DNA of 64,000 nucleotides from Bacillota bacterium (GTDB taxonomy: Bacteria > Bacillota_E > JAJZYS01 > JAJYTV01). The stretch covers positions 1 to 64,000 of the forward strand of contig JAJZVM010000010.1 of the NCBI GenBank assembly GCA_021845645.1, given 5' to 3'. Positions 1 to 64,000 of this stretch are shown piece by piece. The first letter of the stretch is position 1; each line of letters starts with the position of its first letter. The notes under the pieces were generated by a model. It was not told where the DNA came from. It did not search any database and was given only the letters and a program-made list of their open reading frames with translations. Made by a program: the position numbers and the translations under genes.

Positions 1-327
1 GCCGAGGCCCCAGAAGCCGCGCGCGACGGCCAGTGCGCCGACGCTGCCGGAGAGGCCCGAGACCGTTGCGAAGACGACGACCACGCCGAGCCCCAGCAGC
101 ATGGTGCGCCTGCCGCCGAGGCGGGTCGAGAGCACGCCGGAGATCAGCATGGCGAGGGACATGACGGCGATGTAGGAGGTGAACAGCATCTCGACCTGCG
201 CATCGGTCGCACCCATCTTGTGACCGATCAGGGCCAGGATCGGGTCGACGACGCCGATGCCCATGAAGGCGATCATGGTGGCGAAGGCGGTGGCCAGGAC
301 GGCGCGAGGGAAACCGAGCTGCGACAA
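1..327 (-). CDS. MFS transporter, N-terminal part (cut by window edge)
   Basis: The 109 codons visible are the N-terminus of a major facilitator superfamily permease. An opening membrane helix carries the sequence FMGIGVVDPIL, a second helix follows around residues 45-65, and the motif-A loop RLGGRRTML lies between helices 2 and 3. These are typical of 12-helix drug or sugar efflux carriers of the cytoplasmic membrane. The start is taken as TTG at 325-327, because a purine-rich GGGGGG stretch lies about 10 bases upstream and no ATG precedes the first helix. The rest of the gene lies left of the window. Substrate cannot be told from this fragment. Confidence 0.75.
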   Translation of the reverse strand, partial: MSQLGFPRAVLATAFATMIAFMGIGVVDPILALIGHKMGATDAQVEMLFTSYIAVMSLAMLISGVLSTRLGGRRTMLLGLGVVVVFATVSGLSGSVGALAVARGFWGLG

Positions 328-360
328 CGCTCCAAGACCCCCCTGCAACGGGACTATCCA

Positions 361-369
361 ATTGTAGCA
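361..369 (-). promoter_or_regulatory. extended -10 promoter candidate for the MFS gene
   Basis: On the minus strand this reads TGCTACAAT, an extended -10 element. It lies about 30 bases upstream of the proposed TTG start of the transporter. No good -35 hexamer is visible at 17 bases, which is tolerable for the extended -10 class. Confidence 0.45.
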
Positions 370-537
370 GGCCGCTGCCAAAGGGAGTAACGGCTGGCCT
401 GCGCCCTGCCTGCGAGCGCCTGCCAGGGTGCACGTTGCCCGGGATGGCCCGCCGCTTGCGGCGGGGCCCGGCACCCGGCCGCCCTCGCGCCGGGGCCCGG
501 TGCCCCCACGCGGCCGCAGGTGGTCGTCTCCTGGCGG

Positions 538-1308
538 TCAGACCACCGAGAAGCCACCGTCGGACGTGATCACCTGGCCCGTGATCCATGCGGAGGCGTC
601 GCTCGCCAGGAATCCCACCAGGCGCGCGGCATCTTCCGGCCGCCCGAGCCGCCCGCCCGGGCAGCGCTCGCACACCGCCGCCTGCGTCCCATCGTCCATC
701 CAGAGCGTGTCCGTCGGGCCCGGGTCGACCGCATTGACCGTGATGCCGAGCGGCGCGAGTTCGACGGCGAGGTAGCGCGTCATGGCGCTCAGAGCGCCCT
801 TGCTCAGGCCGTAGGCCAGGTTGCCGGCCTCGCCGCTGCGGTCCGGACCGGATACCAGGCTGATGATGCGCCCTGGGCCAAGGTCCGCGCAGCGCCGCGC
901 GAACTCCGCCGATAACAGCGCCGCGCCTCGCGCGTTGACCCTGAGGTGGGCGTCGAGCAGCGCCTCCGTCAGGTCGCGAAAGCTTGAAGGCGCCCAATGG
1001 GCCGCATTGTTGACCAGGATCGACGGCGGCCCTAGCGCCGTGCCGGCCCTGTCGAGCAGCCGCGCCGCTGCGCCTTCGGACCCGAGATCGAGCGGCATGG
1101 ACGCGACGGGCCCGAGCTGCCGAATCTCCTCCTCGAGTGCGGCAGGGCCGCCGCCCGCCGCAAAGCCCGTGGCCGCGTCGAACGGCTGCCAGTGCGTGAA
1201 GAAGATGCTCGCGCCCCGGCCCGCAAGTTCTCTGCATATGGCGGCGCCGATGCCTGACTCTCGGCTTGCGCCGGTCACGACGGCGACGCGTCCGGCCAGA
1301 TCCCGCAT
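538..1308 (-). CDS. SDR family oxidoreductase
   Basis: A 256-residue short-chain dehydrogenase/reductase. It has the N-terminal dinucleotide-binding motif GASRESGIG (residues 13-21), the LVNNAAHW segment in the middle, and the catalytic Y-x3-K in AYGLSKGALS near residue 172. The C-terminal ITGQVITSDGGFSVV is typical of the FabG-like classical SDRs. The start ATG at 1308 has a GGAGGGA ribosome site 6 bases upstream. It is the last gene of a minus-strand run with the ABC exporter (41-base gap), so it may be co-transcribed with it. The substrate is unknown; the role in an exporter operon could be modification of the exported compound, which is only an inference. Confidence 0.85.
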   Translation of the reverse strand: MRDLAGRVAVVTGASRESGIGAAICRELAGRGASIFFTHWQPFDAATGFAAGGGPAALEEEIRQLGPVASMPLDLGSEGAAARLLDRAGTALGPPSILVNNAAHWAPSSFRDLTEALLDAHLRVNARGAALLSAEFARRCADLGPGRIISLVSGPDRSGEAGNLAYGLSKGALSAMTRYLAVELAPLGITVNAVDPGPTDTLWMDDGTQAAVCERCPGGRLGRPEDAARLVGFLASDASAWITGQVITSDGGFSVV

Positions 1309-1349
1309 GTCGTGTCCCTCCTCGGCTGCAGAGCGGAAGCGTTTGGGCC

Positions 1350-2159
1350 TCACCCGTTTCGCTTGAGCTTGCCGGTGCGCAGAGCGTAGCGCTCCGCGAT
1401 GTGGAAGGCCCAGAGCCCGATCGGCACGAGGACGAGGCCCGCCGCCAGCAGGCCGAGCACCGTCGACAGCAGCGCGCCCGGCGCCGTGCCCTGCAGCACG
1501 GCGGCGCGCACCGCCGTCAGCGTGTAGGTGGCGGGGGAGAACCACGCCAGCGTCTGCAGCCAGTGCGGCAGCACCGAGATGGGGTAGTAGATGCCGGAGA
1601 CGAGGAGCAGCACCCCCTGGATCACCTGTGTCGCCTGGGCGCCGCGCTCGGCCGACAGCATCGGCATGATCGCGCCGAGGAGGCCGAGGCCGATGAAGGG
1701 CAGCGAAGCGGCCGCGAGCACCAGGAGCGCGCCGGCGATGTCGGCCTGGCCGAGCGGAAGGTGGAACAGCAGGAAGATGCCGAGCAGCACCACGAGTGTG
1801 CGGGCAAGGCCGTACACCACCGCGTAGGCGCAGACGCCGAGCAGGTAGGTGATCCGGCGCACGGGAGCCATGAAGCTGTACTCGATGGTGCCTTCCCAGC
1901 GCTCCCACATCACCGAGTTCGAGATCTCGAAGAACAGCACGGAAAGGAAGTTCCAGAGAAGGGCGCCGATCGCCAGGTACAGGACGCGCTCGCCCTGTCC
2001 GGGTCCTGGCTCCGCCAGGCCGATGAGCGCGATCGTCAAGGCGTTCACGGCGTTGTAGAAGGCGAAGACCACTTCCCAGCCCATGTAGCGTCGGATCAGG
2101 CTGAAGTTGCGAGAGATGACGGCGCCCATGGCGCGTCCCTCGCTGCGCAGGGAGATCAA
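1350..2159 (-). CDS. ABC-2 type exporter permease
   Basis: A 269-residue membrane protein with about six hydrophobic segments and the pattern of ABC-2 drug/polysaccharide exporter permeases (YWSVMWERWEGT-like cytoplasmic loop near residue 85, LLVSGIYYPISVLP loop near residue 190). It would form the transmembrane half of the exporter with the ATPase gene next to it. The TTG start overlaps the ATPase stop codon (TTGA) and has AGGAGG about 10 bases upstream. An ATG ten codons downstream (2129) with GAGGG 7 bases upstream is an alternative start. The close coupling indicates co-translation with the ATPase. Substrate not determined. Confidence 0.85.
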   Translation of the reverse strand: MISLRSEGRAMGAVISRNFSLIRRYMGWEVVFAFYNAVNALTIALIGLAEPGPGQGERVLYLAIGALLWNFLSVLFFEISNSVMWERWEGTIEYSFMAPVRRITYLLGVCAYAVVYGLARTLVVLLGIFLLFHLPLGQADIAGALLVLAAASLPFIGLGLLGAIMPMLSAERGAQATQVIQGVLLLVSGIYYPISVLPHWLQTLAWFSPATYTLTAVRAAVLQGTAPGALLSTVLGLLAAGLVLVPIGLWAFHIAERYALRTGKLKRNG

Positions 2160-2953
2160 GCGTCCTGTTCCTCCTCTTCGTTCGGGTCCTCGCCGGTGAG
2201 GGCGAGGAAGGCGCCTTCGAGTCCCTGTCCGCCGCCGTGGCGGGACGCGAGCTCATCAGGCGTGTCGAGGGCGATGAAGCGGCCGTCGCGCAACACGGCC
2301 ACGCGGTCGCAGAGGCGCTGGGCCTCCTGCATGTCATGGGTGCAGAGCACGATCGAAGCCTGGAAGTCGCGGCGGATCTCCTCTACGAACGCCTGCACGT
2401 CGCGCCGCGAGCGCGGGTCGAGCCCCGTCGTGGGCTCGTCGAGCAGGAGCAGGGTGGGGGAGGTGAGAAGGGCGCGCGCGATCGCCACCTTCTGCTGCTG
2501 TCCGCGCGACATCTCCTCGAGCGGCGCACGGTACTTCGCCTTCGGAAGTCCGAGCCGGTCCAGGATCTCCTGGGCGCGCCGCCGCGCGGCACCGCGCTCC
2601 AGACCGTAGAGCCCCGCGGCGTAGTCGAGGTTCTCCTGTGCCGAGAGCTTCTTGAAGAAGGACGCCTCCACCGAGACGCGGTGGATCAGGCGGCGCACCT
2701 CTTGCGGCGCCGTCTCCACGTCGGTGCCGAACACCCGCAGGCTGCCGCGGTCCGGCAGCAGCAGGGTGCAGATGAGACGGATCAGGGTGCTCTTGCCGGA
2801 CCCGTTGGGACCAAGGATGCCGAAGCACTCGCCTTGCGGCATCGCGAAGCTGATGCCCTGAAGCGCCGCAACCTTGGGCTTCCTGCGCCGTAGCGGGGAC
2901 TCGCCTTCTGGCCGGAAGGACTTCCAGATGTCGACGCAATCGATCGCGAGCAT
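2156..2953 (-). CDS. ABC exporter ATP-binding protein
   Basis: A 265-residue ABC ATPase. Walker A GPNGSGKST (near residue 48), the signature SRGQQQK (near residue 150), Walker B LLLLDEPTTGLD and the H-loop LCTHDM are all intact. The arrangement is that of DRA/CcmA-type ATPases that drive ABC-2 exporters. An ATG start at 2953 has AAAGGAGG upstream. The tail is acidic (EDPNEEEEQDA). The gene lies behind a promoter, a short leader reading frame and a terminator (2986-3176), so transcription is probably attenuated. That arrangement is known for antibiotic-inducible ABC genes, which suggests but does not prove a resistance role. Confidence 0.9.
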   Translation of the reverse strand: MLAIDCVDIWKSFRPEGESPLRRRKPKVAALQGISFAMPQGECFGILGPNGSGKSTLIRLICTLLLPDRGSLRVFGTDVETAPQEVRRLIHRVSVEASFFKKLSAQENLDYAAGLYGLERGAARRRAQEILDRLGLPKAKYRAPLEEMSRGQQQKVAIARALLTSPTLLLLDEPTTGLDPRSRRDVQAFVEEIRRDFQASIVLCTHDMQEAQRLCDRVAVLRDGRFIALDTPDELASRHGGGQGLEGAFLALTGEDPNEEEEQDA

Positions 2954-2985
2954 GGGAAACCTCCTTTTCGGTGCGGCAGGGACGC

Positions 2986-3024
2986 AAAAAGGGCCCGGCC
3001 GGTCATCGCCTGACCGGCCGGGCC
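2986..3024 (-). terminator. Rho-independent terminator / attenuator ahead of the ABC exporter
   Basis: On the minus strand a perfect 14-bp GC-rich stem (3011-3024 with 2992-3005) closes a 5-base loop and is followed by C and five T residues (2986-2990). It lies between the leader peptide and the ATPase start, where a full terminator would block expression unless relieved. A competing pairing is possible between 3083-3091 (inside the leader reading frame) and 3009-3017 (5' arm plus loop), with nine pairs including two G-U. Confidence 0.8.
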
Positions 3025-3037
3025 GCGCGCATGTCCC

Positions 3038-3115
3038 TCAGCGCGGCATATGGCCAGACCAAGCGCAGGACAGGGCGACCCCCCGACCAGGGGCGACCGT
3101 GATCGTCCAGCGCAT
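3038..3115 (-). CDS. 25-codon leader peptide upstream of ABC exporter
   Basis: A short frame starting at ATG 3115, beginning MRWTITVAPG and ending SGHMPR before TGA. It follows a GGGGG ribosome site 8-9 bases upstream and lies about 30 bases downstream of the -10 element. It ends 14 bases before the terminator stem. Size and position match leader peptides of ribosome-mediated attenuators. I recognise no known stalling motif. An ATG two codons-lengths upstream (3120) in another frame reads through the terminator and is less likely. Confidence 0.55.
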   Translation of the reverse strand: MRWTITVAPGRGVALSCAWSGHMPR

Positions 3116-3146
3116 GGCATAACCCCCTTCGATGCACGTGTCGCGA

Positions 3147-3176
3147 AGTATAGCACCGCTTGCATCGTCCTGCCAA
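3147..3176 (-). promoter_or_regulatory. sigma-A promoter of the ABC exporter operon
   Basis: On the minus strand TTGGCA (3171-3176) and TATACT (3147-3152) are separated by 18 bases, each one mismatch from consensus. It drives the leader peptide, attenuator and exporter genes. Confidence 0.75.
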
Positions 3177-3204
3177 GAGGCGGATGAGGATCCCGTGCCA
3201 GGAC

Positions 3205-3247
3205 TCCCTCACGCTCGGCTCAGAGTCGTCCCTTACGCTGATGCTCA
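3205..3247. repeat. pair of direct repeats, possible operator
   Basis: TCCCTCACGCT at 3205 and TCCCTTACGCT at 3229 match at 10 of 11 positions with a 24-base period, and each is followed by CTCA. They lie between the divergent exporter promoter and the secreted-protein gene at 3277. The spacing suits a dimeric regulator bound twice on one DNA face; the regulator is unknown. Confidence 0.4.
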
Positions 3248-3276
3248 ATCCTGAGTGTCCTAGGAGGGATGAGAGG

Positions 3277-3795
3277 TTGACCGTCCGCGCAGCGCACCTT
3301 GGGGCTCTTGCCGTCGTCCTAGCATCGGGAGCATTGCTCCTGCTCCACGGCGCCTCCGCCAAGACCGTGCCGGGAGTGGCGCTCGCCACGGCGCCCGGGC
3401 CTCATGCCACTGCGCCGGCCGCGCCGAGGCAGGCCGGCCACACCACGCAGGCGAGCGCACCTGCCGCCGCGACCAAGCCGAGCCACGGTCCCCTCCTGAG
3501 CTCGAGCCAGATCGCACCCTTCACGTACGAGGTGTATCCGACGCCGACGGCGCAGCTGAGCCAAGCGGAATCCGGATTCCAGATCGCCGTGCACCAGGTC
3601 TCGCCTTCCGAGCAAAAGGTCGTGATCACGAACCAGCTCGGCGGCGTGACCGCACTGCAGCAGAACTTCCTCGCCAGCGACCGCGCCTACTGGATCGAGA
3701 CGAGCTATGGCGACGACGCCCCAGGCCAGGATGCGAACCTCGGCGACGACGGCTTCGTCCTGACCGACGCCCAGGGTTATATCACGCAGAAGTGA
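3277..3795 (+). CDS. secreted or membrane-anchored protein of unknown function
   Basis: A 172-residue protein I do not recognise. A hydrophobic stretch near the N-terminus (ALAVVLASGALLLLHGASA) looks like a signal peptide or anchor. A long Ala/Pro/Thr/His-rich linker follows to about residue 75, then a compact C-terminal region with YEVYPTPTAQ and GDDGFVLTDAQGY. The TTG start at 3277 is chosen because AGGAGGG lies 8 bases upstream, and earlier in-frame ATGs lack such a site. The gene ends 13 bases before the DoxX-like gene and is probably co-transcribed with it. The cargo domain is likely extracytoplasmic. Confidence 0.65.
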   Translation: MTVRAAHLGALAVVLASGALLLLHGASAKTVPGVALATAPGPHATAPAAPRQAGHTTQASAPAAATKPSHGPLLSSSQIAPFTYEVYPTPTAQLSQAESGFQIAVHQVSPSEQKVVITNQLGGVTALQQNFLASDRAYWIETSYGDDAPGQDANLGDDGFVLTDAQGYITQK

Positions 3796-3808
3796 GGTTG
3801 GTGCAGCG

Positions 3809-4249
3809 ATGATGGATCGCGTGGCTCCCTGGCGTGCCCTCGTCGGCCGGCTCGCCCTCGCAGGCGTCATACTGTACTTCGGCGCCGGCGAACTCTGGAG
3901 TCCCCAGCAGTGGGTCGGCTACATCCCGACGCCGCTCCACGTCCTGCCCGCCATTCCGCTTCTGCTCGTCCACGGCTACGTGCTCTTCGCGGTAGGCGGC
4001 CTGTTGCTCCTCGGCGCCTGGACAAAGCCCATGAGCTGGCTGAGCGTCGCGCTGCTCCTCTCGATCGTGCTGGGTTTGATGGTGAACGGCGGCGGAACGT
4101 CGCTCTACGTGCGCGATCTCGGCCTCACGGGCCTCGCGCTTACGCTCGCCCTGGAGCCCATGCCCGGTTACGGCCTTGACACGCTCTTCGCCCACGAACC
4201 GAAGCCTCGCCAGGCGACCCGGCCGGCGTTGCAGAGGACGGGGCGCTAG
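3809..4249 (+). CDS. DoxX-like membrane protein
   Basis: A 146-residue protein with four predicted transmembrane helices (about residues 10-28, 45-68, 72-92 and 98-115). The arrangement resembles the DoxX/DoxD family, including the short RDLGLTGLAL stretch in the last helix. The C-terminus is basic and cytoplasmic or external. It follows the secreted protein gene at 3277 by 13 bases. The upstream ribosome site is weak (GAGGTTGG), and ATG 3812 is an equally good start. Function in this family is usually unknown; some members act in quinone-linked sulfur or respiratory chemistry, which cannot be shown here. Confidence 0.6.
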   Translation: MMDRVAPWRALVGRLALAGVILYFGAGELWSPQQWVGYIPTPLHVLPAIPLLLVHGYVLFAVGGLLLLGAWTKPMSWLSVALLLSIVLGLMVNGGGTSLYVRDLGLTGLALTLALEPMPGYGLDTLFAHEPKPRQATRPALQRTGR

Positions 4250-4258
4250 GCAGCCGCA

Positions 4259-5764
4259 TCAGGGCCGCCAGACGGCGCCCCTGGGGAAGGTGTGGGCCGT
4301 GTAGGTGCCGAGCGTGAGCGAGATGCGCGCGGTGCCGGTTCTATGCCAGAGGGGCGCAGGTACGGGCTTCAGGAAGCTGGCGGTGAAGGTGTATTCGAAA
4401 AGGTTCTGCCCCTTCGGCTGCCGGATGGGACCAATCTCCGCGACCGCCTGCACCTGTCCTTGCACCCTGGTCCCGCCCGGCAGGGTGAGGTCGACGGCCC
4501 GTAGGTCGACGGGCGGTCGATCCTTGCCCTTGCCGCGGCTCGCGGTGGCGATCCAGAGCTCGTACGGGCTGGCTGCGGTAAGCGAGACCGCCCCCTGGTC
4601 CGTGCGGCCGAGCGCAAGCCCGCCTCCGTCGGTGCCCGGCCCCGGCAAGCCGTGCGGAGGCCATGCGAGAACGCGGCTGATCGGCCGGATGTGCTCCACG
4701 AGCAGATCGCCCAGTTGCAGCTCGGCTACCCTCGCCCTGAGCACCGCGGGTGTCGGGCTACCCAGCACCATGACAAAGCGGCGCCACCCACCCTGCAAAG
4801 GCAGGACCCACGTCGCCCCGGTGCCGCACCCCTGCGGCGCGACGAACGCGGGACAGCCCCTGAGGTGCAGCTGGGGCGCGGCACCCGCCCCCTGGAAGGC
4901 GCCCTGCACAACGGTGCCGGCGCTCGACATCTCCAAGGAGTCGAGGCGCACGAGCGACCCGCCTGCCTGGAACGTCGCGGTCCGGCGCAGCGCCACGAGG
5001 CCGTGCGGTCGGTAGGCCCCGCGCGGGATGCTGAGGACCATCCGCTGTGCTGAGCCGCCCGTTCCGAGCGACACCCGCAGGGTGACATGCGCAGGTGCCG
5101 TCCTCGCGTGGTCCGTGGAGAGCACCCATGGCACCTGCAACCCTGGCAGAAACCAGTAGCCCGCGATGGCATCGGACGCGATGGGCGTGGACGCCGTCGG
5201 CACGCCTTGGTTCTGCGGTGCGGCCATGCCATCGGCGCTGAGATAGGGCAGGATGGGCACCAGCCGCGCAGTATCCGCCGTGAAGATCAGGTACGAGCCC
5301 TGGTAGGTCGCATAGAAGGCGTCGAGCGTGACCGTTTCGCCCCCGATGCGCAGCGCGCGGTGAAGGGGCAGGATCGCCCCGGTCGCTGCGGCCGCGGCGT
5401 AGCCGGGAACGGTCAGGGCGAAGGCCCGATAGCGCGACGCCGCGCTCGGCTGGCTGCTGAGACCGACTCGCGCACCGAGCGCGGCGGCGACCAGCATGAC
5501 GATCAGCGCGGCCGCCCCCAGCAGGCGCAGCCTCTGCCGCCAATGGCGCAGGAACCCCTCGGGCGTCACCGGCGCCGCGGGCGCCGCGGCCAAAATCTCC
5601 GCGGCAGCAGTCTGGGCCGCATCGGCCGCCTCGACGATGGCACGACAGTTCGGACAGCCTGCGATGTGCTGTACGATGAACGCCGCTGTCGCCTGAGATA
5701 TGAGACCCTCGCGGTAGAGCGGCTGGAGATCCTGCACCAGGGCGCACGCCTCGTCAGGCGTCAT
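4259..5764 (-). CDS. zinc-binding transmembrane anti-sigma factor
   Basis: A 501-residue protein whose first 45 residues carry the ZAS zinc motif H33-x3-C37-x2-C40 (HIAGCPNC), the mark of anti-sigma factors of ECF sigma factors. One membrane helix follows at about residues 80-100 (LLGAAALIVMLVAAALGA). About 400 residues then lie outside the membrane, with no fold I recognise. The start ATG overlaps the end of the sigma-factor gene by 11 bases. The expected role is to hold the ECF sigma factor at the membrane until an external signal releases it. The large external domain may be the sensor. Confidence 0.8.
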   Translation of the reverse strand: MTPDEACALVQDLQPLYREGLISQATAAFIVQHIAGCPNCRAIVEAADAAQTAAAEILAAAPAAPVTPEGFLRHWRQRLRLLGAAALIVMLVAAALGARVGLSSQPSAASRYRAFALTVPGYAAAAATGAILPLHRALRIGGETVTLDAFYATYQGSYLIFTADTARLVPILPYLSADGMAAPQNQGVPTASTPIASDAIAGYWFLPGLQVPWVLSTDHARTAPAHVTLRVSLGTGGSAQRMVLSIPRGAYRPHGLVALRRTATFQAGGSLVRLDSLEMSSAGTVVQGAFQGAGAAPQLHLRGCPAFVAPQGCGTGATWVLPLQGGWRRFVMVLGSPTPAVLRARVAELQLGDLLVEHIRPISRVLAWPPHGLPGPGTDGGGLALGRTDQGAVSLTAASPYELWIATASRGKGKDRPPVDLRAVDLTLPGGTRVQGQVQAVAEIGPIRQPKGQNLFEYTFTASFLKPVPAPLWHRTGTARISLTLGTYTAHTFPRGAVWRP

Positions 5765-6240
5765 CGTCGTCCGCCCCCTTCCCGAGATCTGCTCTGATGC
5801 GTGTCAGCAGCCGGAAGTACCGAACTCTGGCCCAGTTCTCGGTGCGCCCGAGGTCTTTGGCGATGTCCGAGAACTGCCGTCCCCAGGCGGCGCGCTGCAC
5901 CAGCAGCACCGCATCCTCGGGCGGGAGCGCCGGTAGCCACGCTTCGCCATGCGGGAATGGCGGCGCCTCCACGGGAGGCGATGGGGCAGCGCGCACTTCC
6001 GCCGATCTGCGCCGGCCCTCGCGGCGGTTGTGGCCCGCCAGCACACGCCGGGCGATGCCAACCAAATAGGTAGGCCCGCTCGCTGCCGCCACGATAGCTG
6101 CCCAACGAGGTGAGCGCTTGCACGAAGGTCTCCTGCGTCAACTCCTCGGCGAGCACAGGATCGCGGCAGAGGACGGTGAGGTAGCGCAGGACTCTCGGCC
6201 CTTCGGCAAGGTACCAGGCCTCGAGGTCCTGCCCCGCCAC
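5754..6240 (-). pseudogene. ECF RNA polymerase sigma factor, frameshifted
   Basis: The first part reads as sigma region 2 (LEAWYLAEGPRVLRYL ... ELTQETFVQAL ... YRGGSERAYL). The second part, in another frame, reads as region 4 (LPPEDAVLLVQRAAW ... FSDIAKDLGRTENWARVRYF). The frames meet near 6058-6067, where the minus strand reads CTATTTGGTTGG. Removing one T gives AYLLVGIARR, and removing one TTGG copy gives AYLFGIARR, both normal for the family. The restored protein would be about 161 residues. GTG 6240 is preferred because GGGAGGG lies 6 bases upstream. It may be a real lesion, a sequencing or assembly error, or a slippage site. The intact anti-sigma partner next door argues for error or recent change. 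Confidence 0.75.
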
Positions 6241-6353
6241 TCGGATCCCTCCCACATGGCAAGTGGCATTCCGGCTGCCGTTTCGTTACAGGGCCGGCGT
6301 GTCGGCCACGGACACGGGATCGGGCTCTGGCCGCTGCAGCAGGCATGCAGCAC

Positions 6354-6385
6354 GCCCGCGTGGTGCCCGAAGCATCCACGCGGGC
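6354..6385 (-). terminator. hairpin downstream of the SGNH lipoprotein gene
   Basis: A perfect 10-bp stem (6354-6363 with 6376-6385) around a 12-base loop lies 26 bases past the stop of the minus-strand gene at 6411. No T-tract follows, so termination efficiency is uncertain. Confidence 0.35.
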
Positions 6386-6410
6386 GCGCAGGACGGCTTG
6401 AGATCGCCGC

Positions 6411-7349
6411 CTAGTTCGCGGCGGCCGTTTTGGCGGCGAGGCACTCCTTGGGCAGCAGCCCTTGCCACATGCCTGCCGTTCTCGGGCAGAGCCTGATGCC
6501 TTCGGCGGCATCGATGCCCGCGAGCACCGCGGTGGCGATGAGATCTGTGCCGGCGCTCGGCGCGATGTGCACCCCGTCCGGATCGCGGACGACCTCGATC
6601 TGCCCCGCGCTGTCCCTGAGGTCGGCCGCGTACTGCCCCTGCGGGGTCGCGAAGAGGCTCCAGGTCGAGACGTAGGCGACGCCGCGGTTCGCGGCGGCCT
6701 CGGCCGCGTAGACCGCGTTCAGCTCCTCCATGGAGCGGTTCGACAGCACCGAGGCGGGCGCCATCATCGGCAAGCCGACCCACACCACGCGCGCGCCCGC
6801 CTGGCGAGACTCCCGCAGCATGGCGGCGATGCGCCCGCCGTAGTCCTCGCGCCACAAGGTGCTGCCGAACGGTACATAGCTCCCGCCCTGGTCGAAGCTC
6901 AGGGCATCGTTGCCGCCGAACAGGGCGACGACCAGCTCGGGGCGGTAGCGGCGCAGCTCGTTCGCGAGCGCGGCAGGCCAGTTGTAGTAGGCCGTGTCGA
7001 CAAGGCCCGTCGATCCGACCGCATCGGTGTAGAGCCGGACATCCGGCTGCGCCCCGATCAGGTCTCGAAGACCCATGCCGAGATCCTCGCCGAGCGAGTC
7101 ACCTACGACGAGCACCGTCATGGGCTTCTGCGCGGTCGGCTCTGGCAGCGGCGGCAGGGCGGGCGTGGGCGCCTTTGTGCCTCTGCTGCCATCCCTCCGC
7201 CTTCGTCTGCCCGCACGCGACTCGACCCGTCCGCTCTTGTGCGCATGGTGCGCCGGAGCCGCTCCGAAGGCCGTCCCGCAGCCCGCGAAGGCCAGAACGG
7301 AGAGCAGCAAGCCGATCAGCGCGAGCGGGCTGCGGCGTCTCTGCATCAT
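6411..7349 (-). CDS. SGNH/GDSL hydrolase family lipoprotein
   Basis: A 312-residue exported protein. The N-terminus has a lipoprotein signal with lipobox LAFAGC (Cys23), followed by a basic low-complexity linker to about residue 70. The catalytic domain starts with VLVVGDSLGEDLG (block I serine, near residue 84), has GGND (block III) and ends with DPDGVHI (block V Asp-x2-His). These are the hallmarks of SGNH hydrolases, closest by eye to the DUF459 type found in surface polysaccharide or peptidoglycan esterases. It would act outside the membrane. ATG 7349 follows a G-rich ribosome site. It lies 61 bases downstream of fabI on the same strand. Confidence 0.8.
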   Translation of the reverse strand: MMQRRRSPLALIGLLLSVLAFAGCGTAFGAAPAHHAHKSGRVESRAGRRRRRDGSRGTKAPTPALPPLPEPTAQKPMTVLVVGDSLGEDLGMGLRDLIGAQPDVRLYTDAVGSTGLVDTAYYNWPAALANELRRYRPELVVALFGGNDALSFDQGGSYVPFGSTLWREDYGGRIAAMLRESRQAGARVVWVGLPMMAPASVLSNRSMEELNAVYAAEAAANRGVAYVSTWSLFATPQGQYAADLRDSAGQIEVVRDPDGVHIAPSAGTDLIATAVLAGIDAAEGIRLCPRTAGMWQGLLPKECLAAKTAAAN

Positions 7350-7410
7350 GGACCCCCCCGAGACGACCCGCGTCCGGATGGCGGCGCCGACGCACCGCGA
7401 CGTCCAGACG

Positions 7411-8184
7411 CTAGACGCCCATGATGTGGAACCCAGCGTCGACGAAGAGGACCTGCCCCGTGATGTTCTGTGCCCAGTCCGAGCTGAGGAACACGGCTGC
7501 GCGGCCGACGTCCTCGAGCGCGATGTTGCGCTTCAGAGGCGTGTGCTCGGGCGCATCGCGCAATGCGGTCGCGGCCTTCACGGCGGACGAGGCGAGCGTG
7601 CGCAGGGGGCCGGCGGAGATCGCGTTGACGCGGACGTTGTCGCCGCCGCAGTCCCAGGCAAGGTAGCGCATCGCGGATTCGAGCGCCGCCTTCGCCACAC
7701 CCATCACGTTGTAGTACGGCATCACCCGCTCGCCGCCGAGGTAGGTCATGGTCAGCACGGAGCCGCCTCCGGCCGCCCGCATGAGCGGCAGGACAGCACG
7801 GGTCAGGGCGACGAGCGAGTAGGCGCTGACGTCCTGCGCCACCGCGTAGCCCTCGCGCGGCACGTCGACGAACCTGGACTGCAGGTCCTCCGTGCGCGCG
7901 AACGCGACGGAGTGGACGACGATGTCGACCTGCGGCCACTGCTGACCAAGGTTCTCCCGCAGGGCAACGAGCGACGCGTCGTCGCTGACGTCCAGCGGCA
8001 GCATGAGCGCGCCGCCGGGCAGTTCGGGCACAAGCCTTTCAAGGTTCTCGCGGAATCGCTCGTGCTGGTAGGTGAGGGCGAGCTCCGCACCCTCCTCGGC
8101 GAAACTGCGGGCAATACCCCAGGCGATCGAGCGCTTGTTGGCGACACCGACCACCAGAGCGCGCTTTCCGGAAAGCAGACCCAA
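7411..8184 (-). CDS. fabI: enoyl-[acyl-carrier-protein] reductase (NADH) FabI
   Basis: A 257-residue FabI. This enzyme reduces trans-2-enoyl-ACP to acyl-ACP in the last step of the fatty acid elongation cycle in the cytosol. The start GKRALVVGVANKRSIAWGIA is the diagnostic FabI nucleotide-binding segment. The catalytic Tyr-x6-Lys is in the YYNVMGVAKAALE segment near residue 155. The C-terminal VLFVDAGFHIMGV is also typical. The start is TTG at 8184 with GGAGG 8 bases upstream. FabI of this type is the target of triclosan-class inhibitors in other bacteria. The 285 bases upstream, facing the gene at 8470, show no clear -35/-10 pair. Confidence 0.95.
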   Translation of the reverse strand: MGLLSGKRALVVGVANKRSIAWGIARSFAEEGAELALTYQHERFRENLERLVPELPGGALMLPLDVSDDASLVALRENLGQQWPQVDIVVHSVAFARTEDLQSRFVDVPREGYAVAQDVSAYSLVALTRAVLPLMRAAGGGSVLTMTYLGGERVMPYYNVMGVAKAALESAMRYLAWDCGGDNVRVNAISAGPLRTLASSAVKAATALRDAPEHTPLKRNIALEDVGRAAVFLSSDWAQNITGQVLFVDAGFHIMGV

Positions 8185-8469
8185 TGCACAAACCTCCGTC
8201 TGCGCCCAAGTTCAGGGCACAAGGTGATGCACTACTCTTCGACCCGCAACCGCGTGGCTCCTCCGCCTGCGGCGCGCGCTGGGGGCGGTGCCCTGCACCG
8301 ATGACGGCGCCACGCCTTGCGGCGCGTCCCTGCCGATCCGCCGCAGGATCGCTAAGCTCCCGCATCCGGCCGGCAGGATGACCAGGGCGGGCGCGCGAAC
8401 TCCTCGTGGCAATCCCTGCCGGGACTGGGACCTGGCCCTTCGGCACTGCGCTCCAGGAGCTGAACACCG

Positions 8470-9060
8470 TTGACGGCAATCCTCGCGCTGATCGCGTTCC
8501 TCGGCTACTTCGCGGGCATGGTCGCGCTGCATGTTCTCCCCACAGGCTTCCGCCCTCTCTACAACACCGTCAGCGACTACTCGCGCGGCCGGTTTGGCCC
8601 GCTGGCCCGCGCCATGACGGCACTCAACGTCCTTGGGACGCTCGGCCTCCTCGCCGCATTGCGCGGCAGCGTCGCCTCGCCCCCGCTGGCGGGGTCCGGG
8701 CTCACCGCCATGGGTGTGCTCGCGATCTGCCGCCTGGGCATGGTGTTCCTCCTGACCGACGAGTCCGGTACGAAGGCATCGCCCGGCGGCCTGATCCACG
8801 CCCTGCTGGCCGTCGTGAGCTTCGCGGCGGCGATCTTCGCGGTCACGACCATCACGCAGGACCTGCAGGCCCTGCCCGCCTGGCACGGCGTGATGCCCAT
8901 CCTCGCCCCGCTGTCGTCGATGTCGTTCCCGCTCGTGATCGCTCTGCTCCTGACGCTGACGCCCGGGCTGCGGCGCGTGTTCGGCCTCATGGAGCGCATC
9001 TTCCTGGCCGACGTGAACCTCTGGCTCCTGATCGCCGCGGGCGCTCTGGCCCTGCACTGA
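8470..9060 (+). CDS. DUF998-like membrane protein
   Basis: A 196-residue integral membrane protein with about six hydrophobic helices. The motif HVLPTGFRPLYNTVSDYSRGRFG near residue 20 is the conserved start of the DUF998 family (YdjM/Frp-type membrane proteins). A TTG start at 8470 is preceded by AGGAG at 10 bases. It stands alone, convergent with the YyaL-type gene. Biochemical role in this family is not established. Confidence 0.7.
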   Translation: MTAILALIAFLGYFAGMVALHVLPTGFRPLYNTVSDYSRGRFGPLARAMTALNVLGTLGLLAALRGSVASPPLAGSGLTAMGVLAICRLGMVFLLTDESGTKASPGGLIHALLAVVSFAAAIFAVTTITQDLQALPAWHGVMPILAPLSSMSFPLVIALLLTLTPGLRRVFGLMERIFLADVNLWLLIAAGALALH

Positions 9061-9066
9061 CCCGCC

Positions 9067-9100
9067 GGGACCTGGCCGTGGTCGCCGCAAGGCCGGTCCC
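9067..9100. terminator. bidirectional hairpin between convergent genes
   Basis: GGGACC-T-GGCC pairs with GGCCGGTCCC (one bulged T) and is followed on the plus strand by TCTTG. It fills the 48-base gap between two convergent stop codons. Confidence 0.45.
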
Positions 9101-9108
9101 TCTTGCGG

Positions 9109-11142
<2,034 letters not shown>

Positions 11143-11200
11143 GCCCGTCCACCTCCAAGCCCTCGGTGCCAGGTTCTTCCGGTTCTGCAGCCCTTCCCTA

Positions 11201-11209
11201 TGCTATAAT
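11201..11209 (+). promoter_or_regulatory. extended -10 promoter for uppP-ftsK
   Basis: TGCTATAAT is a perfect extended -10 element about 35 bases upstream of the uppP start. The -35 region is poor, as allowed for this class. Confidence 0.65.
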
Positions 11210-11243
11210 CTGTGCCGATCCAGGGTCTGCGGAGGGATGCGAC

Positions 11244-12002
11244 TTGGGTCTGCTCGCCGCCCTCCTCTACGGTGCCCTGCAGGGCCTCACAGAGTTCCTG
11301 CCGGTGTCGAGCTCCGGCCACCTGGCCTATGCGGCGCGCCTGCTGCACCTGCAGAGCGCCGGCGTCGGACTCGCCGTCGCGGCCCATGTCGGCACGCTCG
11401 TCGCCGTACTCTGGTTCTACCGCCAGACGATCTCGGCCATCGTCGCCCGATCGCAGCCCGATCGCGGCAGGCGGCTCGCCACCTTCCTGTGGGCCCTGAT
11501 CGCCACGCTGCCCCTGGCGCTGCTCCTGGCTGGCCCGGCGGAGGCCGCCTTCACGCAGCCGCTGCAGGTGGCGGTCGGCTTTCTCGTCACAAGCCTTCTG
11601 CTCCTCCTGCTCGCGCGCCTGCCGCTGACGGGACGCGATGCCCCGGCCGTCCTGGACGGCATCCTGATCGGCGCGGCCCAGGGCATCGCCGTCTGGCCCG
11701 GCCTGAGCCGGTCGGGTTCCACGATTGCGACGGCACGCCTGCTCGGCGTGGCGCCCGACGCGGCCGCGGAATTCACGTTCCTCCTCTCGGTGCCGACGGT
11801 GCTCGCCGCCCTCGCGCGCGAGCTCTACCGCGGCGGTCTCGCCGGCACGCCGCCGGCCGACCTCGTGGCCGCCGGCGGTGCCGCAGCCGTGGTCGGCATC
11901 CTGGGTCTGCGCTGGCTGCTCGGTCTCTTGCGCAGGGGACATGTCTCGTGGTTCGCGATCTACACGCTGGCATTGGCGGGGGTGGGCCTTTGGCTCGGGT
12001 GA
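11244..12002 (+). CDS. uppP: undecaprenyl-diphosphate phosphatase UppP (BacA)
   Basis: A 252-residue membrane enzyme that dephosphorylates undecaprenyl diphosphate, recycling the lipid carrier for peptidoglycan and other wall polymers. Both signatures are present: GLTEFLPVSSSGHL near residue 15 and WPGLSRSGSTIATA near residue 155. Roughly eight hydrophobic helices are visible. The TTG at 11244 is chosen because GGAGGG lies 7 bases upstream and an extended -10 promoter about 35 bases upstream; earlier in-frame ATGs would fall before the transcription start. The stop overlaps the GTG of the next gene. Confidence 0.92.
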   Translation: MGLLAALLYGALQGLTEFLPVSSSGHLAYAARLLHLQSAGVGLAVAAHVGTLVAVLWFYRQTISAIVARSQPDRGRRLATFLWALIATLPLALLLAGPAEAAFTQPLQVAVGFLVTSLLLLLLARLPLTGRDAPAVLDGILIGAAQGIAVWPGLSRSGSTIATARLLGVAPDAAAEFTFLLSVPTVLAALARELYRGGLAGTPPADLVAAGGAAAVVGILGLRWLLGLLRRGHVSWFAIYTLALAGVGLWLG

Positions 12003-14173
12003 AGCGGGTGCGGCAGACGAAGTCCCGGGGCAAGCGGGCGCCGGTCCAGAAGGGCGGGCGCAGCCGCGAACTGTGGGGTCTGCTGCTGCTCGCGGCCTCG
12101 CTCTTCGGCATCGTCTGGGACGCCCACCCCGCAGGGGCCCTCGGCGTACTCTGGGCCAACAAGGCGAGCTTCGCCGTCGGCGGGGCGGCGCTGCCCTGGC
12201 TGCTCTTCCTGCTCGTGATCGCGGTGCTGATGGTGCGCGGCAGTGACCTGCGCCCCTCCCTGCGCTGGGGCACCGCGGTGCTTCTCCTGTGGTGGACCAC
12301 GCTGATCGCGGCCGCGGGGTGGACAGGCCCCCATAGCGACCTCGTGGGGAACGCGCTGGTGTCCGGCGCCGACGCCCTCCTGGGTCCGGCCGGGCGGGAC
12401 ATCCTGCTGGGCCTCTGGCCGGTCCTCACGTTGAGCCTCGTCTTCCGGCCGTTCCTGGGCCAGCTCCTGCGCGGCTCGGAACGCATGGCGGCGCACGGGG
12501 CGAAGACGGCGTACCGCAAGGTCACGGACTTCGTGCTCGAGGATGTGCCGGCGGAGACCGCAGCCGCCGCCCCCGCGCCCATGCCGGCCGCGGCGCCCCC
12601 CTCGGCGCCCGATCCGCCGCCGCGCCTGGAACCGGCGGGCCCGGCTCCCTGGGAGGTGCAGCCGGCCGAGGCCGCGGCGCCGCCGCCGCAGAAAGTGCCT
12701 GCCCCCGCGACGCCGCAGACCGAGCCGCTCTCCCTCTTCGACAGCTCGATCCGGCCCGCCGCCGGCGAGTACCGGCTGCCGCCTCTGAGCCTCCTGCACA
12801 CCGGCGGCGGGGGCAAGCACACGGAGCGCGACGCGCCGGCGCGCGCGCGCCTCCTCGAGGAGACCTTGCGGAGCTTCGGTGTCCTGGCCAGGGTGCTCGA
12901 GTACCAGCAGGGCCCCGCCGTCACCCGCTTCGAGGTGCAGCCCGGCCCAGGCGTCAAGGTGTCGCGCATCGTCGCCCTGGCGGACGACATCGCGCTGGCG
13001 ATGGCCGCAACCGACGTGCGCATGGAGGCGCCCATCCCGGGCAAGTCGGCCATCGGCATCGAGATCCCGAACAGCGAGATCGCGCCCGTGCGCCTGCGAG
13101 AAGTGCTCGAGACGCCGGCGTTCCGCTCGTCGCCCTCGCTGCTCACCGTCGGCCTCGGCAAGGACATCGCCGGCAACGCGGTCGTGGCGGAGCTCGACCG
13201 CATGCCGCACCTCTTGATCGCCGGAGCAACCGGTTCCGGCAAGAGCGTCTGCCTCAACGCGCTGATCGCGAGCCTGCTCTTTCGCGCCTCACCGGCCGAG
13301 GTGCGGCTGATCCTCATCGACCCGAAGGTCGTGGAGCTGCAGCAGTTCGACGGCATCCCGCACCTCCTCTACCCGGTCGTGACGGACCCCAAGCGCGCCG
13401 CAGGGGTGCTGCGCGGCGTGCTGCGCGAGATGGAGGAGCGCTATCTCCAGTTCGCCAGGGCAGGCTGCCGCGACATCCAGCGCTACAACGAGGTCGCCGC
13501 GGAGCACATGCCGTACTACGTCGTCGTCATCGACGAGCTCGCGGACCTGATGATGGTCGCGCCGAACGAGGTGGAGGAGACGATCGCCCGCCTGGCGCAG
13601 ATGGCCAGGGCGGCGGGGATCCATCTCGTGGTGGCGACGCAGCGGCCGTCGGTGGACGTCATCACTGGCCTGATCAAGGCGAACATCCCCTCGCGCATCG
13701 CATTCGCGGTGTCGAGCCAGGTCGACTCGCGCACCATCCTGGACCAGGGCGGCGCCGAGCGCCTCTTGGGCAAGGGCGACATGCTCTTCGCCCCGCTCGG
13801 CCTCGCAAAGCCCCTGCGCACCCAGGGAGCGTACGTCTCGGAGCAGGAGATGCAGCGCCTTCTCGAGTTCGTCCGCCAGGACGAGCCGGACTACCGCGAC
13901 GACCTCGAGGCCCCGATCGATGACGAGGAGTCGGACGAGCCGGAGGTCGACGCGCTGTTCGCCAAGGCGGTCGAAGTAGTCGTGCAAGCCAAGAGCGCGT
14001 CCGCGTCCCTCCTGCAGAGCCGCATGCGCGTCGGCTACAGCCGGGCGCGACGCCTCATCGAGCAGATGGAGCAGCGAGGCATCGTCGGCCCCCCGGACGG
14101 CTCCCGCCCGCGCGAGGTGCGCCTCAGCCAGTTCGACTACGAGCGGATGTTCCCGCCCGAGGTGCGCGGATGA
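11999..14173 (+). CDS. ftsK: DNA translocase FtsK/SpoIIIE
   Basis: A 724-residue FtsK/SpoIIIE translocase. Four membrane helices occupy about residues 28-160. A Pro/Ala-rich linker follows (about 180-260). The motor has Walker A GATGSGKSV (about 408-416) and Walker B VVIDELADLMM (about 507). A C-terminal gamma winged helix (DALFAKAVEVVVQAK ... RMRVGYSRARRLIEQME) reads KOPS/SRS-type sequences. It pumps chromosomal DNA through the division or sporulation septum. The length (SpoIIIE is about 790) and the sporulating background suit SpoIIIE, but FtsK cannot be separated by sequence alone. The GTG start overlaps the uppP stop (GTGA). Confidence 0.93.
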   Translation: MKRVRQTKSRGKRAPVQKGGRSRELWGLLLLAASLFGIVWDAHPAGALGVLWANKASFAVGGAALPWLLFLLVIAVLMVRGSDLRPSLRWGTAVLLLWWTTLIAAAGWTGPHSDLVGNALVSGADALLGPAGRDILLGLWPVLTLSLVFRPFLGQLLRGSERMAAHGAKTAYRKVTDFVLEDVPAETAAAAPAPMPAAAPPSAPDPPPRLEPAGPAPWEVQPAEAAAPPPQKVPAPATPQTEPLSLFDSSIRPAAGEYRLPPLSLLHTGGGGKHTERDAPARARLLEETLRSFGVLARVLEYQQGPAVTRFEVQPGPGVKVSRIVALADDIALAMAATDVRMEAPIPGKSAIGIEIPNSEIAPVRLREVLETPAFRSSPSLLTVGLGKDIAGNAVVAELDRMPHLLIAGATGSGKSVCLNALIASLLFRASPAEVRLILIDPKVVELQQFDGIPHLLYPVVTDPKRAAGVLRGVLREMEERYLQFARAGCRDIQRYNEVAAEHMPYYVVVIDELADLMMVAPNEVEETIARLAQMARAAGIHLVVATQRPSVDVITGLIKANIPSRIAFAVSSQVDSRTILDQGGAERLLGKGDMLFAPLGLAKPLRTQGAYVSEQEMQRLLEFVRQDEPDYRDDLEAPIDDEESDEPEVDALFAKAVEVVVQAKSASASLLQSRMRVGYSRARRLIEQMEQRGIVGPPDGSRPREVRLSQFDYERMFPPEVRG

Positions 14174-14185
14174 GGCCCGCCCGCC

Positions 14186-14215
14186 TTGACAGGCGGCCGC
14201 GCGAGTAGGGATCAT
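14186..14215 (+). promoter_or_regulatory. sigma-A promoter candidate for the RidA gene
   Basis: A perfect TTGACA (14186-14191) is followed after 18 bases by GATCAT (14210-14215), which matches four of six -10 positions. It lies 13 bases past the ftsK stop and would give a leader of about 45 bases to the RidA start. Confidence 0.4.
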
Positions 14216-14267
14216 GCCAGAGGAAGCCGATCCGAAAGGGGCAAAGGCCCTGGGAGGGCGTCACCAG

Positions 14268-14732
14268 ATGGGCAAGGTAGAGGAAAGACTGCAGGCAGCC
14301 GGTTTCGACGTCCCGGCGGTGGCGAAGCCGCTTGCCGCCTACGTGCCGGCCTTGCAGGAGGGCCGCGACGTGTTCACGAGCGGTCAGCTGCCGCTCGTGG
14401 AAGGCAAGCTCGAGTTCACGGGGCGCCTGGGCACGGAGCTCGATGTCGCCCAGGGTCAGGCTGCGGCGCGGCGCTGCGCCCTGAACGCCATCGGCGCGAT
14501 CCGCTCCGTCGCCGGCGACCTCGATCGCGTGGCGCAGGTCCTGCGCGTGACGGTCTTCGTCGCCAGCGCCGCGGGATTCACGGCGCAGCCGCAGGTGGCC
14601 AACGGCGCCTCGGAGCTCCTCGGCACCGCGTTCGGCGACGCGGGGCGGCATACGCGCAGCGCCGTGGGCGTCGCGGAGCTGCCGCTCGGCGCGCCGGTCG
14701 AAGTGGAGGTCTGGGTGCGATTGAAGGACTAG
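14268..14732 (+). CDS. RidA family protein
   Basis: A 154-residue member of the RidA/YjgF family (subgroup with the start KVEERLQAAGFDVP and YVPALQEGRDVFTSGQLP). True RidA proteins hydrolyse reactive enamine/imine intermediates made by PLP enzymes. I cannot see the key arginine of that activity with certainty: RHTRSAVGVAELPLGAPVEVE near the end has an Arg in the usual place. ATG 14268 is preferred over ATG 14214 because GGGAGGG lies 9 bases upstream and the family N-terminus begins there. The stop overlaps the upstream extension of the next gene. Confidence 0.85.
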   Translation: MGKVEERLQAAGFDVPAVAKPLAAYVPALQEGRDVFTSGQLPLVEGKLEFTGRLGTELDVAQGQAAARRCALNAIGAIRSVAGDLDRVAQVLRVTVFVASAAGFTAQPQVANGASELLGTAFGDAGRHTRSAVGVAELPLGAPVEVEVWVRLKD

Positions 14733-14749
14733 CTCCCCGGCGCCTGCAG

Positions 14750-15535
14750 GTGCTTCTGGCCGAGGCCGGTGTCTGCTCGCGCCGCCGCGCGGAAGACCTG
14801 ATACGGCTGGGACGCGTCAGCGTCAACGGCGTACCGGCCGTGCTCGGCCAAAAGGCGGTGTCGGGCGTCGACCGCGTCATGGTCGACGGCCGTCCGCTCG
14901 AGCCGGTGCAGGAGAAGGTTTCCTTTCTCTTGAATAAGCCTGCCGGCGTGGTCACGACGCTCGACGACCCGCAGGGGCGGCCGAGCGTCCGCCTTTACGT
15001 CGAGGGTCTGCCCTGGCGGCTTTTTCCCGTGGGACGGCTCGACCGCGACAGCGAGGGCCTGCTGCTGCTGACGAACGACGGCGAGCTCGCGAACCAGTTG
15101 ATGCACCCTCGCTACCACGTGGCGAAGACCTACGTCGCCACCCTCGATGGACCGGCGGACGAGGCGCTTCTGGACGGCCTGCGCGCCGGCGTGGATCTGC
15201 CGGACGGCGTGCTGCACTGCCTCTCCGCCCGCAGGCTCCACGACCCGACGGGTCAAGGACGGGTCGAACTCACGATCGCCGAAGGGCGCAAGCGCGTCGT
15301 GCGCCGCGCCCTGGCGGCGCTCGGGCGCAAGACGCTGAAGCTCATGCGCGTCGCCATCGGACCGGTCGTGCTGGGTGACCTGCCTCCCGGCGACATGCGC
15401 CGCCTCAGCCAGGCGGAGGAGGAGGCGCTCCAGAGAGCGATACGGCAGGCGGCGCAGATGGCCGCCGAAGAGGAAGCGACAGGGCCTCGCACACGGGGGG
15501 AGGGAGTGCCGCGCAAGGCGGCGCGCAGCAGTTGA
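14750..15535 (+). CDS. S4-domain pseudouridine synthase (RluB/RsuA family)
   Basis: About 261 residues from GTG 14750. An S4 RNA-binding domain (LLAEAGVCSRRRAEDLIRLG ... VSVNG) leads into the pseudouridine synthase domain with catalytic Asp in FPVGRLDRDSEGLLLLTNDG (about residue 100). The C-terminus has a basic tail. It would modify 23S or 16S rRNA. Family homology (RRLQ preceding VLLAEAG) begins before GTG 14750, yet no ATG, GTG or TTG lies close upstream. ATT at 14720, with GGAGGT 9 bases before it, would give the expected N-terminus. Start therefore uncertain; the function is not. Confidence 0.88.
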   Translation: MLLAEAGVCSRRRAEDLIRLGRVSVNGVPAVLGQKAVSGVDRVMVDGRPLEPVQEKVSFLLNKPAGVVTTLDDPQGRPSVRLYVEGLPWRLFPVGRLDRDSEGLLLLTNDGELANQLMHPRYHVAKTYVATLDGPADEALLDGLRAGVDLPDGVLHCLSARRLHDPTGQGRVELTIAEGRKRVVRRALAALGRKTLKLMRVAIGPVVLGDLPPGDMRRLSQAEEEALQRAIRQAAQMAAEEEATGPRTRGEGVPRKAARSS

Positions 15536-16170
15536 CACCGAGACGATCGCAGGGACTCTCGCGCTACGAGGAGATCGCGGCCGACGTCGCGAGCCGCATT
15601 ATCCAGCGGGAATGGCAGGAGGGGCAGCGCCTCTTCGGCCGCTCGTCGCTGGCCGGCCTCTACAAGGTGTCGCCGGAGACCATCCGTCGCGCCGTCGCCC
15701 TCTTGCACAGCCACGGCGTCGTCTCGGCGATCGCCGGCTCCGGCGTACTGGTGCGCTCGCGCGCCGCCGCGGAGCAGTATCTCGGAGAGGTGCGGCTCGA
15801 CGCCGAGCTGCACGGGCTCGCGCGGGAGGTGCAGGGCCTCCTGGCGGAGCGCCGTCAGATCGACGACCGCCTCAGCCAGGCGATCGACCGCCTGGTGCAC
15901 CGCACGTCCGGCGCCCTGAGCACGATGCGGCACGTCGAGGAGATCGTCATCCCGGACGGGTCCCCGCTCGTCGGCCAAACGCTGAGCTCCGCCGACCTGC
16001 GCACCCGCACCGGCATCACCGTGATCGGCGTCGCGCGCAAGGGCGAGGAGATGTTCTCCCCCGACCCGCGCATGGTGCTCGAGCCGGGAGATCTCCTGAT
16101 CGTCATCGGCAGCGACGCGGCGAAGACCCTCCTGCACACCCTGATGCAGTCCGGGGGTGAGGAGGCGTGA
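15532..16170 (+). CDS. GntR-type regulator with RCK_C (TrkA_C) domain, BusR-like
   Basis: A 212-residue protein joining a GntR winged helix (residues 10-75; SLAGLYKVSPETIRRAVALL is the recognition region) to a coiled linker (about 88-128) and a TrkA_C/RCK_C domain (about 135-205; TVIGVARKGEEMFSPDPRMVLEPGDLLIVIGS). This domain order is that of BusR, where the RCK_C dimer binds cyclic di-AMP and represses osmolyte uptake genes. Whether this one binds c-di-AMP is inferred from architecture only. It starts with TTG overlapping the previous stop. No potassium or osmolyte transporter lies nearby; the downstream neighbours are NAD-precursor genes. Confidence 0.75.
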   Translation: MTPRRSQGLSRYEEIAADVASRIIQREWQEGQRLFGRSSLAGLYKVSPETIRRAVALLHSHGVVSAIAGSGVLVRSRAAAEQYLGEVRLDAELHGLAREVQGLLAERRQIDDRLSQAIDRLVHRTSGALSTMRHVEEIVIPDGSPLVGQTLSSADLRTRTGITVIGVARKGEEMFSPDPRMVLEPGDLLIVIGSDAAKTLLHTLMQSGGEEA

Positions 16171-16697
16171 CGTCCCTGCTGCTGGTCGTGGACTGCCTCA
16201 ACGACTTTCTCGACCTGAAGGGCGCGCTGAACTGCGGCGAGGCGGGGCGCGACGTGATCCCCGCCATCGCCCGGGAAATCGACCGGGCGCGGCGTGACGG
16301 CGTCGACGTGGTCTACGCCTGCGATGCCCACCGTCCGGACGACGCCGAGTTCGCGCTCTACCCGCCGCACTGCCTTGAGGGCAGCTGGGGCGGCGAGATC
16401 GTGCCGGAACTCCGCCCCGCCGCCGGGGACCGCATCGTCCGCAAGCGCAGGTTCTCCGCCTTCTTCGGCACCGATCTCGACCTGGTGCTGAAGGAGACGG
16501 GCGCGCAGACGCTGCGCATCGTCGGGGTCTGCACGAACATCTGCGTCCTCTACACGACGGCCGACGCACGCATGCGCGGCTACGAGGTGGAGGTTCCCGC
16601 CGCGGCCGTGGCATCCTTCGACGCCCAGGCACACGCATTCGCGCTCGGCCAGCTCCGCGACGTACTCAAGGCGAAACTCGAGGGGACAGGTGAATAG
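16167..16697 (+). CDS. isochorismatase-family cysteine hydrolase, nicotinamidase-like
   Basis: A 176-residue cysteine hydrolase. The triad is visible: Asp9 (LLVVDCLNDF), a Lys in the IVRKRRFSAF segment, and Cys126 in GVCTNICVLYT. A nicotinamidase (nicotinamide to nicotinate) is the most likely role because the next gene, overlapping by 8 bases, is a nicotinate phosphoribosyltransferase-type enzyme. Together they would form an NAD-salvage pair. The GTG start overlaps the upstream TGA (GTGA). Other isochorismatase-like activities cannot be excluded by sequence alone. Confidence 0.8.
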   Translation: MTSLLLVVDCLNDFLDLKGALNCGEAGRDVIPAIAREIDRARRDGVDVVYACDAHRPDDAEFALYPPHCLEGSWGGEIVPELRPAAGDRIVRKRRFSAFFGTDLDLVLKETGAQTLRIVGVCTNICVLYTTADARMRGYEVEVPAAAVASFDAQAHAFALGQLRDVLKAKLEGTGE

Positions 16698-17721
16698 GGT
16701 GCTGCGCTCTATGCAGGACGTGGCCGCCTTCCAGGTGGACAAGGACCGGCTCCGCTCCGCGACGCACGAGGAGATCCTCGAGGGTGCCACCTCGGACGTG
16801 TACTTCCAGAAGACCTTCGACATCCTGCGCCTTGCCGGCCGCGAGGACACCGAGGTGGTGGCCGAGGTGTTCGGCCGCGGCGACGGCATCCTTGCGGGCA
16901 TGCAGGAGGTGCGCACCCTGCTCAGGGAGCATCCGGTGCGCCTGTGGGCCCTGCCCGACGGCAGCGAGATCCACACGAAGGACGTGGTGCTGCGGCTCGA
17001 GGGCCGCTACAGCGCGTTCGGCATCTTCGAGACGGCACTCCTCGGCATCCTGGCCGCGTCGTCCGGCTGGGCCACGGCCGCCAGGGCCTGCAAGGACGCC
17101 GCCGGCGGCAGGCCGGTGATCTCGTTCGGAGCACGCCACGTGCACCCGGCCATCGCCTCGGTGATGGACGCCGCCGCCGTGCTCGGCGGCGCCGACGGCT
17201 GCTCCAGCGTCCTCGGGGCGCGTCTGATCGGCATCGAGGCCTCCGGTACCGTACCCCATGCCGCCCCTCTGATCGTCGGCGACACCCTCGCGGTGGCCAG
17301 GCTCCAGCTGGAAACGGCACAGCCCGGCGGCCGCACCGTCCTCATCGACACCTTTCAGGATGAGACTGTCGAAGCGTTGCGCGTGGGACAGGCCCTCGGC
17401 GAGGCGCTCGAAGGCATCCGCCTCGACACGCCCTCCGAACGCGGCGGCGTGACCGGCGAGCTCGTGCGCGAGATGCGGGCCCGCCTGGACCAGGCCGGCC
17501 TCAGGCACGTGCGCATCTTCGTCTCCGGAGGTCTCAGTCCCGAACGCATCCGCGAGCTCTCTGCCGCTGGCGCGGACGCCTTCGGCGTCGGCCACTACAT
17601 CGCGGTCGCCCCTCCGCTCGAGATGACCATGGACATCAAGGAGGTAGCAGGCCGGCCACTCGCCAAGCGCGGCCGCATTCCCGGCATCACGCCGAGCCCC
17701 GGCCTGCAGAGGATACAATGA
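16690..17721 (+). CDS. pncB: nicotinate phosphoribosyltransferase
   Basis: A 343-residue type II phosphoribosyltransferase of the NAPRTase/QAPRTase fold. The conserved FGARHVHP motif is near residue 145, IDTFQDE near residue 220, and VSGGLSPERIREL and GVGHYIA near the C-terminus. It couples nicotinate and PRPP to nicotinate mononucleotide in the NAD salvage pathway. The length matches the short archaeal/Gram-positive PncB2 group. A GTG start overlaps the preceding hydrolase by 8 bases; ATG 16711 is a possible alternative. It overlaps the next gene by 4 bases (ATGA), so the region is a tightly coupled operon. Confidence 0.88.
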   Translation: MNRVLRSMQDVAAFQVDKDRLRSATHEEILEGATSDVYFQKTFDILRLAGREDTEVVAEVFGRGDGILAGMQEVRTLLREHPVRLWALPDGSEIHTKDVVLRLEGRYSAFGIFETALLGILAASSGWATAARACKDAAGGRPVISFGARHVHPAIASVMDAAAVLGGADGCSSVLGARLIGIEASGTVPHAAPLIVGDTLAVARLQLETAQPGGRTVLIDTFQDETVEALRVGQALGEALEGIRLDTPSERGGVTGELVREMRARLDQAGLRHVRIFVSGGLSPERIRELSAAGADAFGVGHYIAVAPPLEMTMDIKEVAGRPLAKRGRIPGITPSPGLQRIQ

Positions 17722-18863
17722 GCGAAGTCCTGTTGATGGGCCCCGGTCCCAGCCCCGTCAGCCACCGCGTCCGTGCCGCCATGGCGCGTCCACTCCTCGG
17801 ACATCTCGACCCGCGCTTCCTCGAGGAGCTCGACGGCCTGCAGGCCGACCTCAGACTCGCGTTCGAAAGCTCCGCCGCCTTGACGTTTCCCGTGTCCGGC
17901 ACAGGCTCTGCCGCCATGGAGGCGGCCGTCGTGACCCTCTGCCGTCCCGGCCGCCGCGTCCTCGTCCTGAGCTGCGGCGTGTTCGGCGAGCGCATCGCCG
18001 CCATGGTCCGCCGCTCCGGCGCCGATCTGACGCTCGAGTCCTTCCCCTTCGGCAAGCCGGTCGACCCGGAGGTCGCGCGCCGGCGCATCGCAGAGATCTC
18101 GCCGCACGTCGTCGCGGTCGTCCAGGCTGAAACCTCGACGGGCGTCGCCTCCGACGTCGACGCGATCGCTGCCCTTGTCCGCGAGCATGGCGCGGACCTG
18201 ATCGTCGACACGGTGACGTCCTTGGGCGGCATGCCCGTGCACACCGACGCGTGGGGTGCGGCCATCGTCTACAGCGGCAGCCAGAAGTGCCTCGGGGCGC
18301 CTCCAGGACTCGGCCCGATCACGGTGCGCGACGGTCTCCTGACGGACCAGGGCGAGTCGCGCAGCTGGTATTTCGATCTCGGACTGATCAGCCAGTACCT
18401 CGGGACGGAGCGGCTCTACCACCATACGGCTCCGGTCAGCATGATCTTCGCGCTTGCCGAGGCGCTGCGCGAACTGCGCGCGGAAGGGCTGCCGCAGCGC
18501 TTCCTGCGCCACCGCAAGGCAAGCGCGGCCCTGCGCGCCGGGCTCGCCGCCCTTGAGCTCCGCTCGCGGGTGGAGCCTCGGGACCTCCTGCCGTCGCTCA
18601 CCGTCGTGGCGCCTCCCCTAGATCTCGACGAGGCCGAGCTGCGCCGCGAGCTGCTGCTCTCGGAGGGTGTCGAGATCGCAGGCGGTCTCGGTCCCTGGCG
18701 CGGATCGGCCTGGCGCGTCGGCACGATGGGTGAGGGCGCGAATCTCGAACCTGTGCTGCGCACGGTGGCTGCGATCGGCCGCGTGCTCGCCCGCCACGGA
18801 CGCCCGGCCGCGCTGCGGGAAGCCGGCGCTAGGGCCGCCAGCGCCTGGGCAGCGACGGAGTGA
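17718..18863 (+). CDS. class V aminotransferase (alanine/serine--glyoxylate type)
   Basis: A 381-residue PLP enzyme of fold type I, class V. It starts with MGPGPSPVSHRVRAAM, has FPVSGTGSAAMEAA (phosphate-binding loop), AIVYSGSQKCLGAPPGL with the PLP lysine at residue 190, and WRVGTMGEGAN near the end. These motifs match alanine--glyoxylate/serine--pyruvate transaminases and their phosphonate-pathway relatives. It would exchange an amino group between alanine or serine and glyoxylate or pyruvate. It is coupled to pncB upstream and the M42 gene downstream by 4-base overlaps. Confidence 0.85.
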   Translation: MSEVLLMGPGPSPVSHRVRAAMARPLLGHLDPRFLEELDGLQADLRLAFESSAALTFPVSGTGSAAMEAAVVTLCRPGRRVLVLSCGVFGERIAAMVRRSGADLTLESFPFGKPVDPEVARRRIAEISPHVVAVVQAETSTGVASDVDAIAALVREHGADLIVDTVTSLGGMPVHTDAWGAAIVYSGSQKCLGAPPGLGPITVRDGLLTDQGESRSWYFDLGLISQYLGTERLYHHTAPVSMIFALAEALRELRAEGLPQRFLRHRKASAALRAGLAALELRSRVEPRDLLPSLTVVAPPLDLDEAELRRELLLSEGVEIAGGLGPWRGSAWRVGTMGEGANLEPVLRTVAAIGRVLARHGRPAALREAGARAASAWAATE

Positions 18864-19897
18864 CCGCTCTTGCCTGGCTAGAGCGGCTCACGGACCTGCA
18901 CGCCGCCTCGGGCCACGAAGAGGTCGTCTTCCGTGCCCTGAGGCAGCTGCTCGCGACGTCGTTCGACCGCGCCGACACCGACGCGGCGGGCAACCTCCTC
19001 CTCTGGCGCGACGGGCCGCCCGGCGCGCCCCTTCTCCTGTTCACGGCCCACGCCGACCAGGTCGCCCTGTGGGTGCGTGAGCGCCTCCAGGGAGGTTTCC
19101 TGCGCATCGCCGCGCCCGGCATCGACGTCGCCTGCCTGCCCGGCCTGGAGGTGGAGGTGGGCGGCCGCATGGGTGTCGTGGGCACGCTGCCGCCGCATCT
19201 CAGGCACGGTGGCGTGGAGGTCAGGGAGGGCGAACAGGATCTCTACGTCGACCTCGGGCCGGACGGGGCAGGCGATCTGCCTGCCGTCGGGACGCCCGTC
19301 TATTTCGCAACCGCGCCACGCCTCCTCGGCGAGGACCGCTTCTGCGCGGCCGGCCTCGACGACCGCGCATCGGTCGCCGCCATCGCCCTGGCCCTCGAGG
19401 AGCTGCGGGGAGAGGACCTGCCGGTAACCCTGCTCGCGGCCTTCACGGCGCAGGAGGAGACGGGACGCGGCGGGGCCGCCTACCTCTGCCGCGAGATCCG
19501 GCCGGACGCGGCGGTCGTCCTGGACGTCACGTTTGCGCAGCAGCCCGAGCTCGGGCAGCCCGATCTGCCGAGGCTGGGCCAGGGTGCCGCCGTCGGGATC
19601 GGACCGAACGTGCCGCCTGGCCTGCACCGCTGGCTCGAGGCCACGGCGATGCGCGAGGGCCTGCCCTGCCAACGCGAGCCGTTGCCGGGAGACTCCGGTA
19701 CCGACGGCTGGCGGCTGCAGCTCGGCGGTCTCGGCGTGCCGACCGCGCTTCTCTCGATCCCGCTCACCTCGATGCACTCGCCGCAGGAGGTCGTCTCGGT
19801 CGCGGACGTGAACTCATGCGGCCGCCTGCTGGCTGCCCTGGCGCGCGCACCGCTGCCCTTCCCCAGGTCTCGTGAGGGGGCTACGCCGTGGAGCTGA
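18860..19897 (+). CDS. M42-type metallo-aminopeptidase, copy 1
   Basis: A 345-residue member of the M42 glutamyl/leucyl aminopeptidase family. All expected metal and catalytic positions are present: His in FTAHADQVALW, Asp in AAGLDDRASV, Glu-Glu in FTAQEETGRGGA, Asp in VLDVTFAQ, and His in SMHSPQEVVSV. It would be a cytosolic dinuclear-metal peptidase, in other members assembled as a 12-subunit tetrahedron. The GTG start overlaps the previous stop. It is the first of three consecutive paralogues, and overlaps the second by 10 bases. Confidence 0.85.
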   Translation: MTALAWLERLTDLHAASGHEEVVFRALRQLLATSFDRADTDAAGNLLLWRDGPPGAPLLLFTAHADQVALWVRERLQGGFLRIAAPGIDVACLPGLEVEVGGRMGVVGTLPPHLRHGGVEVREGEQDLYVDLGPDGAGDLPAVGTPVYFATAPRLLGEDRFCAAGLDDRASVAAIALALEELRGEDLPVTLLAAFTAQEETGRGGAAYLCREIRPDAAVVLDVTFAQQPELGQPDLPRLGQGAAVGIGPNVPPGLHRWLEATAMREGLPCQREPLPGDSGTDGWRLQLGGLGVPTALLSIPLTSMHSPQEVVSVADVNSCGRLLAALARAPLPFPRSREGATPWS

Positions 19898-20904
19898 GGG
19901 ATCTCTGCCTCGCGCGCGGCACGAGCGGACGCGAGGAGCAGGTGCGCGCGCTCGTCGCATCGGCTCTGCCCCGGGACGTGGCCGACGCGCAGGTCGACGC
20001 GCTCGGCAACCTGCTCGTGGCCCAGGGGCCGTCGCGGCCGGGACCGCGGCTTCTGCTGCTGGCGCACATGGACGAGGTCGGGCTGATGGTCACCGGCCAC
20101 ACGCCCGAAGGATACCTGCGCATCCGGCCCTGGGGAGGCGTCCTGCCCTCAGTGGTCGCAGGCAAGGCGGTGCATGTCGGCCCGCAGGGGCTGGCGGGCG
20201 CGGTCGGCCGCGCGCCCAATCACCTGCAGCGCGGCGAGCCGCGCAAGACGCCCCGCTTCGAGGACCTCTACGTCGACATCGGCGCCGAGAGCCTGGACGC
20301 CGCGCGCGACGCCGCACCGCTCGGCGAGATGATCACGTTCGCGACCCCCTTCCGCGTCTCGCCCGGAGGCGCCACCGCCACCTGCAAGGCGTTCGACGAC
20401 CGCTTCGGCGTCTGGCTCGCCCTCGACATGCTGTCCCGCAGCTGGGACTTCCCCTTGCACGTCGCCTTCACCGCGCAGGAGGAGGTGGGGCTGCGCGGCG
20501 CGCAGGTCGCACTGCGCGCGCTGCAGCCCGACCTCGTGATCGCCCTCGAGGCGACCGCTGCGGCCGACACGCCCGACGCGCCCCGTGGCGCCGGCACCGA
20601 GATCGGGCGCGGGCCCGCGCTGACGACCCTCGACCGCTCGTCCCGCGCGGACGACGGCCTGCGCCAGGCGCTCGCCAGGGCGGGGGAGTCGGCCGGTGTG
20701 GCGTGGCAGTGGCGCAGGGGGATCGGCGGCGGCAACGAGGCCGGCGCCGCCTGGCTGCAAGGCTACCGCTCCGCAGCCGTCTCGCTGCCCTGCCGTTACC
20801 TCCACGCTCCCGTCTCGCTGGTCTCGCTGGGCGACGTGGCGGCGGCGCGCAGCCTGCTCATGCGCTTCCTCGAGAACGTGCGGGAGGTGCGGGACAACGT
20901 CTGA
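19888..20904 (+). CDS. M42-type metallo-aminopeptidase, copy 2
   Basis: A 338-residue M42 paralogue. Metal positions kept: His in LLAHMDEVGLMV, Asp in AFDDRFGVW, Glu-Glu in FTAQEEVGLRGA, Glu in VIALEAT, and a His in RYLHAPVSLVS. The last motif departs from the usual HSPxE, since Glu is replaced. N-terminal MELRDLCLARGTSGREE is typical. The GTG start lies 10 bases inside the first copy. With copies 1 and 3 it probably forms a hetero-oligomer, an inference from gene order alone. Confidence 0.82.
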   Translation: MELRDLCLARGTSGREEQVRALVASALPRDVADAQVDALGNLLVAQGPSRPGPRLLLLAHMDEVGLMVTGHTPEGYLRIRPWGGVLPSVVAGKAVHVGPQGLAGAVGRAPNHLQRGEPRKTPRFEDLYVDIGAESLDAARDAAPLGEMITFATPFRVSPGGATATCKAFDDRFGVWLALDMLSRSWDFPLHVAFTAQEEVGLRGAQVALRALQPDLVIALEATAAADTPDAPRGAGTEIGRGPALTTLDRSSRADDGLRQALARAGESAGVAWQWRRGIGGGNEAGAAWLQGYRSAAVSLPCRYLHAPVSLVSLGDVAAARSLLMRFLENVREVRDNV

Positions 20905-20932
20905 CCGGCTGGACTCGCTGATCCGGGAGCTC

Positions 20933-21769
20933 GTGCAGCTGCCTGCGCCGTGCGGCGACGAAGGATCGCTTCGCGCGGCGCTCTCGGCCCGCCTCAACGC
21001 TCTGGGCGCGGCGGTGGACAGGGACTCGGTCGGCAACCTCATGGCCCGACGCGGCAACGGCGGCAGCCTGCTGCTGCTCGCGCTCGACGAGCCGACCTTC
21101 GTCGCGACCGGCGCGGGGCCGGACGGCATGGGCGTCGCGCCGCTCGGCGTCCAGCTCTCCCAACAGGAGCTCGACGGCCGGGCTGTGGTCTCCCCGCGGG
21201 GCGACAGGGCCCTGCTGCGGGCCGGCGCGCACGGTCTGCTCCTGGACCCTCTCGGTGACCCGCCGGAGCCCGGTCAGGCGTACATCTACAGTGCCGCCCG
21301 ACGCGTCATGGACGGACATCTCGTCGGACCAGGCGCGGGTGCGCGTGCCCTGCAGGCCGTGGCCCTTGCGGCGCTGGAGCGGCTCGCAGACTTCACGTTG
21401 GTCGCGCTGGCGCGCACCGGCATCGCGGCGCGCGGCGGCCAGGAGCTTCTTTTCCGTGCCAGGCGCCCTCTGGGGGTTGCGCTGGACGCCGTCGTAGAGG
21501 AGGATGGAAGCGAGATCGGCGCAGGGCCGCTCGAGTTCGCGCGCGCATCGGGGTACGCGCGCCCGGCGTCCCTGGCTCCGTGCGTCGGGACCCGTGTCCT
21601 GGTGCGCACGGACCAGCCCGTGCTGGCGTCCCTTCTGCAGCCCGCCGGTGTCCTCGCGAGGTCCCTGGCGCTGGCGGTCCGCTATCGAGGCGGCGATCAG
21701 GAGAGACTAGCCATCCAGGACGCGGTGCGGCTGGCAGATCTGCTCCAGTCGGTACTCTCCTCGTCCTGA
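20933..21769 (+). CDS. degenerate M42-type protein, copy 3 (no metal ligands)
   Basis: About 278 residues. The M42 fold can be followed (PAPCGDEGSLRAAL; DRDSVGNLMA; ADFTLVALARTG), but the ligand positions are gone: the HxDEVG site reads LLALDEPTFVA, the DDR site reads GPGAGARAL, the Glu-Glu site reads RTGIAARGG, and no HSPxE is present. It therefore looks like an inactive paralogue, perhaps structural or regulatory to copies 1 and 2. Homology starts earlier (LDSLIRELVQLP), near CTG 20909, where no normal start exists; GTG 20933 is the nearest canonical codon. The frame stays open, so it is not a decayed pseudogene. Confidence 0.7.
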   Translation: MQLPAPCGDEGSLRAALSARLNALGAAVDRDSVGNLMARRGNGGSLLLLALDEPTFVATGAGPDGMGVAPLGVQLSQQELDGRAVVSPRGDRALLRAGAHGLLLDPLGDPPEPGQAYIYSAARRVMDGHLVGPGAGARALQAVALAALERLADFTLVALARTGIAARGGQELLFRARRPLGVALDAVVEEDGSEIGAGPLEFARASGYARPASLAPCVGTRVLVRTDQPVLASLLQPAGVLARSLALAVRYRGGDQERLAIQDAVRLADLLQSVLSSS

Positions 21770-21782
21770 GGGGGTAGATGCG

Positions 21783-21947
21783 ATGCAGGTGCGCTGTTCG
21801 CTCTGCGGCCGGCCGGAGACGGTCGAGAAGTGGTCCGAAGCGCACGAGCGCCTGCGGCAGAGCGGCGGACCCTACGTCTGCGACGCCTGCCAGCGGCGCG
21901 TGCAGCGGGACGCGCTGCAGTCCAGCCGATCGCCGCGACCGCTCTAG
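21783..21947 (+). CDS. YlaI-like small zinc-ribbon protein (DUF2197)
   Basis: A 54-residue protein with two Cys-x2-Cys pairs: CSLC at residues 5-8 and CDAC at residues 33-36. The pattern VRCSLCGRPETVEKW ... GPYVCDACQRRV matches the YlaI/DUF2197 family of Bacillota, predicted to bind one zinc ion. ATG 21783 has GAGGGGG 8 bases upstream, and the gene follows the degenerate M42 gene by 13 bases. The last four bases overlap the convergent YqhV-like gene. Function unknown in the family. Confidence 0.75.
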   Translation: MQVRCSLCGRPETVEKWSEAHERLRQSGGPYVCDACQRRVQRDALQSSRSPRPL

Positions 21948-22213
21948 CGTGTGGCGGAGTAGACGATCAGCAGGACGCCGAGACCGATGAGGCCGAGCCT
22001 CGCCCAGGAGACATCGTGCCCCTGGGCGAGGCCCCAGATGCCGATCGCCGAGACGACGACGAAGAGCAGAGGGCCGAACAGGCCGAGTGCCGCGTTGATC
22101 GACACGGCGGTCGACACCTTGCCGGAACGAAGCATCAGCGTCGCCGCCACCAGTTCGACGGTCGCCGACAGGTAACGCAACGCCACCATGCCCAGCACCG
22201 CAGGTTCCCGCAT
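21944..22213 (-). CDS. YqhV-like membrane protein (DUF2619)
   Basis: An 89-residue protein with three hydrophobic helices. ALRYLSATVELVAATLMLRSGKVSTAVSINAALGLFGPLLFVVVSAIG resembles YqhV of sporulating Bacillota in order and length (the run is split here at residues 15-60). In Bacillus yqhV lies beside the spoIIIA operon, but that operon is not in this window. ATG 22213 is used; GTG 22222 is an alternative. Function is unknown. Confidence 0.7.
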   Translation of the reverse strand: MREPAVLGMVALRYLSATVELVAATLMLRSGKVSTAVSINAALGLFGPLLFVVVSAIGIWGLAQGHDVSWARLGLIGLGVLLIVYSATR

Positions 22214-22293
22214 CCGCCGCACCCCGCCTTCTTGACCACGCTATGGCTCCTTGGCCCCAGGCATGATGGACCCGTCACCATGGAGGGATCCCG

Positions 22294-23631
22294 ATGCAGA
22301 AGACGCGCTTCATCGACATCCGCACCGCCGTCCCCGGTCCCAAGAGCCAGGAGATCCACCGCCGCATCCACGCGGCCACGCCGCGTGCCGTCTCCGTCTC
22401 GCTGCCGGTCGTCGACCGCGCGGAGAACGCCCTCATCCATGACATCGACGGAAACACCTTCATCGACCTCACGGGCGGCGTCGGCGTGCAGAACGTCGGC
22501 CACCGCAACCCGCGCGTCGTCGCCGCACTGCACGAGCAGGTGGAGCGCTTCCTGCACACCGACTTCACCAACATCCCGTACGACAGCTACGCGCGCCTGG
22601 CGGAGCGCCTCGACAAGACCTTCCCCGGCGGCGGCGAGACACGCCTCATCCTGTTCAACTCCGGCGCGGAAGCGGTGGAGAACGCGGTCAAGATCGCCCG
22701 CGTCGCCACCGGCCGCAAGGGCATCATCTCGTTCGAGGGCGCCTTCCACGGCCGTACGCTCATGGCGATGACGCTGACGAGCAAGGTCCACCCCTACAAG
22801 GCCCAGATGGGACCGTACGCGCCTGAGGTCTACCGCGTGCCGTTCCCGTACTCCTACCGTTGCGACATGGCGCAGGACGAGGGTCACGTCTGCGACGAGC
22901 GCTGCTACGCCCGCATCGAGCGCGCACTCGTGACGCAGGTCGCGCCGGAGGACGTCGCGGCGGTCATCGTCGAGCCGGTGCAGGGCGAGGGCGGCTTCGT
23001 GGTGCCGCCGCCGAGCTTCCTGCCTTGGCTCAGGCGCTTCACCGAGAAGCACGACATCCTGCTGATCGTCGATGAGGTGCAGACCGGCTTCGGGCGCACG
23101 GCGCGCTTCTGGGCGACCGACTACTCCGGTATCCGCCCCGACATCATGACCATGGCGAAGTCGATCGCGAACGGCATCCCGCTCTCCGGCGTCATGGGCC
23201 GCAAGGAGATCATGGACGCTCCAGGACCCTCGCAGATCGGCGGCACCTACGTCGGCAACCCGCTCGGCACCGCGGCGGCCAACGCCGTCCTCGACGCCTT
23301 CGAGCAGGACGACATCCTGGGTCAGGCGCAGCGCCAGGCGGATCTCCTGCAGCGCCGCCTCGCCGAGTTGCAGCAGAAGAGCCCGTACGTCGGAGAAGTC
23401 CGCGGCCTCGGCGCCATGATGGCCGTCGAGCTCGTGACCGACCGCCGCACGAAGGAACCGAACCCCGATCTGACGCACCGCGTCGTGCAGCGCGCCATGG
23501 AACGCGGTGTCCTGATGCTCACCGCCGGCATCTACGGCAACGTGTTCCGCTTCCTGCAGCCCCTCACGACGCCGCCCGAGGTGCTCGAAGAGGCTCTCGA
23601 CGTCGTGGAGGCAGCTCTGCTCGAAGGTTGA
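22294..23631 (+). CDS. gabT: class III aminotransferase, GabT-like (4-aminobutyrate aminotransferase)
   Basis: A 445-residue PLP enzyme. Landmarks are FIDLTGGVGVQNVGH near residue 55, FNSGAEAVENAVKIAR, the SFEGAFHGRT loop, VEPVQGEGGF, the Asp motif LLIVDEVQTGFGRT and the PLP lysine in MTMAKSIANGIPLSG. These match GABA aminotransferases, which move the omega-amino group of 4-aminobutyrate or a similar amine to 2-oxoglutarate. An RCDMAQDEGHVCDERCY insert with several cysteines is seen near residue 190, as in actinobacterial and Gram-positive GabT. ATG 22294 has AGGGA upstream. It overlaps the ThrE gene by 4 bases. Confidence 0.88.
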   Translation: MQKTRFIDIRTAVPGPKSQEIHRRIHAATPRAVSVSLPVVDRAENALIHDIDGNTFIDLTGGVGVQNVGHRNPRVVAALHEQVERFLHTDFTNIPYDSYARLAERLDKTFPGGGETRLILFNSGAEAVENAVKIARVATGRKGIISFEGAFHGRTLMAMTLTSKVHPYKAQMGPYAPEVYRVPFPYSYRCDMAQDEGHVCDERCYARIERALVTQVAPEDVAAVIVEPVQGEGGFVVPPPSFLPWLRRFTEKHDILLIVDEVQTGFGRTARFWATDYSGIRPDIMTMAKSIANGIPLSGVMGRKEIMDAPGPSQIGGTYVGNPLGTAAANAVLDAFEQDDILGQAQRQADLLQRRLAELQQKSPYVGEVRGLGAMMAVELVTDRRTKEPNPDLTHRVVQRAMERGVLMLTAGIYGNVFRFLQPLTTPPEVLEEALDVVEAALLEG

Positions 23632-24386
23632 GCGACTCTCCACTGGCCGCGCTGCTCGCTCTGGCGGCCGCCATGCTGGAGGCGGGGGCCGAGCCGTACC
23701 GGACGGAAGAAGCCGTCGAGCGGGCAGGACGCGGCTTCAGATGCGGCGAGATCCAGGTCTTCGTGACGCCGCCCGGCCTCTTTGTCAGCATCGAGGGGCC
23801 GGGCGGCCACGAGACGGGTGTGCGGCGGGTGCGCAGCCGCGCGACGGATCTTGGCCGCCTCAGCTCCCTCAACAGCCTCGCGCGCGCGGCGGAGCGCGGC
23901 GACCTGAGCCCCCGGGAGTGCATCCAGGCGATCGCCGGCATGCAGCAGGCCCCACCTCCGTATGGCCTCGGCACCGACCTTCTGGCCGGGGCCGTGGCCA
24001 GTTCCGCCTATGCCTGGTTCATCGGCGCCACCCATCTCGAGGCCGGCCTCGCAGCCTTGGGCGGAGTCTTCACCATTCTCATGCGGCGCCGGCAAGCGGG
24101 ACGCTTCGCCGAGCGCTTCTTCCTGCTCGCCGCCTCGGGCTTCGCCGTGGGCCTGGTCGGCATCGCAGGCTCCGCGCTCTGGCACCAGAGTGCAGGCGAG
24201 ATCGTCGCCGGCGGGCTCGTGGTGCTGGTGCCCGGCCTTGCGCTCACAGGCGTGCTGCGTGACCTCCTGGCGGGCGACTTCCTTTCCGCCGCCGCGGGCG
24301 GCCTCGAGGTGCTGACGGTGGCGGGTGCTCTCGCCGCCGGCGCCGCCCTCGCCGTCGCGGCCGGCATCTCCCTGGGGTGGAACTGA
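23628..24386 (+). CDS. threonine/serine exporter ThrE, N-terminal subunit (YjjP-like)
   Basis: A 252-residue protein of the ThrE/DUF1212 family. A soluble N-terminal part has LEAGAEPYRTEEAVERAGRG and EIQVFVTPPGLFVS; about four to five membrane helices follow from residue 115, with the conserved GGVFTILMRRR and the helix LVVLVPGLALTGVLRDLLAGD. In proteobacteria YjjP and YjjB together export threonine, serine or succinate. The split into two adjacent genes is common. It starts with TTG overlapping gabT. Confidence 0.85.
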   Translation: MSDSPLAALLALAAAMLEAGAEPYRTEEAVERAGRGFRCGEIQVFVTPPGLFVSIEGPGGHETGVRRVRSRATDLGRLSSLNSLARAAERGDLSPRECIQAIAGMQQAPPPYGLGTDLLAGAVASSAYAWFIGATHLEAGLAALGGVFTILMRRRQAGRFAERFFLLAASGFAVGLVGIAGSALWHQSAGEIVAGGLVVLVPGLALTGVLRDLLAGDFLSAAAGGLEVLTVAGALAAGAALAVAAGISLGWN

Positions 24387-24844
24387 TGCTGGCCTCAGCG
24401 CTCGCGGGCGCCATGGGCGCCTTCGCCTTCGCCGTGCTGATCCGGGTGCCGCGCCACGATCTCTTCCTCGCTGCGCTCGCGGGCCTGCTCTCCGGCTTCG
24501 TCTACGCGGCGGCGGGTGCCATTGGCCTGCACGACATCGCACAGGTGCTCCTCGCGGCGCTGGCGGCGGGCGGCCTGAGCGAGATCCTCGCACGCCTGAG
24601 GCGCGCCCCGGCCACCGTCTACCTGATGCCGGGCCTCATCCCTCTGGTGCCGGGCCTGCTCGCATACCATGCGATGTACGCCCTCTTGCGCGGCGACTAC
24701 GTCATGGGGGCCGCGCTCGGCGTCGAGACGGTGTACTGGGCCGCGGCGATCGGCGTCGGCATCGCGCTCGTCCTCACGGTCTCGCGCACGGTCGCGCCGC
24801 CACGGGCACCAGCAGGGAACCCGCCCGCCCGGCGCGAACAGTAG
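24386..24844 (+). CDS. threonine/serine exporter ThrE, C-terminal subunit (YjjB-like, DUF3815)
   Basis: A 152-residue membrane protein with four to five helices, including LMPGLIPLVPGLLAYHAMYALLRGDY, which is the family hallmark. It is the second half of the ThrE exporter; the ATG overlaps the stop of the first half by one base (TGATG). A basic tail ends the protein. Membrane location and partnership with the upstream gene follow from family knowledge. Confidence 0.85.
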   Translation: MLASALAGAMGAFAFAVLIRVPRHDLFLAALAGLLSGFVYAAAGAIGLHDIAQVLLAALAAGGLSEILARLRRAPATVYLMPGLIPLVPGLLAYHAMYALLRGDYVMGAALGVETVYWAAAIGVGIALVLTVSRTVAPPRAPAGNPPARREQ

Positions 24845-24898
24845 CTTCCCACACAGGCGAGGAGGAAGGCCCTCGGGCCGCAAAGACTGCACACATCG

Positions 24899-25465
24899 AT
24901 GTGGAATCAGCTAGGACCCCTAGGGCTCGCCCTCGCCATGATCGTGGAGAGCCTCGGCATCCCTGTGCCGTCGGAGATCATCCTGCCGGTGTTCGGTCTC
25001 CTGGTGGCCCGCGGCGCGTTCGGCTTCTGGCCGGGGGTCCTGCTCATGGCTGCGATGCAGACGTTGGGCAGCTGGGTCGGCTACGGCATCGGCTACTACG
25101 GCGGACGGCCGCTCACGCTGCGCTACGGCCGCTGGGTCCTGATGGACGAGCGGTCGCTGGGCCACGCCGAGCGCTGGTTCGACCGCTACGGCCCCTGGAC
25201 GGTGTTCTTCGGGCGCTTCCTGCCGCTGCTGCGCACCTTCATCTCGTGGCCGGCAGGCTTTGCGCGCATGAACGGCTGGTCCTTCACCGTCTTCACCTTC
25301 CTCGGCGCCCTGCCGTGGACGGCGTTCCTGATCTGGGTCGGCGTGCGCTTCGCGGCGACCCTGCCGCGCATCGAGCCGCTCTTGAGCCACTACAACCTCC
25401 TCCTGGCCCTCGTCGCCGTGATCGCGGTCGTCGTGTTCTTCCTGCTGCACCTGCGCCGCCGTTGA
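24899..25465 (+). CDS. DedA family membrane protein
   Basis: A 188-residue DedA/VTT-domain protein. IVESLGIPVPSEIILPVFGLLVARG at the N-terminus (a re-entrant helix with the E/D-rich motif), GYGIGYYGGR, and the second re-entrant segment FGRFLPLLRTFISWPAGFARM with the conserved Arg and Gly-Pro-like turns all fit. DedA proteins are linked to lipid carrier (undecaprenyl phosphate) or phosphatidylethanolamine flipping and to membrane potential. No good ribosome site lies within 12 bases of ATG 24899, though GAGGAGGAAGG sits 30 bases upstream behind a small hairpin. Confidence 0.85.
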   Translation: MWNQLGPLGLALAMIVESLGIPVPSEIILPVFGLLVARGAFGFWPGVLLMAAMQTLGSWVGYGIGYYGGRPLTLRYGRWVLMDERSLGHAERWFDRYGPWTVFFGRFLPLLRTFISWPAGFARMNGWSFTVFTFLGALPWTAFLIWVGVRFAATLPRIEPLLSHYNLLLALVAVIAVVVFFLLHLRRR

Positions 25466-25491
25466 TGCGGAGCATCCTGTTCTGCTATCGT
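25462..25491 (+). promoter_or_regulatory. promoter candidate for cmk-plsC
   Basis: TTGATG (25462-25467) and an extended -10 TGC-TATCGT (-10 at 25486-25491) are separated by 18 bases, 60 bases before the cmk start. Confidence 0.4.
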
Positions 25492-25550
25492 TGCGATACC
25501 CAAGGCCGGGAAGGCCCACAGGCAGCCCGGCGCATGGAGGGGTGACGTCC

Positions 25551-26207
25551 GTGAGACTGCGGATCACCATCGACGGACCCGCGGGTGCCGGCAAGTCGAC
25601 CGTCGCGCGCGAACTGGCGCAGAGGCTGGGCTATGGCTACCTCGACACCGGTGCGATGTACCGCGCGCTGGCGCTTGCCGCCCTCAGGGCCGGCGTCGCG
25701 CCGGACGACGGGGCTGGGCTTGAGCACCTGCTGGACACCGTCGATCTGCGCCTGGAGCACGGCAGGCTGCGCCTCGACGGCGAGGATGTCGCGGACGATA
25801 TCCGCCAGCCGGCGGTCGACCGCATCGTGTCGCAGGTCGCCATGCATCCCGCCGTGCGCGAGGCGCTCGTCGCCCGCCAGCGCCTTCTCGCAGCCCAGGG
25901 AGGCGTGGTCATGGACGGGCGCGACGCGGGCAGCGTCGTCCTGCCCGATGCCGAATGCAAGTTCTTTCTCACAGCCTCGCTCGCCGCGCGGGCCGGCCGG
26001 CGCCACCGGGAGCTCCTGGCGCAGGGGCTGCGCGTCGAGATCGCGGAGGTGGAGCGGGAGATGGCGAGCCGCGACGCCCAGGACGAGATGCGGGCCGTCG
26101 GTGCGCTCAAGGTGCCTGAGGGTGCCTACGTGGTCGACACCACAGGTCTCGGCGTCGCAGAGGTGGTGGAGCGCCTGCTGAGCCATTGCCGGGAGCGCGG
26201 TGCGTGA
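25551..26207 (+). CDS. cmk: cytidylate kinase
   Basis: A 218-residue (d)CMP kinase. The P-loop IDGPAGAGKSTVARELA is at residues 5-20; the CMP-binding YLDTGAMYRALAL follows; VVMDGRDAGSVVLPDAECKFFLTAS and RRHRELL form the lid region. It phosphorylates CMP and dCMP for nucleic acid and lipid precursor supply. The GTG at 25551 is chosen because GGAGGGG lies about 9 bases upstream and the family starts at RITIDGPAG. The cmk-plsC-S1 order is conserved in Bacillota. The stop overlaps the plsC start. Confidence 0.95.
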   Translation: MRLRITIDGPAGAGKSTVARELAQRLGYGYLDTGAMYRALALAALRAGVAPDDGAGLEHLLDTVDLRLEHGRLRLDGEDVADDIRQPAVDRIVSQVAMHPAVREALVARQRLLAAQGGVVMDGRDAGSVVLPDAECKFFLTASLAARAGRRHRELLAQGLRVEIAEVEREMASRDAQDEMRAVGALKVPEGAYVVDTTGLGVAEVVERLLSHCRERGA

Positions 26208-26833
26208 TGCGCCAGAACACAGACCCCATGCCGGCCTACCGCCCGAAGCTCTACAGAGCGTGCCAGCTCTTGGTGCGCCTGGGCCTGCGCCTCTTCTGGC
26301 GCGTGCGCGTCGAGGGGCTCGACAACATCCCCGAGACCGGCCCCGTGCTGATTTGCGCCAACCACATCAGCGCGGTGGACCCGCTCGCGGTCGGGGCAGT
26401 CATCGAGCGGCACACGCATTTCATGGCGAAGCAGGAGCTCTTCTCCTACCTGGGCTGGCTTCTGCCGTCCATCGGGGCATTCCCCGTGAACCGCGACGTC
26501 CGCGACGCGAGCGCGGTGCGCCAGGCGCTGCGGCTCCTGCGCGCGGGCAGGGTGGTCGGACTGTTTCCCGAGGGACACCGGCAGCTCCACGGGCGCCTCG
26601 GGCAGCCGCGTCCGGGTTCCGGGTCACTGATCGCCCACGCGGGGGGCGCCGTGGTGCCCGTGGCGATCCGCGGCTCCTGGCGGCTCTGGGGACGCGTGGA
26701 GATGCGCTTCGGTGCGCCGATCGACGTCTCCGCAAGCCAGGACCCCGCAGGCGACGTGATGCGCGCCATCGCCCGGCTCTACTACCGTCCGGAGCAGCTG
26801 CAGCAAGGCCTGCCCTGGGCGGAGTCCGATTGA
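26207..26833 (+). CDS. plsC: 1-acyl-sn-glycerol-3-phosphate acyltransferase
   Basis: A 208-residue PlsC. The catalytic block I NHISAVDPLAV (His-x4-Asp) is near residue 51, block II FPVNRD follows, and block III FPEGHRQLHGRLGQPRPGSGSLI, with block IV VVPVAIRGS, completes the family pattern. It acylates lysophosphatidate to phosphatidate at the membrane. ATG 26207 overlaps the cmk stop (TGATG). The later plsY and gpsA genes in the same block belong to the same lipid pathway. Confidence 0.9.
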   Translation: MRQNTDPMPAYRPKLYRACQLLVRLGLRLFWRVRVEGLDNIPETGPVLICANHISAVDPLAVGAVIERHTHFMAKQELFSYLGWLLPSIGAFPVNRDVRDASAVRQALRLLRAGRVVGLFPEGHRQLHGRLGQPRPGSGSLIAHAGGAVVPVAIRGSWRLWGRVEMRFGAPIDVSASQDPAGDVMRAIARLYYRPEQLQQGLPWAESD

Positions 26834-26859
26834 CAGTTGTCTCGCGGGGCAGGTATGCT
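26830..26859 (+). promoter_or_regulatory. sigma-A promoter for the S1-protein gene
   Basis: A perfect TTGACA (26830-26835, overlapping the plsC stop) and TATGCT (26854-26859) lie 18 bases apart. It would start a transcript with a leader of about 150 bases before the S1 gene. Confidence 0.75.
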
Positions 26860-26871
26860 GAATGAGCCAGC

Positions 26872-27000
26872 CCCCGGATGCACCGGGGATCGCCGCCCAA
26901 GAGCGGTCGATTCGACGACAGGTGAAAAGCCGGTAGGACGGCGGGCCATTGGGCCCGTTCTCTGTCGTTCGGCGGGACGCGTGAGCACTGTTGCCGCGCG
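26872..27000 (+). promoter_or_regulatory. structured 5' leader of the S1-protein mRNA
   Basis: This part of the leader shows several pairings: CCCCGG at 26872-26877 with 26883-26888; ACGACAG at 26915-26921 with CTGTCGT at 26962-26968, enclosing two small hairpins (26929-26932 with 26939-26942, and 26943-26947 with 26952-26956), a three-way junction; then ACGCG/CGCGT just before the ribosome site. It does not match a riboswitch class I know. S1 autoregulation through its leader is known in other bacteria and is a possible role. Confidence 0.45.
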
Positions 27001-27021
27001 TTGAACAAAGGAGGTCATCGC

Positions 27022-28365
27022 GTGGAGGACCAGCTGCACCCGGATCACGACGTCCAGCCTGAGGAGGCGCAGCCGGCGCAGGCCTCACAGACCGAGGCCC
27101 AGCAGGCGACGCCGGAGCCGATCGCGGCCCAGACGCCGGAGCCGCAGCCTGAGCCGGCCGAGGCGCCCGTCGCCGCGGCGCCGTCCGCAGAGGCGGCGGC
27201 CGAGGAGACAGGTACCGAGGAGCGCGTCGATTACAGCGAAGGGGTCGCACGGCCGCGCCCCGGCGACATCCTGCACGGCAGGATCGTCCAGGTCGCCGAC
27301 GACCACGTGCTGGTCGACGTCGGCTACAAGTCCGAGGGCGTGATCCCGCTGAGCGAACTTACATACCGCAAGGTGCAGTCGGCCGGCGAGGCCGCTGCGC
27401 TCGATCAGGAGATCGAAGCCATGGTGCTCTCGCTCGAGGGCGAGGAGGGCAGCCTGCGCCTGTCGAAGCGGCGTGCCGACGAGGCCAAGGTCTGGGAGGA
27501 CCTGGTCGCGTCGTACGAGGCCGGCCAGGTGATCGAGGCCCCGGTGGCGGAGGCCGTCAAGGGAGGGCTCGTGGCCGACATCGGCGCGCGCGGCTTCATC
27601 CCCGCGTCGCAGGTGGAGAGGGGCTACGCGCAGGAACTGGCGCCGTACGTCGGACAGACGCTGCGCGTCAAGATCATCGAGCTCGACCGCACGAAGCACC
27701 GTGTCATCCTGTCGCGCAAGGTCGTGCTCGAGGAGGAGCGCAAGCAGAACCGCGAGCGCATCTGGGAGACGATCGAAGAGGGCCAGGTGCTGCACGGCAG
27801 CGTCAAGTCGCTCACCGATTTCGGGGCCTTCATCGATCTGGGCGGCGTGGACGGCCTCTTGCACGTCTCGGAGATGTCGTGGGGCCGCATCCAGCACCCG
27901 TCCGAGGTGCTGCACGAAGGCCAGGAGATCGAAGTCAAGGTGCTGCGCCTCGACCGCGAGCGCGGCCGCATCTCGCTCGGCTACAAGCAGGTGCTCGACA
28001 ACCCGTGGGACAGCGTCGAGCAGCGCTATCCGGTCGGTGCGATCGTGCGCGGCAAGGTCGTGCGCCTGGCGACGTTCGGCGCCTTCGTGGAGCTCGAGCC
28101 GGGCGTCGACGGTCTCGTGCACATCAGCCAGCTTGCGGACCACCACGTCACCCGACCGGGCGAAGTGGTGTCGGTGGGCGAGGACGTCGAGGTCAAGGTG
28201 CTGCGCGTCGACCCGGTCGAGCGCCGCGTCTCCCTGAGCCTGCGCGACGCGGGCGGTTACCAGTCGCAGAAGCGCGACCCGTACGCAGAGGTCGAGACGC
28301 GCGACGCGGGCGGTGCGACGATCGGCGACATCGTCGGCGACGACTTCAAGGGCCTGCTCGACTAG
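27022..28365 (+). CDS. rpsA: S1 RNA-binding domain protein (30S ribosomal protein S1 homologue, YpfD-like)
   Basis: A 447-residue protein. An acidic, Ala/Pro/Gln/Glu-rich N-terminal region (to about residue 68) leads to four S1 domains at about 77-150, 165-230, 248-320 and 333-405; the last two carry the strong DFGAFIDLGGVDGLLHVSEM and FGAFVELEPGVDGLVHIS signatures. It binds mRNA on the small ribosomal subunit. Position after cmk and plsC and four domains match YpfD of Bacillus, not the six-domain S1 of E. coli. GTG 27022 has AAAGGAGGT 7 bases upstream; a TTG at 27001 lies before the ribosome site and is rejected. Confidence 0.92.
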   Translation: MEDQLHPDHDVQPEEAQPAQASQTEAQQATPEPIAAQTPEPQPEPAEAPVAAAPSAEAAAEETGTEERVDYSEGVARPRPGDILHGRIVQVADDHVLVDVGYKSEGVIPLSELTYRKVQSAGEAAALDQEIEAMVLSLEGEEGSLRLSKRRADEAKVWEDLVASYEAGQVIEAPVAEAVKGGLVADIGARGFIPASQVERGYAQELAPYVGQTLRVKIIELDRTKHRVILSRKVVLEEERKQNRERIWETIEEGQVLHGSVKSLTDFGAFIDLGGVDGLLHVSEMSWGRIQHPSEVLHEGQEIEVKVLRLDRERGRISLGYKQVLDNPWDSVEQRYPVGAIVRGKVVRLATFGAFVELEPGVDGLVHISQLADHHVTRPGEVVSVGEDVEVKVLRVDPVERRVSLSLRDAGGYQSQKRDPYAEVETRDAGGATIGDIVGDDFKGLLD

Positions 28366-28379
28366 CAGCCCCAGGACAG

Positions 28380-28412
28380 GCGGCGGGCCATCAGGGCCCG
28401 CCGCTTCTGCTT
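28380..28412 (+). terminator. Rho-independent terminator after the S1 gene
   Basis: A perfect 10-bp stem (28380-28389 with 28395-28404) with a five-base loop is followed by TTCTGCTT. It is 14 bases past the stop codon. Confidence 0.65.
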
Positions 28413-28451
28413 GCTCCCGAAGCCGCTCGTCCCGTCCGCCGCCGCGCCTGC

Positions 28452-29039
28452 ATGGTCGCGCGCCGCAGCGGGGAGATTGACCTCCGGGTGATGGTTTTGC
28501 CGATCGGTTCTTGGCTGCTCTGGACGACGGCGCTCCTCCTCCTCGGCGGGTTCGCCCGGACGCCCGCCCGCGGGTTCCTCGCGGGACTGCTCTTCCTGAC
28601 GCTGGCGCTCCATCTCGTCGCGGGCTTCTGGCCCGCGTTGACGTGGGGCGCCTCGGGGGCGCTCGCCCTGACGACCGTCGCATTGGCCGGAGGCAGGCTC
28701 TCGAGCCTGACGCTCGCCTCCGCGCTGGCCACAGCCGCCGTGATGGTCCTCGCCTGGCCCGGCGCCGTGGCATCGGGCCTCGACGCGGTGGCCACGGTCG
28801 GCATCGGCGTCGGCCTCATGGCCGCCGTCACCTCGCCGGGCAGGGCAGCGCCGGCCGCGGCGCTGCTCGGGGTCCTGCTCGGCCACCTGACGCTCGGCCA
28901 CTCCTTCGACGGCCCTGCCACTTTCGCGCCGGACACGGAACAGCTCTTCCAGGTGGCGGCCACCTCCGCCGCGGTGGCCGCCGCATTCTCGCTGCTGATC
29001 GATCGCGCCTGGGCCTTGCGCGGGAGACTGGCGCGATGA
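28452..29039 (+). CDS. YphA-like membrane protein of unknown function
   Basis: A 195-residue integral membrane protein with about seven hydrophobic helices. It is placed between the S1 gene and the YIEGIA gene, the place of yphA in Bacillus, and has a similar length (about 200). Its sequence is Ala/Leu/Gly-rich and carries no motif I recognise. ATG 28452 is the upstream start; GTG 28488 or ATG 28491 would remove a short basic head and begin at the first helix. Its stop overlaps the next start (ATGA), so it is co-translated with the YIEGIA gene. Confidence 0.6.
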   Translation: MVARRSGEIDLRVMVLPIGSWLLWTTALLLLGGFARTPARGFLAGLLFLTLALHLVAGFWPALTWGASGALALTTVALAGGRLSSLTLASALATAAVMVLAWPGAVASGLDAVATVGIGVGLMAAVTSPGRAAPAAALLGVLLGHLTLGHSFDGPATFAPDTEQLFQVAATSAAVAAAFSLLIDRAWALRGRLAR

Positions 29040-29992
29040 GCAGCCAGGGACCGCCGGTCGACTGGGCCTCGATCGGCCTCGGCATCGGCTTTGGCGTCGT
29101 GGTCCGCCTGATCCTGCTGAAGAAGGACTACCGCCACTACCCGGGCTACCCGGCCGGCTTCGTCTCGCAAATCACGATCGCGTTCTTCGCGGCGGTGATC
29201 GGCGGCGCATTCTTCCCGGCCCTGATCGCCAAGGAGTACCAGGCCGCCACGTTCCTCGTGCTCGCCGCGACGCAGTTCACGGGCCTGCGCAAGGTGGAGG
29301 TGGCGAAGCTCAGCGCCATCGAGCAGCTGACGCTCGTGCAGCGCGGCCCGAGCTATATCCAGGGCATCGCGCAGGAGTTCGAGGAACGCAACTACCTCGT
29401 GATGGGCGTCGCGGTCGTCACCGCGCTCGCCGCGAGCATCGCGGGCCAGGAGTTCGGCCAGCTCTGGTCGTGGCTCGCCGGGGCGGGCGCAGGCATCATC
29501 GCGATGGCCGTCGCCTACCTGGTCAAGAGCGGCCCGGAGCTGGGAGACGTCTGCGACGTCGAGATCGTGCCGCTCACCTTCGAACAGGGGTCGCTGCTGT
29601 ACGCGGGCCCCGTGATGCTGATGGAGGTGGGCCTGCCGAAGGCGCGCGAGCGCTTCCTCCACGAGGGTGTCGGCATGCTCCTCACGCCGAAGACGCCGCG
29701 CGGCGCCGGCGCGATCTGGGATCTCGGGCAGCGCCAGGCCATCGTCTACAACCTCTACGAGATCATCGGCACCAAGACGGACATCGGCTATGGCGAGCGC
29801 ATCCCGCTCTGCCGCATGGATCTGCCGCCAGGCACGGGCAAGGCGGGGGTCGCCATCCTGCCGCTCGCGAACGATCCCGAGCGCATCCTGGAGGCCGTGC
29901 GCCGCACGCCGCTGCTCGAGACCGCCAAGGCGCACGCGGTGCACTCGCCGGCCCTGATCGCATGGGATCAACGTCACGAGGGGGGGAAGTAG
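29036..29992 (+). CDS. YIEGIA-domain membrane protein (SeaA/YphB-like, spore envelope)
   Basis: A 318-residue membrane protein with the family signature near residue 105, here YIQGIAQEFEERNYLVM (Gln instead of Glu in YIEGIA). Four to five helices lie in the first 165 residues, and a cytoplasmic C-terminal domain follows (KARERFLHEGVGMLLTPKTPRG). In Bacillus the corresponding gene seaA lies between yphA and der and is needed for spore envelope assembly. Here also it is followed by a small partner gene and der. ATG overlaps the upstream stop; GGGAG lies 10 bases before. Confidence 0.85.
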   Translation: MSSQGPPVDWASIGLGIGFGVVVRLILLKKDYRHYPGYPAGFVSQITIAFFAAVIGGAFFPALIAKEYQAATFLVLAATQFTGLRKVEVAKLSAIEQLTLVQRGPSYIQGIAQEFEERNYLVMGVAVVTALAASIAGQEFGQLWSWLAGAGAGIIAMAVAYLVKSGPELGDVCDVEIVPLTFEQGSLLYAGPVMLMEVGLPKARERFLHEGVGMLLTPKTPRGAGAIWDLGQRQAIVYNLYEIIGTKTDIGYGERIPLCRMDLPPGTGKAGVAILPLANDPERILEAVRRTPLLETAKAHAVHSPALIAWDQRHEGGK

Positions 29993-29998
29993 CAAGCC

Positions 29999-30199
29999 AT
30001 GTCCGGACTTCCCGCAAGCGGCAGCATCTACGCGATCGTCACCCTCAAATCGCCGCAGGAGGTGCAGGGCGGCGTGTCACCCGTGTTCTACGTGAAGACG
30101 CAGCAGGAGCAGGAGCACATCGCGACATGGCTTGCGCGGATCACGGGCGTGGCGGTCCACGACCTGCACGACGGGACGTGGGTCCTGATCCCCGTCTAG
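29999..30199 (+). CDS. capping-complex subunit for the YIEGIA protein
   Basis: A 66-residue protein with IYAIVTLKSPQEVQGGVSPVFYVKTQQEQEHIATWLARITGV split over residues 10-51. It follows the YIEGIA gene by 6 bases and is preceded by GGGGGGAAG. Small proteins in this position in Bacillota are annotated as capping-complex subunits for YIEGIA, and the size and position fit. The pair would function in the mother cell or forespore envelope. No catalytic motif is visible. Confidence 0.7.
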   Translation: MSGLPASGSIYAIVTLKSPQEVQGGVSPVFYVKTQQEQEHIATWLARITGVAVHDLHDGTWVLIPV

Positions 30200-30254
30200 G
30201 GGGATTCGTGGCAGACGAGGGCGAATGCATTACGCTATGACACAGGAACAGGAC

Positions 30255-31580
30255 ATGCCGGTCGTCGCCATCGTCGGCCGGCCAAATGTCGGCAAGTCCT
30301 CCCTCATGAACCGTCTCGCGCAGCGCCAGGTCGCCCTCGTCGAGGAGACGGCGGGCGTCACGCGCGACCGCATCTACGCGCCATGCACCTGGCGCGCCCG
30401 CAGCTTCCTCCTGGTCGACACGGGCGGCCTCTCGGACGAGGACCAGTTCTGGCAGACCATCGCCCAGCAGGTCGACGAGGCGATCGCCGAGGCGGCGCTC
30501 GTCCTGTTCGTCGTCGACGCCCGCCTGCCCCTGACGGCCGAGGACGACGAGGTCGCGCGGCGGATGCGGCGTCTCGGCAAGCCGGTGCTGCTCGTCGCGA
30601 ACAAGGCGGAGGGCCGCAGCATCGACACGAGCGACGTCTACCGCCTCGGCCTCGGCCAGCCATACTTCGTCTCCGCCGCCCACGGCCACGGAACGGGCGA
30701 CCTGCTCGACGCGATCATCGAGCGGCTCGACATGCCGCCGCGGGAGGGGCCCGAGAAGCCGGACGAGCCTGGCGAGCGCCCGCTCCGCGTCGCCATCGTC
30801 GGGCGTCCGAACGCCGGCAAGTCGACGCTGGTCAACCGGGCGCTCGGACAGCAGCGCATGACCGTATCCGAGGTGCCCGGCACCACCACCGACGCCGTCG
30901 ACGTCGAGGTGCGGGTAGGCGGCAGGACCTACCTCCTGATCGACACGGCCGGCCTCAGGCGGCCGGCGCGCATCGACGCGCGCCTCGAGGAGCTGGCCGG
31001 CCGGCACGCCCGCAAGGCGATCGCGCGCGCCGACGTGGCCGTGCTGCTGCTCGCGGCGGACGACGGCCTCACCGAGCAGGACAAGCGTATCGTCAAGCTG
31101 GCGGGTGACGCCGGCATCGGTCTCGTGATCGGCGTCAACAAGTGGGACGCGCGCGCACACGAAGCGCACGAGGCGGACGCCCTGCTGGCAGATCTGCGGG
31201 CGGCCCTGCCGGCCGCGGACTATGCACCCGTCGTCCTCCTCTCGGGACTCACCGGCCTCCACGTCGAGAAGCTCTTCGCCGAGGTCGCGCGCGTCGGAGC
31301 CCAGATCGACCTGCGCATGCCGACGGCCCAGCTGAACCGTGAGATCGAGGAGGCACTCTACCAGCAGCCGCCGCCGTCGGTCAAGGGACGCCAGCTCAAG
31401 GTGCTCTACGCGACGCAGGTGGCCAGACGCCCGCCGCACGTCGTGCTGTTCGTCAACGATCCGGCGCTTTGCCACTTCTCCTACCAGCGCTATATCGAGA
31501 ACCGTCTGCGCCAGGCCTTCGCCCTGCACCTGGCGCCGCTGCGCATCACGCTGCGCAAGAGGGAGGGACGCCCCAGATGA
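30255..31580 (+). CDS. der: ribosome biogenesis GTPase Der (EngA)
   Basis: A 441-residue GTPase with the two tandem G domains unique to Der. The first has GRPNVGKSSL (residues 9-18), DTGGL and NKAE; the second has GRPNAGKSTL (near residue 189), DTAGL and NKWD. A KH-like C-terminal domain follows (from about 350; FVNDPALCHFSYQRYIENRLRQAF). It acts in 50S subunit maturation. ATG 30255 is preferred because the family starts MPVVAIVGRP; ATG 30225 and 30237 lie upstream in frame but have poor spacing. It overlaps plsY by 4 bases. Confidence 0.95.
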   Translation: MPVVAIVGRPNVGKSSLMNRLAQRQVALVEETAGVTRDRIYAPCTWRARSFLLVDTGGLSDEDQFWQTIAQQVDEAIAEAALVLFVVDARLPLTAEDDEVARRMRRLGKPVLLVANKAEGRSIDTSDVYRLGLGQPYFVSAAHGHGTGDLLDAIIERLDMPPREGPEKPDEPGERPLRVAIVGRPNAGKSTLVNRALGQQRMTVSEVPGTTTDAVDVEVRVGGRTYLLIDTAGLRRPARIDARLEELAGRHARKAIARADVAVLLLAADDGLTEQDKRIVKLAGDAGIGLVIGVNKWDARAHEAHEADALLADLRAALPAADYAPVVLLSGLTGLHVEKLFAEVARVGAQIDLRMPTAQLNREIEEALYQQPPPSVKGRQLKVLYATQVARRPPHVVLFVNDPALCHFSYQRYIENRLRQAFALHLAPLRITLRKREGRPR

Positions 31581-32167
31581 CCCTCGTGCTGGCCGCGATC
31601 ATCGGTTACCTGCTCGGCTCGATCCCGACCGGCGTCCTGGCCGCGAAGCGGGTCGGGCGCGACATCCTGCACGAGGGTTCGGGCAACCCGGGCGCCACCA
31701 ACGCCCTGCGCGTCCTGGGCCCCTACTGGGCTGTCGGTGTGCTCGTCGGCGACGCGGGCAAGGGCCTGCTTGCGGCGTATCTCGGCTGGCAGCTCGGCGG
31801 ACCGCTCGGGAGCGCCCTCGCCGGCGGCGCCGCGGCGCTCGGCCATGCCTACTCGCTGTTCCTGCGCGGCCAGGGCGGGAAAGTCGTGGCGGTATCGCTC
31901 GGCGTGCTCCTGTTCTGGGGGTGGCCCCTGCTGTTCGCGGCGCTCGCCGTGTTCCTGGTCGTGCTGGCCCTGACGCGCATCGTCTCGCTCAGCTCGGTGC
32001 TGGCCGCGCTGGCGGCCGCGGCCATGGCCGCCCTGGGCCTGCCGCCCTATCCGGTCTCGCTGCGCTACGGCATCTTCTTCCTTGTCCTGCTGCTGATCTG
32101 GCGGCACCGGCCGAACATCGCGCGCCTCCTGCGCCACGAGGAGAAGCGACTCGGGAGTCACGGTTGA
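31577..32167 (+). CDS. plsY: acyl-phosphate:glycerol-3-phosphate acyltransferase
   Basis: A 196-residue membrane enzyme. All three PlsY motifs are visible: GSIPTGVLAAK near residue 13, HEGSGNPGATNALR near residue 32, and GHAYSLFLRGQGGKVVAVSLG near residue 88. It transfers the acyl group from acyl phosphate to glycerol 3-phosphate to make lysophosphatidate. Its neighbours der and gpsA overlap it by 4 bases on each side. gpsA supplies the glycerol 3-phosphate and plsC (26207) uses the product. Confidence 0.95.
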   Translation: MTLVLAAIIGYLLGSIPTGVLAAKRVGRDILHEGSGNPGATNALRVLGPYWAVGVLVGDAGKGLLAAYLGWQLGGPLGSALAGGAAALGHAYSLFLRGQGGKVVAVSLGVLLFWGWPLLFAALAVFLVVLALTRIVSLSSVLAALAAAAMAALGLPPYPVSLRYGIFFLVLLLIWRHRPNIARLLRHEEKRLGSHG

Positions 32168-33153
32168 GCAGGGTCGCCGTCGTCGGAGCCGGTGGTTTCG
32201 GCACGGCCCTCTCGGTCCACCTCGCGCGCCTCGGCCACCAGGTGGCGCTCTGCGCACGCAGACCGGCGTTCGCCGACGAGCTCGCGGCGCGGCGCGAGAA
32301 CAGGCCGTACCTGCCCGGCGTGCAGCTGCCCGCGACGGTCACCCCATGCGCCGATGCGGGCACGGCCCTCGAAGGGGCCGAGGCGCTCGTGCTCGCGGTG
32401 CCATCACAGCACCTGCGGGCCGCCGTAGAGGACCTGCGGCGCCACCCGCTGCCGGACCTTGTCGTCGACACCGCGAAGGGCATCGAGCTTCAGAGCCTGC
32501 TGCGCATGTCGGAGCTGCTGGCGCAGGCGGGCGTCGACGCGGTGGCCCTGAGCGGGCCGAGCCATGCCGAGGAGGTCGGGCGCGGCCAGCCTACGGCCGT
32601 CGTCGTCGCGCACCCGGATGAGGGGCGGCGCGCCGCCGCGCAGCGTCTGCTGCACGGGCCCGGCCTGCGCGTCTACTCGTCGCCCGACAGGACCGGCGTC
32701 GAACTCGGCGGGGCGCTCAAGAACGTGCTCGCGCTGGCATCGGGGGTGAGCGAGGGGCTCGAACTCGGAGACAACCTGCGCGCGGCGCTCCTGACGCGGG
32801 GCCTCGCGGAGATCACGCGCCTCGGCGTCGCCTGCGGTGCGCAGGCGGCCACCTTCGCAGGGCTGGCCGGTCTGGGCGACCTCCTCGCGACCGTCATGAG
32901 CCCCCACAGCCGCAACCGCAGGGCCGGCATCGCCGTGGGCAAGGGCACGCCTCTGAGGGACGTGCTGCAGGCGTCGCCGATGGTGGTCGAGGGCGTGCCC
33001 GCGACCAGGGCGGCGCTCGACCTCGCGCACCAAATGGGTCAGGATCTGCCGATCGCGGCGGCCCTCGCGCGCCTCCTGTTCGAGGCCGCGGACCCACGCC
33101 AGGAGATCGCGCTGCTGCTCGCCCGCGCCTTCAAGGAGGAGGAGCGCTGGTAG
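32164..33153 (+). CDS. gpsA: glycerol-3-phosphate dehydrogenase [NAD(P)+]
   Basis: A 329-residue GpsA that reduces dihydroxyacetone phosphate to glycerol 3-phosphate. The nucleotide motif VVGAGGFGTALS is at the N-terminus. VDTAKGIE, the catalytic lysine in ELGGALKNVLALASG, and GLAGLGDLLATVMSPHSRNRRAG are conserved. The TTG start overlaps the plsY stop (TTGA). In Bacillus gpsA also lies between der and spoIVA. No leader or terminator follows except a weak GC-rich hairpin. Confidence 0.93.
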   Translation: MSRVAVVGAGGFGTALSVHLARLGHQVALCARRPAFADELAARRENRPYLPGVQLPATVTPCADAGTALEGAEALVLAVPSQHLRAAVEDLRRHPLPDLVVDTAKGIELQSLLRMSELLAQAGVDAVALSGPSHAEEVGRGQPTAVVVAHPDEGRRAAAQRLLHGPGLRVYSSPDRTGVELGGALKNVLALASGVSEGLELGDNLRAALLTRGLAEITRLGVACGAQAATFAGLAGLGDLLATVMSPHSRNRRAGIAVGKGTPLRDVLQASPMVVEGVPATRAALDLAHQMGQDLPIAAALARLLFEAADPRQEIALLLARAFKEEERW

Positions 33154-33285
33154 GAAGGATCTCAGCCTCTTTCCCGCCGCGGGCGGCAACCGCCGGCGGG
33201 CGCTTCGTCCCTGTGCCCGTCGGCTCGGTGCGGTAGCGGGAGCTTCGGGCTCGATCCCGGCGTCAGCCCCATGCGAGGTGTACTC

Positions 33286-34140
33286 ATGGACCGGTCGTTC
33301 TGGCTCGACGTAAGGGAGAGCGGTTTCGCCCCGCCCCAGGGACAGGATCACATGCGTCTCACGGAGGAACTGCTGCTTTGGCTCGGTTCACCCGATCCCG
33401 AGCTGCGCGACGCGATCGCCTATGAGACGCTGGCCCACTGGCTCGAGCAGGGACTCTACTCCGTGCGGCAGCGGGCTGAGATCGGCGAGCGGATGGCGGA
33501 GAACCTCTCGCTGGGCCTGGGCGAAGCCGGCACCGACAGCGTCTTCCTGCGCAGCTTCTCGAGCCTCATCCTCGGTGAAGCCGTGGCCGCGGACATGAGA
33601 GACCCCGCGCTGCCTGAGCCCATGCTTCGCGACTGGAGAGGCCGCGCGACGCAGTATCTCGTCGCCGAGCGCGACCAACGCGGATTCGTGCCGGACCGCG
33701 GCTGGGCGCATGCGACGGCGCACGCGGCCGATTGCCTCGGAGCCTTCGCCAGGCACCCCGTCACGGGCAGGGACGGCCTTGAGGCCATCATGCATGCGGT
33801 GGTGGAGCGGGTGCTAAGGCATGGCGCGGACGTGTTCCTCTTCGACGAGGAGCGGCGGCTTGCGTTCACCTGTCTGCGGGTGCTGCAGCGCGCCGAGTGG
33901 ACCAGCGACGACGTGCAGGCGTGGCTTAGGCGTTTCGCCCGTCCGCGCGCCTACGCGACCTGGCGCGAGGCGTCCGGAGACGAGCCGGGGGCGCGCAGCC
34001 GCCTGAACGCCAAGGCCTTCCTCTTGGAGCTCTACTTCCAGGTCCTCTGGGTGAAGCCGGAGCCGCCAGGGCGGGGCCGCCTGCTCGAGGCCATCGGCTC
34101 CGCGCTGCAGGTGATCGGCACGGGCCCCTACGACGTCTGA
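33286..34140 (+). CDS. DUF2785 domain protein
   Basis: A 284-residue, mostly alpha-helical cytosolic protein with the DUF2785 pattern: SPDPELRDAIAYETLAHWL, FLRSFSSLILGEAVAAD, and the diagnostic RGWAHATAHAADCLGAFARHP near residue 130, whose His-x3-His suggests metal or substrate contact. ATG 33286 is chosen because GAGGTG lies 5 bases upstream; ATG 33271 has no such site. It sits between gpsA and spoIVA, where Bacillus has yphE and yphF, but I see no similarity to those. Function unknown. Confidence 0.75.
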   Translation: MDRSFWLDVRESGFAPPQGQDHMRLTEELLLWLGSPDPELRDAIAYETLAHWLEQGLYSVRQRAEIGERMAENLSLGLGEAGTDSVFLRSFSSLILGEAVAADMRDPALPEPMLRDWRGRATQYLVAERDQRGFVPDRGWAHATAHAADCLGAFARHPVTGRDGLEAIMHAVVERVLRHGADVFLFDEERRLAFTCLRVLQRAEWTSDDVQAWLRRFARPRAYATWREASGDEPGARSRLNAKAFLLELYFQVLWVKPEPPGRGRLLEAIGSALQVIGTGPYDV

Positions 34141-34201
34141 CGGCCACCGCATGGATGCACCGCAGCTCGACGCCGCATCGCGGCCTTTGACCGCGGACGC
34201 G

Positions 34202-34230
34202 TTCATAGCGCCCATCTACCTACATATGAT
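34202..34230 (+). promoter_or_regulatory. sigma-E promoter candidate for spoIVA
   Basis: TTCATA (34202-34207) and CATATGAT (34223-34230) are spaced 15 bases apart. They resemble the -35 and CATACAAT-type -10 of mother-cell sigma-E, the factor that transcribes spoIVA in Bacillus. The start codon is 75 bases downstream. Confidence 0.5.
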
Positions 34231-34305
34231 GAACCGTCCAATCCGGCTTCCCCCGGACCGCGTTCTCGTGCGCGGCCGGCACCGGAGGGTACGGGAGGGG
34301 TAGGG

Positions 34306-35784
34306 GTGGAGCAGTTCGACATCTTGCAGGATGTCGCGCAGAGGACGGGGGGCGACATCTACATCGGTGTCGTCGGCCCCGTACGCAGCGGCAAGTCGAC
34401 GTTGATCCGCCGCATCATGGAACTCGCGGTGCTCCCGAACATCAGCGACGCGAACGAGCAGGCGCGGGCGCGCGACGCCATGCCGCAGGGCGGCACGGGC
34501 CGCCAGGTCATGACCACCGAGCCCAAGTTCATTCCCGACGAAGGCGTCGAGATCGCCTTGCAGGAGGGCATGCACTGCCGCATCCGCATGGTCGACTGCG
34601 TCGGCTACGCCGTCGACGGCGCCATCGGCTACACGGAGGACGAGGCGCCGCGCATGGTCGACACGCCGTGGTTCGACCACCCGGTGCCGTTCGCCGAAGC
34701 GGCCCAGACCGGGACGCGCAGGGTGATCGCGGAGCACTCGACGATCGGCATCGTGGTCGGCACGGACGGATCCGTGACCGGCCTGCCGCGCGCGGCCTAC
34801 GAGCCCGCCGAGGCGCAGGTGGTGGCGGAGCTCACGGAGCTCGGCAAGCCGTTCGTCGTCGTGCTCAACTCGGCGCACCCGTATGCGCAGGAGACGCTCG
34901 AGATGGCCCACGAGCTGGAGGAGAGGTACGGTGTGCCCGTGCTGCCGCTCTCGGCGCAGGACCTGACGAGCGAGGACCTGCAGGTGCTGCTCGAGCAGCT
35001 GCTCTACGAGTTCCCGGTCCGCGAGGTGGCCATCGCCTTGCCGGACTGGGTGCAGGAGCTCGCGAGCGGCTACCCGCTGCGCGACCGGTTCGAGAGCGCG
35101 GTGCGCGAGGCCCAGGCAGGCATCCACCGCGTGCGGGACGTGGACAGCGCCGTCGACCAGCTCTCGGCCTTCGAGCTCGCCGACCGCGTCCAGCTCACCG
35201 AGCTCGACCTCGGCGAGGGCGTGGCGCACATCGCGCTGTCGGCACGGCCAGGTCTCTTCTTCCAGACGCTCACCGACCTCTACGGCGAGCCGATCGCCGG
35301 CGAGCCCGACCTGATGCGCGCGTGGCAGGGCATGGTCGTCGCCAAGCGCGGCTACGAGCAGGTGGCCGAGGCCCTCGACCAGGTCCACGAGACGGGGTAC
35401 GGCCTCGTCGCGCCGCGCCTCGACCAGATGGCGTTCGAGGAGCCCGAGCTCATCAAGATGGGCAACCGCTTCGGCGTGCGCCTGCGCGCCGCCGCCCCGT
35501 CCATCCACATGATCCGCGCCGACATCGAGACCGAAGTGACGCCGATCATCGGCACCGAGCGCCAGAGCGAGGAACTGGTGCAGTACCTCCTGACAAAGTT
35601 CGAAGACGACCCGAGGAAGATCTGGGAGTCGGACATCTTCGGCAAGTCGCTGAACGAGCTGGTGCGCGAGGGCATCCAGAACAAGCTGGTGCGCATGCCG
35701 GAGCAGGCGCAGCAGAAGCTGCGCGAGACGCTCGAGCGCATCGTCAACGAAGGCAGCGGCGGCCTGATCTGCATCATCGTGTGA
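34306..35784 (+). CDS. spoIVA: stage IV sporulation protein A
   Basis: A 492-residue SpoIVA, the ATPase that polymerises on the forespore surface as base of the spore coat. The Walker A GPVRSGKST is near residue 24, the TTEPKFIPDEG segment near residue 70, and MVDCVGYAVDGAIGY near residue 95. The C-terminal end GSGGLICIIV is strictly conserved in the family and anchors it. The length matches the 492 residues of the Bacillus protein. A GTG start has GGGAGGGG upstream. It is direct evidence that the organism makes endospores or descends from one that did. Confidence 0.97.
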   Translation: MEQFDILQDVAQRTGGDIYIGVVGPVRSGKSTLIRRIMELAVLPNISDANEQARARDAMPQGGTGRQVMTTEPKFIPDEGVEIALQEGMHCRIRMVDCVGYAVDGAIGYTEDEAPRMVDTPWFDHPVPFAEAAQTGTRRVIAEHSTIGIVVGTDGSVTGLPRAAYEPAEAQVVAELTELGKPFVVVLNSAHPYAQETLEMAHELEERYGVPVLPLSAQDLTSEDLQVLLEQLLYEFPVREVAIALPDWVQELASGYPLRDRFESAVREAQAGIHRVRDVDSAVDQLSAFELADRVQLTELDLGEGVAHIALSARPGLFFQTLTDLYGEPIAGEPDLMRAWQGMVVAKRGYEQVAEALDQVHETGYGLVAPRLDQMAFEEPELIKMGNRFGVRLRAAAPSIHMIRADIETEVTPIIGTERQSEELVQYLLTKFEDDPRKIWESDIFGKSLNELVREGIQNKLVRMPEQAQQKLRETLERIVNEGSGGLICIIV

Positions 35785-35828
35785 GGACAGCCGATATGGC
35801 CGGGCCATGCGCACCGACGCGACCGCAC

Positions 35829-35857
35829 TTGCACCTTTGCCGCCAGCACACTAACAT
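35829..35857 (+). promoter_or_regulatory. sigma-A promoter of tRNA-Pro
   Basis: TTGCAC (35829-35834) and TAACAT (35852-35857) are 17 bases apart and lie 12 bases before the tRNA 5' end. Confidence 0.6.
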
Positions 35858-35868
35858 GGAGTGGTGAC

Positions 35869-35945
35869 CGGGCTGTGGCGCAGTTTGGTAGCGCGCTACC
35901 TTGGGGTGGTAGAGGTCGCGGGTTCGAGTCCCGCCAGTCCGACCA
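35869..35945 (+). tRNA. tRNA-Pro (GGG anticodon)
   Basis: A 77-base cloverleaf. The acceptor stem CGGGCTG pairs with CAGTCCG (one G-U); the D stem is GCGC/GCGC; the anticodon stem CTACC/GGTAG encloses loop TTGGGGT with anticodon GGG, reading CCC; the T stem GCGGG/CCCGC carries TTCGAGT. The terminal CCA is encoded at 35943-35945. Confidence 0.95.
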
Positions 35946-35950
35946 GTTTC

Positions 35951-35980
35951 GCGGGGCCGCTTCGCAGGAAGCGGCCCCGC
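35951..35980 (+). terminator. hairpin terminator after tRNA-Pro
   Basis: A perfect 13-bp GC-rich stem (35951-35963 with 35968-35980) with loop GCAG lies 5 bases after the tRNA. There is no T-tract after it. Confidence 0.5.
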
Positions 35981-36651
35981 TGCATGTCCGCGTGGCAAGG
36001 CGAGCATTAGGCCGCGCCGTGCACGGAGCCCGCACAGACGGCGCCCGCGAGGCTCCTGAAGAGGCCGGTAGCCACGGCACCGGCCGGCGCGGCGACCCGC
36101 CGGCAAGCTCCTCCGGCGGCCCTGCCACGGTATCCTGGCGGTCGTCGAGCACGAAAGCGCCGCCGTCGGCCAGGCCGAACGCGACCATCGCCGCCGCCCT
36201 TCACGAGCTCGAGATCTCCGGTGAAACATCTGTGCCGTCGAACCCTAGATCGAGGTCGGCGATGTCGTCTGCCTGGAGTACTTCCACGCTGGCCGTCCGG
36301 GCCTGACGCGCCGTCATCAGCGACGCTGCGACCGCCGAAACGGCCAGTCCCTCGGACTGGACGCGCCAGCCGGGTTCGGCGATCACCGCAGCCGCCGCGC
36401 GGCCGCCGCCCGGCCCGAGACCATGCGAGGTCGCACATCGCGGACAGCCATGGCGCTCGCCATTCTCCGCGAAATCTGGTGCAATAGATTCACCTCGCGA
36501 TGACTCATGGCGCATGCGCCCTTTCGTACTGCCGAACAGAGTGGCCGATCGCTGGGGCGCGCTGGGCCATGTGGGCATTCGCCTTGGGGCCCTTGGGCCC
36601 TGCCTGCGGCGCAGCGCGAGTTCCTAAGGTACTTGGAGAGGTGGTGGCGCG
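35981..36651. other. 671-base stretch without a supported gene
   Basis: Several open frames cross this stretch on both strands but none has a family pattern, a ribosome site and consistent codon bias together. The best candidate is a minus-strand frame at 36201-36578 (125 codons, unrecognised). It may be a decayed gene or a regulatory region ahead of pntA. Around 36460-36510 the sequence becomes less GC-rich, but I found no convincing promoter. Confidence 0.4.
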
Positions 36652-37815
36652 GTGTACTTGAGTGTACCCCGGGAAATTCGACCCGGCGAGCGGCGTGTAG
36701 CACTCACGCCCGAGATGGTCGCGCAATTGGTGAAGAAGGGCCACAAGGTCGGGGTCGAGACGAATGCGGGCCTCGCGGCCCAGTTGCCGGACGCGCTGTA
36801 CAGCGCGGCGGGCGCCGAGATCCTGCCCGACGGCCAGACTGCCTACAAGCAGGCCGACATCATCCTTAAGGTGCGCGCTCCCCTGGCATCCGAACTCTCC
36901 TTGTTGAAGCCGGACTCCGTCCTGATCGGCACCCTCGCGCCGTTGGGCGACCCCGAAGTCGGCCGGCAGCTCGCCGACGCCAAGGTGACGTCGTTCAGCC
37001 TCGACCTGATGCCGCGCATCACGCGCGCGCAGAGCATGGACGTCCTCTCCTCCATGAGCACGGTCTCCGGCTACCGCGCCGTGCTCGCAGCGAACATGCT
37101 CGTCGAGCGCTTCTTCCCGATGCTGATGACCGCCGCGGGCACGATCGCGCCGGCCAAGGTCCTGATCCTGGGCGCCGGCGTCGCGGGCCTGCAGGCCATC
37201 GCGACGGCGAAGCGCCTCGGCGCTGTCGTCCAGGCCTTCGACGTCCGCCCCGCGTCGCGCGAGCAGGTCGAGAGTCTCGGCGCCAGCTTCCTCAGTCTGC
37301 CCGTCGACAACGCCGAGGCGCAGGGCGGCTACGCGCGCGCCATGGCGGACGACGAGGAGCAGCGCGAGCGCGAGCTCCTGGCGGAGCCCGTGCAGAAGTC
37401 CGACGTCGTGATCGCGACGGCCATGGTCCCGGGGCGAAGGGCGCCTCTGCTGATCGACGAGGCCATGGTGCGCTCCATGCACACCGGCGCCGTGATCGTA
37501 GACCTCGCCGCCGAGACCGGCGGCAACTGCGCGCTGACCGTGCCAGGCGAAGTCAAGGTCACGGACGGCGGCGTGATCGTCGACGGCACCCTCAACCTGC
37601 CCTCGACCATGCCGTCACCGGCAAGCCAGCTCTACGCCCGCAACGTCGTGACCTTCCTCAACCACCTCTTCGACACATGGGCGAAGGGCGCGGCGAGCGC
37701 GGCGGAACTCGGCCCGGTCCCGGAGGACGACGAGATCCTGATCGCCACGCGCCTTTCCGCCAAGGGCGAGCTGACCCACGCACCGACCCGCGAGAAGCTC
37801 TCCGTGGCGAAGTAG
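36652..37815 (+). CDS. pntA: NAD(P)+ transhydrogenase subunit alpha, domain I (PntA1)
   Basis: A 387-residue protein with the NAD(H)-binding dI domain of proton-translocating transhydrogenase, related to alanine dehydrogenase. It begins VPREIRPGERRVALTPEMVAQLVKKGHKV, has the Rossmann motif VLILGAGVAGLQAIATAKRLGA near residue 165, and AEPVQKSDVVIATAMVPGRRAP. As in Rhodospirillum, domain I is a separate polypeptide. It accepts hydride from NADH for NADP+ reduction driven by proton flow. GTG start; GGAGAGG upstream. Followed directly by the two membrane subunits. Confidence 0.93.
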   Translation: MYLSVPREIRPGERRVALTPEMVAQLVKKGHKVGVETNAGLAAQLPDALYSAAGAEILPDGQTAYKQADIILKVRAPLASELSLLKPDSVLIGTLAPLGDPEVGRQLADAKVTSFSLDLMPRITRAQSMDVLSSMSTVSGYRAVLAANMLVERFFPMLMTAAGTIAPAKVLILGAGVAGLQAIATAKRLGAVVQAFDVRPASREQVESLGASFLSLPVDNAEAQGGYARAMADDEEQRERELLAEPVQKSDVVIATAMVPGRRAPLLIDEAMVRSMHTGAVIVDLAAETGGNCALTVPGEVKVTDGGVIVDGTLNLPSTMPSPASQLYARNVVTFLNHLFDTWAKGAASAAELGPVPEDDEILIATRLSAKGELTHAPTREKLSVAK

Positions 37816-37875
37816 CGCCCTGCGCCCCGCGCGGGGCCGCGGTCCGAATCCCAGGCAAGAGAGGTGCTTACTGCC

Positions 37876-38184
37876 GTGCATGCGAGCCTGCTGCAGGAGA
37901 TCTTCTCCTTCGTGCTCGCCGTCTTCACCGGCTGGTCGCTGATCACCAAGGTGCCGCCGGTGCTGCACACGCCGCTGATGTCGGCCACGAACGCGATCCA
38001 CGGAGTCCTGATCGTCGGCGCGCTCATCGTCGTCTTCACGGCCGCCGGCCCGTCGCAGATCGTCGTCGCGGCCCTGGCGCTGTTCCTGGCGACCCTCAAC
38101 GTCGTCGGAGGCTTCGTCGTCACCGACCGCATGCTCGAGATGTTCCGCAAGAGTCCGAACGAGAAGGGGCAAGCCGCCAAGTGA
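37876..38184 (+). CDS. transhydrogenase membrane subunit alpha-2 (PntA2)
   Basis: A 102-residue protein with three to four helices (EIFSFVLAVFTGWSLITKVPPVLHTPLMSATNAIHGVLIVGAL lies in residues 7-50). The LMSATNAIHG segment is the conserved part of the alpha-2 membrane piece. GTG 37876 is chosen because GAGAGGTG lies 9 bases upstream; GTG 37864 overlaps that site. It builds half of the proton channel with PntB and overlaps pntB by 4 bases. Confidence 0.88.
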   Translation: MHASLLQEIFSFVLAVFTGWSLITKVPPVLHTPLMSATNAIHGVLIVGALIVVFTAAGPSQIVVAALALFLATLNVVGGFVVTDRMLEMFRKSPNEKGQAAK

Positions 38185-39572
38185 CAAACATTCGCGAAGC
38201 GGCGTACATGATCGCCGCCATCCTGTTCATCGTCGGTGTCATGCGTCTGCGCAATCCCGCGACGGCCCGGACGGGCAACATCATGGCCGCCATCGGCATG
38301 CTGGTCGCCGTCGCGTTCACCATGATCGGCACGAGCCTCGGCAACCTCATCCTGCTGATCGTCGTCTTCCTCGTGGCTGCGGCGATCGGCACCTACTCGT
38401 CGCGCGCCGTCAAGATGACCGCCATGCCGCAGATGGTGGCGGCCTTCAACGGCATGGGCGGCGGCGCGGCCGCCATGATCGCGCTCTCCGAGGCCCTGCA
38501 GGCCCTGGGCCACGGCAGCTACCCTGGCCTGTCGCAGGCGGTGCCGGGCCTCTTCGACATGCTCGTCGGCTCGATCTCGTTCTCCGGCAGCATCATCGCC
38601 TTCCTCAAGCTCCAGGAGTGGATGCCCACCCGCGCGATGGCCTTCAAGGGCCAGAACGCCGTCAACGCGGTCATCCTCGCCGCGCTCGTGCTGCTCGCCA
38701 TCGCGATCCCGATCGTCGGCGTGGGCGACCGCCTCGCCCTCGACTGGATCCTGATCGCCGGCAGCGTCCTCCTGGGCGTTTCCTTCGTCGTCCCCGTCGG
38801 CGGCGCCGACATGCCGGTGATCATCGCCCTCTTGAACGCCTTCACGGGAATCGCGGCGGCCGCCGCCGGTTTCGTGCTCCAGAACGACGTTCTGATCGTC
38901 GCCGGTGCTCTCGTAGGTTCGTCCGGCACCATCCTGACGCTGATCATGAGCCGCGCCATGAACCGCTCGATCTTCAACGTGCTGTTCTCGGCCTTCGGCT
39001 CCAAGGTCACGGCGACCGGCACCTCGGAGCGCGGCGAGATCCACCCCACGAGCTCCGAGGAAGTCGCCATGCTCTGCGCCTACGCCCAGCGCGTCGTGAT
39101 CGTCCCCGGTTACGGGCTCGCCGTCGCGCGCGCGCAGCAGGAGTGCAAGGACCTGATGGACGTCCTGACGGCGCGCGGCGTCGACGTGCGCTTCGCCATC
39201 CATCCGGTGGCCGGCCGCATGCCCGGCCACATGAACGTGCTGCTGGCCGAGGCGAACGTGCCGTATGACCGTCTCTACGACATGGACGACATCAACCCGG
39301 AGTTCCAGCGCACCGATGTCGTCCTGGTGATCGGCGCCAACGACGTCGTCAACCCCGACGCCCGCGAGAACCCGAGCAGCCCGATCTACGGCATGCCGAT
39401 CCTCAACGTCGACCAGGCCAAGACCGTCATCGTGAACAAGCGTTCGATGGCCGCCGGCTTCGCAGGCATCGACAACCCGCTGTTCTTCAAGCAGAACACC
39501 AAGATGTACTTCGGCGACGCCAAGGGTGCGCTGCAGAACCTCTTGACAGCCATCAAGGAAGAGGTCGCCTGA
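38181..39572 (+). CDS. pntB: NAD(P)+ transhydrogenase subunit beta (PntB)
   Basis: A 463-residue subunit with eight to nine membrane helices (residues 8-260) and the soluble NADP(H)-binding domain III at the C-terminus. Domain III carries VVIVPGYGLAVARAQ, VRFAIHPVAGRMPGHMNVLLAEA, MDDINPEFQRTDVVLVIGANDVVNP and the lid end VIVNKRSMAAGFAG. All are conserved. It reduces NADP+ with hydride passed from domain I. GTG start overlaps the pntA2 stop. Confidence 0.95.
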   Translation: MTNIREAAYMIAAILFIVGVMRLRNPATARTGNIMAAIGMLVAVAFTMIGTSLGNLILLIVVFLVAAAIGTYSSRAVKMTAMPQMVAAFNGMGGGAAAMIALSEALQALGHGSYPGLSQAVPGLFDMLVGSISFSGSIIAFLKLQEWMPTRAMAFKGQNAVNAVILAALVLLAIAIPIVGVGDRLALDWILIAGSVLLGVSFVVPVGGADMPVIIALLNAFTGIAAAAAGFVLQNDVLIVAGALVGSSGTILTLIMSRAMNRSIFNVLFSAFGSKVTATGTSERGEIHPTSSEEVAMLCAYAQRVVIVPGYGLAVARAQQECKDLMDVLTARGVDVRFAIHPVAGRMPGHMNVLLAEANVPYDRLYDMDDINPEFQRTDVVLVIGANDVVNPDARENPSSPIYGMPILNVDQAKTVIVNKRSMAAGFAGIDNPLFFKQNTKMYFGDAKGALQNLLTAIKEEVA

Positions 39573-39608
39573 GCCGCAGCGCAAGCCCAGAAGGGGGAGT
39601 GACACGAG

Positions 39609-41003
39609 ATGGCCGGTGAGATGCACCAGCCGGACCGGGTGTCCGCTACCCGCGGCAGGGAAGACGCAACGTCGCCCCTGCCTTTCGGAGGGGTCTTCCA
39701 TGAGCTCCACCCGGCACTCACGGCGGAGGTCGCGGTCTCGGAGGCGGAGCGCTGTCTCGAATGCGGCGGCATCACCGCGCCGGCGCCCTGCACCGTCGCC
39801 TGCCCGGCCGACGTGGACGTACCGGGCTTCATCGCGCAGATCGTCGACGGCCAGCCGGAGACCGCCGCAGACATCATCTTCGCTGCGAATCCCCTCGGCG
39901 GCAGCTGCGCGCGCGTCTGCCCGACCGAGGTACTCTGCGAAGGCGCCTGCGTGCTCGAGACCGCCGGACGGCGCCCCGTGACCATCGGACGCCTGCAGCG
40001 CTTCGCGACCGATGCCGCGCTGGCGGCCGGCAGCGCGACGCCCAAGCCGGTGCCCGCGAACGGCCGCAGGGTCGCGGTGATCGGCGCCGGCCCCGCCGGC
40101 ATGGCCTGTGCGGCCACGCTGGCACCGCTCGGCTACGCGGTCGAGATCTTCGACGCCCGCCAGGAGGTGGGCGGCCTCGTACGCTACGCCATCGCGCCGT
40201 ACCGGCAGGTGCGCGAGCCCCTGCCGCAGGAGGCGGACCGCCTGCGGGCCATGGGCGTCGAGATCCACCTCGACGCACCGATCCGGGGCAGGGAGGACCT
40301 CAGGCGCCTCGAGTCCCAGTTCGACGCGATCTTCCTCGGCGTCGGGCTCGGCGAGGACGCGGACGTGCGCTACGACGGCGACGACCTCGACGGGGTCTAC
40401 GAGTCGCTGCCGTTCATCGAGGCGGTCAAGGATGGCCTGTCGCCGCACGTCGGACGGCGGGCGGCCGTCATCGGCGGCGGCAACACCGCGATGGACTGCG
40501 CACGCGAGGCCCTGCGCCTCGGTGCGGAGGATGTCGCCGTGCTCTACAGGCGCACCGAGTCCGAGATGCCGGCCTTCCGCCACGAAGTGCTCGAGGCGAT
40601 GGAGGACGGCGTGCGCTTCCTCTGGCTGACGCTCCCCGTGGCCTTCCTGGGCGAGGGGCAGGTCTCGGTCGTCCGCTGCGAGCGCATGGAACTCGGCGAG
40701 CCGGACGAGAGCGGCCGTCGCCGCCCGCAGCCGGTTCCGGGTTCCGCCTTCGACCTGCCGGTGGACACCGTCATCAAGGCCGTCGGCCAGCGCTACCGCA
40801 CCGGTTTCCTCGCGCAGATCCCTGGCCTCCAGCACGAACGCGGTCCGCTCGAGGTGGACGCCGCGACCGGTCAGACCGGAAATCCCAAGTTCTTCGCCGG
40901 CGGCGACGCCGTCAACGGCGGCGGCACCGTCGTCGAGGCCGTGCACCACGGCAAGGTCGCGGCCATGGGCATCGACCGTTACCTGCGAGGTACCCCGCGG
41001 TGA
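39609..41003 (+). CDS. FAD-dependent oxidoreductase, glutamate synthase small subunit/NfnB-like
   Basis: A 464-residue protein of the GltD family. The N-terminal domain has two cysteine clusters for 4Fe-4S centres (CLECGGITAPAPCTVACP and CARVCPTEVLCEGAC). FAD-binding VAVIGAGPAGMACAATL is near residue 155, a second Rossmann motif AAVIGGGNTAMDCAREALRLGA near residue 290, and FAGGDAVNGGGTVVEAVHHGK close to the end. Members act as NADPH-dependent electron entry proteins for glutamate synthase, as NfnB, or as subunits of ferredoxin oxidoreductases. No gltB gene is next to it; the pnt and kor genes suggest ferredoxin:NADP exchange. That is an inference. Confidence 0.85.
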   Translation: MAGEMHQPDRVSATRGREDATSPLPFGGVFHELHPALTAEVAVSEAERCLECGGITAPAPCTVACPADVDVPGFIAQIVDGQPETAADIIFAANPLGGSCARVCPTEVLCEGACVLETAGRRPVTIGRLQRFATDAALAAGSATPKPVPANGRRVAVIGAGPAGMACAATLAPLGYAVEIFDARQEVGGLVRYAIAPYRQVREPLPQEADRLRAMGVEIHLDAPIRGREDLRRLESQFDAIFLGVGLGEDADVRYDGDDLDGVYESLPFIEAVKDGLSPHVGRRAAVIGGGNTAMDCAREALRLGAEDVAVLYRRTESEMPAFRHEVLEAMEDGVRFLWLTLPVAFLGEGQVSVVRCERMELGEPDESGRRRPQPVPGSAFDLPVDTVIKAVGQRYRTGFLAQIPGLQHERGPLEVDAATGQTGNPKFFAGGDAVNGGGTVVEAVHHGKVAAMGIDRYLRGTPR

Positions 41004-41049
41004 GCGGCGCAGGGCTCCGGTTGCCGAGGGCGGAAGGGAGGCGGTCGCG

Positions 41050-41304
41050 ATGAAGGAACCCACGCTGCACTTCCAGCAGGGTAATCGGCAGCTTTCGGTG
41101 CAGCGCGACTGGTGCAAGGGTTGCAACCTCTGCGTCGAGAACTGCCCGTCGCACATCCTGTCCCTTGACGACGGCGAGCGCATCGTCGTCGAGGACATCT
41201 CCCGCTGCATCTTCTGCGGCATCTGCGCCGTGCGCTGTCCCGACTTCGTCTTCACGCTGGAGCGCGTCGCGTCCCCGGCGCTGGCCATGGGGGGAACGGC
41301 ATGA
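41050..41304 (+). CDS. korD: 2-oxoacid:ferredoxin oxidoreductase delta subunit (2[4Fe-4S] ferredoxin)
   Basis: An 84-residue ferredoxin-type protein. Two CxxCxxCxxxCP clusters (CKGCNLCVENCP and CIFCGICAVRCP) bind two 4Fe-4S centres. It precedes the alpha, beta and gamma subunits with a 4-base overlap to alpha, so it is the electron-transfer subunit KorD. ATG 41050 follows GGGAGG about 10 bases upstream. Confidence 0.9.
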   Translation: MKEPTLHFQQGNRQLSVQRDWCKGCNLCVENCPSHILSLDDGERIVVEDISRCIFCGICAVRCPDFVFTLERVASPALAMGGTA

Positions 41305-42434
41305 GGCTCGTACAAGGTAACGAGGCGGTGGCGCTGGCCGCCGTCAAGGCAGGCTGCAACTTCTACTCCGGCTATCCGATCACGCCGGCCACCGAGATCA
41401 TGGAGATGATGGCCCGGCAGATGCCCAAGACCGGCGGCGTCTTCATCCAGATGGAGGACGAGATCGGCTCCATCGCGGCCGCGATCGGCGCGGCCTGGGG
41501 CGGTGCCAAGGCCATGACGGCCACCTCCGGACCGGGCTTCTCGCTGATGCAGGAGAACATCGGCTACGCCTGCATGACCCAGACGCCGGTGGTGGTCGTG
41601 GACTCGCAGCGCGGCGGCCCGTCGACGGGCCTGCCGACCCTGCCCGCGCAGGGCGAGGTCATGCAGGCGCGCTACGGCACGCACGGCGACCACGAGGTCA
41701 TCGTGCTCACGGCGTCCTCGGTGGTCGAGGCCTACCGCATGACGATCGAGGCGTTCAACCTCTCGGAGACCTATCGCCTGCCGGTGATCCTGCTGCTCGA
41801 CGCCGTGCTCTCACACATGCGCGAGAACGTGGAATTCCCGGACGTGCCGGTGCGCGAGCGCCAGGTGCCGGTGATCGACGAGCACTTCCTGCCCTTCGGA
41901 CCGGATGCCCCGTTCGTGCCCTTCGGCTCGGGCCACCACACCGTCGTCACCGGCATGAGCCACGACGAGACCGGTCTGCCGAAGGCCCTGGCGGGCCAGG
42001 CCGTGCAGCGCATGCTGAAGGGGATGCAGGAGCGGCTGCGTCACGACGCCCGCGAGATCACGTTCTACCACGAGGTAGCGCTCGACGACGCCGAAATCGT
42101 GCTCCTCACCTACGGCATCACGGCGCGCGCCGCGCGCGAGGCGGTGCAGTCCCTGCGCCAGGAGGGCGTGCGCGCGGGCCTGCTCGATGTGCAGACCCTC
42201 TGGCCGTTCCCCGACAGCCTGGTCATCGAGAAGACCAAGGAAGCCAAGGCTGTGCTCGTCCCCGAACTCAACCTCGGCCAGTATGCGATGGCGGTGCGGG
42301 CGGCCCTCGCAGGCCGCTGCCCCGTGGAGTCGCTCGGCCGCTGCGACGGCGAGCTCTTTACGCCGGAGGCCCTGGCCGACGCGGCGAAGCAGCTGGCGCG
42401 CTCCGTCCAGATCGGAGGTGTGGCCCATGACTAA
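41301..42434 (+). CDS. korA: 2-oxoacid:ferredoxin oxidoreductase alpha subunit
   Basis: A 377-residue subunit with the transketolase pyrimidine-type domain. FYSGYPITPATEIMEMMA near residue 24, QMEDEIGSIAAAIGA, ATSGPGFSLMQENIGYA and VVVDSQRGGPSTGLPT are the marks of KorA/2-oxoglutarate synthase. It converts 2-oxoglutarate (or a branched 2-oxoacid) and CoA to the acyl-CoA, with reduction of ferredoxin. The substrate cannot be assigned firmly. It overlaps both neighbours. Confidence 0.93.
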   Translation: MRLVQGNEAVALAAVKAGCNFYSGYPITPATEIMEMMARQMPKTGGVFIQMEDEIGSIAAAIGAAWGGAKAMTATSGPGFSLMQENIGYACMTQTPVVVVDSQRGGPSTGLPTLPAQGEVMQARYGTHGDHEVIVLTASSVVEAYRMTIEAFNLSETYRLPVILLLDAVLSHMRENVEFPDVPVRERQVPVIDEHFLPFGPDAPFVPFGSGHHTVVTGMSHDETGLPKALAGQAVQRMLKGMQERLRHDAREITFYHEVALDDAEIVLLTYGITARAAREAVQSLRQEGVRAGLLDVQTLWPFPDSLVIEKTKEAKAVLVPELNLGQYAMAVRAALAGRCPVESLGRCDGELFTPEALADAAKQLARSVQIGGVAHD

Positions 42435-43272
42435 ACCGGGAGTGGACCTCCTGCCGTACCTGCGCGAGGAGATGCTGCCGACGGTCTGGTGCCCGGGCTG
42501 CGGCCATGGCATCATCGCGCGCGGCATCGCGACCGCGCTCATGAGCCTAGGGCTCGACATGGACCAGGTGGCGTTCGTCGGCGGCATCGGCTGCTCGGGA
42601 CGCGCCCCGTTCTACTTCGACGCCCACTCGATGCACACGACGCACGGCCGCGCCCTCGCGTTCGCCACCGGCCTCAAGATGGTGAACCCGGGTCTGACGG
42701 TGATCGTGCCGATGGGCGACGGCGACTCCATGGCGATCGGCGGCAACCACCTGATCCACGCGGCCCGGCGCAACATCGACATCACGGCCATCGTCTTCAA
42801 CAACTCGATCTACGGCATGACGGGCGGCCAGGCCGCCCCGACGAGCCCGCTCGAGTCGCGCTCGACGACATCGCCGATGGGCTCGATCGAGCCCGCCTTC
42901 GACACCGTGGAGCTGGCGCTGGCCGCTGGCGCCACCTACGTCGCGCGCACCACCACCTTCGACTTCCAGGAGATGCCCCAGCTGATCGCGGGGGCCATCC
43001 GCCACCACGGCTTCAGCCTCGTCGAGGTGCTGAGCCAGTGCCCGACCTACTACGGCCGCCTCAACAAGCTGGGCGAGGCGCCCGACATGCTGCTCTACGA
43101 GCGCGACCGCACGAAGCTCCTCGAGGCGTTCGGACCGCCGCCCGAGATCACGCGCGAGGAGATGGTCGGCCAGCTGCCGATCGGCCTCTTCCGCAACGAG
43201 GAGCGGCCGGAGTACGTCGACCAGTACCAGGGGCTCGTCGCGCGGGCAGGGGGTGGCAAGAATGCTTCATGA
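42427..43272 (+). CDS. korB: 2-oxoacid:ferredoxin oxidoreductase beta subunit
   Basis: A 281-residue thiamine-diphosphate-binding subunit. WCPGCGHGIIARGI is the conserved start, GIGCSGRAPFYF follows, and GDGDSMAIGGNHLIHAARRNIDITAIVFNNSIYGMTGGQ (over residues 97-137) is the TPP/Mg site (GDGD and NN). It overlaps korA by 8 bases and the gamma gene by 11 bases. Confidence 0.94.
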   Translation: MTKPGVDLLPYLREEMLPTVWCPGCGHGIIARGIATALMSLGLDMDQVAFVGGIGCSGRAPFYFDAHSMHTTHGRALAFATGLKMVNPGLTVIVPMGDGDSMAIGGNHLIHAARRNIDITAIVFNNSIYGMTGGQAAPTSPLESRSTTSPMGSIEPAFDTVELALAAGATYVARTTTFDFQEMPQLIAGAIRHHGFSLVEVLSQCPTYYGRLNKLGEAPDMLLYERDRTKLLEAFGPPPEITREEMVGQLPIGLFRNEERPEYVDQYQGLVARAGGGKNAS

Positions 43273-43807
43273 CCCCTTGCGCGTCCGTCTCTCCGGACGG
43301 GGCGGCCAGGGCATCATCCTCGCAGGCACGATGCTGGCGGAAGCCGCGATGGAAGACGGCCTCTACGTCGTCCAGACCCAGACCTACGGTCCCGAGGCCA
43401 GGCTCGGCGCCTCCAAGTCCGAGGTCGTGATCTCGGCGCGCGAGATCGCGTTCCCGGAAGTCTCGGTGCCGGACCTCGTGCTCTGCTTCTCCCGCGACGC
43501 CTACCTCAAGTACGGCAGGCAGGTGACGCCCGAAGGCTTCGTCCTGCTCGAAGAGACCATCCGGCAGGAGGTTCCGGACGCCAAGGGCCACTTTCTGCCG
43601 TTCAGGCGCACGGCGCGCGAACTCGGCAACGACCTCTCGCTGAACGTCATCGCGCTCGGCGCGCTCGTGGCCCTCACGGAGGCGGTGACGCGCCCGAGCC
43701 TGCGCAAGGCCCTGCGCGCCAGGATGAAGCCTGAATTCCTCGAGCTGAACGAGCGCGCGCTGGAGCTCGGCTTCGAGCTGGGCGGCGCCGTCCCCCAGAC
43801 CGTCTGA
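43262..43807 (+). CDS. korC: 2-oxoacid:ferredoxin oxidoreductase gamma subunit
   Basis: A 181-residue subunit of the POR/KOR gamma family: RLSGRGGQGIILAGTMLAEAA, TQTYGPEARLGASKSEVVIS (the CoA-interacting part) and VSVPDLVLCFSRDAYLKYG. ATG 43262 follows the GGGGGTGG ribosome site; a GTG at 43253 overlaps that site and is rejected. A hairpin follows the stop at 43820-43847. Confidence 0.92.
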   Translation: MLHDPLRVRLSGRGGQGIILAGTMLAEAAMEDGLYVVQTQTYGPEARLGASKSEVVISAREIAFPEVSVPDLVLCFSRDAYLKYGRQVTPEGFVLLEETIRQEVPDAKGHFLPFRRTARELGNDLSLNVIALGALVALTEAVTRPSLRKALRARMKPEFLELNERALELGFELGGAVPQTV

Positions 43808-43819
43808 TCGCGCCCAGGA

Positions 43820-43847
43820 GCGGCCACTCCCTGCGGGGGGTGGCCGC
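43820..43847 (+). terminator. hairpin after the kor operon
   Basis: An 8-bp perfect stem GCGGCCAC/GTGGCCGC around a 12-base loop, 12 bases past the stop and followed by CTTG. No long T-tract. Confidence 0.4.
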
Positions 43848-43924
43848 CTTGCGTGGTGCCGGCGCAGGAATCGCGGTGCCACGGGTGCAATTGCATGGGA
43901 CGGGCAATGCTCACGTGCGGAAGG

Positions 43925-45193
43925 ATGACGACCTTGCCGGATGCAAGCTGGATTCAGGATCTTGCCACCTACATCAACCCTGGCATCGCCCGGGCCTACA
44001 GCTTTCTCGGCGTGCTCTCGCCGGAGGTGCGCGCGGAGGGGGCGTTCGTCTACGACAGCGAGGGCAACCGCTACACCGACATGGGCGGGGGCTACGGCGT
44101 CATGGTGCACGGCTACCTGCACCCGCGTCTCGTGGCGCGCGCCAAGGCCCAGCTCGACCGCCTCGCGCTTCCGTCGCGCTCGCTGCCTGTCCTCGAGCCG
44201 ATCGCGCTCGCCAAGCGCCTCGCGGAGATCACGCCCGGCGACCTGCAGTTGAGCTTCTTCTGCAACTCCGGCGCGGAGGCAAACGAAGCCGCGCTCAAGT
44301 TCGCGCGCGCGCGCACCGGCCGCAAGGTCTTCGTCTCGACGCTGGGCGCCTTCCACGGCAAGACGTTCGGCGCGCTTTCCGTGAGCGGCCGCGACCTCTA
44401 CAAGGACCCGTTCCGCCCGCTGCTCACCGACGTGCGCCTCGTGCCCTACGGCGACATCGCCGCGCTTGAGGAGGCCATGGACGAGGATGTGGCGGCGGTC
44501 ATCCTGGAGCCGATCCAGGGCGAGGGCGGCATCGTCGTGCCGCCGGACGGCTACCTTGCCGCGGCGCGCAGGGCCTGCGATCGCCACGGTGCGATGCTGA
44601 TCTTCGACGAGATCCAGAGCGGCATGGGGCGCACGGGCCACTACTTCGCCTGCGAGCACGAGCCGGGCGTGGCGCCGGACTTCCTCACCGTCTCGAAGGC
44701 CCTCGGCGGCGGCATCCTGCCGCTCGGCGCCTGCATCGGCACGCTGGACGCCATGGGGTTCCTGGACACCATGCCGCTCATCCACACCAGCACCTTCGGC
44801 GGCGGCGGCGGCGGCGGCGCACCCCTCGCGACTGCCGTGGGCTGCGAAGCGATCGACGTGATGCGCGAAGAGGACTTCCCGGGCCAGGCCGTGCGCAAGG
44901 GCGCGATCCTGCGCCAAGGGCTCGAGGCGATCGCACAGGAGTTCCCCCAGGTGATCTCGGAGGTGCGGGGCAGGGGGCTGATGCTCGGCATCGCGTGCCC
45001 CCGCGAGGGCGTCGGCGGCATGCTGATGTCGGAGCTGCTGCACCGGCACGTGCTCGCCCTCTGGACGCTCAACAACGAGCGCGTGCTGCGCATGATCCCG
45101 CCGATCGTCATCTCCGAGGAGACGATCGCCGAGACGCTGGGCAAGATCCGCGAGGCGGCCGCCGAGGCGGCGCTTGTGGCCGAGGATCTCTAG
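43925..45193 (+). CDS. class III aminotransferase (ornithine/putrescine type)
   Basis: A 422-residue PLP enzyme. YTDMGGGYGVMVHGYLHP, FFCNSGAEANEAALKFARA, ILEPIQGEGGIVVPPDGYL, LIFDEIQSGMGRTG and the PLP lysine in LTVSKALGGGILPLGA are typical of ornithine, acetylornithine and putrescine aminotransferases. A run of seven glycines (from seven GGC codons, 44798-44818) replaces the usual FGGNPLA motif. The S-adenosylmethionine decarboxylase downstream makes putrescine a plausible substrate; not proven. ATG 43925 has a weak ribosome site; TTG 43934 with AAGGA upstream is an alternative. The gene is 15 bases from the SRPBCC gene. Confidence 0.83.
   Translation: MTTLPDASWIQDLATYINPGIARAYSFLGVLSPEVRAEGAFVYDSEGNRYTDMGGGYGVMVHGYLHPRLVARAKAQLDRLALPSRSLPVLEPIALAKRLAEITPGDLQLSFFCNSGAEANEAALKFARARTGRKVFVSTLGAFHGKTFGALSVSGRDLYKDPFRPLLTDVRLVPYGDIAALEEAMDEDVAAVILEPIQGEGGIVVPPDGYLAAARRACDRHGAMLIFDEIQSGMGRTGHYFACEHEPGVAPDFLTVSKALGGGILPLGACIGTLDAMGFLDTMPLIHTSTFGGGGGGGAPLATAVGCEAIDVMREEDFPGQAVRKGAILRQGLEAIAQEFPQVISEVRGRGLMLGIACPREGVGGMLMSELLHRHVLALWTLNNERVLRMIPPIVISEETIAETLGKIREAAAEAALVAEDL
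44798..44818 (+). repeat. seven tandem GGC codons
   Basis: A pure trinucleotide run encoding Gly7, in the active-site loop region of the class III aminotransferase. The surrounding frame is unchanged by codon-unit gain or loss. Confidence 0.9.
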
Positions 45194-45207
45194 GAGGAGC
45201 GATCACT

Positions 45208-45645
45208 GTGCCCTACGTGGAAGTGCAGAAGCTGATCCGGGCCAAACCCGAGGCGGTCTACCAGGTGCTGTCCGACATGGAGTCGTTCCCGCGCTTCATG
45301 GAGAACGTCGTCTCGGTGCAGGTCGTGCGGCGCGACGAGAACTCCACGGACTCCCAGTGGCACGTCACGCTGCAGGGGGCGCCGTTCCGCTGGCTCGAAC
45401 GCGACACGTTCCTGCCGGAGGAGGGTCGCATCACCTACCAGCAGATCTCCGGGGACCTCAGGCGTTTCGAGGGCGAATGGCGCATCGCGCCGGCGGACGG
45501 GGGAACGAGCGTCACGCTGACGACAGATTTCGAGTTCGGCATGCCGATGATCGCAAACCTCCTGAATCCGGTGGCCAAGCTGATCCTGCGCCGCAACGCG
45601 GAGGAGATGCTGGCCGCCCTGGACCGCGACCTGAGCGGCAAGTAG
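45208..45645 (+). CDS. SRPBCC family protein (coenzyme Q-binding/cyclase-like)
   Basis: A 145-residue START-like hydrophobic-cavity protein. AKPEAVYQVLSDMESFPRFMENVVSVQVV is the family start; the WLERDTFLPEEGRITYQQISGDLRRFEGEWRI middle and LTTDFEFGMPMIANLLNPVAKLI end also match COQ10/polyketide cyclase-type SRPBCC proteins (split motifs). The GTG start has AGGAGG about 10 bases upstream. The 15-base gap to the aminotransferase suggests the same transcript. Ligand unknown; lipid or quinone binding is typical of the family. Confidence 0.8.
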   Translation: MPYVEVQKLIRAKPEAVYQVLSDMESFPRFMENVVSVQVVRRDENSTDSQWHVTLQGAPFRWLERDTFLPEEGRITYQQISGDLRRFEGEWRIAPADGGTSVTLTTDFEFGMPMIANLLNPVAKLILRRNAEEMLAALDRDLSGK

Positions 45646-45950
45646 GCGGCTGGGGCGCAGTCCGCGCGGGCCCGGGCCCGCGCAAGGCGATGCCCCGGCG
45701 AAAGGCCGCGCCGGCGGCAAACCCCATGCCAGCGGCGGGCTTCACCTCGTTGGCCGGCTCCGTGGAGCTGCCGCCGCGCGGAGGATCCTCCGGAGGATCT
45801 TCCACAGGCCCGCCGATGTCTCGTGAATGGTCGCACTACACGAACGGCAGAGATAACGCAAGAGATCTGGCGCGGATGAGCGGGATCGTGACATCCATCG
45901 CGTCTCATTACGCCTCATCGTGAATCGTTGCTGAAAACCCCGCCTGTTCG
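45646..45950. other. 305-base intergenic stretch
   Basis: No supported gene. It contains a perfect 16-base palindrome centred on CCGG at 45784-45799, and the far end holds the speH promoter. Codon bias falls away after 45660. Confidence 0.4.
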
Positions 45951-45979
45951 TTGACAACCATCCGACATGTCTCTACAAT
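45951..45979 (+). promoter_or_regulatory. sigma-A promoter of speH
   Basis: Perfect TTGACA (45951-45956), 17-base spacer, TACAAT (45974-45979). It lies 37 bases before the speH start and is the best promoter in the window. Confidence 0.85.
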
Positions 45980-46016
45980 GCAGTTTGACGGTGAACCTAG
46001 GCGAGGGGGCTGATCG

Positions 46017-46388
46017 ATGAACGCACTGGGCCGGCACATTCTGGCCGAGGTGTACGGTTGCGACCGGGCGATTCTCAACGACCCGGAGCGGGTCGAGAGA
46101 ATCCTGGTGGCCGCAGCGCTGGAGTCGGGTGCTGAGGTCCGGGAAGTAGCCTTCCATAAGTTCAGCCCCCAAGGCGTCAGTGGTGTCGTGGTCATCTCGG
46201 AGTCGCACCTCGCGGTGCACACCTGGCCCGAATTGGGCTACGCCGCAGTCGACGTGTTCACGTGCGGCGAACGCGTCGAGCCATGGGACGCCTGCAACTA
46301 TATAGTGGAGCACTTCCGCGCCGAGAGTGTAACGGCGACAGAGACGAAGCGCGGCGTCTTCGCCGAAGTGGAAGCGCAGGTCGGTTGA
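46017..46388 (+). CDS. speH: S-adenosylmethionine decarboxylase proenzyme
   Basis: A 123-residue prokaryotic-type AdoMet decarboxylase. The self-cleavage site is at Glu62-Ser63 in ISESHLAVHTWPELG, giving a pyruvoyl group at Ser63. His68 and Cys82 (VDVFTCGER) are the expected processing and catalytic residues. It makes decarboxylated AdoMet for spermidine synthesis. The ATG has GAGGGGG 8 bases upstream and a strong promoter. A hairpin follows the stop. Confidence 0.95.
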   Translation: MNALGRHILAEVYGCDRAILNDPERVERILVAAALESGAEVREVAFHKFSPQGVSGVVVISESHLAVHTWPELGYAAVDVFTCGERVEPWDACNYIVEHFRAESVTATETKRGVFAEVEAQVG

Positions 46389-46393
46389 CAGGA

Positions 46394-46417
46394 CGCCCCG
46401 GTCTGAGGACCGGGGCG
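46394..46417 (+). terminator. hairpin between speH and ndk
   Basis: A perfect 10-bp stem (46394-46403 with 46408-46417) with loop TGAG, followed by CAACTTTC. It may partly terminate the speH transcript ahead of ndk. Confidence 0.5.
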
Positions 46418-46444
46418 CAACTTTCGGGAGGGAACAGGCAAATC

Positions 46445-46900
46445 ATGGAACGCACCTTCGTTGCCGTCAAGCCGGACGGAGTGGGCCGCGGCCTCGTCGG
46501 CGAGGTGATCGGGCGCCTTGAGCGCAAGGGACTGCGACTCGTCGGACTCAAGATGATGCGCGTCGGCGAGGAACTCGCCGGCCGCCACTACGAGGCGCAC
46601 CGCGAGAAGCCGTTCTTCGGCGGCCTCGTGCGCTTCATCACGTCCGGTCCGATCGTCGCGATGGTCTGGGAGGGGCAGGACGCCATCCAGGTCAGCCGCG
46701 GCGTCATGGGCGCCACGGATCCCGCCAAGGCTGCGCCGGGCACCCTGAGAGGCGACTTCGCGATGCAGATCGCGGCCAACATCGTGCACGGATCGGACGG
46801 TCCCGAGGCAGCCGAGCGCGAGATCGGCCTCTTCTTCCGGCCCGACGAGCTCGTCGGCCAGCCGCGACCGGAGGAAGACTGGATCTACGCGGGCAACTGA
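46445..46900 (+). CDS. ndk: nucleoside-diphosphate kinase
   Basis: A 151-residue Ndk. It starts MERTFVAVKPDGVGRGLVGEVI and has the phosphorylated active-site His115 in NIVHGSDGPEAAEREI. It transfers gamma-phosphate between NTPs and NDPs. The ATG follows GGGAGGG by about 12 bases. One base separates it from the MTA phosphorylase gene, so these are co-transcribed. Confidence 0.96.
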   Translation: MERTFVAVKPDGVGRGLVGEVIGRLERKGLRLVGLKMMRVGEELAGRHYEAHREKPFFGGLVRFITSGPIVAMVWEGQDAIQVSRGVMGATDPAKAAPGTLRGDFAMQIAANIVHGSDGPEAAEREIGLFFRPDELVGQPRPEEDWIYAGN

Positions 46901-46901
46901 G

Positions 46902-47675
46902 ATGATCGCGATCATCGGTGGCACCGGCGTCTACGCCTTGCCGGGTGCCGAGGAACGGGAACGCGCGATCAGGACCCCTTACGGCGAGGCCGCCGTGACC
47001 GAAGTGCCGTTGCCGGAGGGCGGGGAGCTCGTCTTCGCTGCGCGCCACGGCCGTGGTCACGCGGTGCCACCGCACCGCCTGCCGGCGCGCGCCCTGCTCT
47101 GGGGCCTCAAGGAGATCGGCGTCACGGCCATCCTCGCCACATCGGCGGTGGGATCGGTGCGTGAAGAGATCCCGCCCGGCACCCTGGCCCTTCTCGGCGA
47201 CTTCATCGACTTCACCAAGGCGAGGCCGACGACGTTCCACGACGGCCCGGGCGTCGTGCACCAGAACGTCAGCGACGCCTACTGTCCCAATCTGCGGCTT
47301 GCCCTGCGCCGCAGCGCCGCGGCCCAGGACATCGCGCTCCACCCTGAGGACGTCGTCTACGTCTGTACGGAGGGGCCTCGCTTCGAGACGCCGGCGGAGA
47401 TCCGCGCCTACCGCATGCTGGGCGGCGACGTCGTCGGCATGACGCAGGTGCCCGAGGCGGTGTTGGCGGCGGAGCTGGGCATCTGCTACGCGGCCGTCGC
47501 GCTCGTCACCAACCTGGCCGCCGGCGTGCAGGGAGCGCGGCCCTCGCACGAAGAGGTGCTGGAGCTCATGGCCGCGCAGGGCAGGACCCTCTCGAACCTT
47601 CTGCTCGGGGCTGTGCGCGATCTCGGGCCAACCTACCGCTGCAGCCACCACGCACAACCGGAGGCGATGTCGTGA
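46902..47675 (+). CDS. mtnP: S-methyl-5'-thioadenosine (or thioinosine) phosphorylase
   Basis: A 257-residue phosphorylase of the PNP/MTAP family. IAIIGGTGVYALPG (phosphate site), ARHGRGHAVPPHRLPARALLWGL, ATSAVGSVREEIPPGTLALLGDFIDFT, YVCTEGPRFETPAEIRAYRMLGGDVVGMTQVPEAVLAAELG are conserved. It splits methylthioadenosine (the by-product of spermidine synthesis) into base and methylthioribose 1-phosphate. Because an MTA/SAH deaminase lies two genes downstream, the true substrate could be methylthioinosine. ATG 46902 lies one base after ndk. Confidence 0.9.
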   Translation: MIAIIGGTGVYALPGAEERERAIRTPYGEAAVTEVPLPEGGELVFAARHGRGHAVPPHRLPARALLWGLKEIGVTAILATSAVGSVREEIPPGTLALLGDFIDFTKARPTTFHDGPGVVHQNVSDAYCPNLRLALRRSAAAQDIALHPEDVVYVCTEGPRFETPAEIRAYRMLGGDVVGMTQVPEAVLAAELGICYAAVALVTNLAAGVQGARPSHEEVLELMAAQGRTLSNLLLGAVRDLGPTYRCSHHAQPEAMS

Positions 47676-48898
47676 GCAGGCAGGACGGAGACCGCCGCAT
47701 CGACTGGGCACAGGATCACATGCCGATCCTCGAGGCCCTGCTGAGTGAGCGTCGCGCGGAGCAGCCGCTCAAGGGTGAGCGGGTGGGCATCGCGCTGCAT
47801 CTCGAGGCCAAGACGGCCCGGCTCGCCCTGGCGCTCGGGGAACTCGGCGCGGAGGTCGCGATCGCGGGCTCGAACCCGCTCTCGACGCAGGACGCCGTCG
47901 CCGAGGCGCTCGCCGCGCGCGGCGTGCACGTCTACGCCCGCCATGGCGCGCCGGTGGAAGAGTATTTCGGCTACCTCGACCAGGTGCTCGCGCACCGGCC
48001 GACGCTCGTGGTCGACGACGGCGGCGACCTGGTCACGCGGCTGCACCTGCGGCAGCCCGAGCTGATCCAAGAGCTCCGGGGAGGCACCGAGGAGACCACG
48101 ACCGGACTTGTGCGCCTGCGCGCCATGCACGCGGCGGGGGAGCTCAAGGTGCCGATGATCGCGGTCAACGACGCGCGCATGAAGCACCTCTTCGACAACC
48201 GCTTCGGCACGGGCCAGTCGGTGGTGGAGGCCATCATGCACGCCACCAACCTGACGATCGCCGGACGCTACGCGCTCGTGGTCGGCTTCGGCCAGTGCGG
48301 CAAGGGCGTCGCGCAGCGCCTCAGGGGACTCGGCGCGCGCGTCGGCGTCGTGGACATCGATCCCGTCAAGATGAACGAGGCGTGGCTGGACGGCTACGAC
48401 GTCGGCACGATGGACGACCTTTCGCCCAGGGCCGACATCGTCGTGACCGTCACCGGTGCCTTGCGCGTCGTGCGCCGCGAGCACCTCGAACGGATGCGCG
48501 ACGGCGTGCTGCTGGCGAACGCCGGACACTTCGACGTCGAGATCGACAAGCCCGCGCTGCAGAGCCTCGCCGCAAGCGTCGAGACGGTCCGGGACGGCGT
48601 CGAGGCCTACCGCCTGCCGGACGGACGCCGCCTCTACCTGCTCGCCGAGGGGCGTCTCGTCAACCTGGCCGCAGGCGACGGGCATCCCGTCGAAATCATG
48701 GACCTCTCCTTCGCCGTGCAGGCCCTGGCTCTGCTGCATGTGGCGGCCCACCGCCTGCCGCCGGGCGTACACCCGTACCCGGACGAGCTCGACGTGCAGG
48801 TGGCCTCGCTCTCCCTCGCGGCACGCGGCATCGGCCTCGAGATGGAGACCGAGGAGCAGGTGCGCTACCGGGCCACCTGGCGCGAGGGCACGCAGTGA
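47672..48898 (+). CDS. ahcY: adenosylhomocysteinase
   Basis: A 408-residue S-adenosylhomocysteine hydrolase of the short thermophile/archaeal type. It has VPMIAVNDARMKHLFDNRFGTGQS and the NAD-binding ALVVGFGQCGKGVAQRLRGLGA near residue 200; the C-terminal tail contains EEQVRYRATW. It breaks SAH to adenosine and homocysteine. Compared with E. coli-type enzymes the start KTARLALALGELGAEVAIAGSNPLSTQDAVA is conserved. GTG overlaps the mtnP stop; stop overlaps the deaminase start. Confidence 0.93.
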   Translation: MSRQDGDRRIDWAQDHMPILEALLSERRAEQPLKGERVGIALHLEAKTARLALALGELGAEVAIAGSNPLSTQDAVAEALAARGVHVYARHGAPVEEYFGYLDQVLAHRPTLVVDDGGDLVTRLHLRQPELIQELRGGTEETTTGLVRLRAMHAAGELKVPMIAVNDARMKHLFDNRFGTGQSVVEAIMHATNLTIAGRYALVVGFGQCGKGVAQRLRGLGARVGVVDIDPVKMNEAWLDGYDVGTMDDLSPRADIVVTVTGALRVVRREHLERMRDGVLLANAGHFDVEIDKPALQSLAASVETVRDGVEAYRLPDGRRLYLLAEGRLVNLAAGDGHPVEIMDLSFAVQALALLHVAAHRLPPGVHPYPDELDVQVASLSLAARGIGLEMETEEQVRYRATWREGTQ

Positions 48899-50184
48899 TC
48901 CGCCTCGAGGGCGCGACGCTGCTCAGCCCCGAGCGGCAGATCCAGGACGGCGTGCTGGTGATGGACGGAGCGCGCATCGTCTACGCCGGCCCGGCGGCGG
49001 GCGCACCGCCCGCGGGACCCGGCGACGAGGTCTCCGCACTCTTTGGCCGCGTGATCATCCCCGGCTTCGTCAACACCCACACGCATCTGGCGATGCAGAT
49101 CCTGCGCGGCGTCGCCGACGACGTGCCTCTCATGCCCTGGCTCGAGGAACACGTCTGGCCGATGGAGGCACGCATGACCCCCGAGGACATCCTCCAGGGC
49201 ACGCGCCTCGCTCTGCTCGAGGCGGTGGCGGCCGGCATCACCTGCGTCAACGACATGTACGGCTCCATGGATCGCGTCGCCGAGGCCATCGGCGAGTCCG
49301 GCATCCGAGGCATGATCACGCAGGGCCTGATCGGGGCGAACGATCCCGAGCGCGACAGCCTGCGGCGCGGCGTCGCCCTCTACGAACGTTGGCAAGGCGC
49401 CCTGGGCGGCCGCATGCGCGTCGCACTGGGGCCGCACGCGCCCTACACCTGCCCGCCCGACTACCTGAGGGAGGTCGCCGACTACGCGACGGCCCTGCAC
49501 GCGCCCATCCACATCCACCTCGCGGAGACGCGAGGGGAGACGGAGGAGCTCGTGCGCCAGGGCACGACGCCAGCCAGGGTCCTTAGGGACAGCGGCCTCT
49601 CGCGCGAGCACGTCGTGGCGGCGCACAACGTGTTCCCCGCCGACGGCGACATCGCCATCCTCGCAGGCCTCGACGTCGGCGTCGCGCACTGCCCCGTGTC
49701 GAACCTCAAGCTCGGCTGCGGCTTCGCTCCGACGCGCAGGCTGCGCGACGCCGGCGTGCCGGTCGGGATCGGCTCCGACGGCGCCGCGAGCGCCAATGTG
49801 CTCGATCCGTTCCTGAGCATGAAAGCCGCCGCCTGGATCGCGAAGGGCACGGCGGAGGACGCCGCGGCCCTGACGGCCAGGGACGTGCTGCGCATGGCGA
49901 CGCGCGAAGGGGCGCTGGCGCTCGGCTGGCCCGACCTCGGCGCGCTCGAGCCGGGCTACCTCGCCGACGTCGTCGTCGTCGACCTGCGGGGGTTCGCGGT
50001 CCAGCCCGTGTTCGACCCCTTCTCGGCACTCGTCTACACCGCGACCGCCCACCAGGTGGAACGCGTCTACGCGTCGGGCCGGCTCGTCTACGGCGACGGT
50101 CGCCACCACCTCGTGGACGCCCAGGACGTTCTGCAGTCCGCCAGGGCGGCGGCGCAGCGCATCGCAGGCCAGACGCTCCTGTAG
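48895..50184 (+). CDS. mtaD: 5-methylthioadenosine/S-adenosylhomocysteine deaminase
   Basis: A 429-residue amidohydrolase. Metal site: PGFVNTHTHLAM (His-x-His near residue 61), IHIHLAETRGE, and the Asp in GIGSDGAASANVLD. CPVSNLKLGCGFAP is the MtaD hallmark. It deaminates MTA or SAH to the inosyl form. As neighbour of mtnP and ahcY it gives two alternative disposal routes for the same nucleosides. The GTG start overlaps the ahcY stop (GTGA). Confidence 0.9.
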   Translation: MIRLEGATLLSPERQIQDGVLVMDGARIVYAGPAAGAPPAGPGDEVSALFGRVIIPGFVNTHTHLAMQILRGVADDVPLMPWLEEHVWPMEARMTPEDILQGTRLALLEAVAAGITCVNDMYGSMDRVAEAIGESGIRGMITQGLIGANDPERDSLRRGVALYERWQGALGGRMRVALGPHAPYTCPPDYLREVADYATALHAPIHIHLAETRGETEELVRQGTTPARVLRDSGLSREHVVAAHNVFPADGDIAILAGLDVGVAHCPVSNLKLGCGFAPTRRLRDAGVPVGIGSDGAASANVLDPFLSMKAAAWIAKGTAEDAAALTARDVLRMATREGALALGWPDLGALEPGYLADVVVVDLRGFAVQPVFDPFSALVYTATAHQVERVYASGRLVYGDGRHHLVDAQDVLQSARAAAQRIAGQTLL

Positions 50185-50199
50185 CTCCAGCACCCCCCC

Positions 50200-50227
50200 G
50201 CAGCGGGCCCAGATCTGGGCCCGCTGC
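50200..50227 (+). terminator. perfect 28-base palindromic hairpin
   Basis: GCAGCGGGCCCAGA followed by its exact reverse complement, 16 bases past the mtaD stop and without a T-tract. Probably terminates the SAM-salvage operon. Confidence 0.5.
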
Positions 50228-50301
50228 CAATATGTCACCAATGCGGGCGCGCCGCCTCTCCGGTTCAATGAAGACGACGGACAAGCGGGGGAGGACTTTG
50301 C

Positions 50302-51285
50302 GTGCGACGCCTGATCTTCGACTTCGGCAGCGAGAACGTGCGCATGAGCGTCGACGGCGGCAGGCGTCCCCCGCTCAGCGAACCGGCAGTGGTCGCGCAC
50401 CGCGGGACGGGCGACGTCGTCGCGGTGGGCGAGCAGGCCTTCCGCATGCTCGGCCGCACGCCGGACGGGCTTGAGGCGGAACGCCCCTTCACGCGCGGCG
50501 GAGTGCGATCGCAGAAGCTGGCCGAGGCCCTGGTGAGGAGCCTCATGGCCCGCGTCGGCGGCCACGGCTTCCGGCGGCCGGAGATCTGGATCGCGCTCGG
50601 TGCTGGCGCGAGCGCCATCGACCGCCGTGGGCTCGGCATCCTGGCACAACACGCCGGCGCGGCCCGCGTCCGCTACTGCTCGCTCTCGGCCTGCAAGGCG
50701 CTCGGCCTCGAGCTGCCGCTCTTCCAGCCGCTGGGCAGCCTGCTCGTGGATGTCGGGGCAAGCTGCACCCGCATCGACCTCCTGTCGCTCGGCCACTCGG
50801 TCGGGCACTACAAGGTGGAGATGGCCGGCGACCATATCGACGAGGCGATCGCCCGCCTGATGCGCGACCGCTACAACCTGATGGTGGGCGGCGCGACCTC
50901 GCAGGCCGTCAAGCACCTCCTACTGGGCGGCGGACAGACGCAGGCCACGGCCAACGGCCGCGACCTCGTCACAGGTCTGCCGCAGTCGGTGACGCTGGAG
51001 CGCGGGGAAGTCCTGCCCGCCGTGGAGCAGCTCGCGGATCAGATCGCGCATGCGGTGCGCGAGCTCCTGCGCGACGTCTCGCCGGAGCTCGTCGCCGACC
51101 TGGCCGAGCGCGGCGTGTTCCTGACGGGCGGCGGCGCACGGCTCGAGGTGCTGGCGGATCTCCTTCAGGACCGCCTGGACCTGCCGCTGCACCGCGATCC
51201 AGAGCCCGAGGAGACGATCTGCAAGGGACTGCAGCTGGCGCTCGAGCCGAAGAACGGCAACCGGCTGCGCCTGCGTTCGGCCTGA
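50302..51285 (+). CDS. MreB/Mbl-like actin homologue
   Basis: A 327-residue actin-fold protein. RRLIFDFGSENVRMSVDG is the phosphate-1 motif, GEQAFRMLGRTPDGLEAERPFTRGGV is typical of MreB, SLLVDVGASCTRIDLLSLG is phosphate 2, and VFLTGGGARLEVLADLLQDRL is the adenosine motif. The domains agree with rod-shape proteins, but identity with canonical MreB looks low (for example ATSQAVKHLLLGGGQTQAT replaces the usual EE..K.EIGSA). It stands alone and not with mreC/mreD, so it is likely an extra paralogue. GTG with GGGGAGGA 8 bases upstream. Confidence 0.8.
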   Translation: MRRLIFDFGSENVRMSVDGGRRPPLSEPAVVAHRGTGDVVAVGEQAFRMLGRTPDGLEAERPFTRGGVRSQKLAEALVRSLMARVGGHGFRRPEIWIALGAGASAIDRRGLGILAQHAGAARVRYCSLSACKALGLELPLFQPLGSLLVDVGASCTRIDLLSLGHSVGHYKVEMAGDHIDEAIARLMRDRYNLMVGGATSQAVKHLLLGGGQTQATANGRDLVTGLPQSVTLERGEVLPAVEQLADQIAHAVRELLRDVSPELVADLAERGVFLTGGGARLEVLADLLQDRLDLPLHRDPEPEETICKGLQLALEPKNGNRLRLRSA

Positions 51286-51298
51286 TCCGCGCCACGCG

Positions 51299-51772
51299 CT
51301 AGGCGAGAGTGAAGATCCACTCCTCGACCTCCTGCCCGCGCGCGAGCGCAAAGCCTATGTCCTCGCCGCAACGGACAAAGCCGCACTTTTCCAGGACGCG
51401 GATCGACGCGAGATTGTCCTTGGCGACCCTCGCATGAAGGGGCCGTAGAGGAACGTCGGCCAAAAACTGCTGCACAGCCGCCGTGGCGATGCCCCGCCGC
51501 CAGTGCGACCGCGCGATCCAGTAGCCGATCTCGCGCTCCCCCTCGCGTTCGTAGCAGACGATGTGGCCCACGAGGTCGCCGTCCGCCAGGACGGCCCGCT
51601 TGACGATCGCCCGGTCGCGCATGATCAGGCGCCAGCGCCGGTCGAAGGCTGCGCGGTCCTCGGGGTCCAGAGCCGCGAACGCCGCCATGCGGTTGGACTC
51701 CAGGTCCCGCTGATGCCCGAAGATGGCGTCGAGGTCTCTCACGTCCAGGTCGCGAAGTGCAATGCGGGCCAT
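51299..51772 (-). CDS. GNAT family N-acetyltransferase
   Basis: A 157-residue RimJ/RimL-type acetyltransferase: IALRDLDVRDLDAIFGHQRDLESNRMAAF at the N-terminus, HIVCYEREGEREIGYWIARSHWRRGIATAAVQQFL (acetyl-CoA binding R/Q-x2-G-x-A near residue 100) and NLASIRVLEKCGFVRCGED. ATG 51772 has GGAGG 7-12 bases upstream. It follows comB on the same strand by 85 bases. Substrate unknown. Confidence 0.85.
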   Translation of the reverse strand: MARIALRDLDVRDLDAIFGHQRDLESNRMAAFAALDPEDRAAFDRRWRLIMRDRAIVKRAVLADGDLVGHIVCYEREGEREIGYWIARSHWRRGIATAAVQQFLADVPLRPLHARVAKDNLASIRVLEKCGFVRCGEDIGFALARGQEVEEWIFTLA

Positions 51773-51857
51773 CCTCCACCGCCTCCTTGCATCCGTCCCG
51801 CACGCGCGACCGGGCAGGGCCCGGCGGCAGGAATCCCGCGACCCGGACTGGAAAGGC

Positions 51858-52577
51858 TCACGCGCGCCACGCGGTGAGCCTGCTCTTGTCTCGCCCGTCG
51901 CGCACCGGCAGGACCTGGGCCTGGCCGAGTCTTGCGGCGACGGCGATGTCCTGCGCGAAGCCCGCTGCGACCAGGCGCATGCCGTGCGGCGTGGTGGCCA
52001 GGGCCTGCGCCAGCCGCCGCCGCCGCGCCGCGAAGGCGGCGCAGGCCGTGAGCAGCAGGTCGTCGAGCTCGGCCTCCGGGACCAGGGAAGCGATCGCCCC
52101 CGCGGTGAGCGCGTCCTCGTACGAGAAGTGGCCGTCGGTGCCACTCATCACGATCAGGGCGTCTTCGGCGGCCTGCCCGAGCAGCCAAAGGGCGGCGAGC
52201 GGCGCCGTCGTCAGCGCGGCGAAGGCGACCGCGCGGGCGGGCCGCGCCTTGGCCAGGGCCAGCGTGCCGTTCGTCGTCGTGAGCACGACCTCGCGCCCGC
52301 GCACCAGGGCCGGGGCGTAGTCGCGCGGCGAGTTGCCCGCGTCGAATCCCGGCACCGCGCGCATGCCGCGCTCGCCGCCCAGGACGGCGCCGGGCAGGCG
52401 GTCGCGCAGGCGGAACGCCTCCTCGACGTCCCGCACCGGCCTCACCGCCATGGCGCCCGCCTCGAGCGCGGCCGCCGCCGTGGTGGCGGCGCGCAGGGTG
52501 TCGATCGCCACCACGGGCAGTCCCCTGGCCGCCGATGCTCCCAGCTCCTGCGCGGTCGCGAGTGCCCTGAGCCGCAA
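51858..52577 (-). CDS. comB: 2-phosphosulfolactate phosphatase (ComB family)
   Basis: A 239-residue ComB. VVAIDTLRAATTAAAALEAGA, LGGERGMRAVPGFDAGNSPRDY and VVLTTTNGTLALAKA are the family signatures. It dephosphorylates 2-phosphosulfolactate to sulfolactate, a step of coenzyme M synthesis in archaea and of sulfolactate storage in Bacillus spores (yitC). In this spore former the second role fits better, but no other sulfolactate genes are near. The TTG at 52577 is chosen because AAGGAG is 8 bases upstream; GTG 52586 sits against that site. Confidence 0.85.
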   Translation of the reverse strand: MRLRALATAQELGASAARGLPVVAIDTLRAATTAAAALEAGAMAVRPVRDVEEAFRLRDRLPGAVLGGERGMRAVPGFDAGNSPRDYAPALVRGREVVLTTTNGTLALAKARPARAVAFAALTTAPLAALWLLGQAAEDALIVMSGTDGHFSYEDALTAGAIASLVPEAELDDLLLTACAAFAARRRRLAQALATTPHGMRLVAAGFAQDIAVAARLGQAQVLPVRDGRDKSRLTAWRA

Positions 52578-52623
52578 CGAAACCACTCCTTGTGCCTAGC
52601 TCGCTGACGATGGGGGAGACATC

Positions 52624-53229
52624 TTGCCTTCACTCTACCTGATCCGGCACGGACGCACCGCATGGAACGCGCTCTGGCGCATCCAGGGGGAGACGGACGT
52701 CCCCCTCGACGACGAAGGCAGGCAGCAGGCCAAGGCGCTCGCCAGAGCCTTCAAGGACGTGCCGCTTGCCGCAGTGTATGCAAGCCCGCTCCAGCGCGCC
52801 GCCGAGACCGCGGCGGCGGTGGCCGCGGTCCACGGCCTGACGCTCCGCTTCGACGACCGTCTCAAGGAGCGCAACTGGGGCGCCTTCCAGGGGATGCGGC
52901 GGGAGGAGGCGGCGCGCCTCTACACCGCCGCCGAGGCGGCCCTGCGCAGCGACCCGCGGCAGGCCCGCCCGCCGGACGGCGAGAGTTACGAGGAGCTGAG
53001 CCGGCGCGCCGAGGCCGTCCTGCGCGAGATCGCCAGCCACGAGGAGGGAGCGGTCGCCGTCGTCTGCCACGGCGGCACGATCGTCGCGGGGATCATGGCG
53101 CTCCTCGGCCTCGACAGCTGGCCGCAGGTGCGCTTCGTGATCGAGAACGCGAGCATCTCTCTGCTCGATGTCAGAGAAGACGGGAGCGTGGTGACCCATT
53201 ACGTCAACCGACGCGATCACCTGGCTTGA
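52624..53229 (+). CDS. histidine phosphatase family protein (phosphoglycerate mutase-like)
   Basis: A 201-residue enzyme of the branch of RHG phosphatases. LYLIRHGRTAWNALWRIQGETDVPLDDEGRQQA gives the phosphorylated histidine (His9), YASPLQRAAETA the Arg, ERNWGAFQG the acid residue, and VAVVCHGGTIVAGIM the second histidine. Substrates in this group range from phosphoglycerate to alpha-ribazole phosphate and nucleoside monophosphates. TTG start with GGGGGAGA about 4 bases upstream. It overlaps the upstream part of the dinG reading frame. Confidence 0.88.
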   Translation: MPSLYLIRHGRTAWNALWRIQGETDVPLDDEGRQQAKALARAFKDVPLAAVYASPLQRAAETAAAVAAVHGLTLRFDDRLKERNWGAFQGMRREEAARLYTAAEAALRSDPRQARPPDGESYEELSRRAEAVLREIASHEEGAVAVVCHGGTIVAGIMALLGLDSWPQVRFVIENASISLLDVREDGSVVTHYVNRRDHLA

Positions 53230-53245
53230 CCGCCCCTTTGTCGCC

Positions 53246-55828
53246 GTGGACCTCGAGACGACCGGCTCGAGCCCGTCCCAGGACGCCATCGTTGAGATCG
53301 GCACCGCCCGCTTCGTCGGGGGTCAGGTGACGGAGGAATGGTCCACCTTCGTCGATCCCGGGCGCGCGATCCCGCCCTTCATCCGCCAGCTCACGGGCAT
53401 CGACGATGCGATGGTGCGCGGCGCCCCAAAGGTAGAGGAGGCCCTGGCGGGCCTGCGAGCCTTCGTCGGCGGGGATCTTCTCGTCGCGCACAACGCGCCG
53501 TTCGACCTCGGATTCCTCGTGGCCAACCACTGGGACAGAGCGCACCCCGTGCTGGACAGCCTCGATCTCTTCCGCCTCATGCACCCCGACGTGCCGAGCC
53601 ACGGGCTCGCCGCCGCCGCGACGCGCTACGGCCTTGCGTTCCGGCACCACCGCGCAGGCGAGGACGCACGCGTCACGGCGCAGCTCGTCGGCATCCTGCG
53701 CGACGAGCTGCGCCACGAGGAGCCTGCGCTGCTTGGCTTCGTCGCGCGCCTTTTGGACGGTCTCGAGGAGCCGCTGGCCGCCACGCTGCGCGCGGCCGCG
53801 CTCCTGCGCCCCAGCGCGGAGGTCTGGCAGCCTGCGCGACCCAGTTGGGAGTTCCCGCTGCCGGCCGCGCCGCGGCTGCCCGTCGACGCGCCCGCCGCGC
53901 TGGCGGACGGCAGCCCGCTGGTGCAGGCGCTCGGACTCGAGCGCCGCGAGAGCCAGCGCGAGCTTCTGGAGCTTGTGGACGAGACGCTGGAGGCGGGTGG
54001 CGTCCTGGTCGCGGAGGCACCGACCGGCACGGGCAAGAGCCTCGCCTACCTGCTGCCGGCCATGGCCTTCGCGCTGCGTCACGAGGCGAAAGTCGTCGTT
54101 TCGACGGGCACCAAGAACCTGCAGGACCAGCTGCTGCTGAAGGACCTGCCGTCGCTCATGGCGGCGACCGGCTGGCCCGTGCGCGTGCACCTCCTGAAGG
54201 GCCGCCAGAACTATCTCTGCCTCTGGCGCTGGGAGGGCGAGGTGGCCGGCAGCCTCGCGCAACTGCCAGGCGACGATCGCCTGCAGCTCGCCAAGGTGGC
54301 TTTCTGGCTGCACCGCACCGAGAGCGGGGAGCGCTCCGAGCTGCAGATCGACTCCGACCTCTGGTCCCGCCTCGAGGCGACCGCGGATGCCTGCAGCGGC
54401 GAGCGCTGCGCCCTCTACCGCGACTGCTACTTCTTCGCCGCACGCCGCAGGGCCGAGCTTGCGCACCTGATCGTCGTGAACCACGCCTTGCTGCTTTCGG
54501 ATGCCGCGAGCGGCCAGAGCGTCCTGCCGCCTTTCGAGCACCTGATCGTCGACGAGGCACACGGCCTCGACGGCGCCGCGACCGATCACCTCGGCGGCGA
54601 GCTCTCCTTGCGCGAACTGCGCAGGCGCGGGCAGCGCGCCGCCGCGTTGGGCGGCAGCCCCTGCCGCGACGCGCAGCGCAGCGTCCAGGAATATGCGCAG
54701 GCGGCCGTCGGAGCGGTGCGCACGCAGTTCCCGGGGCGGCGCGGCGCGCGCCTGAAGCCGGAATTCCTCGCGTCGTCGGCGGCGGGTCCGCTGCGCGACG
54801 CGCTCGCCGGCCTCGTGCTGGCGCTCTCGGACCTTGCCCGCGCGGCGGAGGGCGTGGCCACCGGGGCGGGGGAGCACCAGCAGGCGGAGCTGCACGCTCT
54901 CGGGGAGTCCGCACAGCGCGATGTCGCCACCTGCAACCGCATCCTCCTCGCCGACCCGGGCGAGGTGGTCTGGTGCGACCTCCCGGACCGCGACGAGCCG
55001 AGCTTCCACACGGCGCCGCTCTATCCCGGCGACCTCCTGCAGGAGACGCTCTTCGGCCGCCTGCAGGCTGTGGTGCTCACCTCGGCCACCCTGGCCGTGG
55101 GGGACGACTTCCGCTTCCTCCTGCAGCCGATCGGCCTCGCCGAGGACCCCCGCGTGCACCGCACGGTGCTGCCGACGCCCTTCTTCTTCCGCGACCAGTG
55201 CGCACTGCTCGTCCCGACCGATCTGCCCGACCCGAAGGATCCGAGCTTCGACAGCCGTGCGCAGGACGTCCTGCTGCAGGCGCTTGCCACCGCAGGCGGC
55301 CGCACGCTCGTGCTCTTCACCGCGCACCGCCAGCTGCGCGCCTTCGCAAGCGCCTTGCGCGAATCCCTGGAGGGCATCGGCCTGAAGCTGCTGGCGCAGG
55401 GCGTCGACGGGCCGCGCTCGCGCCTCCTCGACGCCCTGCGCCAGGACGAGCGCGTCGTCGTGTTCGGCGCGCAGAGCTTCTGGGAGGGGGTCGATGTGGT
55501 CGGACCGGCACTGGCGCTCGTCGTGCTCGTCAAGCTGCCGTTCCAGCCGCCGGACCGCCCGGTCTGGGAGGCGCGCCAGGAGGCGATCGAGGCCGAGGGC
55601 CGCTCCTCCTTCCACGAAATCAGCCTGCCCGACGCGGCGCTCCGTCTCAAGCAGGGCTTCGGCCGGCTGATCCGCTCGACGACCGACCAGGGGGTGGTGC
55701 TGGTCCTGGACCGCCGGCTCGCCACAGCCCGCTACGGAGGCTATCTCCTCGAGGCCCTGCCTGATGCCCAGCGCGTCATCGCGCCTGCCGAGGAGGTGCT
55801 CTCGCAGCTCGGCCGCTACCTGCCATAA
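53246..55828 (+). CDS. dinG: DinG-family helicase with N-terminal exonuclease domain
   Basis: An 860-residue protein with a DnaQ-like 3'-5' exonuclease domain (DLETTGSSPSQDAIVEIG; HNAPFDLGFLV; HRAGEDARVT, residues 1-160) and an XPD/DinG helicase. The helicase has APTGTGKSLAYLLPA (Walker A, near residue 258), iron-sulfur cysteines (NYLCLW ... CSGERCALYRDCYF), VDEAHGLD (Walker B), and QSFWEGVDVVGP with GFGRLIRSTTDQGVV motifs at the end. It resembles the DinG of Gram-positives. Homology (FVAVDLETT) starts before GTG 53246; the nearest frame has only ATT 53198 or ATC, so the start is uncertain. Confidence 0.9.
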   Translation: MDLETTGSSPSQDAIVEIGTARFVGGQVTEEWSTFVDPGRAIPPFIRQLTGIDDAMVRGAPKVEEALAGLRAFVGGDLLVAHNAPFDLGFLVANHWDRAHPVLDSLDLFRLMHPDVPSHGLAAAATRYGLAFRHHRAGEDARVTAQLVGILRDELRHEEPALLGFVARLLDGLEEPLAATLRAAALLRPSAEVWQPARPSWEFPLPAAPRLPVDAPAALADGSPLVQALGLERRESQRELLELVDETLEAGGVLVAEAPTGTGKSLAYLLPAMAFALRHEAKVVVSTGTKNLQDQLLLKDLPSLMAATGWPVRVHLLKGRQNYLCLWRWEGEVAGSLAQLPGDDRLQLAKVAFWLHRTESGERSELQIDSDLWSRLEATADACSGERCALYRDCYFFAARRRAELAHLIVVNHALLLSDAASGQSVLPPFEHLIVDEAHGLDGAATDHLGGELSLRELRRRGQRAAALGGSPCRDAQRSVQEYAQAAVGAVRTQFPGRRGARLKPEFLASSAAGPLRDALAGLVLALSDLARAAEGVATGAGEHQQAELHALGESAQRDVATCNRILLADPGEVVWCDLPDRDEPSFHTAPLYPGDLLQETLFGRLQAVVLTSATLAVGDDFRFLLQPIGLAEDPRVHRTVLPTPFFFRDQCALLVPTDLPDPKDPSFDSRAQDVLLQALATAGGRTLVLFTAHRQLRAFASALRESLEGIGLKLLAQGVDGPRSRLLDALRQDERVVVFGAQSFWEGVDVVGPALALVVLVKLPFQPPDRPVWEARQEAIEAEGRSSFHEISLPDAALRLKQGFGRLIRSTTDQGVVLVLDRRLATARYGGYLLEALPDAQRVIAPAEEVLSQLGRYLP

Positions 55829-55836
55829 TCGGACTT

Positions 55837-55860
55837 CCCCTGCATAGCCTCAGGCAGGGG
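55837..55860 (+). promoter_or_regulatory. hairpin overlapping the ribosome site of the next gene
   Basis: CCCCTGC (55837-55843) pairs with GCAGGGG (55854-55860), partly burying the AGGGGGTGG ribosome site before ATG 55871. It may terminate dinG or control translation of the next gene. Confidence 0.35.
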
Positions 55861-55870
55861 GTGGTGCAAG

Positions 55871-56245
55871 ATGGCTCCCGAAGGCGGCTTCGACGGCCTT
55901 TCGGTGCTGCGCGGCACGGGGGTAGGCGCGATGACCGCGGCCGCTCTGCTCCTGATCGCCTCGCTCGTGCTCTTCATCATGCAGGACTCGTCCAGCTTCG
56001 TACCGCTGGCCAGCGTGTCCGTCGCGTGGCTCTCCGTGCTCGCGAGCGGCGCCAGCGCCGCCAGGCGCGCGGGCAGGGCCGCGCTCTGGCACGGTGCCGC
56101 CGCGGGACTCCTGCTCTTCCTGGCGCTCTATCTGCTCGGCGTCCTCGCCTACGACCTGCCGCTGCGACCCTCCGGCCTGGCGCTTCGGGTCGTGCTGAGC
56201 CTCGTCGTGGGCGCCATTGGCGGCGTTCTCGGCCTCGCGCTCTAG
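55871..56245 (+). CDS. TIGR04086-type membrane protein
   Basis: A 124-residue membrane protein with four helices (residues 12-36, 43-62, 72-92 and 100-123). The pattern (a Gly-rich first helix, central ASGASAARRAGRAALWHGAAAGL and final VVGAIGGVLGLAL) resembles the TIGR04086/YrzE family of Bacillota. ATG 55871 with AGGGGG upstream. Function unknown. Confidence 0.65.
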   Translation: MAPEGGFDGLSVLRGTGVGAMTAAALLLIASLVLFIMQDSSSFVPLASVSVAWLSVLASGASAARRAGRAALWHGAAAGLLLFLALYLLGVLAYDLPLRPSGLALRVVLSLVVGAIGGVLGLAL

Positions 56246-56299
56246 CCGGGGCGTCTGAACCCGGGACTGCGGGGCAAGGCTGGCGGCGAGGTGATGTTC

Positions 56300-57451
56300 A
56301 TGCCGCCGATCGCCCTGATCTGGCTCATGCTGCTCGCGGCCCCCTTCACGCCGCTCGCGCCTGGCGTGCAGGGAAACGCCGTGGCAGCCCTGCAGACCGA
56401 ACTCACGCGCCTGCATCTCGATCCCGGACCGGTGGACGGACAGTACGGCCCGCAGACCGCGGCCGCCGTCAGCCGGCTCGAAGCCGAGGCGGGTCTGCCG
56501 GCCGACGGGCAGGCCGGCGCCGCGGTGCTCGGGGACATCGTCGCGAAGGTCGCCGCCTCGGCGCCGCTCCTCACGTCCGGCGACACGGGCCCCGCGGTGC
56601 GAGACCTTCAGGCGCTGCTGACCGCCGACGGCATCGCCGTCCAGGCGGACGGCGATTTCGGCCCGACGACACTGGCGGGAGTGCGCCAGATCCAGGCCAT
56701 GCGCGATCTCACGCAGGACGGGGTCGTCGGACCGGCAACCTGGTCCTCCCTCTTCGTGCGCAGCTACACCGTCCAGGCTGGCCAGACGATCGACGGGATC
56801 GCCCAGTCCCTGGGCCTGCCCGCGTCTGGCCTGCTCGCCGAGAACGGCGGCAGCAGCCTGATCGTCGCAGGCCAGCAGTTGCAGCTCGCGTATGCCGCAG
56901 TACCGCCAGCGGCGGTGCCCACGACCGCACCGAGCCCGTCGCCCGCTGCGCCCGCGTCCACCGGCAGCTCATCCACGGACAAGACGCCTGGCGGCGGGCA
57001 GGTCATCCCGGGCCGCACCCTGGCGCAGTGGGGAGGCGCGGGCACGCCGCAGCTGGGAGTCGTCGTGCTGGCGGAGGACCAGCCGAGCGCCCTCGCCCTG
57101 CGGCAGCTCATGCCGCCCGGCATGGTGCTCGCCCTCCCGCCCTCCCTCTACAGCCTTGGCGACGGCAGCGGCGTGCTGCTCGCGACGTCGCGGCTGCAGG
57201 ACGTCTCGCGCACCGGGGCGAAGGCCGTCCTCTGGCAGGGCCCGCTGTCCGCCAAGAACCTGCACCAGCTGACCGGTCGGCGCGTGACCGTGCTGATCGC
57301 GCAGTTGAAGGCACCTGCCGCGGCGCTCGCCGCCGCGACCGGCGGCAGCGTGCTCGCCGTGCCTGTGCGCCGGGGAGACCTGTCCGCCCTGACGAGCCTC
57401 GCGCAGGGACTCCAGCACGCAGGCTACCGCCTCGTGTCGCCCCTGCCGTAG
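56300..57451 (+). CDS. exported peptidoglycan-binding protein with LysM
   Basis: A 383-residue secreted protein. A signal peptide (MPPIALIWLMLLAAPFTPLA) precedes two peptidoglycan_binding_1 repeats (GNAVAALQTELTRLHLDPGPVDGQYGPQT, about residues 24-80, and GPAVRDLQALLTADGIAVQADGDFGPTT, about 93-150) and a LysM-like domain (YTVQAGQTIDGIAQSLG, about 155-198). A Pro/Ala/Ser linker follows, then 150 residues I do not recognise (LGVVVLAEDQPSALALRQLMPPG, VTVLIAQLKAPAAALAAATGGSVLA). ATG 56300 is chosen for GAGGTG 6 bases upstream. Confidence 0.75.
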   Translation: MPPIALIWLMLLAAPFTPLAPGVQGNAVAALQTELTRLHLDPGPVDGQYGPQTAAAVSRLEAEAGLPADGQAGAAVLGDIVAKVAASAPLLTSGDTGPAVRDLQALLTADGIAVQADGDFGPTTLAGVRQIQAMRDLTQDGVVGPATWSSLFVRSYTVQAGQTIDGIAQSLGLPASGLLAENGGSSLIVAGQQLQLAYAAVPPAAVPTTAPSPSPAAPASTGSSSTDKTPGGGQVIPGRTLAQWGGAGTPQLGVVVLAEDQPSALALRQLMPPGMVLALPPSLYSLGDGSGVLLATSRLQDVSRTGAKAVLWQGPLSAKNLHQLTGRRVTVLIAQLKAPAAALAAATGGSVLAVPVRRGDLSALTSLAQGLQHAGYRLVSPLP

Positions 57452-57501
57452 GCAGGGGCGGGGCGGGCGGGCGGCGAAGCGAGCCGCGGGGGTGGGGGCC
57501 G

Positions 57502-57972
57502 GTGGGACCCGAGGAGTTCGCGCGTCGCGCCGCCGCAGGCGGCTTCCGTCTCGATGTGCGCCAGCTCGCGGCCTCGACGCGCACGGCCGAGGACGCCGCG
57601 CGGGCGGTCGGCTGCAGCCAGCGGGAGATCGTGAAATCGCTCGTCTTCCTTGCGGACGGCGAGCCTGTCGTCATGCTGCAGCGCGGTGACCGCCGCGTCG
57701 ATCCCGAGCGGCTGCGGGCGGCGCTCGGCGCCCTGGAGGTGCGCCGGGCCGACGCCGACCGGGTCTATGCGGAGACTGGCTACGCCATCGGCGGCGTGCC
57801 GCCGTTCGGCCATGCGCGGCCTCTGCCGACGGTCCTCGACGCCTGCATCGCCGCCGATCCAGCGCTCTACGCGGCCGCAGGCGGTCCGTCGGCGCTCTTC
57901 GCGACGAGCGGCGACGATCTGCGCCGGGCCAGCCTGGCACACGTGGCCTGCTGCTGTGCCCGCGAGGCCTGA
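57502..57972 (+). CDS. YbaK/aminoacyl-tRNA deacylase
   Basis: A 156-residue YbaK/ProX-type editing protein. TAEDAARAVGCSQREIVKSLVFLADGEPVVMLQRGDRRVD places the catalytic lysine in IVKSLVF near residue 46, and GYAIGGVPPFGH is the family GxxxGGVPPxGH site. It hydrolyses mischarged aminoacyl-tRNA. GTG start 57502 is preceded by GGGGGTGGGGG. It overlaps the winged-helix gene by 1 base. Confidence 0.88.
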   Translation: MGPEEFARRAAAGGFRLDVRQLAASTRTAEDAARAVGCSQREIVKSLVFLADGEPVVMLQRGDRRVDPERLRAALGALEVRRADADRVYAETGYAIGGVPPFGHARPLPTVLDACIAADPALYAAAGGPSALFATSGDDLRRASLAHVACCCAREA

Positions 57973-59048
57973 TGACGGGCCTGGATCCTGAGCGCTTGCG
58001 GCGGCTGACGCTCGACCGCCAGCTCCTGCTGGCACGGCGGGACATACGGGCCGTCGACGCGCTGCGTCACCTCGGCGGCCTCAACGCGCAGCACCGCCGC
58101 TCGCCGTACATCGCGCTCTGGAGCCGTCTCAAGGGATTCCGGCGTGAGGAGCTCGAGACGGCGCTCGCCTCGGGCCAGGCCTGCAAGGCCACCTTGATGC
58201 GCGGCACCTTGCACCTTGTCGCCGACGACGACTATCCGCTCTTCTTTGCCGGGCTGGCCAAAGCCCGCCTGCGGGCCTTCCGCAGCTTCTTCCCGCAGGT
58301 CGCGCCGTCCATCCCGGAGGAACGCGTGCAGGCCGTCCTGCGCGACGCACTCCGGACGGCGCCCGTCGCGTTTCGCGATCTCGAGCGGCTGCTCGCGCCC
58401 GACTTCCCGGGCTGGCCCCTGGCGAGCCTCTCCTTCGCGGCCAAGGCTCTCGCGCCCATCGTCCAGCTGCCCCCCGCGGGGCATTGGCACGGCGGCGGCG
58501 CGCCGCTCTACGGCTGGGCGGGGCACGTCCCGGGCCCCGCGCGCGAGGCGGCGGAAGAATACCTGATGGAGCGCTACCTCGCCGCCTTCGGCCCTGCCAC
58601 GCTGCAGGACTTCGCCCAGTGGTCCGGCCTCGGCGTCGGCGAGGCGCAGGCGGTGCGCAAGCGCCTGGGCGACCGCCTGACCGGCAGCGGGCCTCTTCTC
58701 GACCTCTGGGCGCCTCCCGCCGCCGTCTTCGGAGAGGAACTGCCGGTGCGCTTCCTTGCGCGATGGGACAACCTGCTGCTCGCCTACCGTGACCGCTCGC
58801 GGCTGCTCGACCCCGACCTGCAGCAGCGGGTCGTGATGCGCGACGGGCGCGTGCTCGCCACCTTTCTCGTCGCGGGCCAGGTCGCGGGCACCTGGGACGT
58901 CGAGGAGACCGCCCGGCAGACGACCCTCGTGCTGCAGCCGCTACGCTCGCTGGCAGGGAGGTGGCGTGAGCAGCTGGCCCGGGAGGCCGAGGACCTCTGC
59001 CGCTGGCTCCGCCCGGACCGCCCAGCCGCGCTGCGGCTCGCGCAGTGA
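57972..59048 (+). CDS. winged helix DNA-binding protein (HTH_42/AlkX-type)
   Basis: A 358-residue protein of the winged-helix DUF1006/HTH_42 group. DIRAVDALRHLGGLNAQHRRSPYIALWSRLKGFRREELETAL (residues 24-65) and GQACKATLMRGTLHLVADDDYPLFF are the diagnostic parts. Later AGWAGHVPG and EYLMERYLAAFGPATLQDFAQWSGLG match the DNA glycosylase-like YcaQ/AlkX relatives. The ATG start shares its base with the YbaK stop. DNA repair of crosslinks is a known role in relatives, not shown here. Confidence 0.8.
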   Translation: MTGLDPERLRRLTLDRQLLLARRDIRAVDALRHLGGLNAQHRRSPYIALWSRLKGFRREELETALASGQACKATLMRGTLHLVADDDYPLFFAGLAKARLRAFRSFFPQVAPSIPEERVQAVLRDALRTAPVAFRDLERLLAPDFPGWPLASLSFAAKALAPIVQLPPAGHWHGGGAPLYGWAGHVPGPAREAAEEYLMERYLAAFGPATLQDFAQWSGLGVGEAQAVRKRLGDRLTGSGPLLDLWAPPAAVFGEELPVRFLARWDNLLLAYRDRSRLLDPDLQQRVVMRDGRVLATFLVAGQVAGTWDVEETARQTTLVLQPLRSLAGRWREQLAREAEDLCRWLRPDRPAALRLAQ

Positions 59049-59088
59049 CCAGGGGCAGCCCGCATCGCTGCGGGCTGCCCCTGGTCAC
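59045..59088. terminator. 20-bp perfect stem between convergent genes
   Basis: 59045-59064 is the exact reverse complement of 59069-59088, with loop TCGC. It overlaps the stop region of the winged-helix gene and lies 25 bases past the minus-strand gene end. No T-tract on either side. Confidence 0.6.
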
Positions 59089-59112
59089 CGTGCGCTGCCG
59101 GCTCCTGCCCTC

Positions 59113-59790
59113 CTAGTTGGAACTGGGCGCGGTGCCGCCCTGCGTGCCGCCCGCAGGCGGCGTTCCCCACGGCCCCGCGAACCCGCGGCCCATGCCGGCA
59201 CGCGTCACGAGCTGCTGGACCTCCGTCTGCAGCTTCTGTTCGCGGCTGGTCGCCTGCTGCTGCGTGAGGCGTCCGTCCGTCACGGCCTGCTGGATCTGCT
59301 GCTGCAAGGCCGCGGTGAGCGCGGCCTCCAGGCCCGCCACCGTCTTGCCGCTCAGGGACGAGGCGATGTCCGAGAGCGACTTGCCCGCCTGCAGGTCGCT
59401 CGCGATCTGCTGCGGCGTCAGTCCGAGGTAGGTCGCCGCCGCCTGCATGGCGGCCGGCCCGCCCGCCATCATCCTGCCGCCGCGGTGCATGCCGCCGAAT
59501 CCGGCGCCCAGCTTGCCGGACTTGATCGCGGCCTCCATCTTGGCCGCCTGCGCGGCCGTGAGCTTGCCCTGGCTCTCCATCTGCTGCACCTGGTCGAGGC
59601 GGGCTTGCTCTACCGCGCTCTCCAGGGTGCTCGTGGAGATGCCGAGGCGGCTCGCCACGTCGGAGATGAACGTGGCCGCCGGCGAGGTGCCCGAGGTGCC
59701 GCCCGATGCCGCGAACGCGGCGACGCCGCCGCCCACGAGGATCGGCAGGGCTACGAGCGCGCCGATCAGGAGATGCCTGCGTTGCACGTG
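59113..59790 (-). CDS. exported Ala/Gln-rich helical protein of unknown function
   Basis: A 225-residue protein I do not recognise. A twin basic start followed by a hydrophobic segment (RRHLLIGALVALPILVGGGVAAFA) looks like a signal or anchor. Two similar helical units follow: ISDVASRLGISTSTLESAVEQARLDQVQQM ... GKLTAAQAAKMEAAI, and LGLTPQQIASDLQAGKSLSDIAS ... DGRLTQQQATSREQKLQTEVQQL, with Met/Gly/His-rich and Pro/Gly-rich linkers (MHRGGRMMAGG; the C-terminus). The alternation resembles small repeated helical domains of spore or envelope proteins. GTG 59790 is chosen for AAGGGGG 8 bases upstream. Confidence 0.6.
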   Translation of the reverse strand, partial: HVQRRHLLIGALVALPILVGGGVAAFAASGGTSGTSPAATFISDVASRLGISTSTLESAVEQARLDQVQQMESQGKLTAAQAAKMEAAIKSGKLGAGFGGMHRGGRMMAGGPAAMQAAATYLGLTPQQIASDLQAGKSLSDIASSLSGKTVAGLEAALTAALQQQIQQAVTDGRLTQQQATSREQKLQTEVQQLVTRAGMGRGFAGPWGTPPAGGTQGGTAPSSN

Positions 59791-59886
59791 ATTCCCCCTT
59801 GCTCGGCCGGTTGATCCGGCCTGCACCGAGTATGGCCAGTATCCCTTGGACGACGCTTCGACGCGCGTTAATTTGCTCTAACGCAG

Positions 59887-59913
59887 GAAAACCGGCGGGG
59901 CTATCCCGCCGGT
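59887..59913 (-). terminator. Rho-independent terminator of the spore-protein gene
   Basis: Minus-strand stem ACCGGCGGG/CCCGCCGGT (59905-59913 with 59891-59899), 5-base loop, then TTTTCC. It is 17 bases past the stop of the gene at 59930. Confidence 0.65.
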
Positions 59914-59929
59914 TCGCTGCGCTGGTTGC

Positions 59930-60145
59930 CTAGCCCTCGCCGCGCGCCATGGCCTCTTCGGCCATGCGAATCATGACCTTGACCATGTTGCCGCCGATCC
60001 GGCCACCGATCCGGCCGGCCTCGCGCGACGTGATGTCGCCGTTGTACCCCTTCTGAAGCGGGATGCCGAGATCCTCGGCGATCTCGAACTTGAAGCGGTC
60101 GATCTGCTCCCGGGGCAGCACCGGGCCGCCCGTCCACTGCGCCAA
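59930..60145 (-). CDS. alpha/beta-type small acid-soluble spore protein
   Basis: A 71-residue SASP. The germination-protease site FKFEIAEDLG (cleavage inside FEIA) is at residues 18-27, and LQKGYNGDITSREAGRIGGRIGGNMVKVMIRMAEEAM, split at residues 30-66, has both conserved DNA-binding helices. These proteins coat and protect spore DNA and are degraded in germination. The TTG start has an excellent GGAGGTGA site 7-8 bases upstream. A candidate forespore promoter lies 20-50 bases upstream. Confidence 0.95.
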   Translation of the reverse strand: MAQWTGGPVLPREQIDRFKFEIAEDLGIPLQKGYNGDITSREAGRIGGRIGGNMVKVMIRMAEEAMARGEG

Positions 60146-60165
60146 GCCGTGTCACCTCCCACAGC

Positions 60166-60194
60166 TAGTTTGTCGCGCGCACGCCGCATTATGT
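60166..60194 (-). promoter_or_regulatory. sigma-G promoter candidate for the spore protein
   Basis: Minus strand ACATA (60190-60194) and CAAACTA (60166-60172) separated by 17 bases resemble the GNATA and CATNNTA elements of forespore sigma-G, with a mismatch each. Confidence 0.35.
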
Positions 60195-60285
60195 CGTCCA
60201 GTTCGCGGCGCGAGCACCAATGGCCGCCCGTCGCGGCAGCCGCGGCGGAGCGCGACAGGCGGGCCAGGCGCTGGCTCCTCGGCCG

Positions 60286-60314
60286 TTGACCGGCGCGCCC
60301 CGTCCACCTATGCT
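60286..60314 (+). promoter_or_regulatory. sigma-A promoter ahead of the YpmA-like gene
   Basis: TTGACC (60286-60291), 17-base spacer, TATGCT (60309-60314). The predicted transcript would start around 60319-60321, right at the GGAGG ribosome site of the mini-ORF. Confidence 0.7.
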
Positions 60315-60333
60315 CGCTATGGAGGTTGAGTGC

Positions 60334-60360
60334 ATGGTCCTCGACGCCGTCGCCGCATGA
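60334..60360 (+). CDS. 8-codon mini-ORF overlapping the YpmA-like start
   Basis: ATG 60334 reads MVLDAVAA and stops with TGA at 60358-60360. It has GGAGG 8 bases upstream. Its stop overlaps the ATG of the next gene (ATGA), so ribosomes ending here could restart on the YpmA-like gene. The main gene lacks its own close ribosome site. Confidence 0.45.
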   Translation: MVLDAVAA

Positions 60361-60551
60361 GCCCGCAAAGTTTGCCAGAAATCGCCCGGACCGAGCTCGG
60401 CGATCCCATCGAGCCGCATGTCCTGGTGACCTTTCTCAATCGCACGCTCAAGCGACGCGGCCTCATCTTCGGCATCGCACGCCAGGGTGAGAAGTTCCTC
60501 CTGACGGTCTACGAGACCGAGCCCTGGAGCGGGGAGGAACCGGGCGACTGA
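60357..60551 (+). CDS. YpmA-like small protein (DUF4264)
   Basis: A 64-residue protein. VLVTFLNRTLKRRGLIFGIARQGEKFLLTVYET (residues 22-54) matches the DUF4264/YpmA pattern (FLNKTLK...L.FG.....E....ITIYET). These small proteins are common in Bacillota and of unknown function. ATG 60357 overlaps the mini-ORF stop. A GTG at 60330 in frame would add nine basic residues but sits against the ribosome site. Confidence 0.75.
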   Translation: MSPQSLPEIARTELGDPIEPHVLVTFLNRTLKRRGLIFGIARQGEKFLLTVYETEPWSGEEPGD

Positions 60552-60597
60552 GCGCCTCCTGCCGCAAATCATCGGTGAAAGGTGGGAGCCCGGGGGG

Positions 60598-62115
60598 ATG
60601 GCATCCGGCGGATGCTGTCCAAAACATCCGGCAGGCATGGTCGAGCTGCGCAACTATATCGGTGGACATTGGGTCGACGCGGAGGGCAACCGACGCATCG
60701 ACGACGTGAATCCGGCGACGGGAGAGGTCATCGCGAGCGTGCCGCAGTCGTCGGCGGCGGACGTCGCGCGTGCGGTGGATGTCGCGCATGAGACGTTCCA
60801 GCACTGGCGCAAGGTGCCCGCACCGAAGCGGGCCGAGATCATGTTCCGCGTGGGTACCCTGATGCGCGAGCGCAAGGAGGACCTGGCGCGCAAGATGACG
60901 CGCGAGATGGGCAAGGTGCTCGTCGAGGCGCGCGGCGACGTCCAGGAAGGCATCGATATGGCCTTCTACATGGCCGGCGAGGGCCGGCGCGCCTTCGGCC
61001 ACACGACGCCGTCCGAGCTGCCGAACAAGTTTGCCATGGCGGTGCGCGACCCGATCGGCGTCGCCGGCATCATCACACCGTGGAACTTCCCGATGGCCAT
61101 CCCCACCTGGAAGACGTTCCCCGCGATCGTGCTGGGCAACACGGTCGTGTTCAAGCCCGCGACCGACACGCCGATGCTCGCCCTTGAGCTCGTCAAGATC
61201 TTCGAAGAGGCCGGCCTGCCGCCCGGCGTGATGAACCTCGTCTTCGGCTCCGGCTCCGTCGCGGGCGAGGTGCTTCTGAAGGACGAGCGCGTGCGCCTCA
61301 TCTCGTTCACCGGCTCGAACGAGGTGGGCCGGCACGTCGCCACGGAGGCGGGCGCCGGCCTCAAGCGGGTCTCGCTCGAGCTCGGCGGCAAGAACGCCGT
61401 CATCGTCATGGACGACGCGAACCTCGACCTGGCACTGGACGGCATCATCTGGAGCGCCTACGGCACATCGGGTCAGCGCTGCACCGCCTGCTCGCGCGTC
61501 ATCGCGCACGAGGCGATCCACGACGAGCTGCTGCACCGCCTCGCCGAGCGCGTCAAGACCCTGCGCCTCGGCGACGGGCTCCTGGAGACGACCGACGTCG
61601 GCCCGGTGATCAATCACGCGGCGGCCCAGAGCATCGACCACTACGTCGAGATCGGCAAGGCCGAAGGTGCGCAGCTGGTCGTCGGCGGCGGCATCGCGCA
61701 GGACGGCGAGCTTGCCAAGGGCAGCTTCTACCGTCCGACCCTGTTCGCCGGCGTGCGGCCGGACATGCGCATCGCCCAGGAGGAGATCTTCGGACCGGTG
61801 CTGTCCGTGATCAAGGTCAAGGACTTCGACGAGGCCGTGCAGGTCAACAATGGCGTCACCTACGGCCTCAGCTCCTCGATCTTCACGCAGGACGTCAACC
61901 GGGTCTTCCGTGCGATCCGCGACCTCGAGAGCGGCCTGCTGTACGTCAACGCCGGCACGACGGGGGCGGAGATCCACCTGCCGTTCGGCGGCGTCAAGGG
62001 CACCGGCAACGGCCACCGCGAGGCGGGCGTCGCGGCACTCGACTTCTTCAGCGAGTGGAAGTCGGTCTACGTCGACTTCAGCGGCCAGCTGCAGCGCGCG
62101 CAGATCGACAACTGA
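60598..62115 (+). CDS. aldehyde dehydrogenase family protein
   Basis: A 505-residue NAD(P)-dependent aldehyde dehydrogenase. GVAGIITPWNFPMAIPTWK binds the cofactor near residue 160, SFTGSNEVGRHVA follows, the general base Glu is in LELGGKNAVIV, and the nucleophile Cys is in GTSGQRCTACSRV near residue 300. EIFGPVLSVIKVKDFDEAV and LPFGGVKGTGNGHREAG close the fold. The set resembles betaine, succinate-semialdehyde or aminoadipate-semialdehyde dehydrogenases; I cannot assign the substrate. ATG 60598 has GGGAG 9 bases upstream; ATG 60637, starting MVELRNYIGG, fits the family N-terminus better. Confidence 0.9.
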   Translation: MASGGCCPKHPAGMVELRNYIGGHWVDAEGNRRIDDVNPATGEVIASVPQSSAADVARAVDVAHETFQHWRKVPAPKRAEIMFRVGTLMRERKEDLARKMTREMGKVLVEARGDVQEGIDMAFYMAGEGRRAFGHTTPSELPNKFAMAVRDPIGVAGIITPWNFPMAIPTWKTFPAIVLGNTVVFKPATDTPMLALELVKIFEEAGLPPGVMNLVFGSGSVAGEVLLKDERVRLISFTGSNEVGRHVATEAGAGLKRVSLELGGKNAVIVMDDANLDLALDGIIWSAYGTSGQRCTACSRVIAHEAIHDELLHRLAERVKTLRLGDGLLETTDVGPVINHAAAQSIDHYVEIGKAEGAQLVVGGGIAQDGELAKGSFYRPTLFAGVRPDMRIAQEEIFGPVLSVIKVKDFDEAVQVNNGVTYGLSSSIFTQDVNRVFRAIRDLESGLLYVNAGTTGAEIHLPFGGVKGTGNGHREAGVAALDFFSEWKSVYVDFSGQLQRAQIDN

Positions 62116-62161
62116 ACCTCGTTGTGCCCGTCGCGGGCATGCGCTAACCTAAGGTAAGCCA

Positions 62162-62190
62162 GGGCGTCGCCGCGCCACGCGGTGACGCCC
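62162..62190 (+). terminator. hairpin after the aldehyde dehydrogenase gene
   Basis: GGGCGTCGCCGCG pairs with CGCGGTGACGCCC (13 bp with one G-U), 3-base loop, no T-tract. Confidence 0.45.
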
Positions 62191-62234
62191 TCAGCATTGC
62201 GGCAAGCGGTCACCGAGACGGGGGAGGCGGTCCA

Positions 62235-63635
62235 GTGTCCCAGGCGACGGAGGCGACATGGCTCGAGGACGTGCTCGCGCAAGAGCACCTGTTCCAGAGC
62301 CGGCGCCGCCCGGCACCGCCCGGCCAGCGCGTCAGCTGGCGCATCGGCACGAGCGTCATGCCCCTGAGCCAGACGCAGCGGCTGCGCCTGAGAGAGATCG
62401 GAGAGGACCTCTGGTCCTTCGCCCTGGCGCAGCAGGAGATCTATCACCAGAGCTTGCGCAGGCCTGAGCTGCGCTTCGTCGCTGACTACCTCGACGAGGG
62501 CAAGCCAGAGGACCTCCTGCGCTTCAGCCAGATGCGGCGCCTGCGCAGACAGCTGCCGGCGTTCATCCGGCCTGATCTGCTCGTCGTGCCGGGCGACGAC
62601 TTCATCGCGACAGAGATCGACTCCGTGCCCGGCGGCTTCGGCGAGCTGGCGGCCCTGCAGGACGTCTACGCCGCCCTCGGCCAGGACGTCCTTGGCGGTC
62701 CGAGCGGCGTCCTCGACGGCTTCCTCCGGGCGCTGGCCCTGACGGCCGGCAAGGAGGAGCCCGTCGTCGCCATCGTCGTCTCGCAGGAGTCCGACGACTA
62801 CCGCCCGGAGATGGAGCATGTCGCCCTGGCACTGCGCGCCCGTGGTCATCAAGTGTACTGCGCGCATCCGAAGGACGTCGTGTTCCAGGAGGACGGCCTG
62901 TACGTGGACTCCCGCCGGATCGACGTGCTCTACCGGTTCTTCGAGCTGTTCGACCTGCGGAACGTGCCGAAGGCGGACCTCTTCCTCTACGCGCAGCGCA
63001 AGGAACTCGTGCAGATCACGCCGCCCGTGAAGCCGCAGCTCGAGGAGAAACTCTGGTTCGCGCTGCTGCACCATCCGGTGCTCGAGCCGCTCTGGCGCGA
63101 GCAGCTCGGCCCTGAGCGCCTCCTGCGCCTCCTGCGCCTCATCCCCGAGACCTACATCCTCGACCCGCGGCCAGTGCCGCCGCATGCGGTGGTGGCCGGC
63201 CTGCAGGCCTGCGGGCACCCGCTGCAGGACATGCACCGGCTCGGCGACATGGGCAAGCGCGAGCGCGCGGACTGGGTCCTGAAGCCCTCGGGCTTCTCGG
63301 CGATGGCCTGGGGCAGCCGCGGCGTGCACATCGGCGAGGACACGCCGCAGGATGCCTGGCAGCTGGCCGTCGCGCAGGCGCTGTCGGACTTCCCCCACAC
63401 GCGCTGGGTGCTGCAGCGCTACCACAAGGCGAAGGTGCTGCGCCACGACTACTTCGACTTCAGTTCGGGCGAGGTCATGGCGATGGCGGGCCGTGCCCGC
63501 CTCTGCCCGTACTACTTCCGCCAGGGCGATGGCGTCGAACTCGGCGGTGTCCTGGCGACGATCTGCCCGCAGGACAAGAAGGTCATCCACGGCATGGTCG
63601 ATGCGATCATGGTGCCGGCCGGAGCCGCGTTCTAG
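62235..63635 (+). CDS. ATP-grasp-like protein of unknown function
   Basis: A 466-residue cytosolic protein I cannot assign. Segments that look like a divergent ATP-grasp or glutathionylspermidine-synthase-like fold are FIATEIDSVPGGFGELAAL (near residue 125), VVAIVVSQESDDYRPEMEHVALALRARGH (a Rossmann-like part near 180), WVLKPSGFSAMAWGSRGVHIG (near 345; typical phosphate-loop glycines) and TRWVLQRYHKAKVLRHDYFD (near 393). No signal or membrane segment. The GTG start is preceded by GGGGGAGGCGG at about 5 bases. It is alone between two hairpins and converges on the edge gene with a 4-base overlap. Confidence 0.55.
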   Translation: MSQATEATWLEDVLAQEHLFQSRRRPAPPGQRVSWRIGTSVMPLSQTQRLRLREIGEDLWSFALAQQEIYHQSLRRPELRFVADYLDEGKPEDLLRFSQMRRLRRQLPAFIRPDLLVVPGDDFIATEIDSVPGGFGELAALQDVYAALGQDVLGGPSGVLDGFLRALALTAGKEEPVVAIVVSQESDDYRPEMEHVALALRARGHQVYCAHPKDVVFQEDGLYVDSRRIDVLYRFFELFDLRNVPKADLFLYAQRKELVQITPPVKPQLEEKLWFALLHHPVLEPLWREQLGPERLLRLLRLIPETYILDPRPVPPHAVVAGLQACGHPLQDMHRLGDMGKRERADWVLKPSGFSAMAWGSRGVHIGEDTPQDAWQLAVAQALSDFPHTRWVLQRYHKAKVLRHDYFDFSSGEVMAMAGRARLCPYYFRQGDGVELGGVLATICPQDKKVIHGMVDAIMVPAGAAF

Positions 63636-64000
63636 CAGTCCCGGCAGCCGTTGCCGGACCCTGTGGCCCGGTCTGCCGCCGCGACCGCTTGGCGGTAGAC
63701 CTCGAGGGCGCGCCTGATCTCGCCGCCGCGGTCGGCGGCCCAGTCGCCCGCAAAGATTCTGTGGTAGCGCCAGCCGAGCAGCTCGAGCTGGCGCCGCCTG
63801 TCGTACTCCCGCTCCGACGGCGGCGCATGCCGCTCCAAGCCGTCGCAGGAGATGGCGAGCAGATACTCCCCGGGCCTGTCGGGATGCCTGGCCGCGAGGT
63901 CCATGCGATGGCGCAGGGACCCGTACTGCGGCACGCAGTCGATGCCTGCCTGCCGCAGGGCGCCGCACACCTCTTCCACGAAGAGCGAGATTCCCTGCTC
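63632..64000 (-). CDS. C-terminus of a helicase/nuclease-type protein (cut by window edge)
   Basis: 123 codons of the C-terminal end are visible. VEEVCGALRQAGIDCVPQYGSLRHRMDLAARHPDRPGEYLLAISCDG and ERHAPPSEREYDRRRQLELLGWRYHRIFAGDW match the MTES_1575-type restriction-endonuclease-like domain that ends many superfamily I DNA helicases (DUF4011-type). In the family the motif after YLLAI is usually ECDG; here Ser replaces that Glu. The Asp (RMDLA) is kept. The frame is open to the edge and the start lies beyond 64000. Confidence 0.7.
   Translation of the reverse strand, partial: EQGISLFVEEVCGALRQAGIDCVPQYGSLRHRMDLAARHPDRPGEYLLAISCDGLERHAPPSEREYDRRRQLELLGWRYHRIFAGDWAADRGGEIRRALEVYRQAVAAADRATGSGNGCRDC

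Follow-up and report, generated by a model that had tools for sequence, protein, structure and literature searches.

A probable ribosome-mediated transcription attenuator ahead of an ABC-2 type exporter operon in Bacillota

The exporter operon and its leader region

The window, as the term is used here, is the whole stretch of Bacillota DNA that was analysed, 64,000 nucleotides in length. An ABC exporter operon lies on its minus strand behind a short leader region. The features are listed below in the direction of transcription; pairings between the numbered regions are predicted.

3147..3176, minus strand: sigma-A-type promoter, TTGGCA / TATACT, 18-nt spacer, 10/12 matches, TG ahead of the -10
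3129-3123, minus strand: Shine-Dalgarno sequence (SD) of the leader, AAGGGGG
3110..3124, minus strand: region 1, the end of the leader SD and the start codon; predicted to pair with region 2 (helix P1, putative anti-antiterminator)
3038..3115, minus strand: leader ORF, ATG...TGA, 25 codons plus TGA, peptide MRWTITVAPGRGVALSCAWSGHMPR
3041..3066, minus strand: region 2, the last leader codons (last eight); 3066-3052 predicted to pair with region 1, 3065-3041 with region 3
3007..3028, minus strand: region 3, the pre-stem bases, the terminator 5' arm and most of the terminator loop; putative antiterminator partner of region 2
2986..3024, minus strand: intrinsic terminator, 14-bp stem (3024-2992) with 12 G-C pairs, followed by C and T5
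2156..2953, minus strand: ABC ATPase, DrrA-like, below the DrrA cut-off
1350..2159, minus strand: ABC-2 type permease, matches ABC2_membrane
538..1308, minus strand: SDR oxidoreductase, lineage-specific third gene

A first-pass annotation of this DNA had claimed a sigma-A promoter, a 25-codon leader frame with its own ribosome site, a 14-bp terminator stem with T5 and an ABC ATPase gene behind it; all of these are present. As in attenuators of the vmlR and bmrB kind, a leader ORF with its own SD lies between the promoter and the gene, and an intrinsic terminator, conserved in an alignment of ten sequences, precedes the gene. In the window this terminator begins 13 nt past the leader stop.

The individual parts differ in how far they stand out from chance. 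A promoter of the type described is found once in the stretch scanned, against 0.2 expected in shuffles, and its TTGGCA is the same in 10/10 aligned relatives. A terminator-like site alone is at chance level: one was found in that stretch, where 1.1 were expected. Folding of the leader RNA is 3.0 sd better than that of its shuffles, none of which (0/200) is equally good. The nearest probable genes, at 3160-3795 and 3809-4249, are oriented opposite to the leader and the ATPase; consequently, the terminator does not sit where an upstream gene would end.

The ATPase scores 234.3 bits against the DrrA model TIGR01188, for which the curated cut-off is 312.45. We take the window exporter and the bmrCD exporter to belong to different subfamilies. 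The exporter and the SDR had been proposed as one unit; the SDR does follow the permease in the window, but this arrangement is lineage-specific, being shared by 4 of 54 related loci (L002, L004, L005 and L009); some of the 54 end too near the permease to judge. In seven of the 54 (L010, L013, L014, L015, L018, L020 and L023), a drug-efflux-like MFS gene follows the permease; it begins 65-76 bases past the permease, at the place of the window's SDR. Two of these MFS genes were scanned and are closest to DHA2-type and other drug-efflux models, under the curated cut-offs. Together with the gene matches, these neighbours favour, and do not prove, a drug-export role for the operon.

Conservation of leader and terminator

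The 54 loci were obtained by a permease scan and are labelled as Bacillota, Sulfobacillus among them, or as members of more remote phyla; at class level, the permease is found at 1e-50 in 52/154 genomes. An ATPase match is present in 53 of the loci (a poor one in L046) and there is none in L050; these two were excluded ahead of counting for want of a good ATPase match. Addition of L064, L065 and 14 further regions to the 54-locus set resulted in 69 non-redundant upstreams, window included.

A leader ORF and a terminator are found in 55 of the 69 upstreams when a loose rule is applied, which requires an SD match of 5 or more and a terminator 0-45 nt past the stop. The strict rule demands an SD match of 7 or more, a leader of 15-40 codons, a gap of 8-25 nt and a terminator of -15 kcal/mol or lower; 37/69 upstreams satisfy it, window included, versus 1/258 controls, which are the upstreams of other ORFs in L001-L054. 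The lone control match is the L004 element itself, reached via an internal ATPase start. Under the same strict rule, no second such element was found on either strand of the whole 64 kb. Conservation of the leader frame and terminator at orthologous loci had been set as the check on ribosome-mediated transcription attenuation ahead of the exporter; the conserved frame and terminator support that proposal.

There is no leader pick in 14 of the 69 upstreams, even under the loose rule. Four of these (L017, L049, L054 and L099) were left in this group although a leader is visible by eye, and the upstream of another, L015, is just 129 bases long. From the 55 automatic picks, 47 were retained for further tests: six picks judged doubtful were taken out manually (L038, L045, L047, L051, L089 and L095), while L032 and L040 were dropped as they fall below the SD threshold. 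Grouped by peptide similarity, the 47 leaders form 26 clusters. In 38 of them the stop codon lies 11-20 nt ahead of the called stem; this is approximately the distance from a stop codon to the leading edge of a ribosome sitting on it.

The alignment of ten leaders shows no variation in the -35 hexamer, in CCATG or in a block TGG..TG.CC close to the end of the leader, and the greater part of both the SD and the terminator is invariant as well; indels inside the leader measure 3 and 6 bases. A covariance model of this alignment finds one strong copy each in 9 of the 15 genomes of the order, and these nine are also the source of the model's own sequences; all strong copies sit ahead of the exporter operon. 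The other matches, among the 150 candidates scored per genome, are weak (E of at least 9e-6), and several cover the terminator alone.

Competing RNA pairings and the leader peptide

In P1, region 2 (3066-3052) pairs with the SD and start region (3124-3110). RNAalifold, applied unguided to the ten leaders, returns P1 as a long helix together with the terminator, and 12 of 41 pairs have two-sided changes. Across the ten-sequence alignment, 88.8% of P1 cells are paired and 12 cells are changed on both sides; the covariation score is 0.294 versus a shuffled mean of 0.153, with 0/500 shuffles equal to it and slid versions reaching at most 0.154. In the six closest sequences alone, 88.5% are paired and the covariation is not above shuffles. 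In 26/47 leaders, P1 outperforms 95% or more of the cross-cluster swaps; L092, for example, has the eleven-pair helix AGGTCGTTGAA/TTCAACGACCT. Swaps as good as the native pairing number 2/46 in L034 (labelled Coatesbacteria), and 6/45 and 25/45 in L042 and L036, respectively (both labelled Stahlbacteria). For the window on its own, P1 is not significant (8/40 swaps equally good).

When the RNA is folded with a ribosome placed halfway along the leader and before synthesis of the terminator's 3' arm, the window and L001-L005 have one helix in common, 3065-3041 with 3028-3007, which holds the stop codon in its loop. Pairing extends to 96.6% of cells, and three pairs have two-sided changes; covariation is as high in 6/500 shuffles, and slid versions are at most 40.3% paired. 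At one position of the terminator arm, the window and L003 have C, whereas L001, L002, L004 and L005 have U. This base is matched within the terminator in 6/6 sequences (by G or A) and within the antiterminator in 5/6 (as G-C, G-U or A-U), the match being broken in L003. In the window and L001-L005, there is thus a predicted antiterminator which overlaps the terminator 5' arm. L006-L008 use the same regions in a shifted register, while L009 has a different pairing.

Over the 26 clusters, the antiterminator gain relative to dinucleotide shuffles has a mean z of -1.62 (Stouffer -8.2); z is below -1 in 15 clusters and 11 fall short. The gain is strongest in L097, L042, L100, L016 and L035 and absent in some others, such as L013, L026 and L093, where z is positive. 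In the Coatesbacteria- and Stahlbacteria-labelled loci, z is -2.70 (L034), -5.26 (L042) and -1.22 (L036). The window alone has a z of -1.37, which is not significant (13/100 shuffles equally good). Simple duplex prediction between the leader and the terminator arm gives a less clear picture than this fold-based shuffle test: 13/47 and 12/47 leaders are at or below 10% in two swap controls, in which the window has 9/40 and 4/40. Since the window's pairings are non-significant by themselves, the case for both pairings rests on comparison.

The first-pass annotation had put forward a different competing pairing, in which 3083-3091 joins 3009-3017 through nine pairs, two of them G-U. It exists in the window and, when extended, forms a strong duplex in the window RNA, but it is not conserved in relatives: 41/90 cells pair in the ten-sequence alignment, or 32/81 without the window, which is about the level of slid control structures (27-42%). 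It was therefore rejected as a conserved antiterminator and is superseded by 3065-3041/3028-3007.

The strong conserved structure, with P1 spanning the leader start, might also be expected of a ligand- or protein-binding RNA switch which does not need translation of the leader. This is very unlikely, as the SD, the start, the stop position and a multiple-of-three length of leader indels have all been kept. In addition, no Rfam 15 family reaches its gathering score in the leader region; nine matches are obtained at E up to 5, every one below its gathering score. Similarly, the short, fast-changing frame adjoins an exporter and could in principle encode a small exported peptide (a bacteriocin or signal), the partial terminator setting gene dosage; we consider this very unlikely too, given that both ends of the frame are engaged in competing, covarying RNA helices.

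In the window's clade, pN/pS for seven leaders is 0.96 over codons 2-16 and 0.94 over codons 17-25, against 0.15 for the ATPase in six of the same loci. Seven other small clusters have leader values from 0.26 to 2.06, five of them at 0.45-0.82. The value of about 0.95 in the window's clade suggests that the switch probably reads ribosome position rather than an arrest peptide. In an arrest-peptide sensor of the ermC or msrD type, a drug-bound nascent leader peptide arrests the ribosome at one codon; unlike the window element, the msrD leader reportedly relies on such drug-specific stalling on the leader peptide, and its gene is of the ABC-F type. Within the close clade, leaders have retained their length and a Trp located seven codons ahead of the stop, and some distant clusters share the leader ends GSPP, LTPP and RPR and have pN/pS below 1, down to 0.26, as such a sensor might require. 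However, the shared ends, TGG codon included, are the pairing strand of P1, and with the pN/pS of the window's clade this makes a sensor of that type an unlikely explanation. By clade, sequence comparison makes a conserved arrest peptide unlikely in that of the window and excludes it less clearly in the other clusters. GSPP and RPR had also been considered as proline stalling motifs; this was set aside because these ends are the P1 pairing strand.

If P1 acts as proposed, pairing between the leader's end and its start would explain the conserved-looking ends (GSPP, RPR, AWSG) without strong selection on the peptide. In that case, conserved leader codons would not have to imply an arrest peptide.

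GSPPxx leader ends recur in clusters of low overall leader similarity (L013, L018, L023, L020 and others). The GSPPxx codons are complementary to the leader's own SD.

Two of the 25 codons in the window leader are for Trp, which recalls amino-acid attenuators of the trp or his type, where a shortage of charged tRNA is sensed. Such a function is hardly credible here: there is no run of one codon, leaders in most other clusters are without Trp, and the genes encode an exporter and form no biosynthetic operon. A codon run before biosynthetic or uptake genes, as in trp, his and ilv attenuators, is not found at this locus.

Proposed switch and known attenuators

Taken together, the element is probably a ribosome-mediated transcription attenuator with three competing RNA pairings. 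Its parts, their conservation and the alternative pairings predicted for them are established by comparison; from these we infer the action of the parts in the cell and the direction of the response. Region 2 would pair either with region 1, as anti-antiterminator, or with region 3, as antiterminator; otherwise region 3 would join the terminator 3' arm. A freely moving ribosome would proceed to the stop codon and cover region 2, leaving the terminator arm free; with region 2 masked in this way, transcription would end. If instead the ribosome were delayed on or close to the leader's start codon, it would cover region 1, region 2 could then pair with region 3, and RNA polymerase would enter the exporter genes. 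Slowing might come, for example, from a translation inhibitor that affects initiation or the first steps of elongation; the inducers would presumably be ribosome-slowing drugs, and might include the exporter's substrate, as the first-pass annotation had suggested.

In simulations with the window RNA, the terminator arm is sequestered to 0.84-0.85 with the ribosome at codons 1-12, to 0.64 at codon 15, 0.21 at codon 18 and 0.01 at codon 24, which suggests that a ribosome near the start should give readthrough and one near the stop termination. In the growing free window transcript, P1 is at 0.62 when the stop codon is reached; when the transcript reaches the terminator loop, the antiterminator is at 0.85 and P1 at 0.00, and later P1 returns to 0.56 together with the terminator at 0.91. 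The ten-sequence alignment points to an anti-antiterminator which overlaps the antiterminator; at equilibrium, free window RNA favours the antiterminator for as long as the 3' arm is missing, and the outcome for an untranslated RNA would depend on kinetics. Because region 1 is the initiation site, stalling very near the leader start would be the best trigger. The peptide is unconserved in the window's clade; consequently, the signal is most likely the slowing of the ribosome itself.

Several known systems resemble this arrangement; the comparisons below draw on excerpts of the papers cited. In Bacillus subtilis, vmlR likewise has a leader ORF, an anti-antiterminator, an antiterminator and an intrinsic terminator; it is induced by start-stalling drugs, and two altered leader peptides work at least as well while a third works less well (PMC9226507). 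In contrast to the roughly 25 codons here, the vmlR ORF has three; its SD is in a single-stranded stretch ahead of the first stem, whereas here the SD and start are inside the predicted anti-antiterminator, and its gene encodes an ABC-F ribosome protector rather than an ABC-2 type exporter (PMC9226507). The bmrB-bmrCD system, also from B. subtilis, shares leader-ORF ribosome-mediated transcription attenuation of an ABC multidrug exporter, and terminator, antiterminator and anti-antiterminator are all present; its terminator is within a 53-codon leader, whereas here it is 13 nt past the stop of a 25-codon leader (PMC4191407). Relative to vmlR and bmrB, the distinguishing features of the window element in sequence comparisons are a predicted anti-antiterminator that surrounds the ORF and involves the leader's SD and start codon, and a peptide that is nearly free to vary in the clade.

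In Escherichia coli, the toiL-topAI leader ORF is read via several ribosome-targeting drug classes with stalling at different codons; it acts via the main gene's ribosome site and Rho and does not use an intrinsic terminator (PMC12121999). The msrD leader also controls an ABC-type gene and is induced by a ribosome-binding drug (PMC10314930). A survey of premature terminators describes ABC-leaders, in which such terminators stand before ABC transporter genes, those of a multidrug export operon in Lactobacillus among them; Sulfobacillus is absent from its main text, and its excerpts describe no leader ORF or start-site pairing for exporters (PMC2965389). Sulfobacillus is likewise unmentioned in the excerpts of PMC11109978. 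Literature matches for Sulfobacillus with leader peptide concern, in the excerpts given, Tat secretion and Bacillus pumilus genome mining. No description of the window element is found among the literature matches listed, in which subscription journals are thinly covered. The kind of control is known; its conserved, largely peptide-independent form appears to be new.

A broader reading, plausible if still tentative, is that the element is a peptide-blind sensor of ribosome position, kept before one exporter family in Bacillota and in Coatesbacteria- and Stahlbacteria-labelled loci despite turnover of leader and terminator sequence. The last eight leader codons would be contested by the initiation site and the terminator arm, and the RNA would report that a ribosome is stuck, be it at initiation or within the first codons, regardless of the cause. 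On this reading, one attenuator design would have been retained widely on an exporter family that belongs to mostly uncultured bacteria. It would also suggest that the host bacteria encounter translation inhibitors, and the element could serve as a reporter for identifying which ones are met.

A search of the divergent promoter region for repeats of at least 12 bases found no family; two near-copies of TCCCTYACGCT, below this length limit, can be seen by eye at 3205-3215 and 3229-3239 on the plus strand. Both copies are also found in L001, L002 and L005 and are altered in L003 and L004; they are a possible candidate operator. On the minus strand, an ECF-type sigma factor (approximately 6255-5754) is followed by a probable anti-sigma factor (5764-4259), both recognised by eye. 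The plus-strand frame at 3809-4249, which adjoins that of the unassigned 3160-3795 protein, has a borderline DoxX match (23.5 bits; cut-off 23.6).
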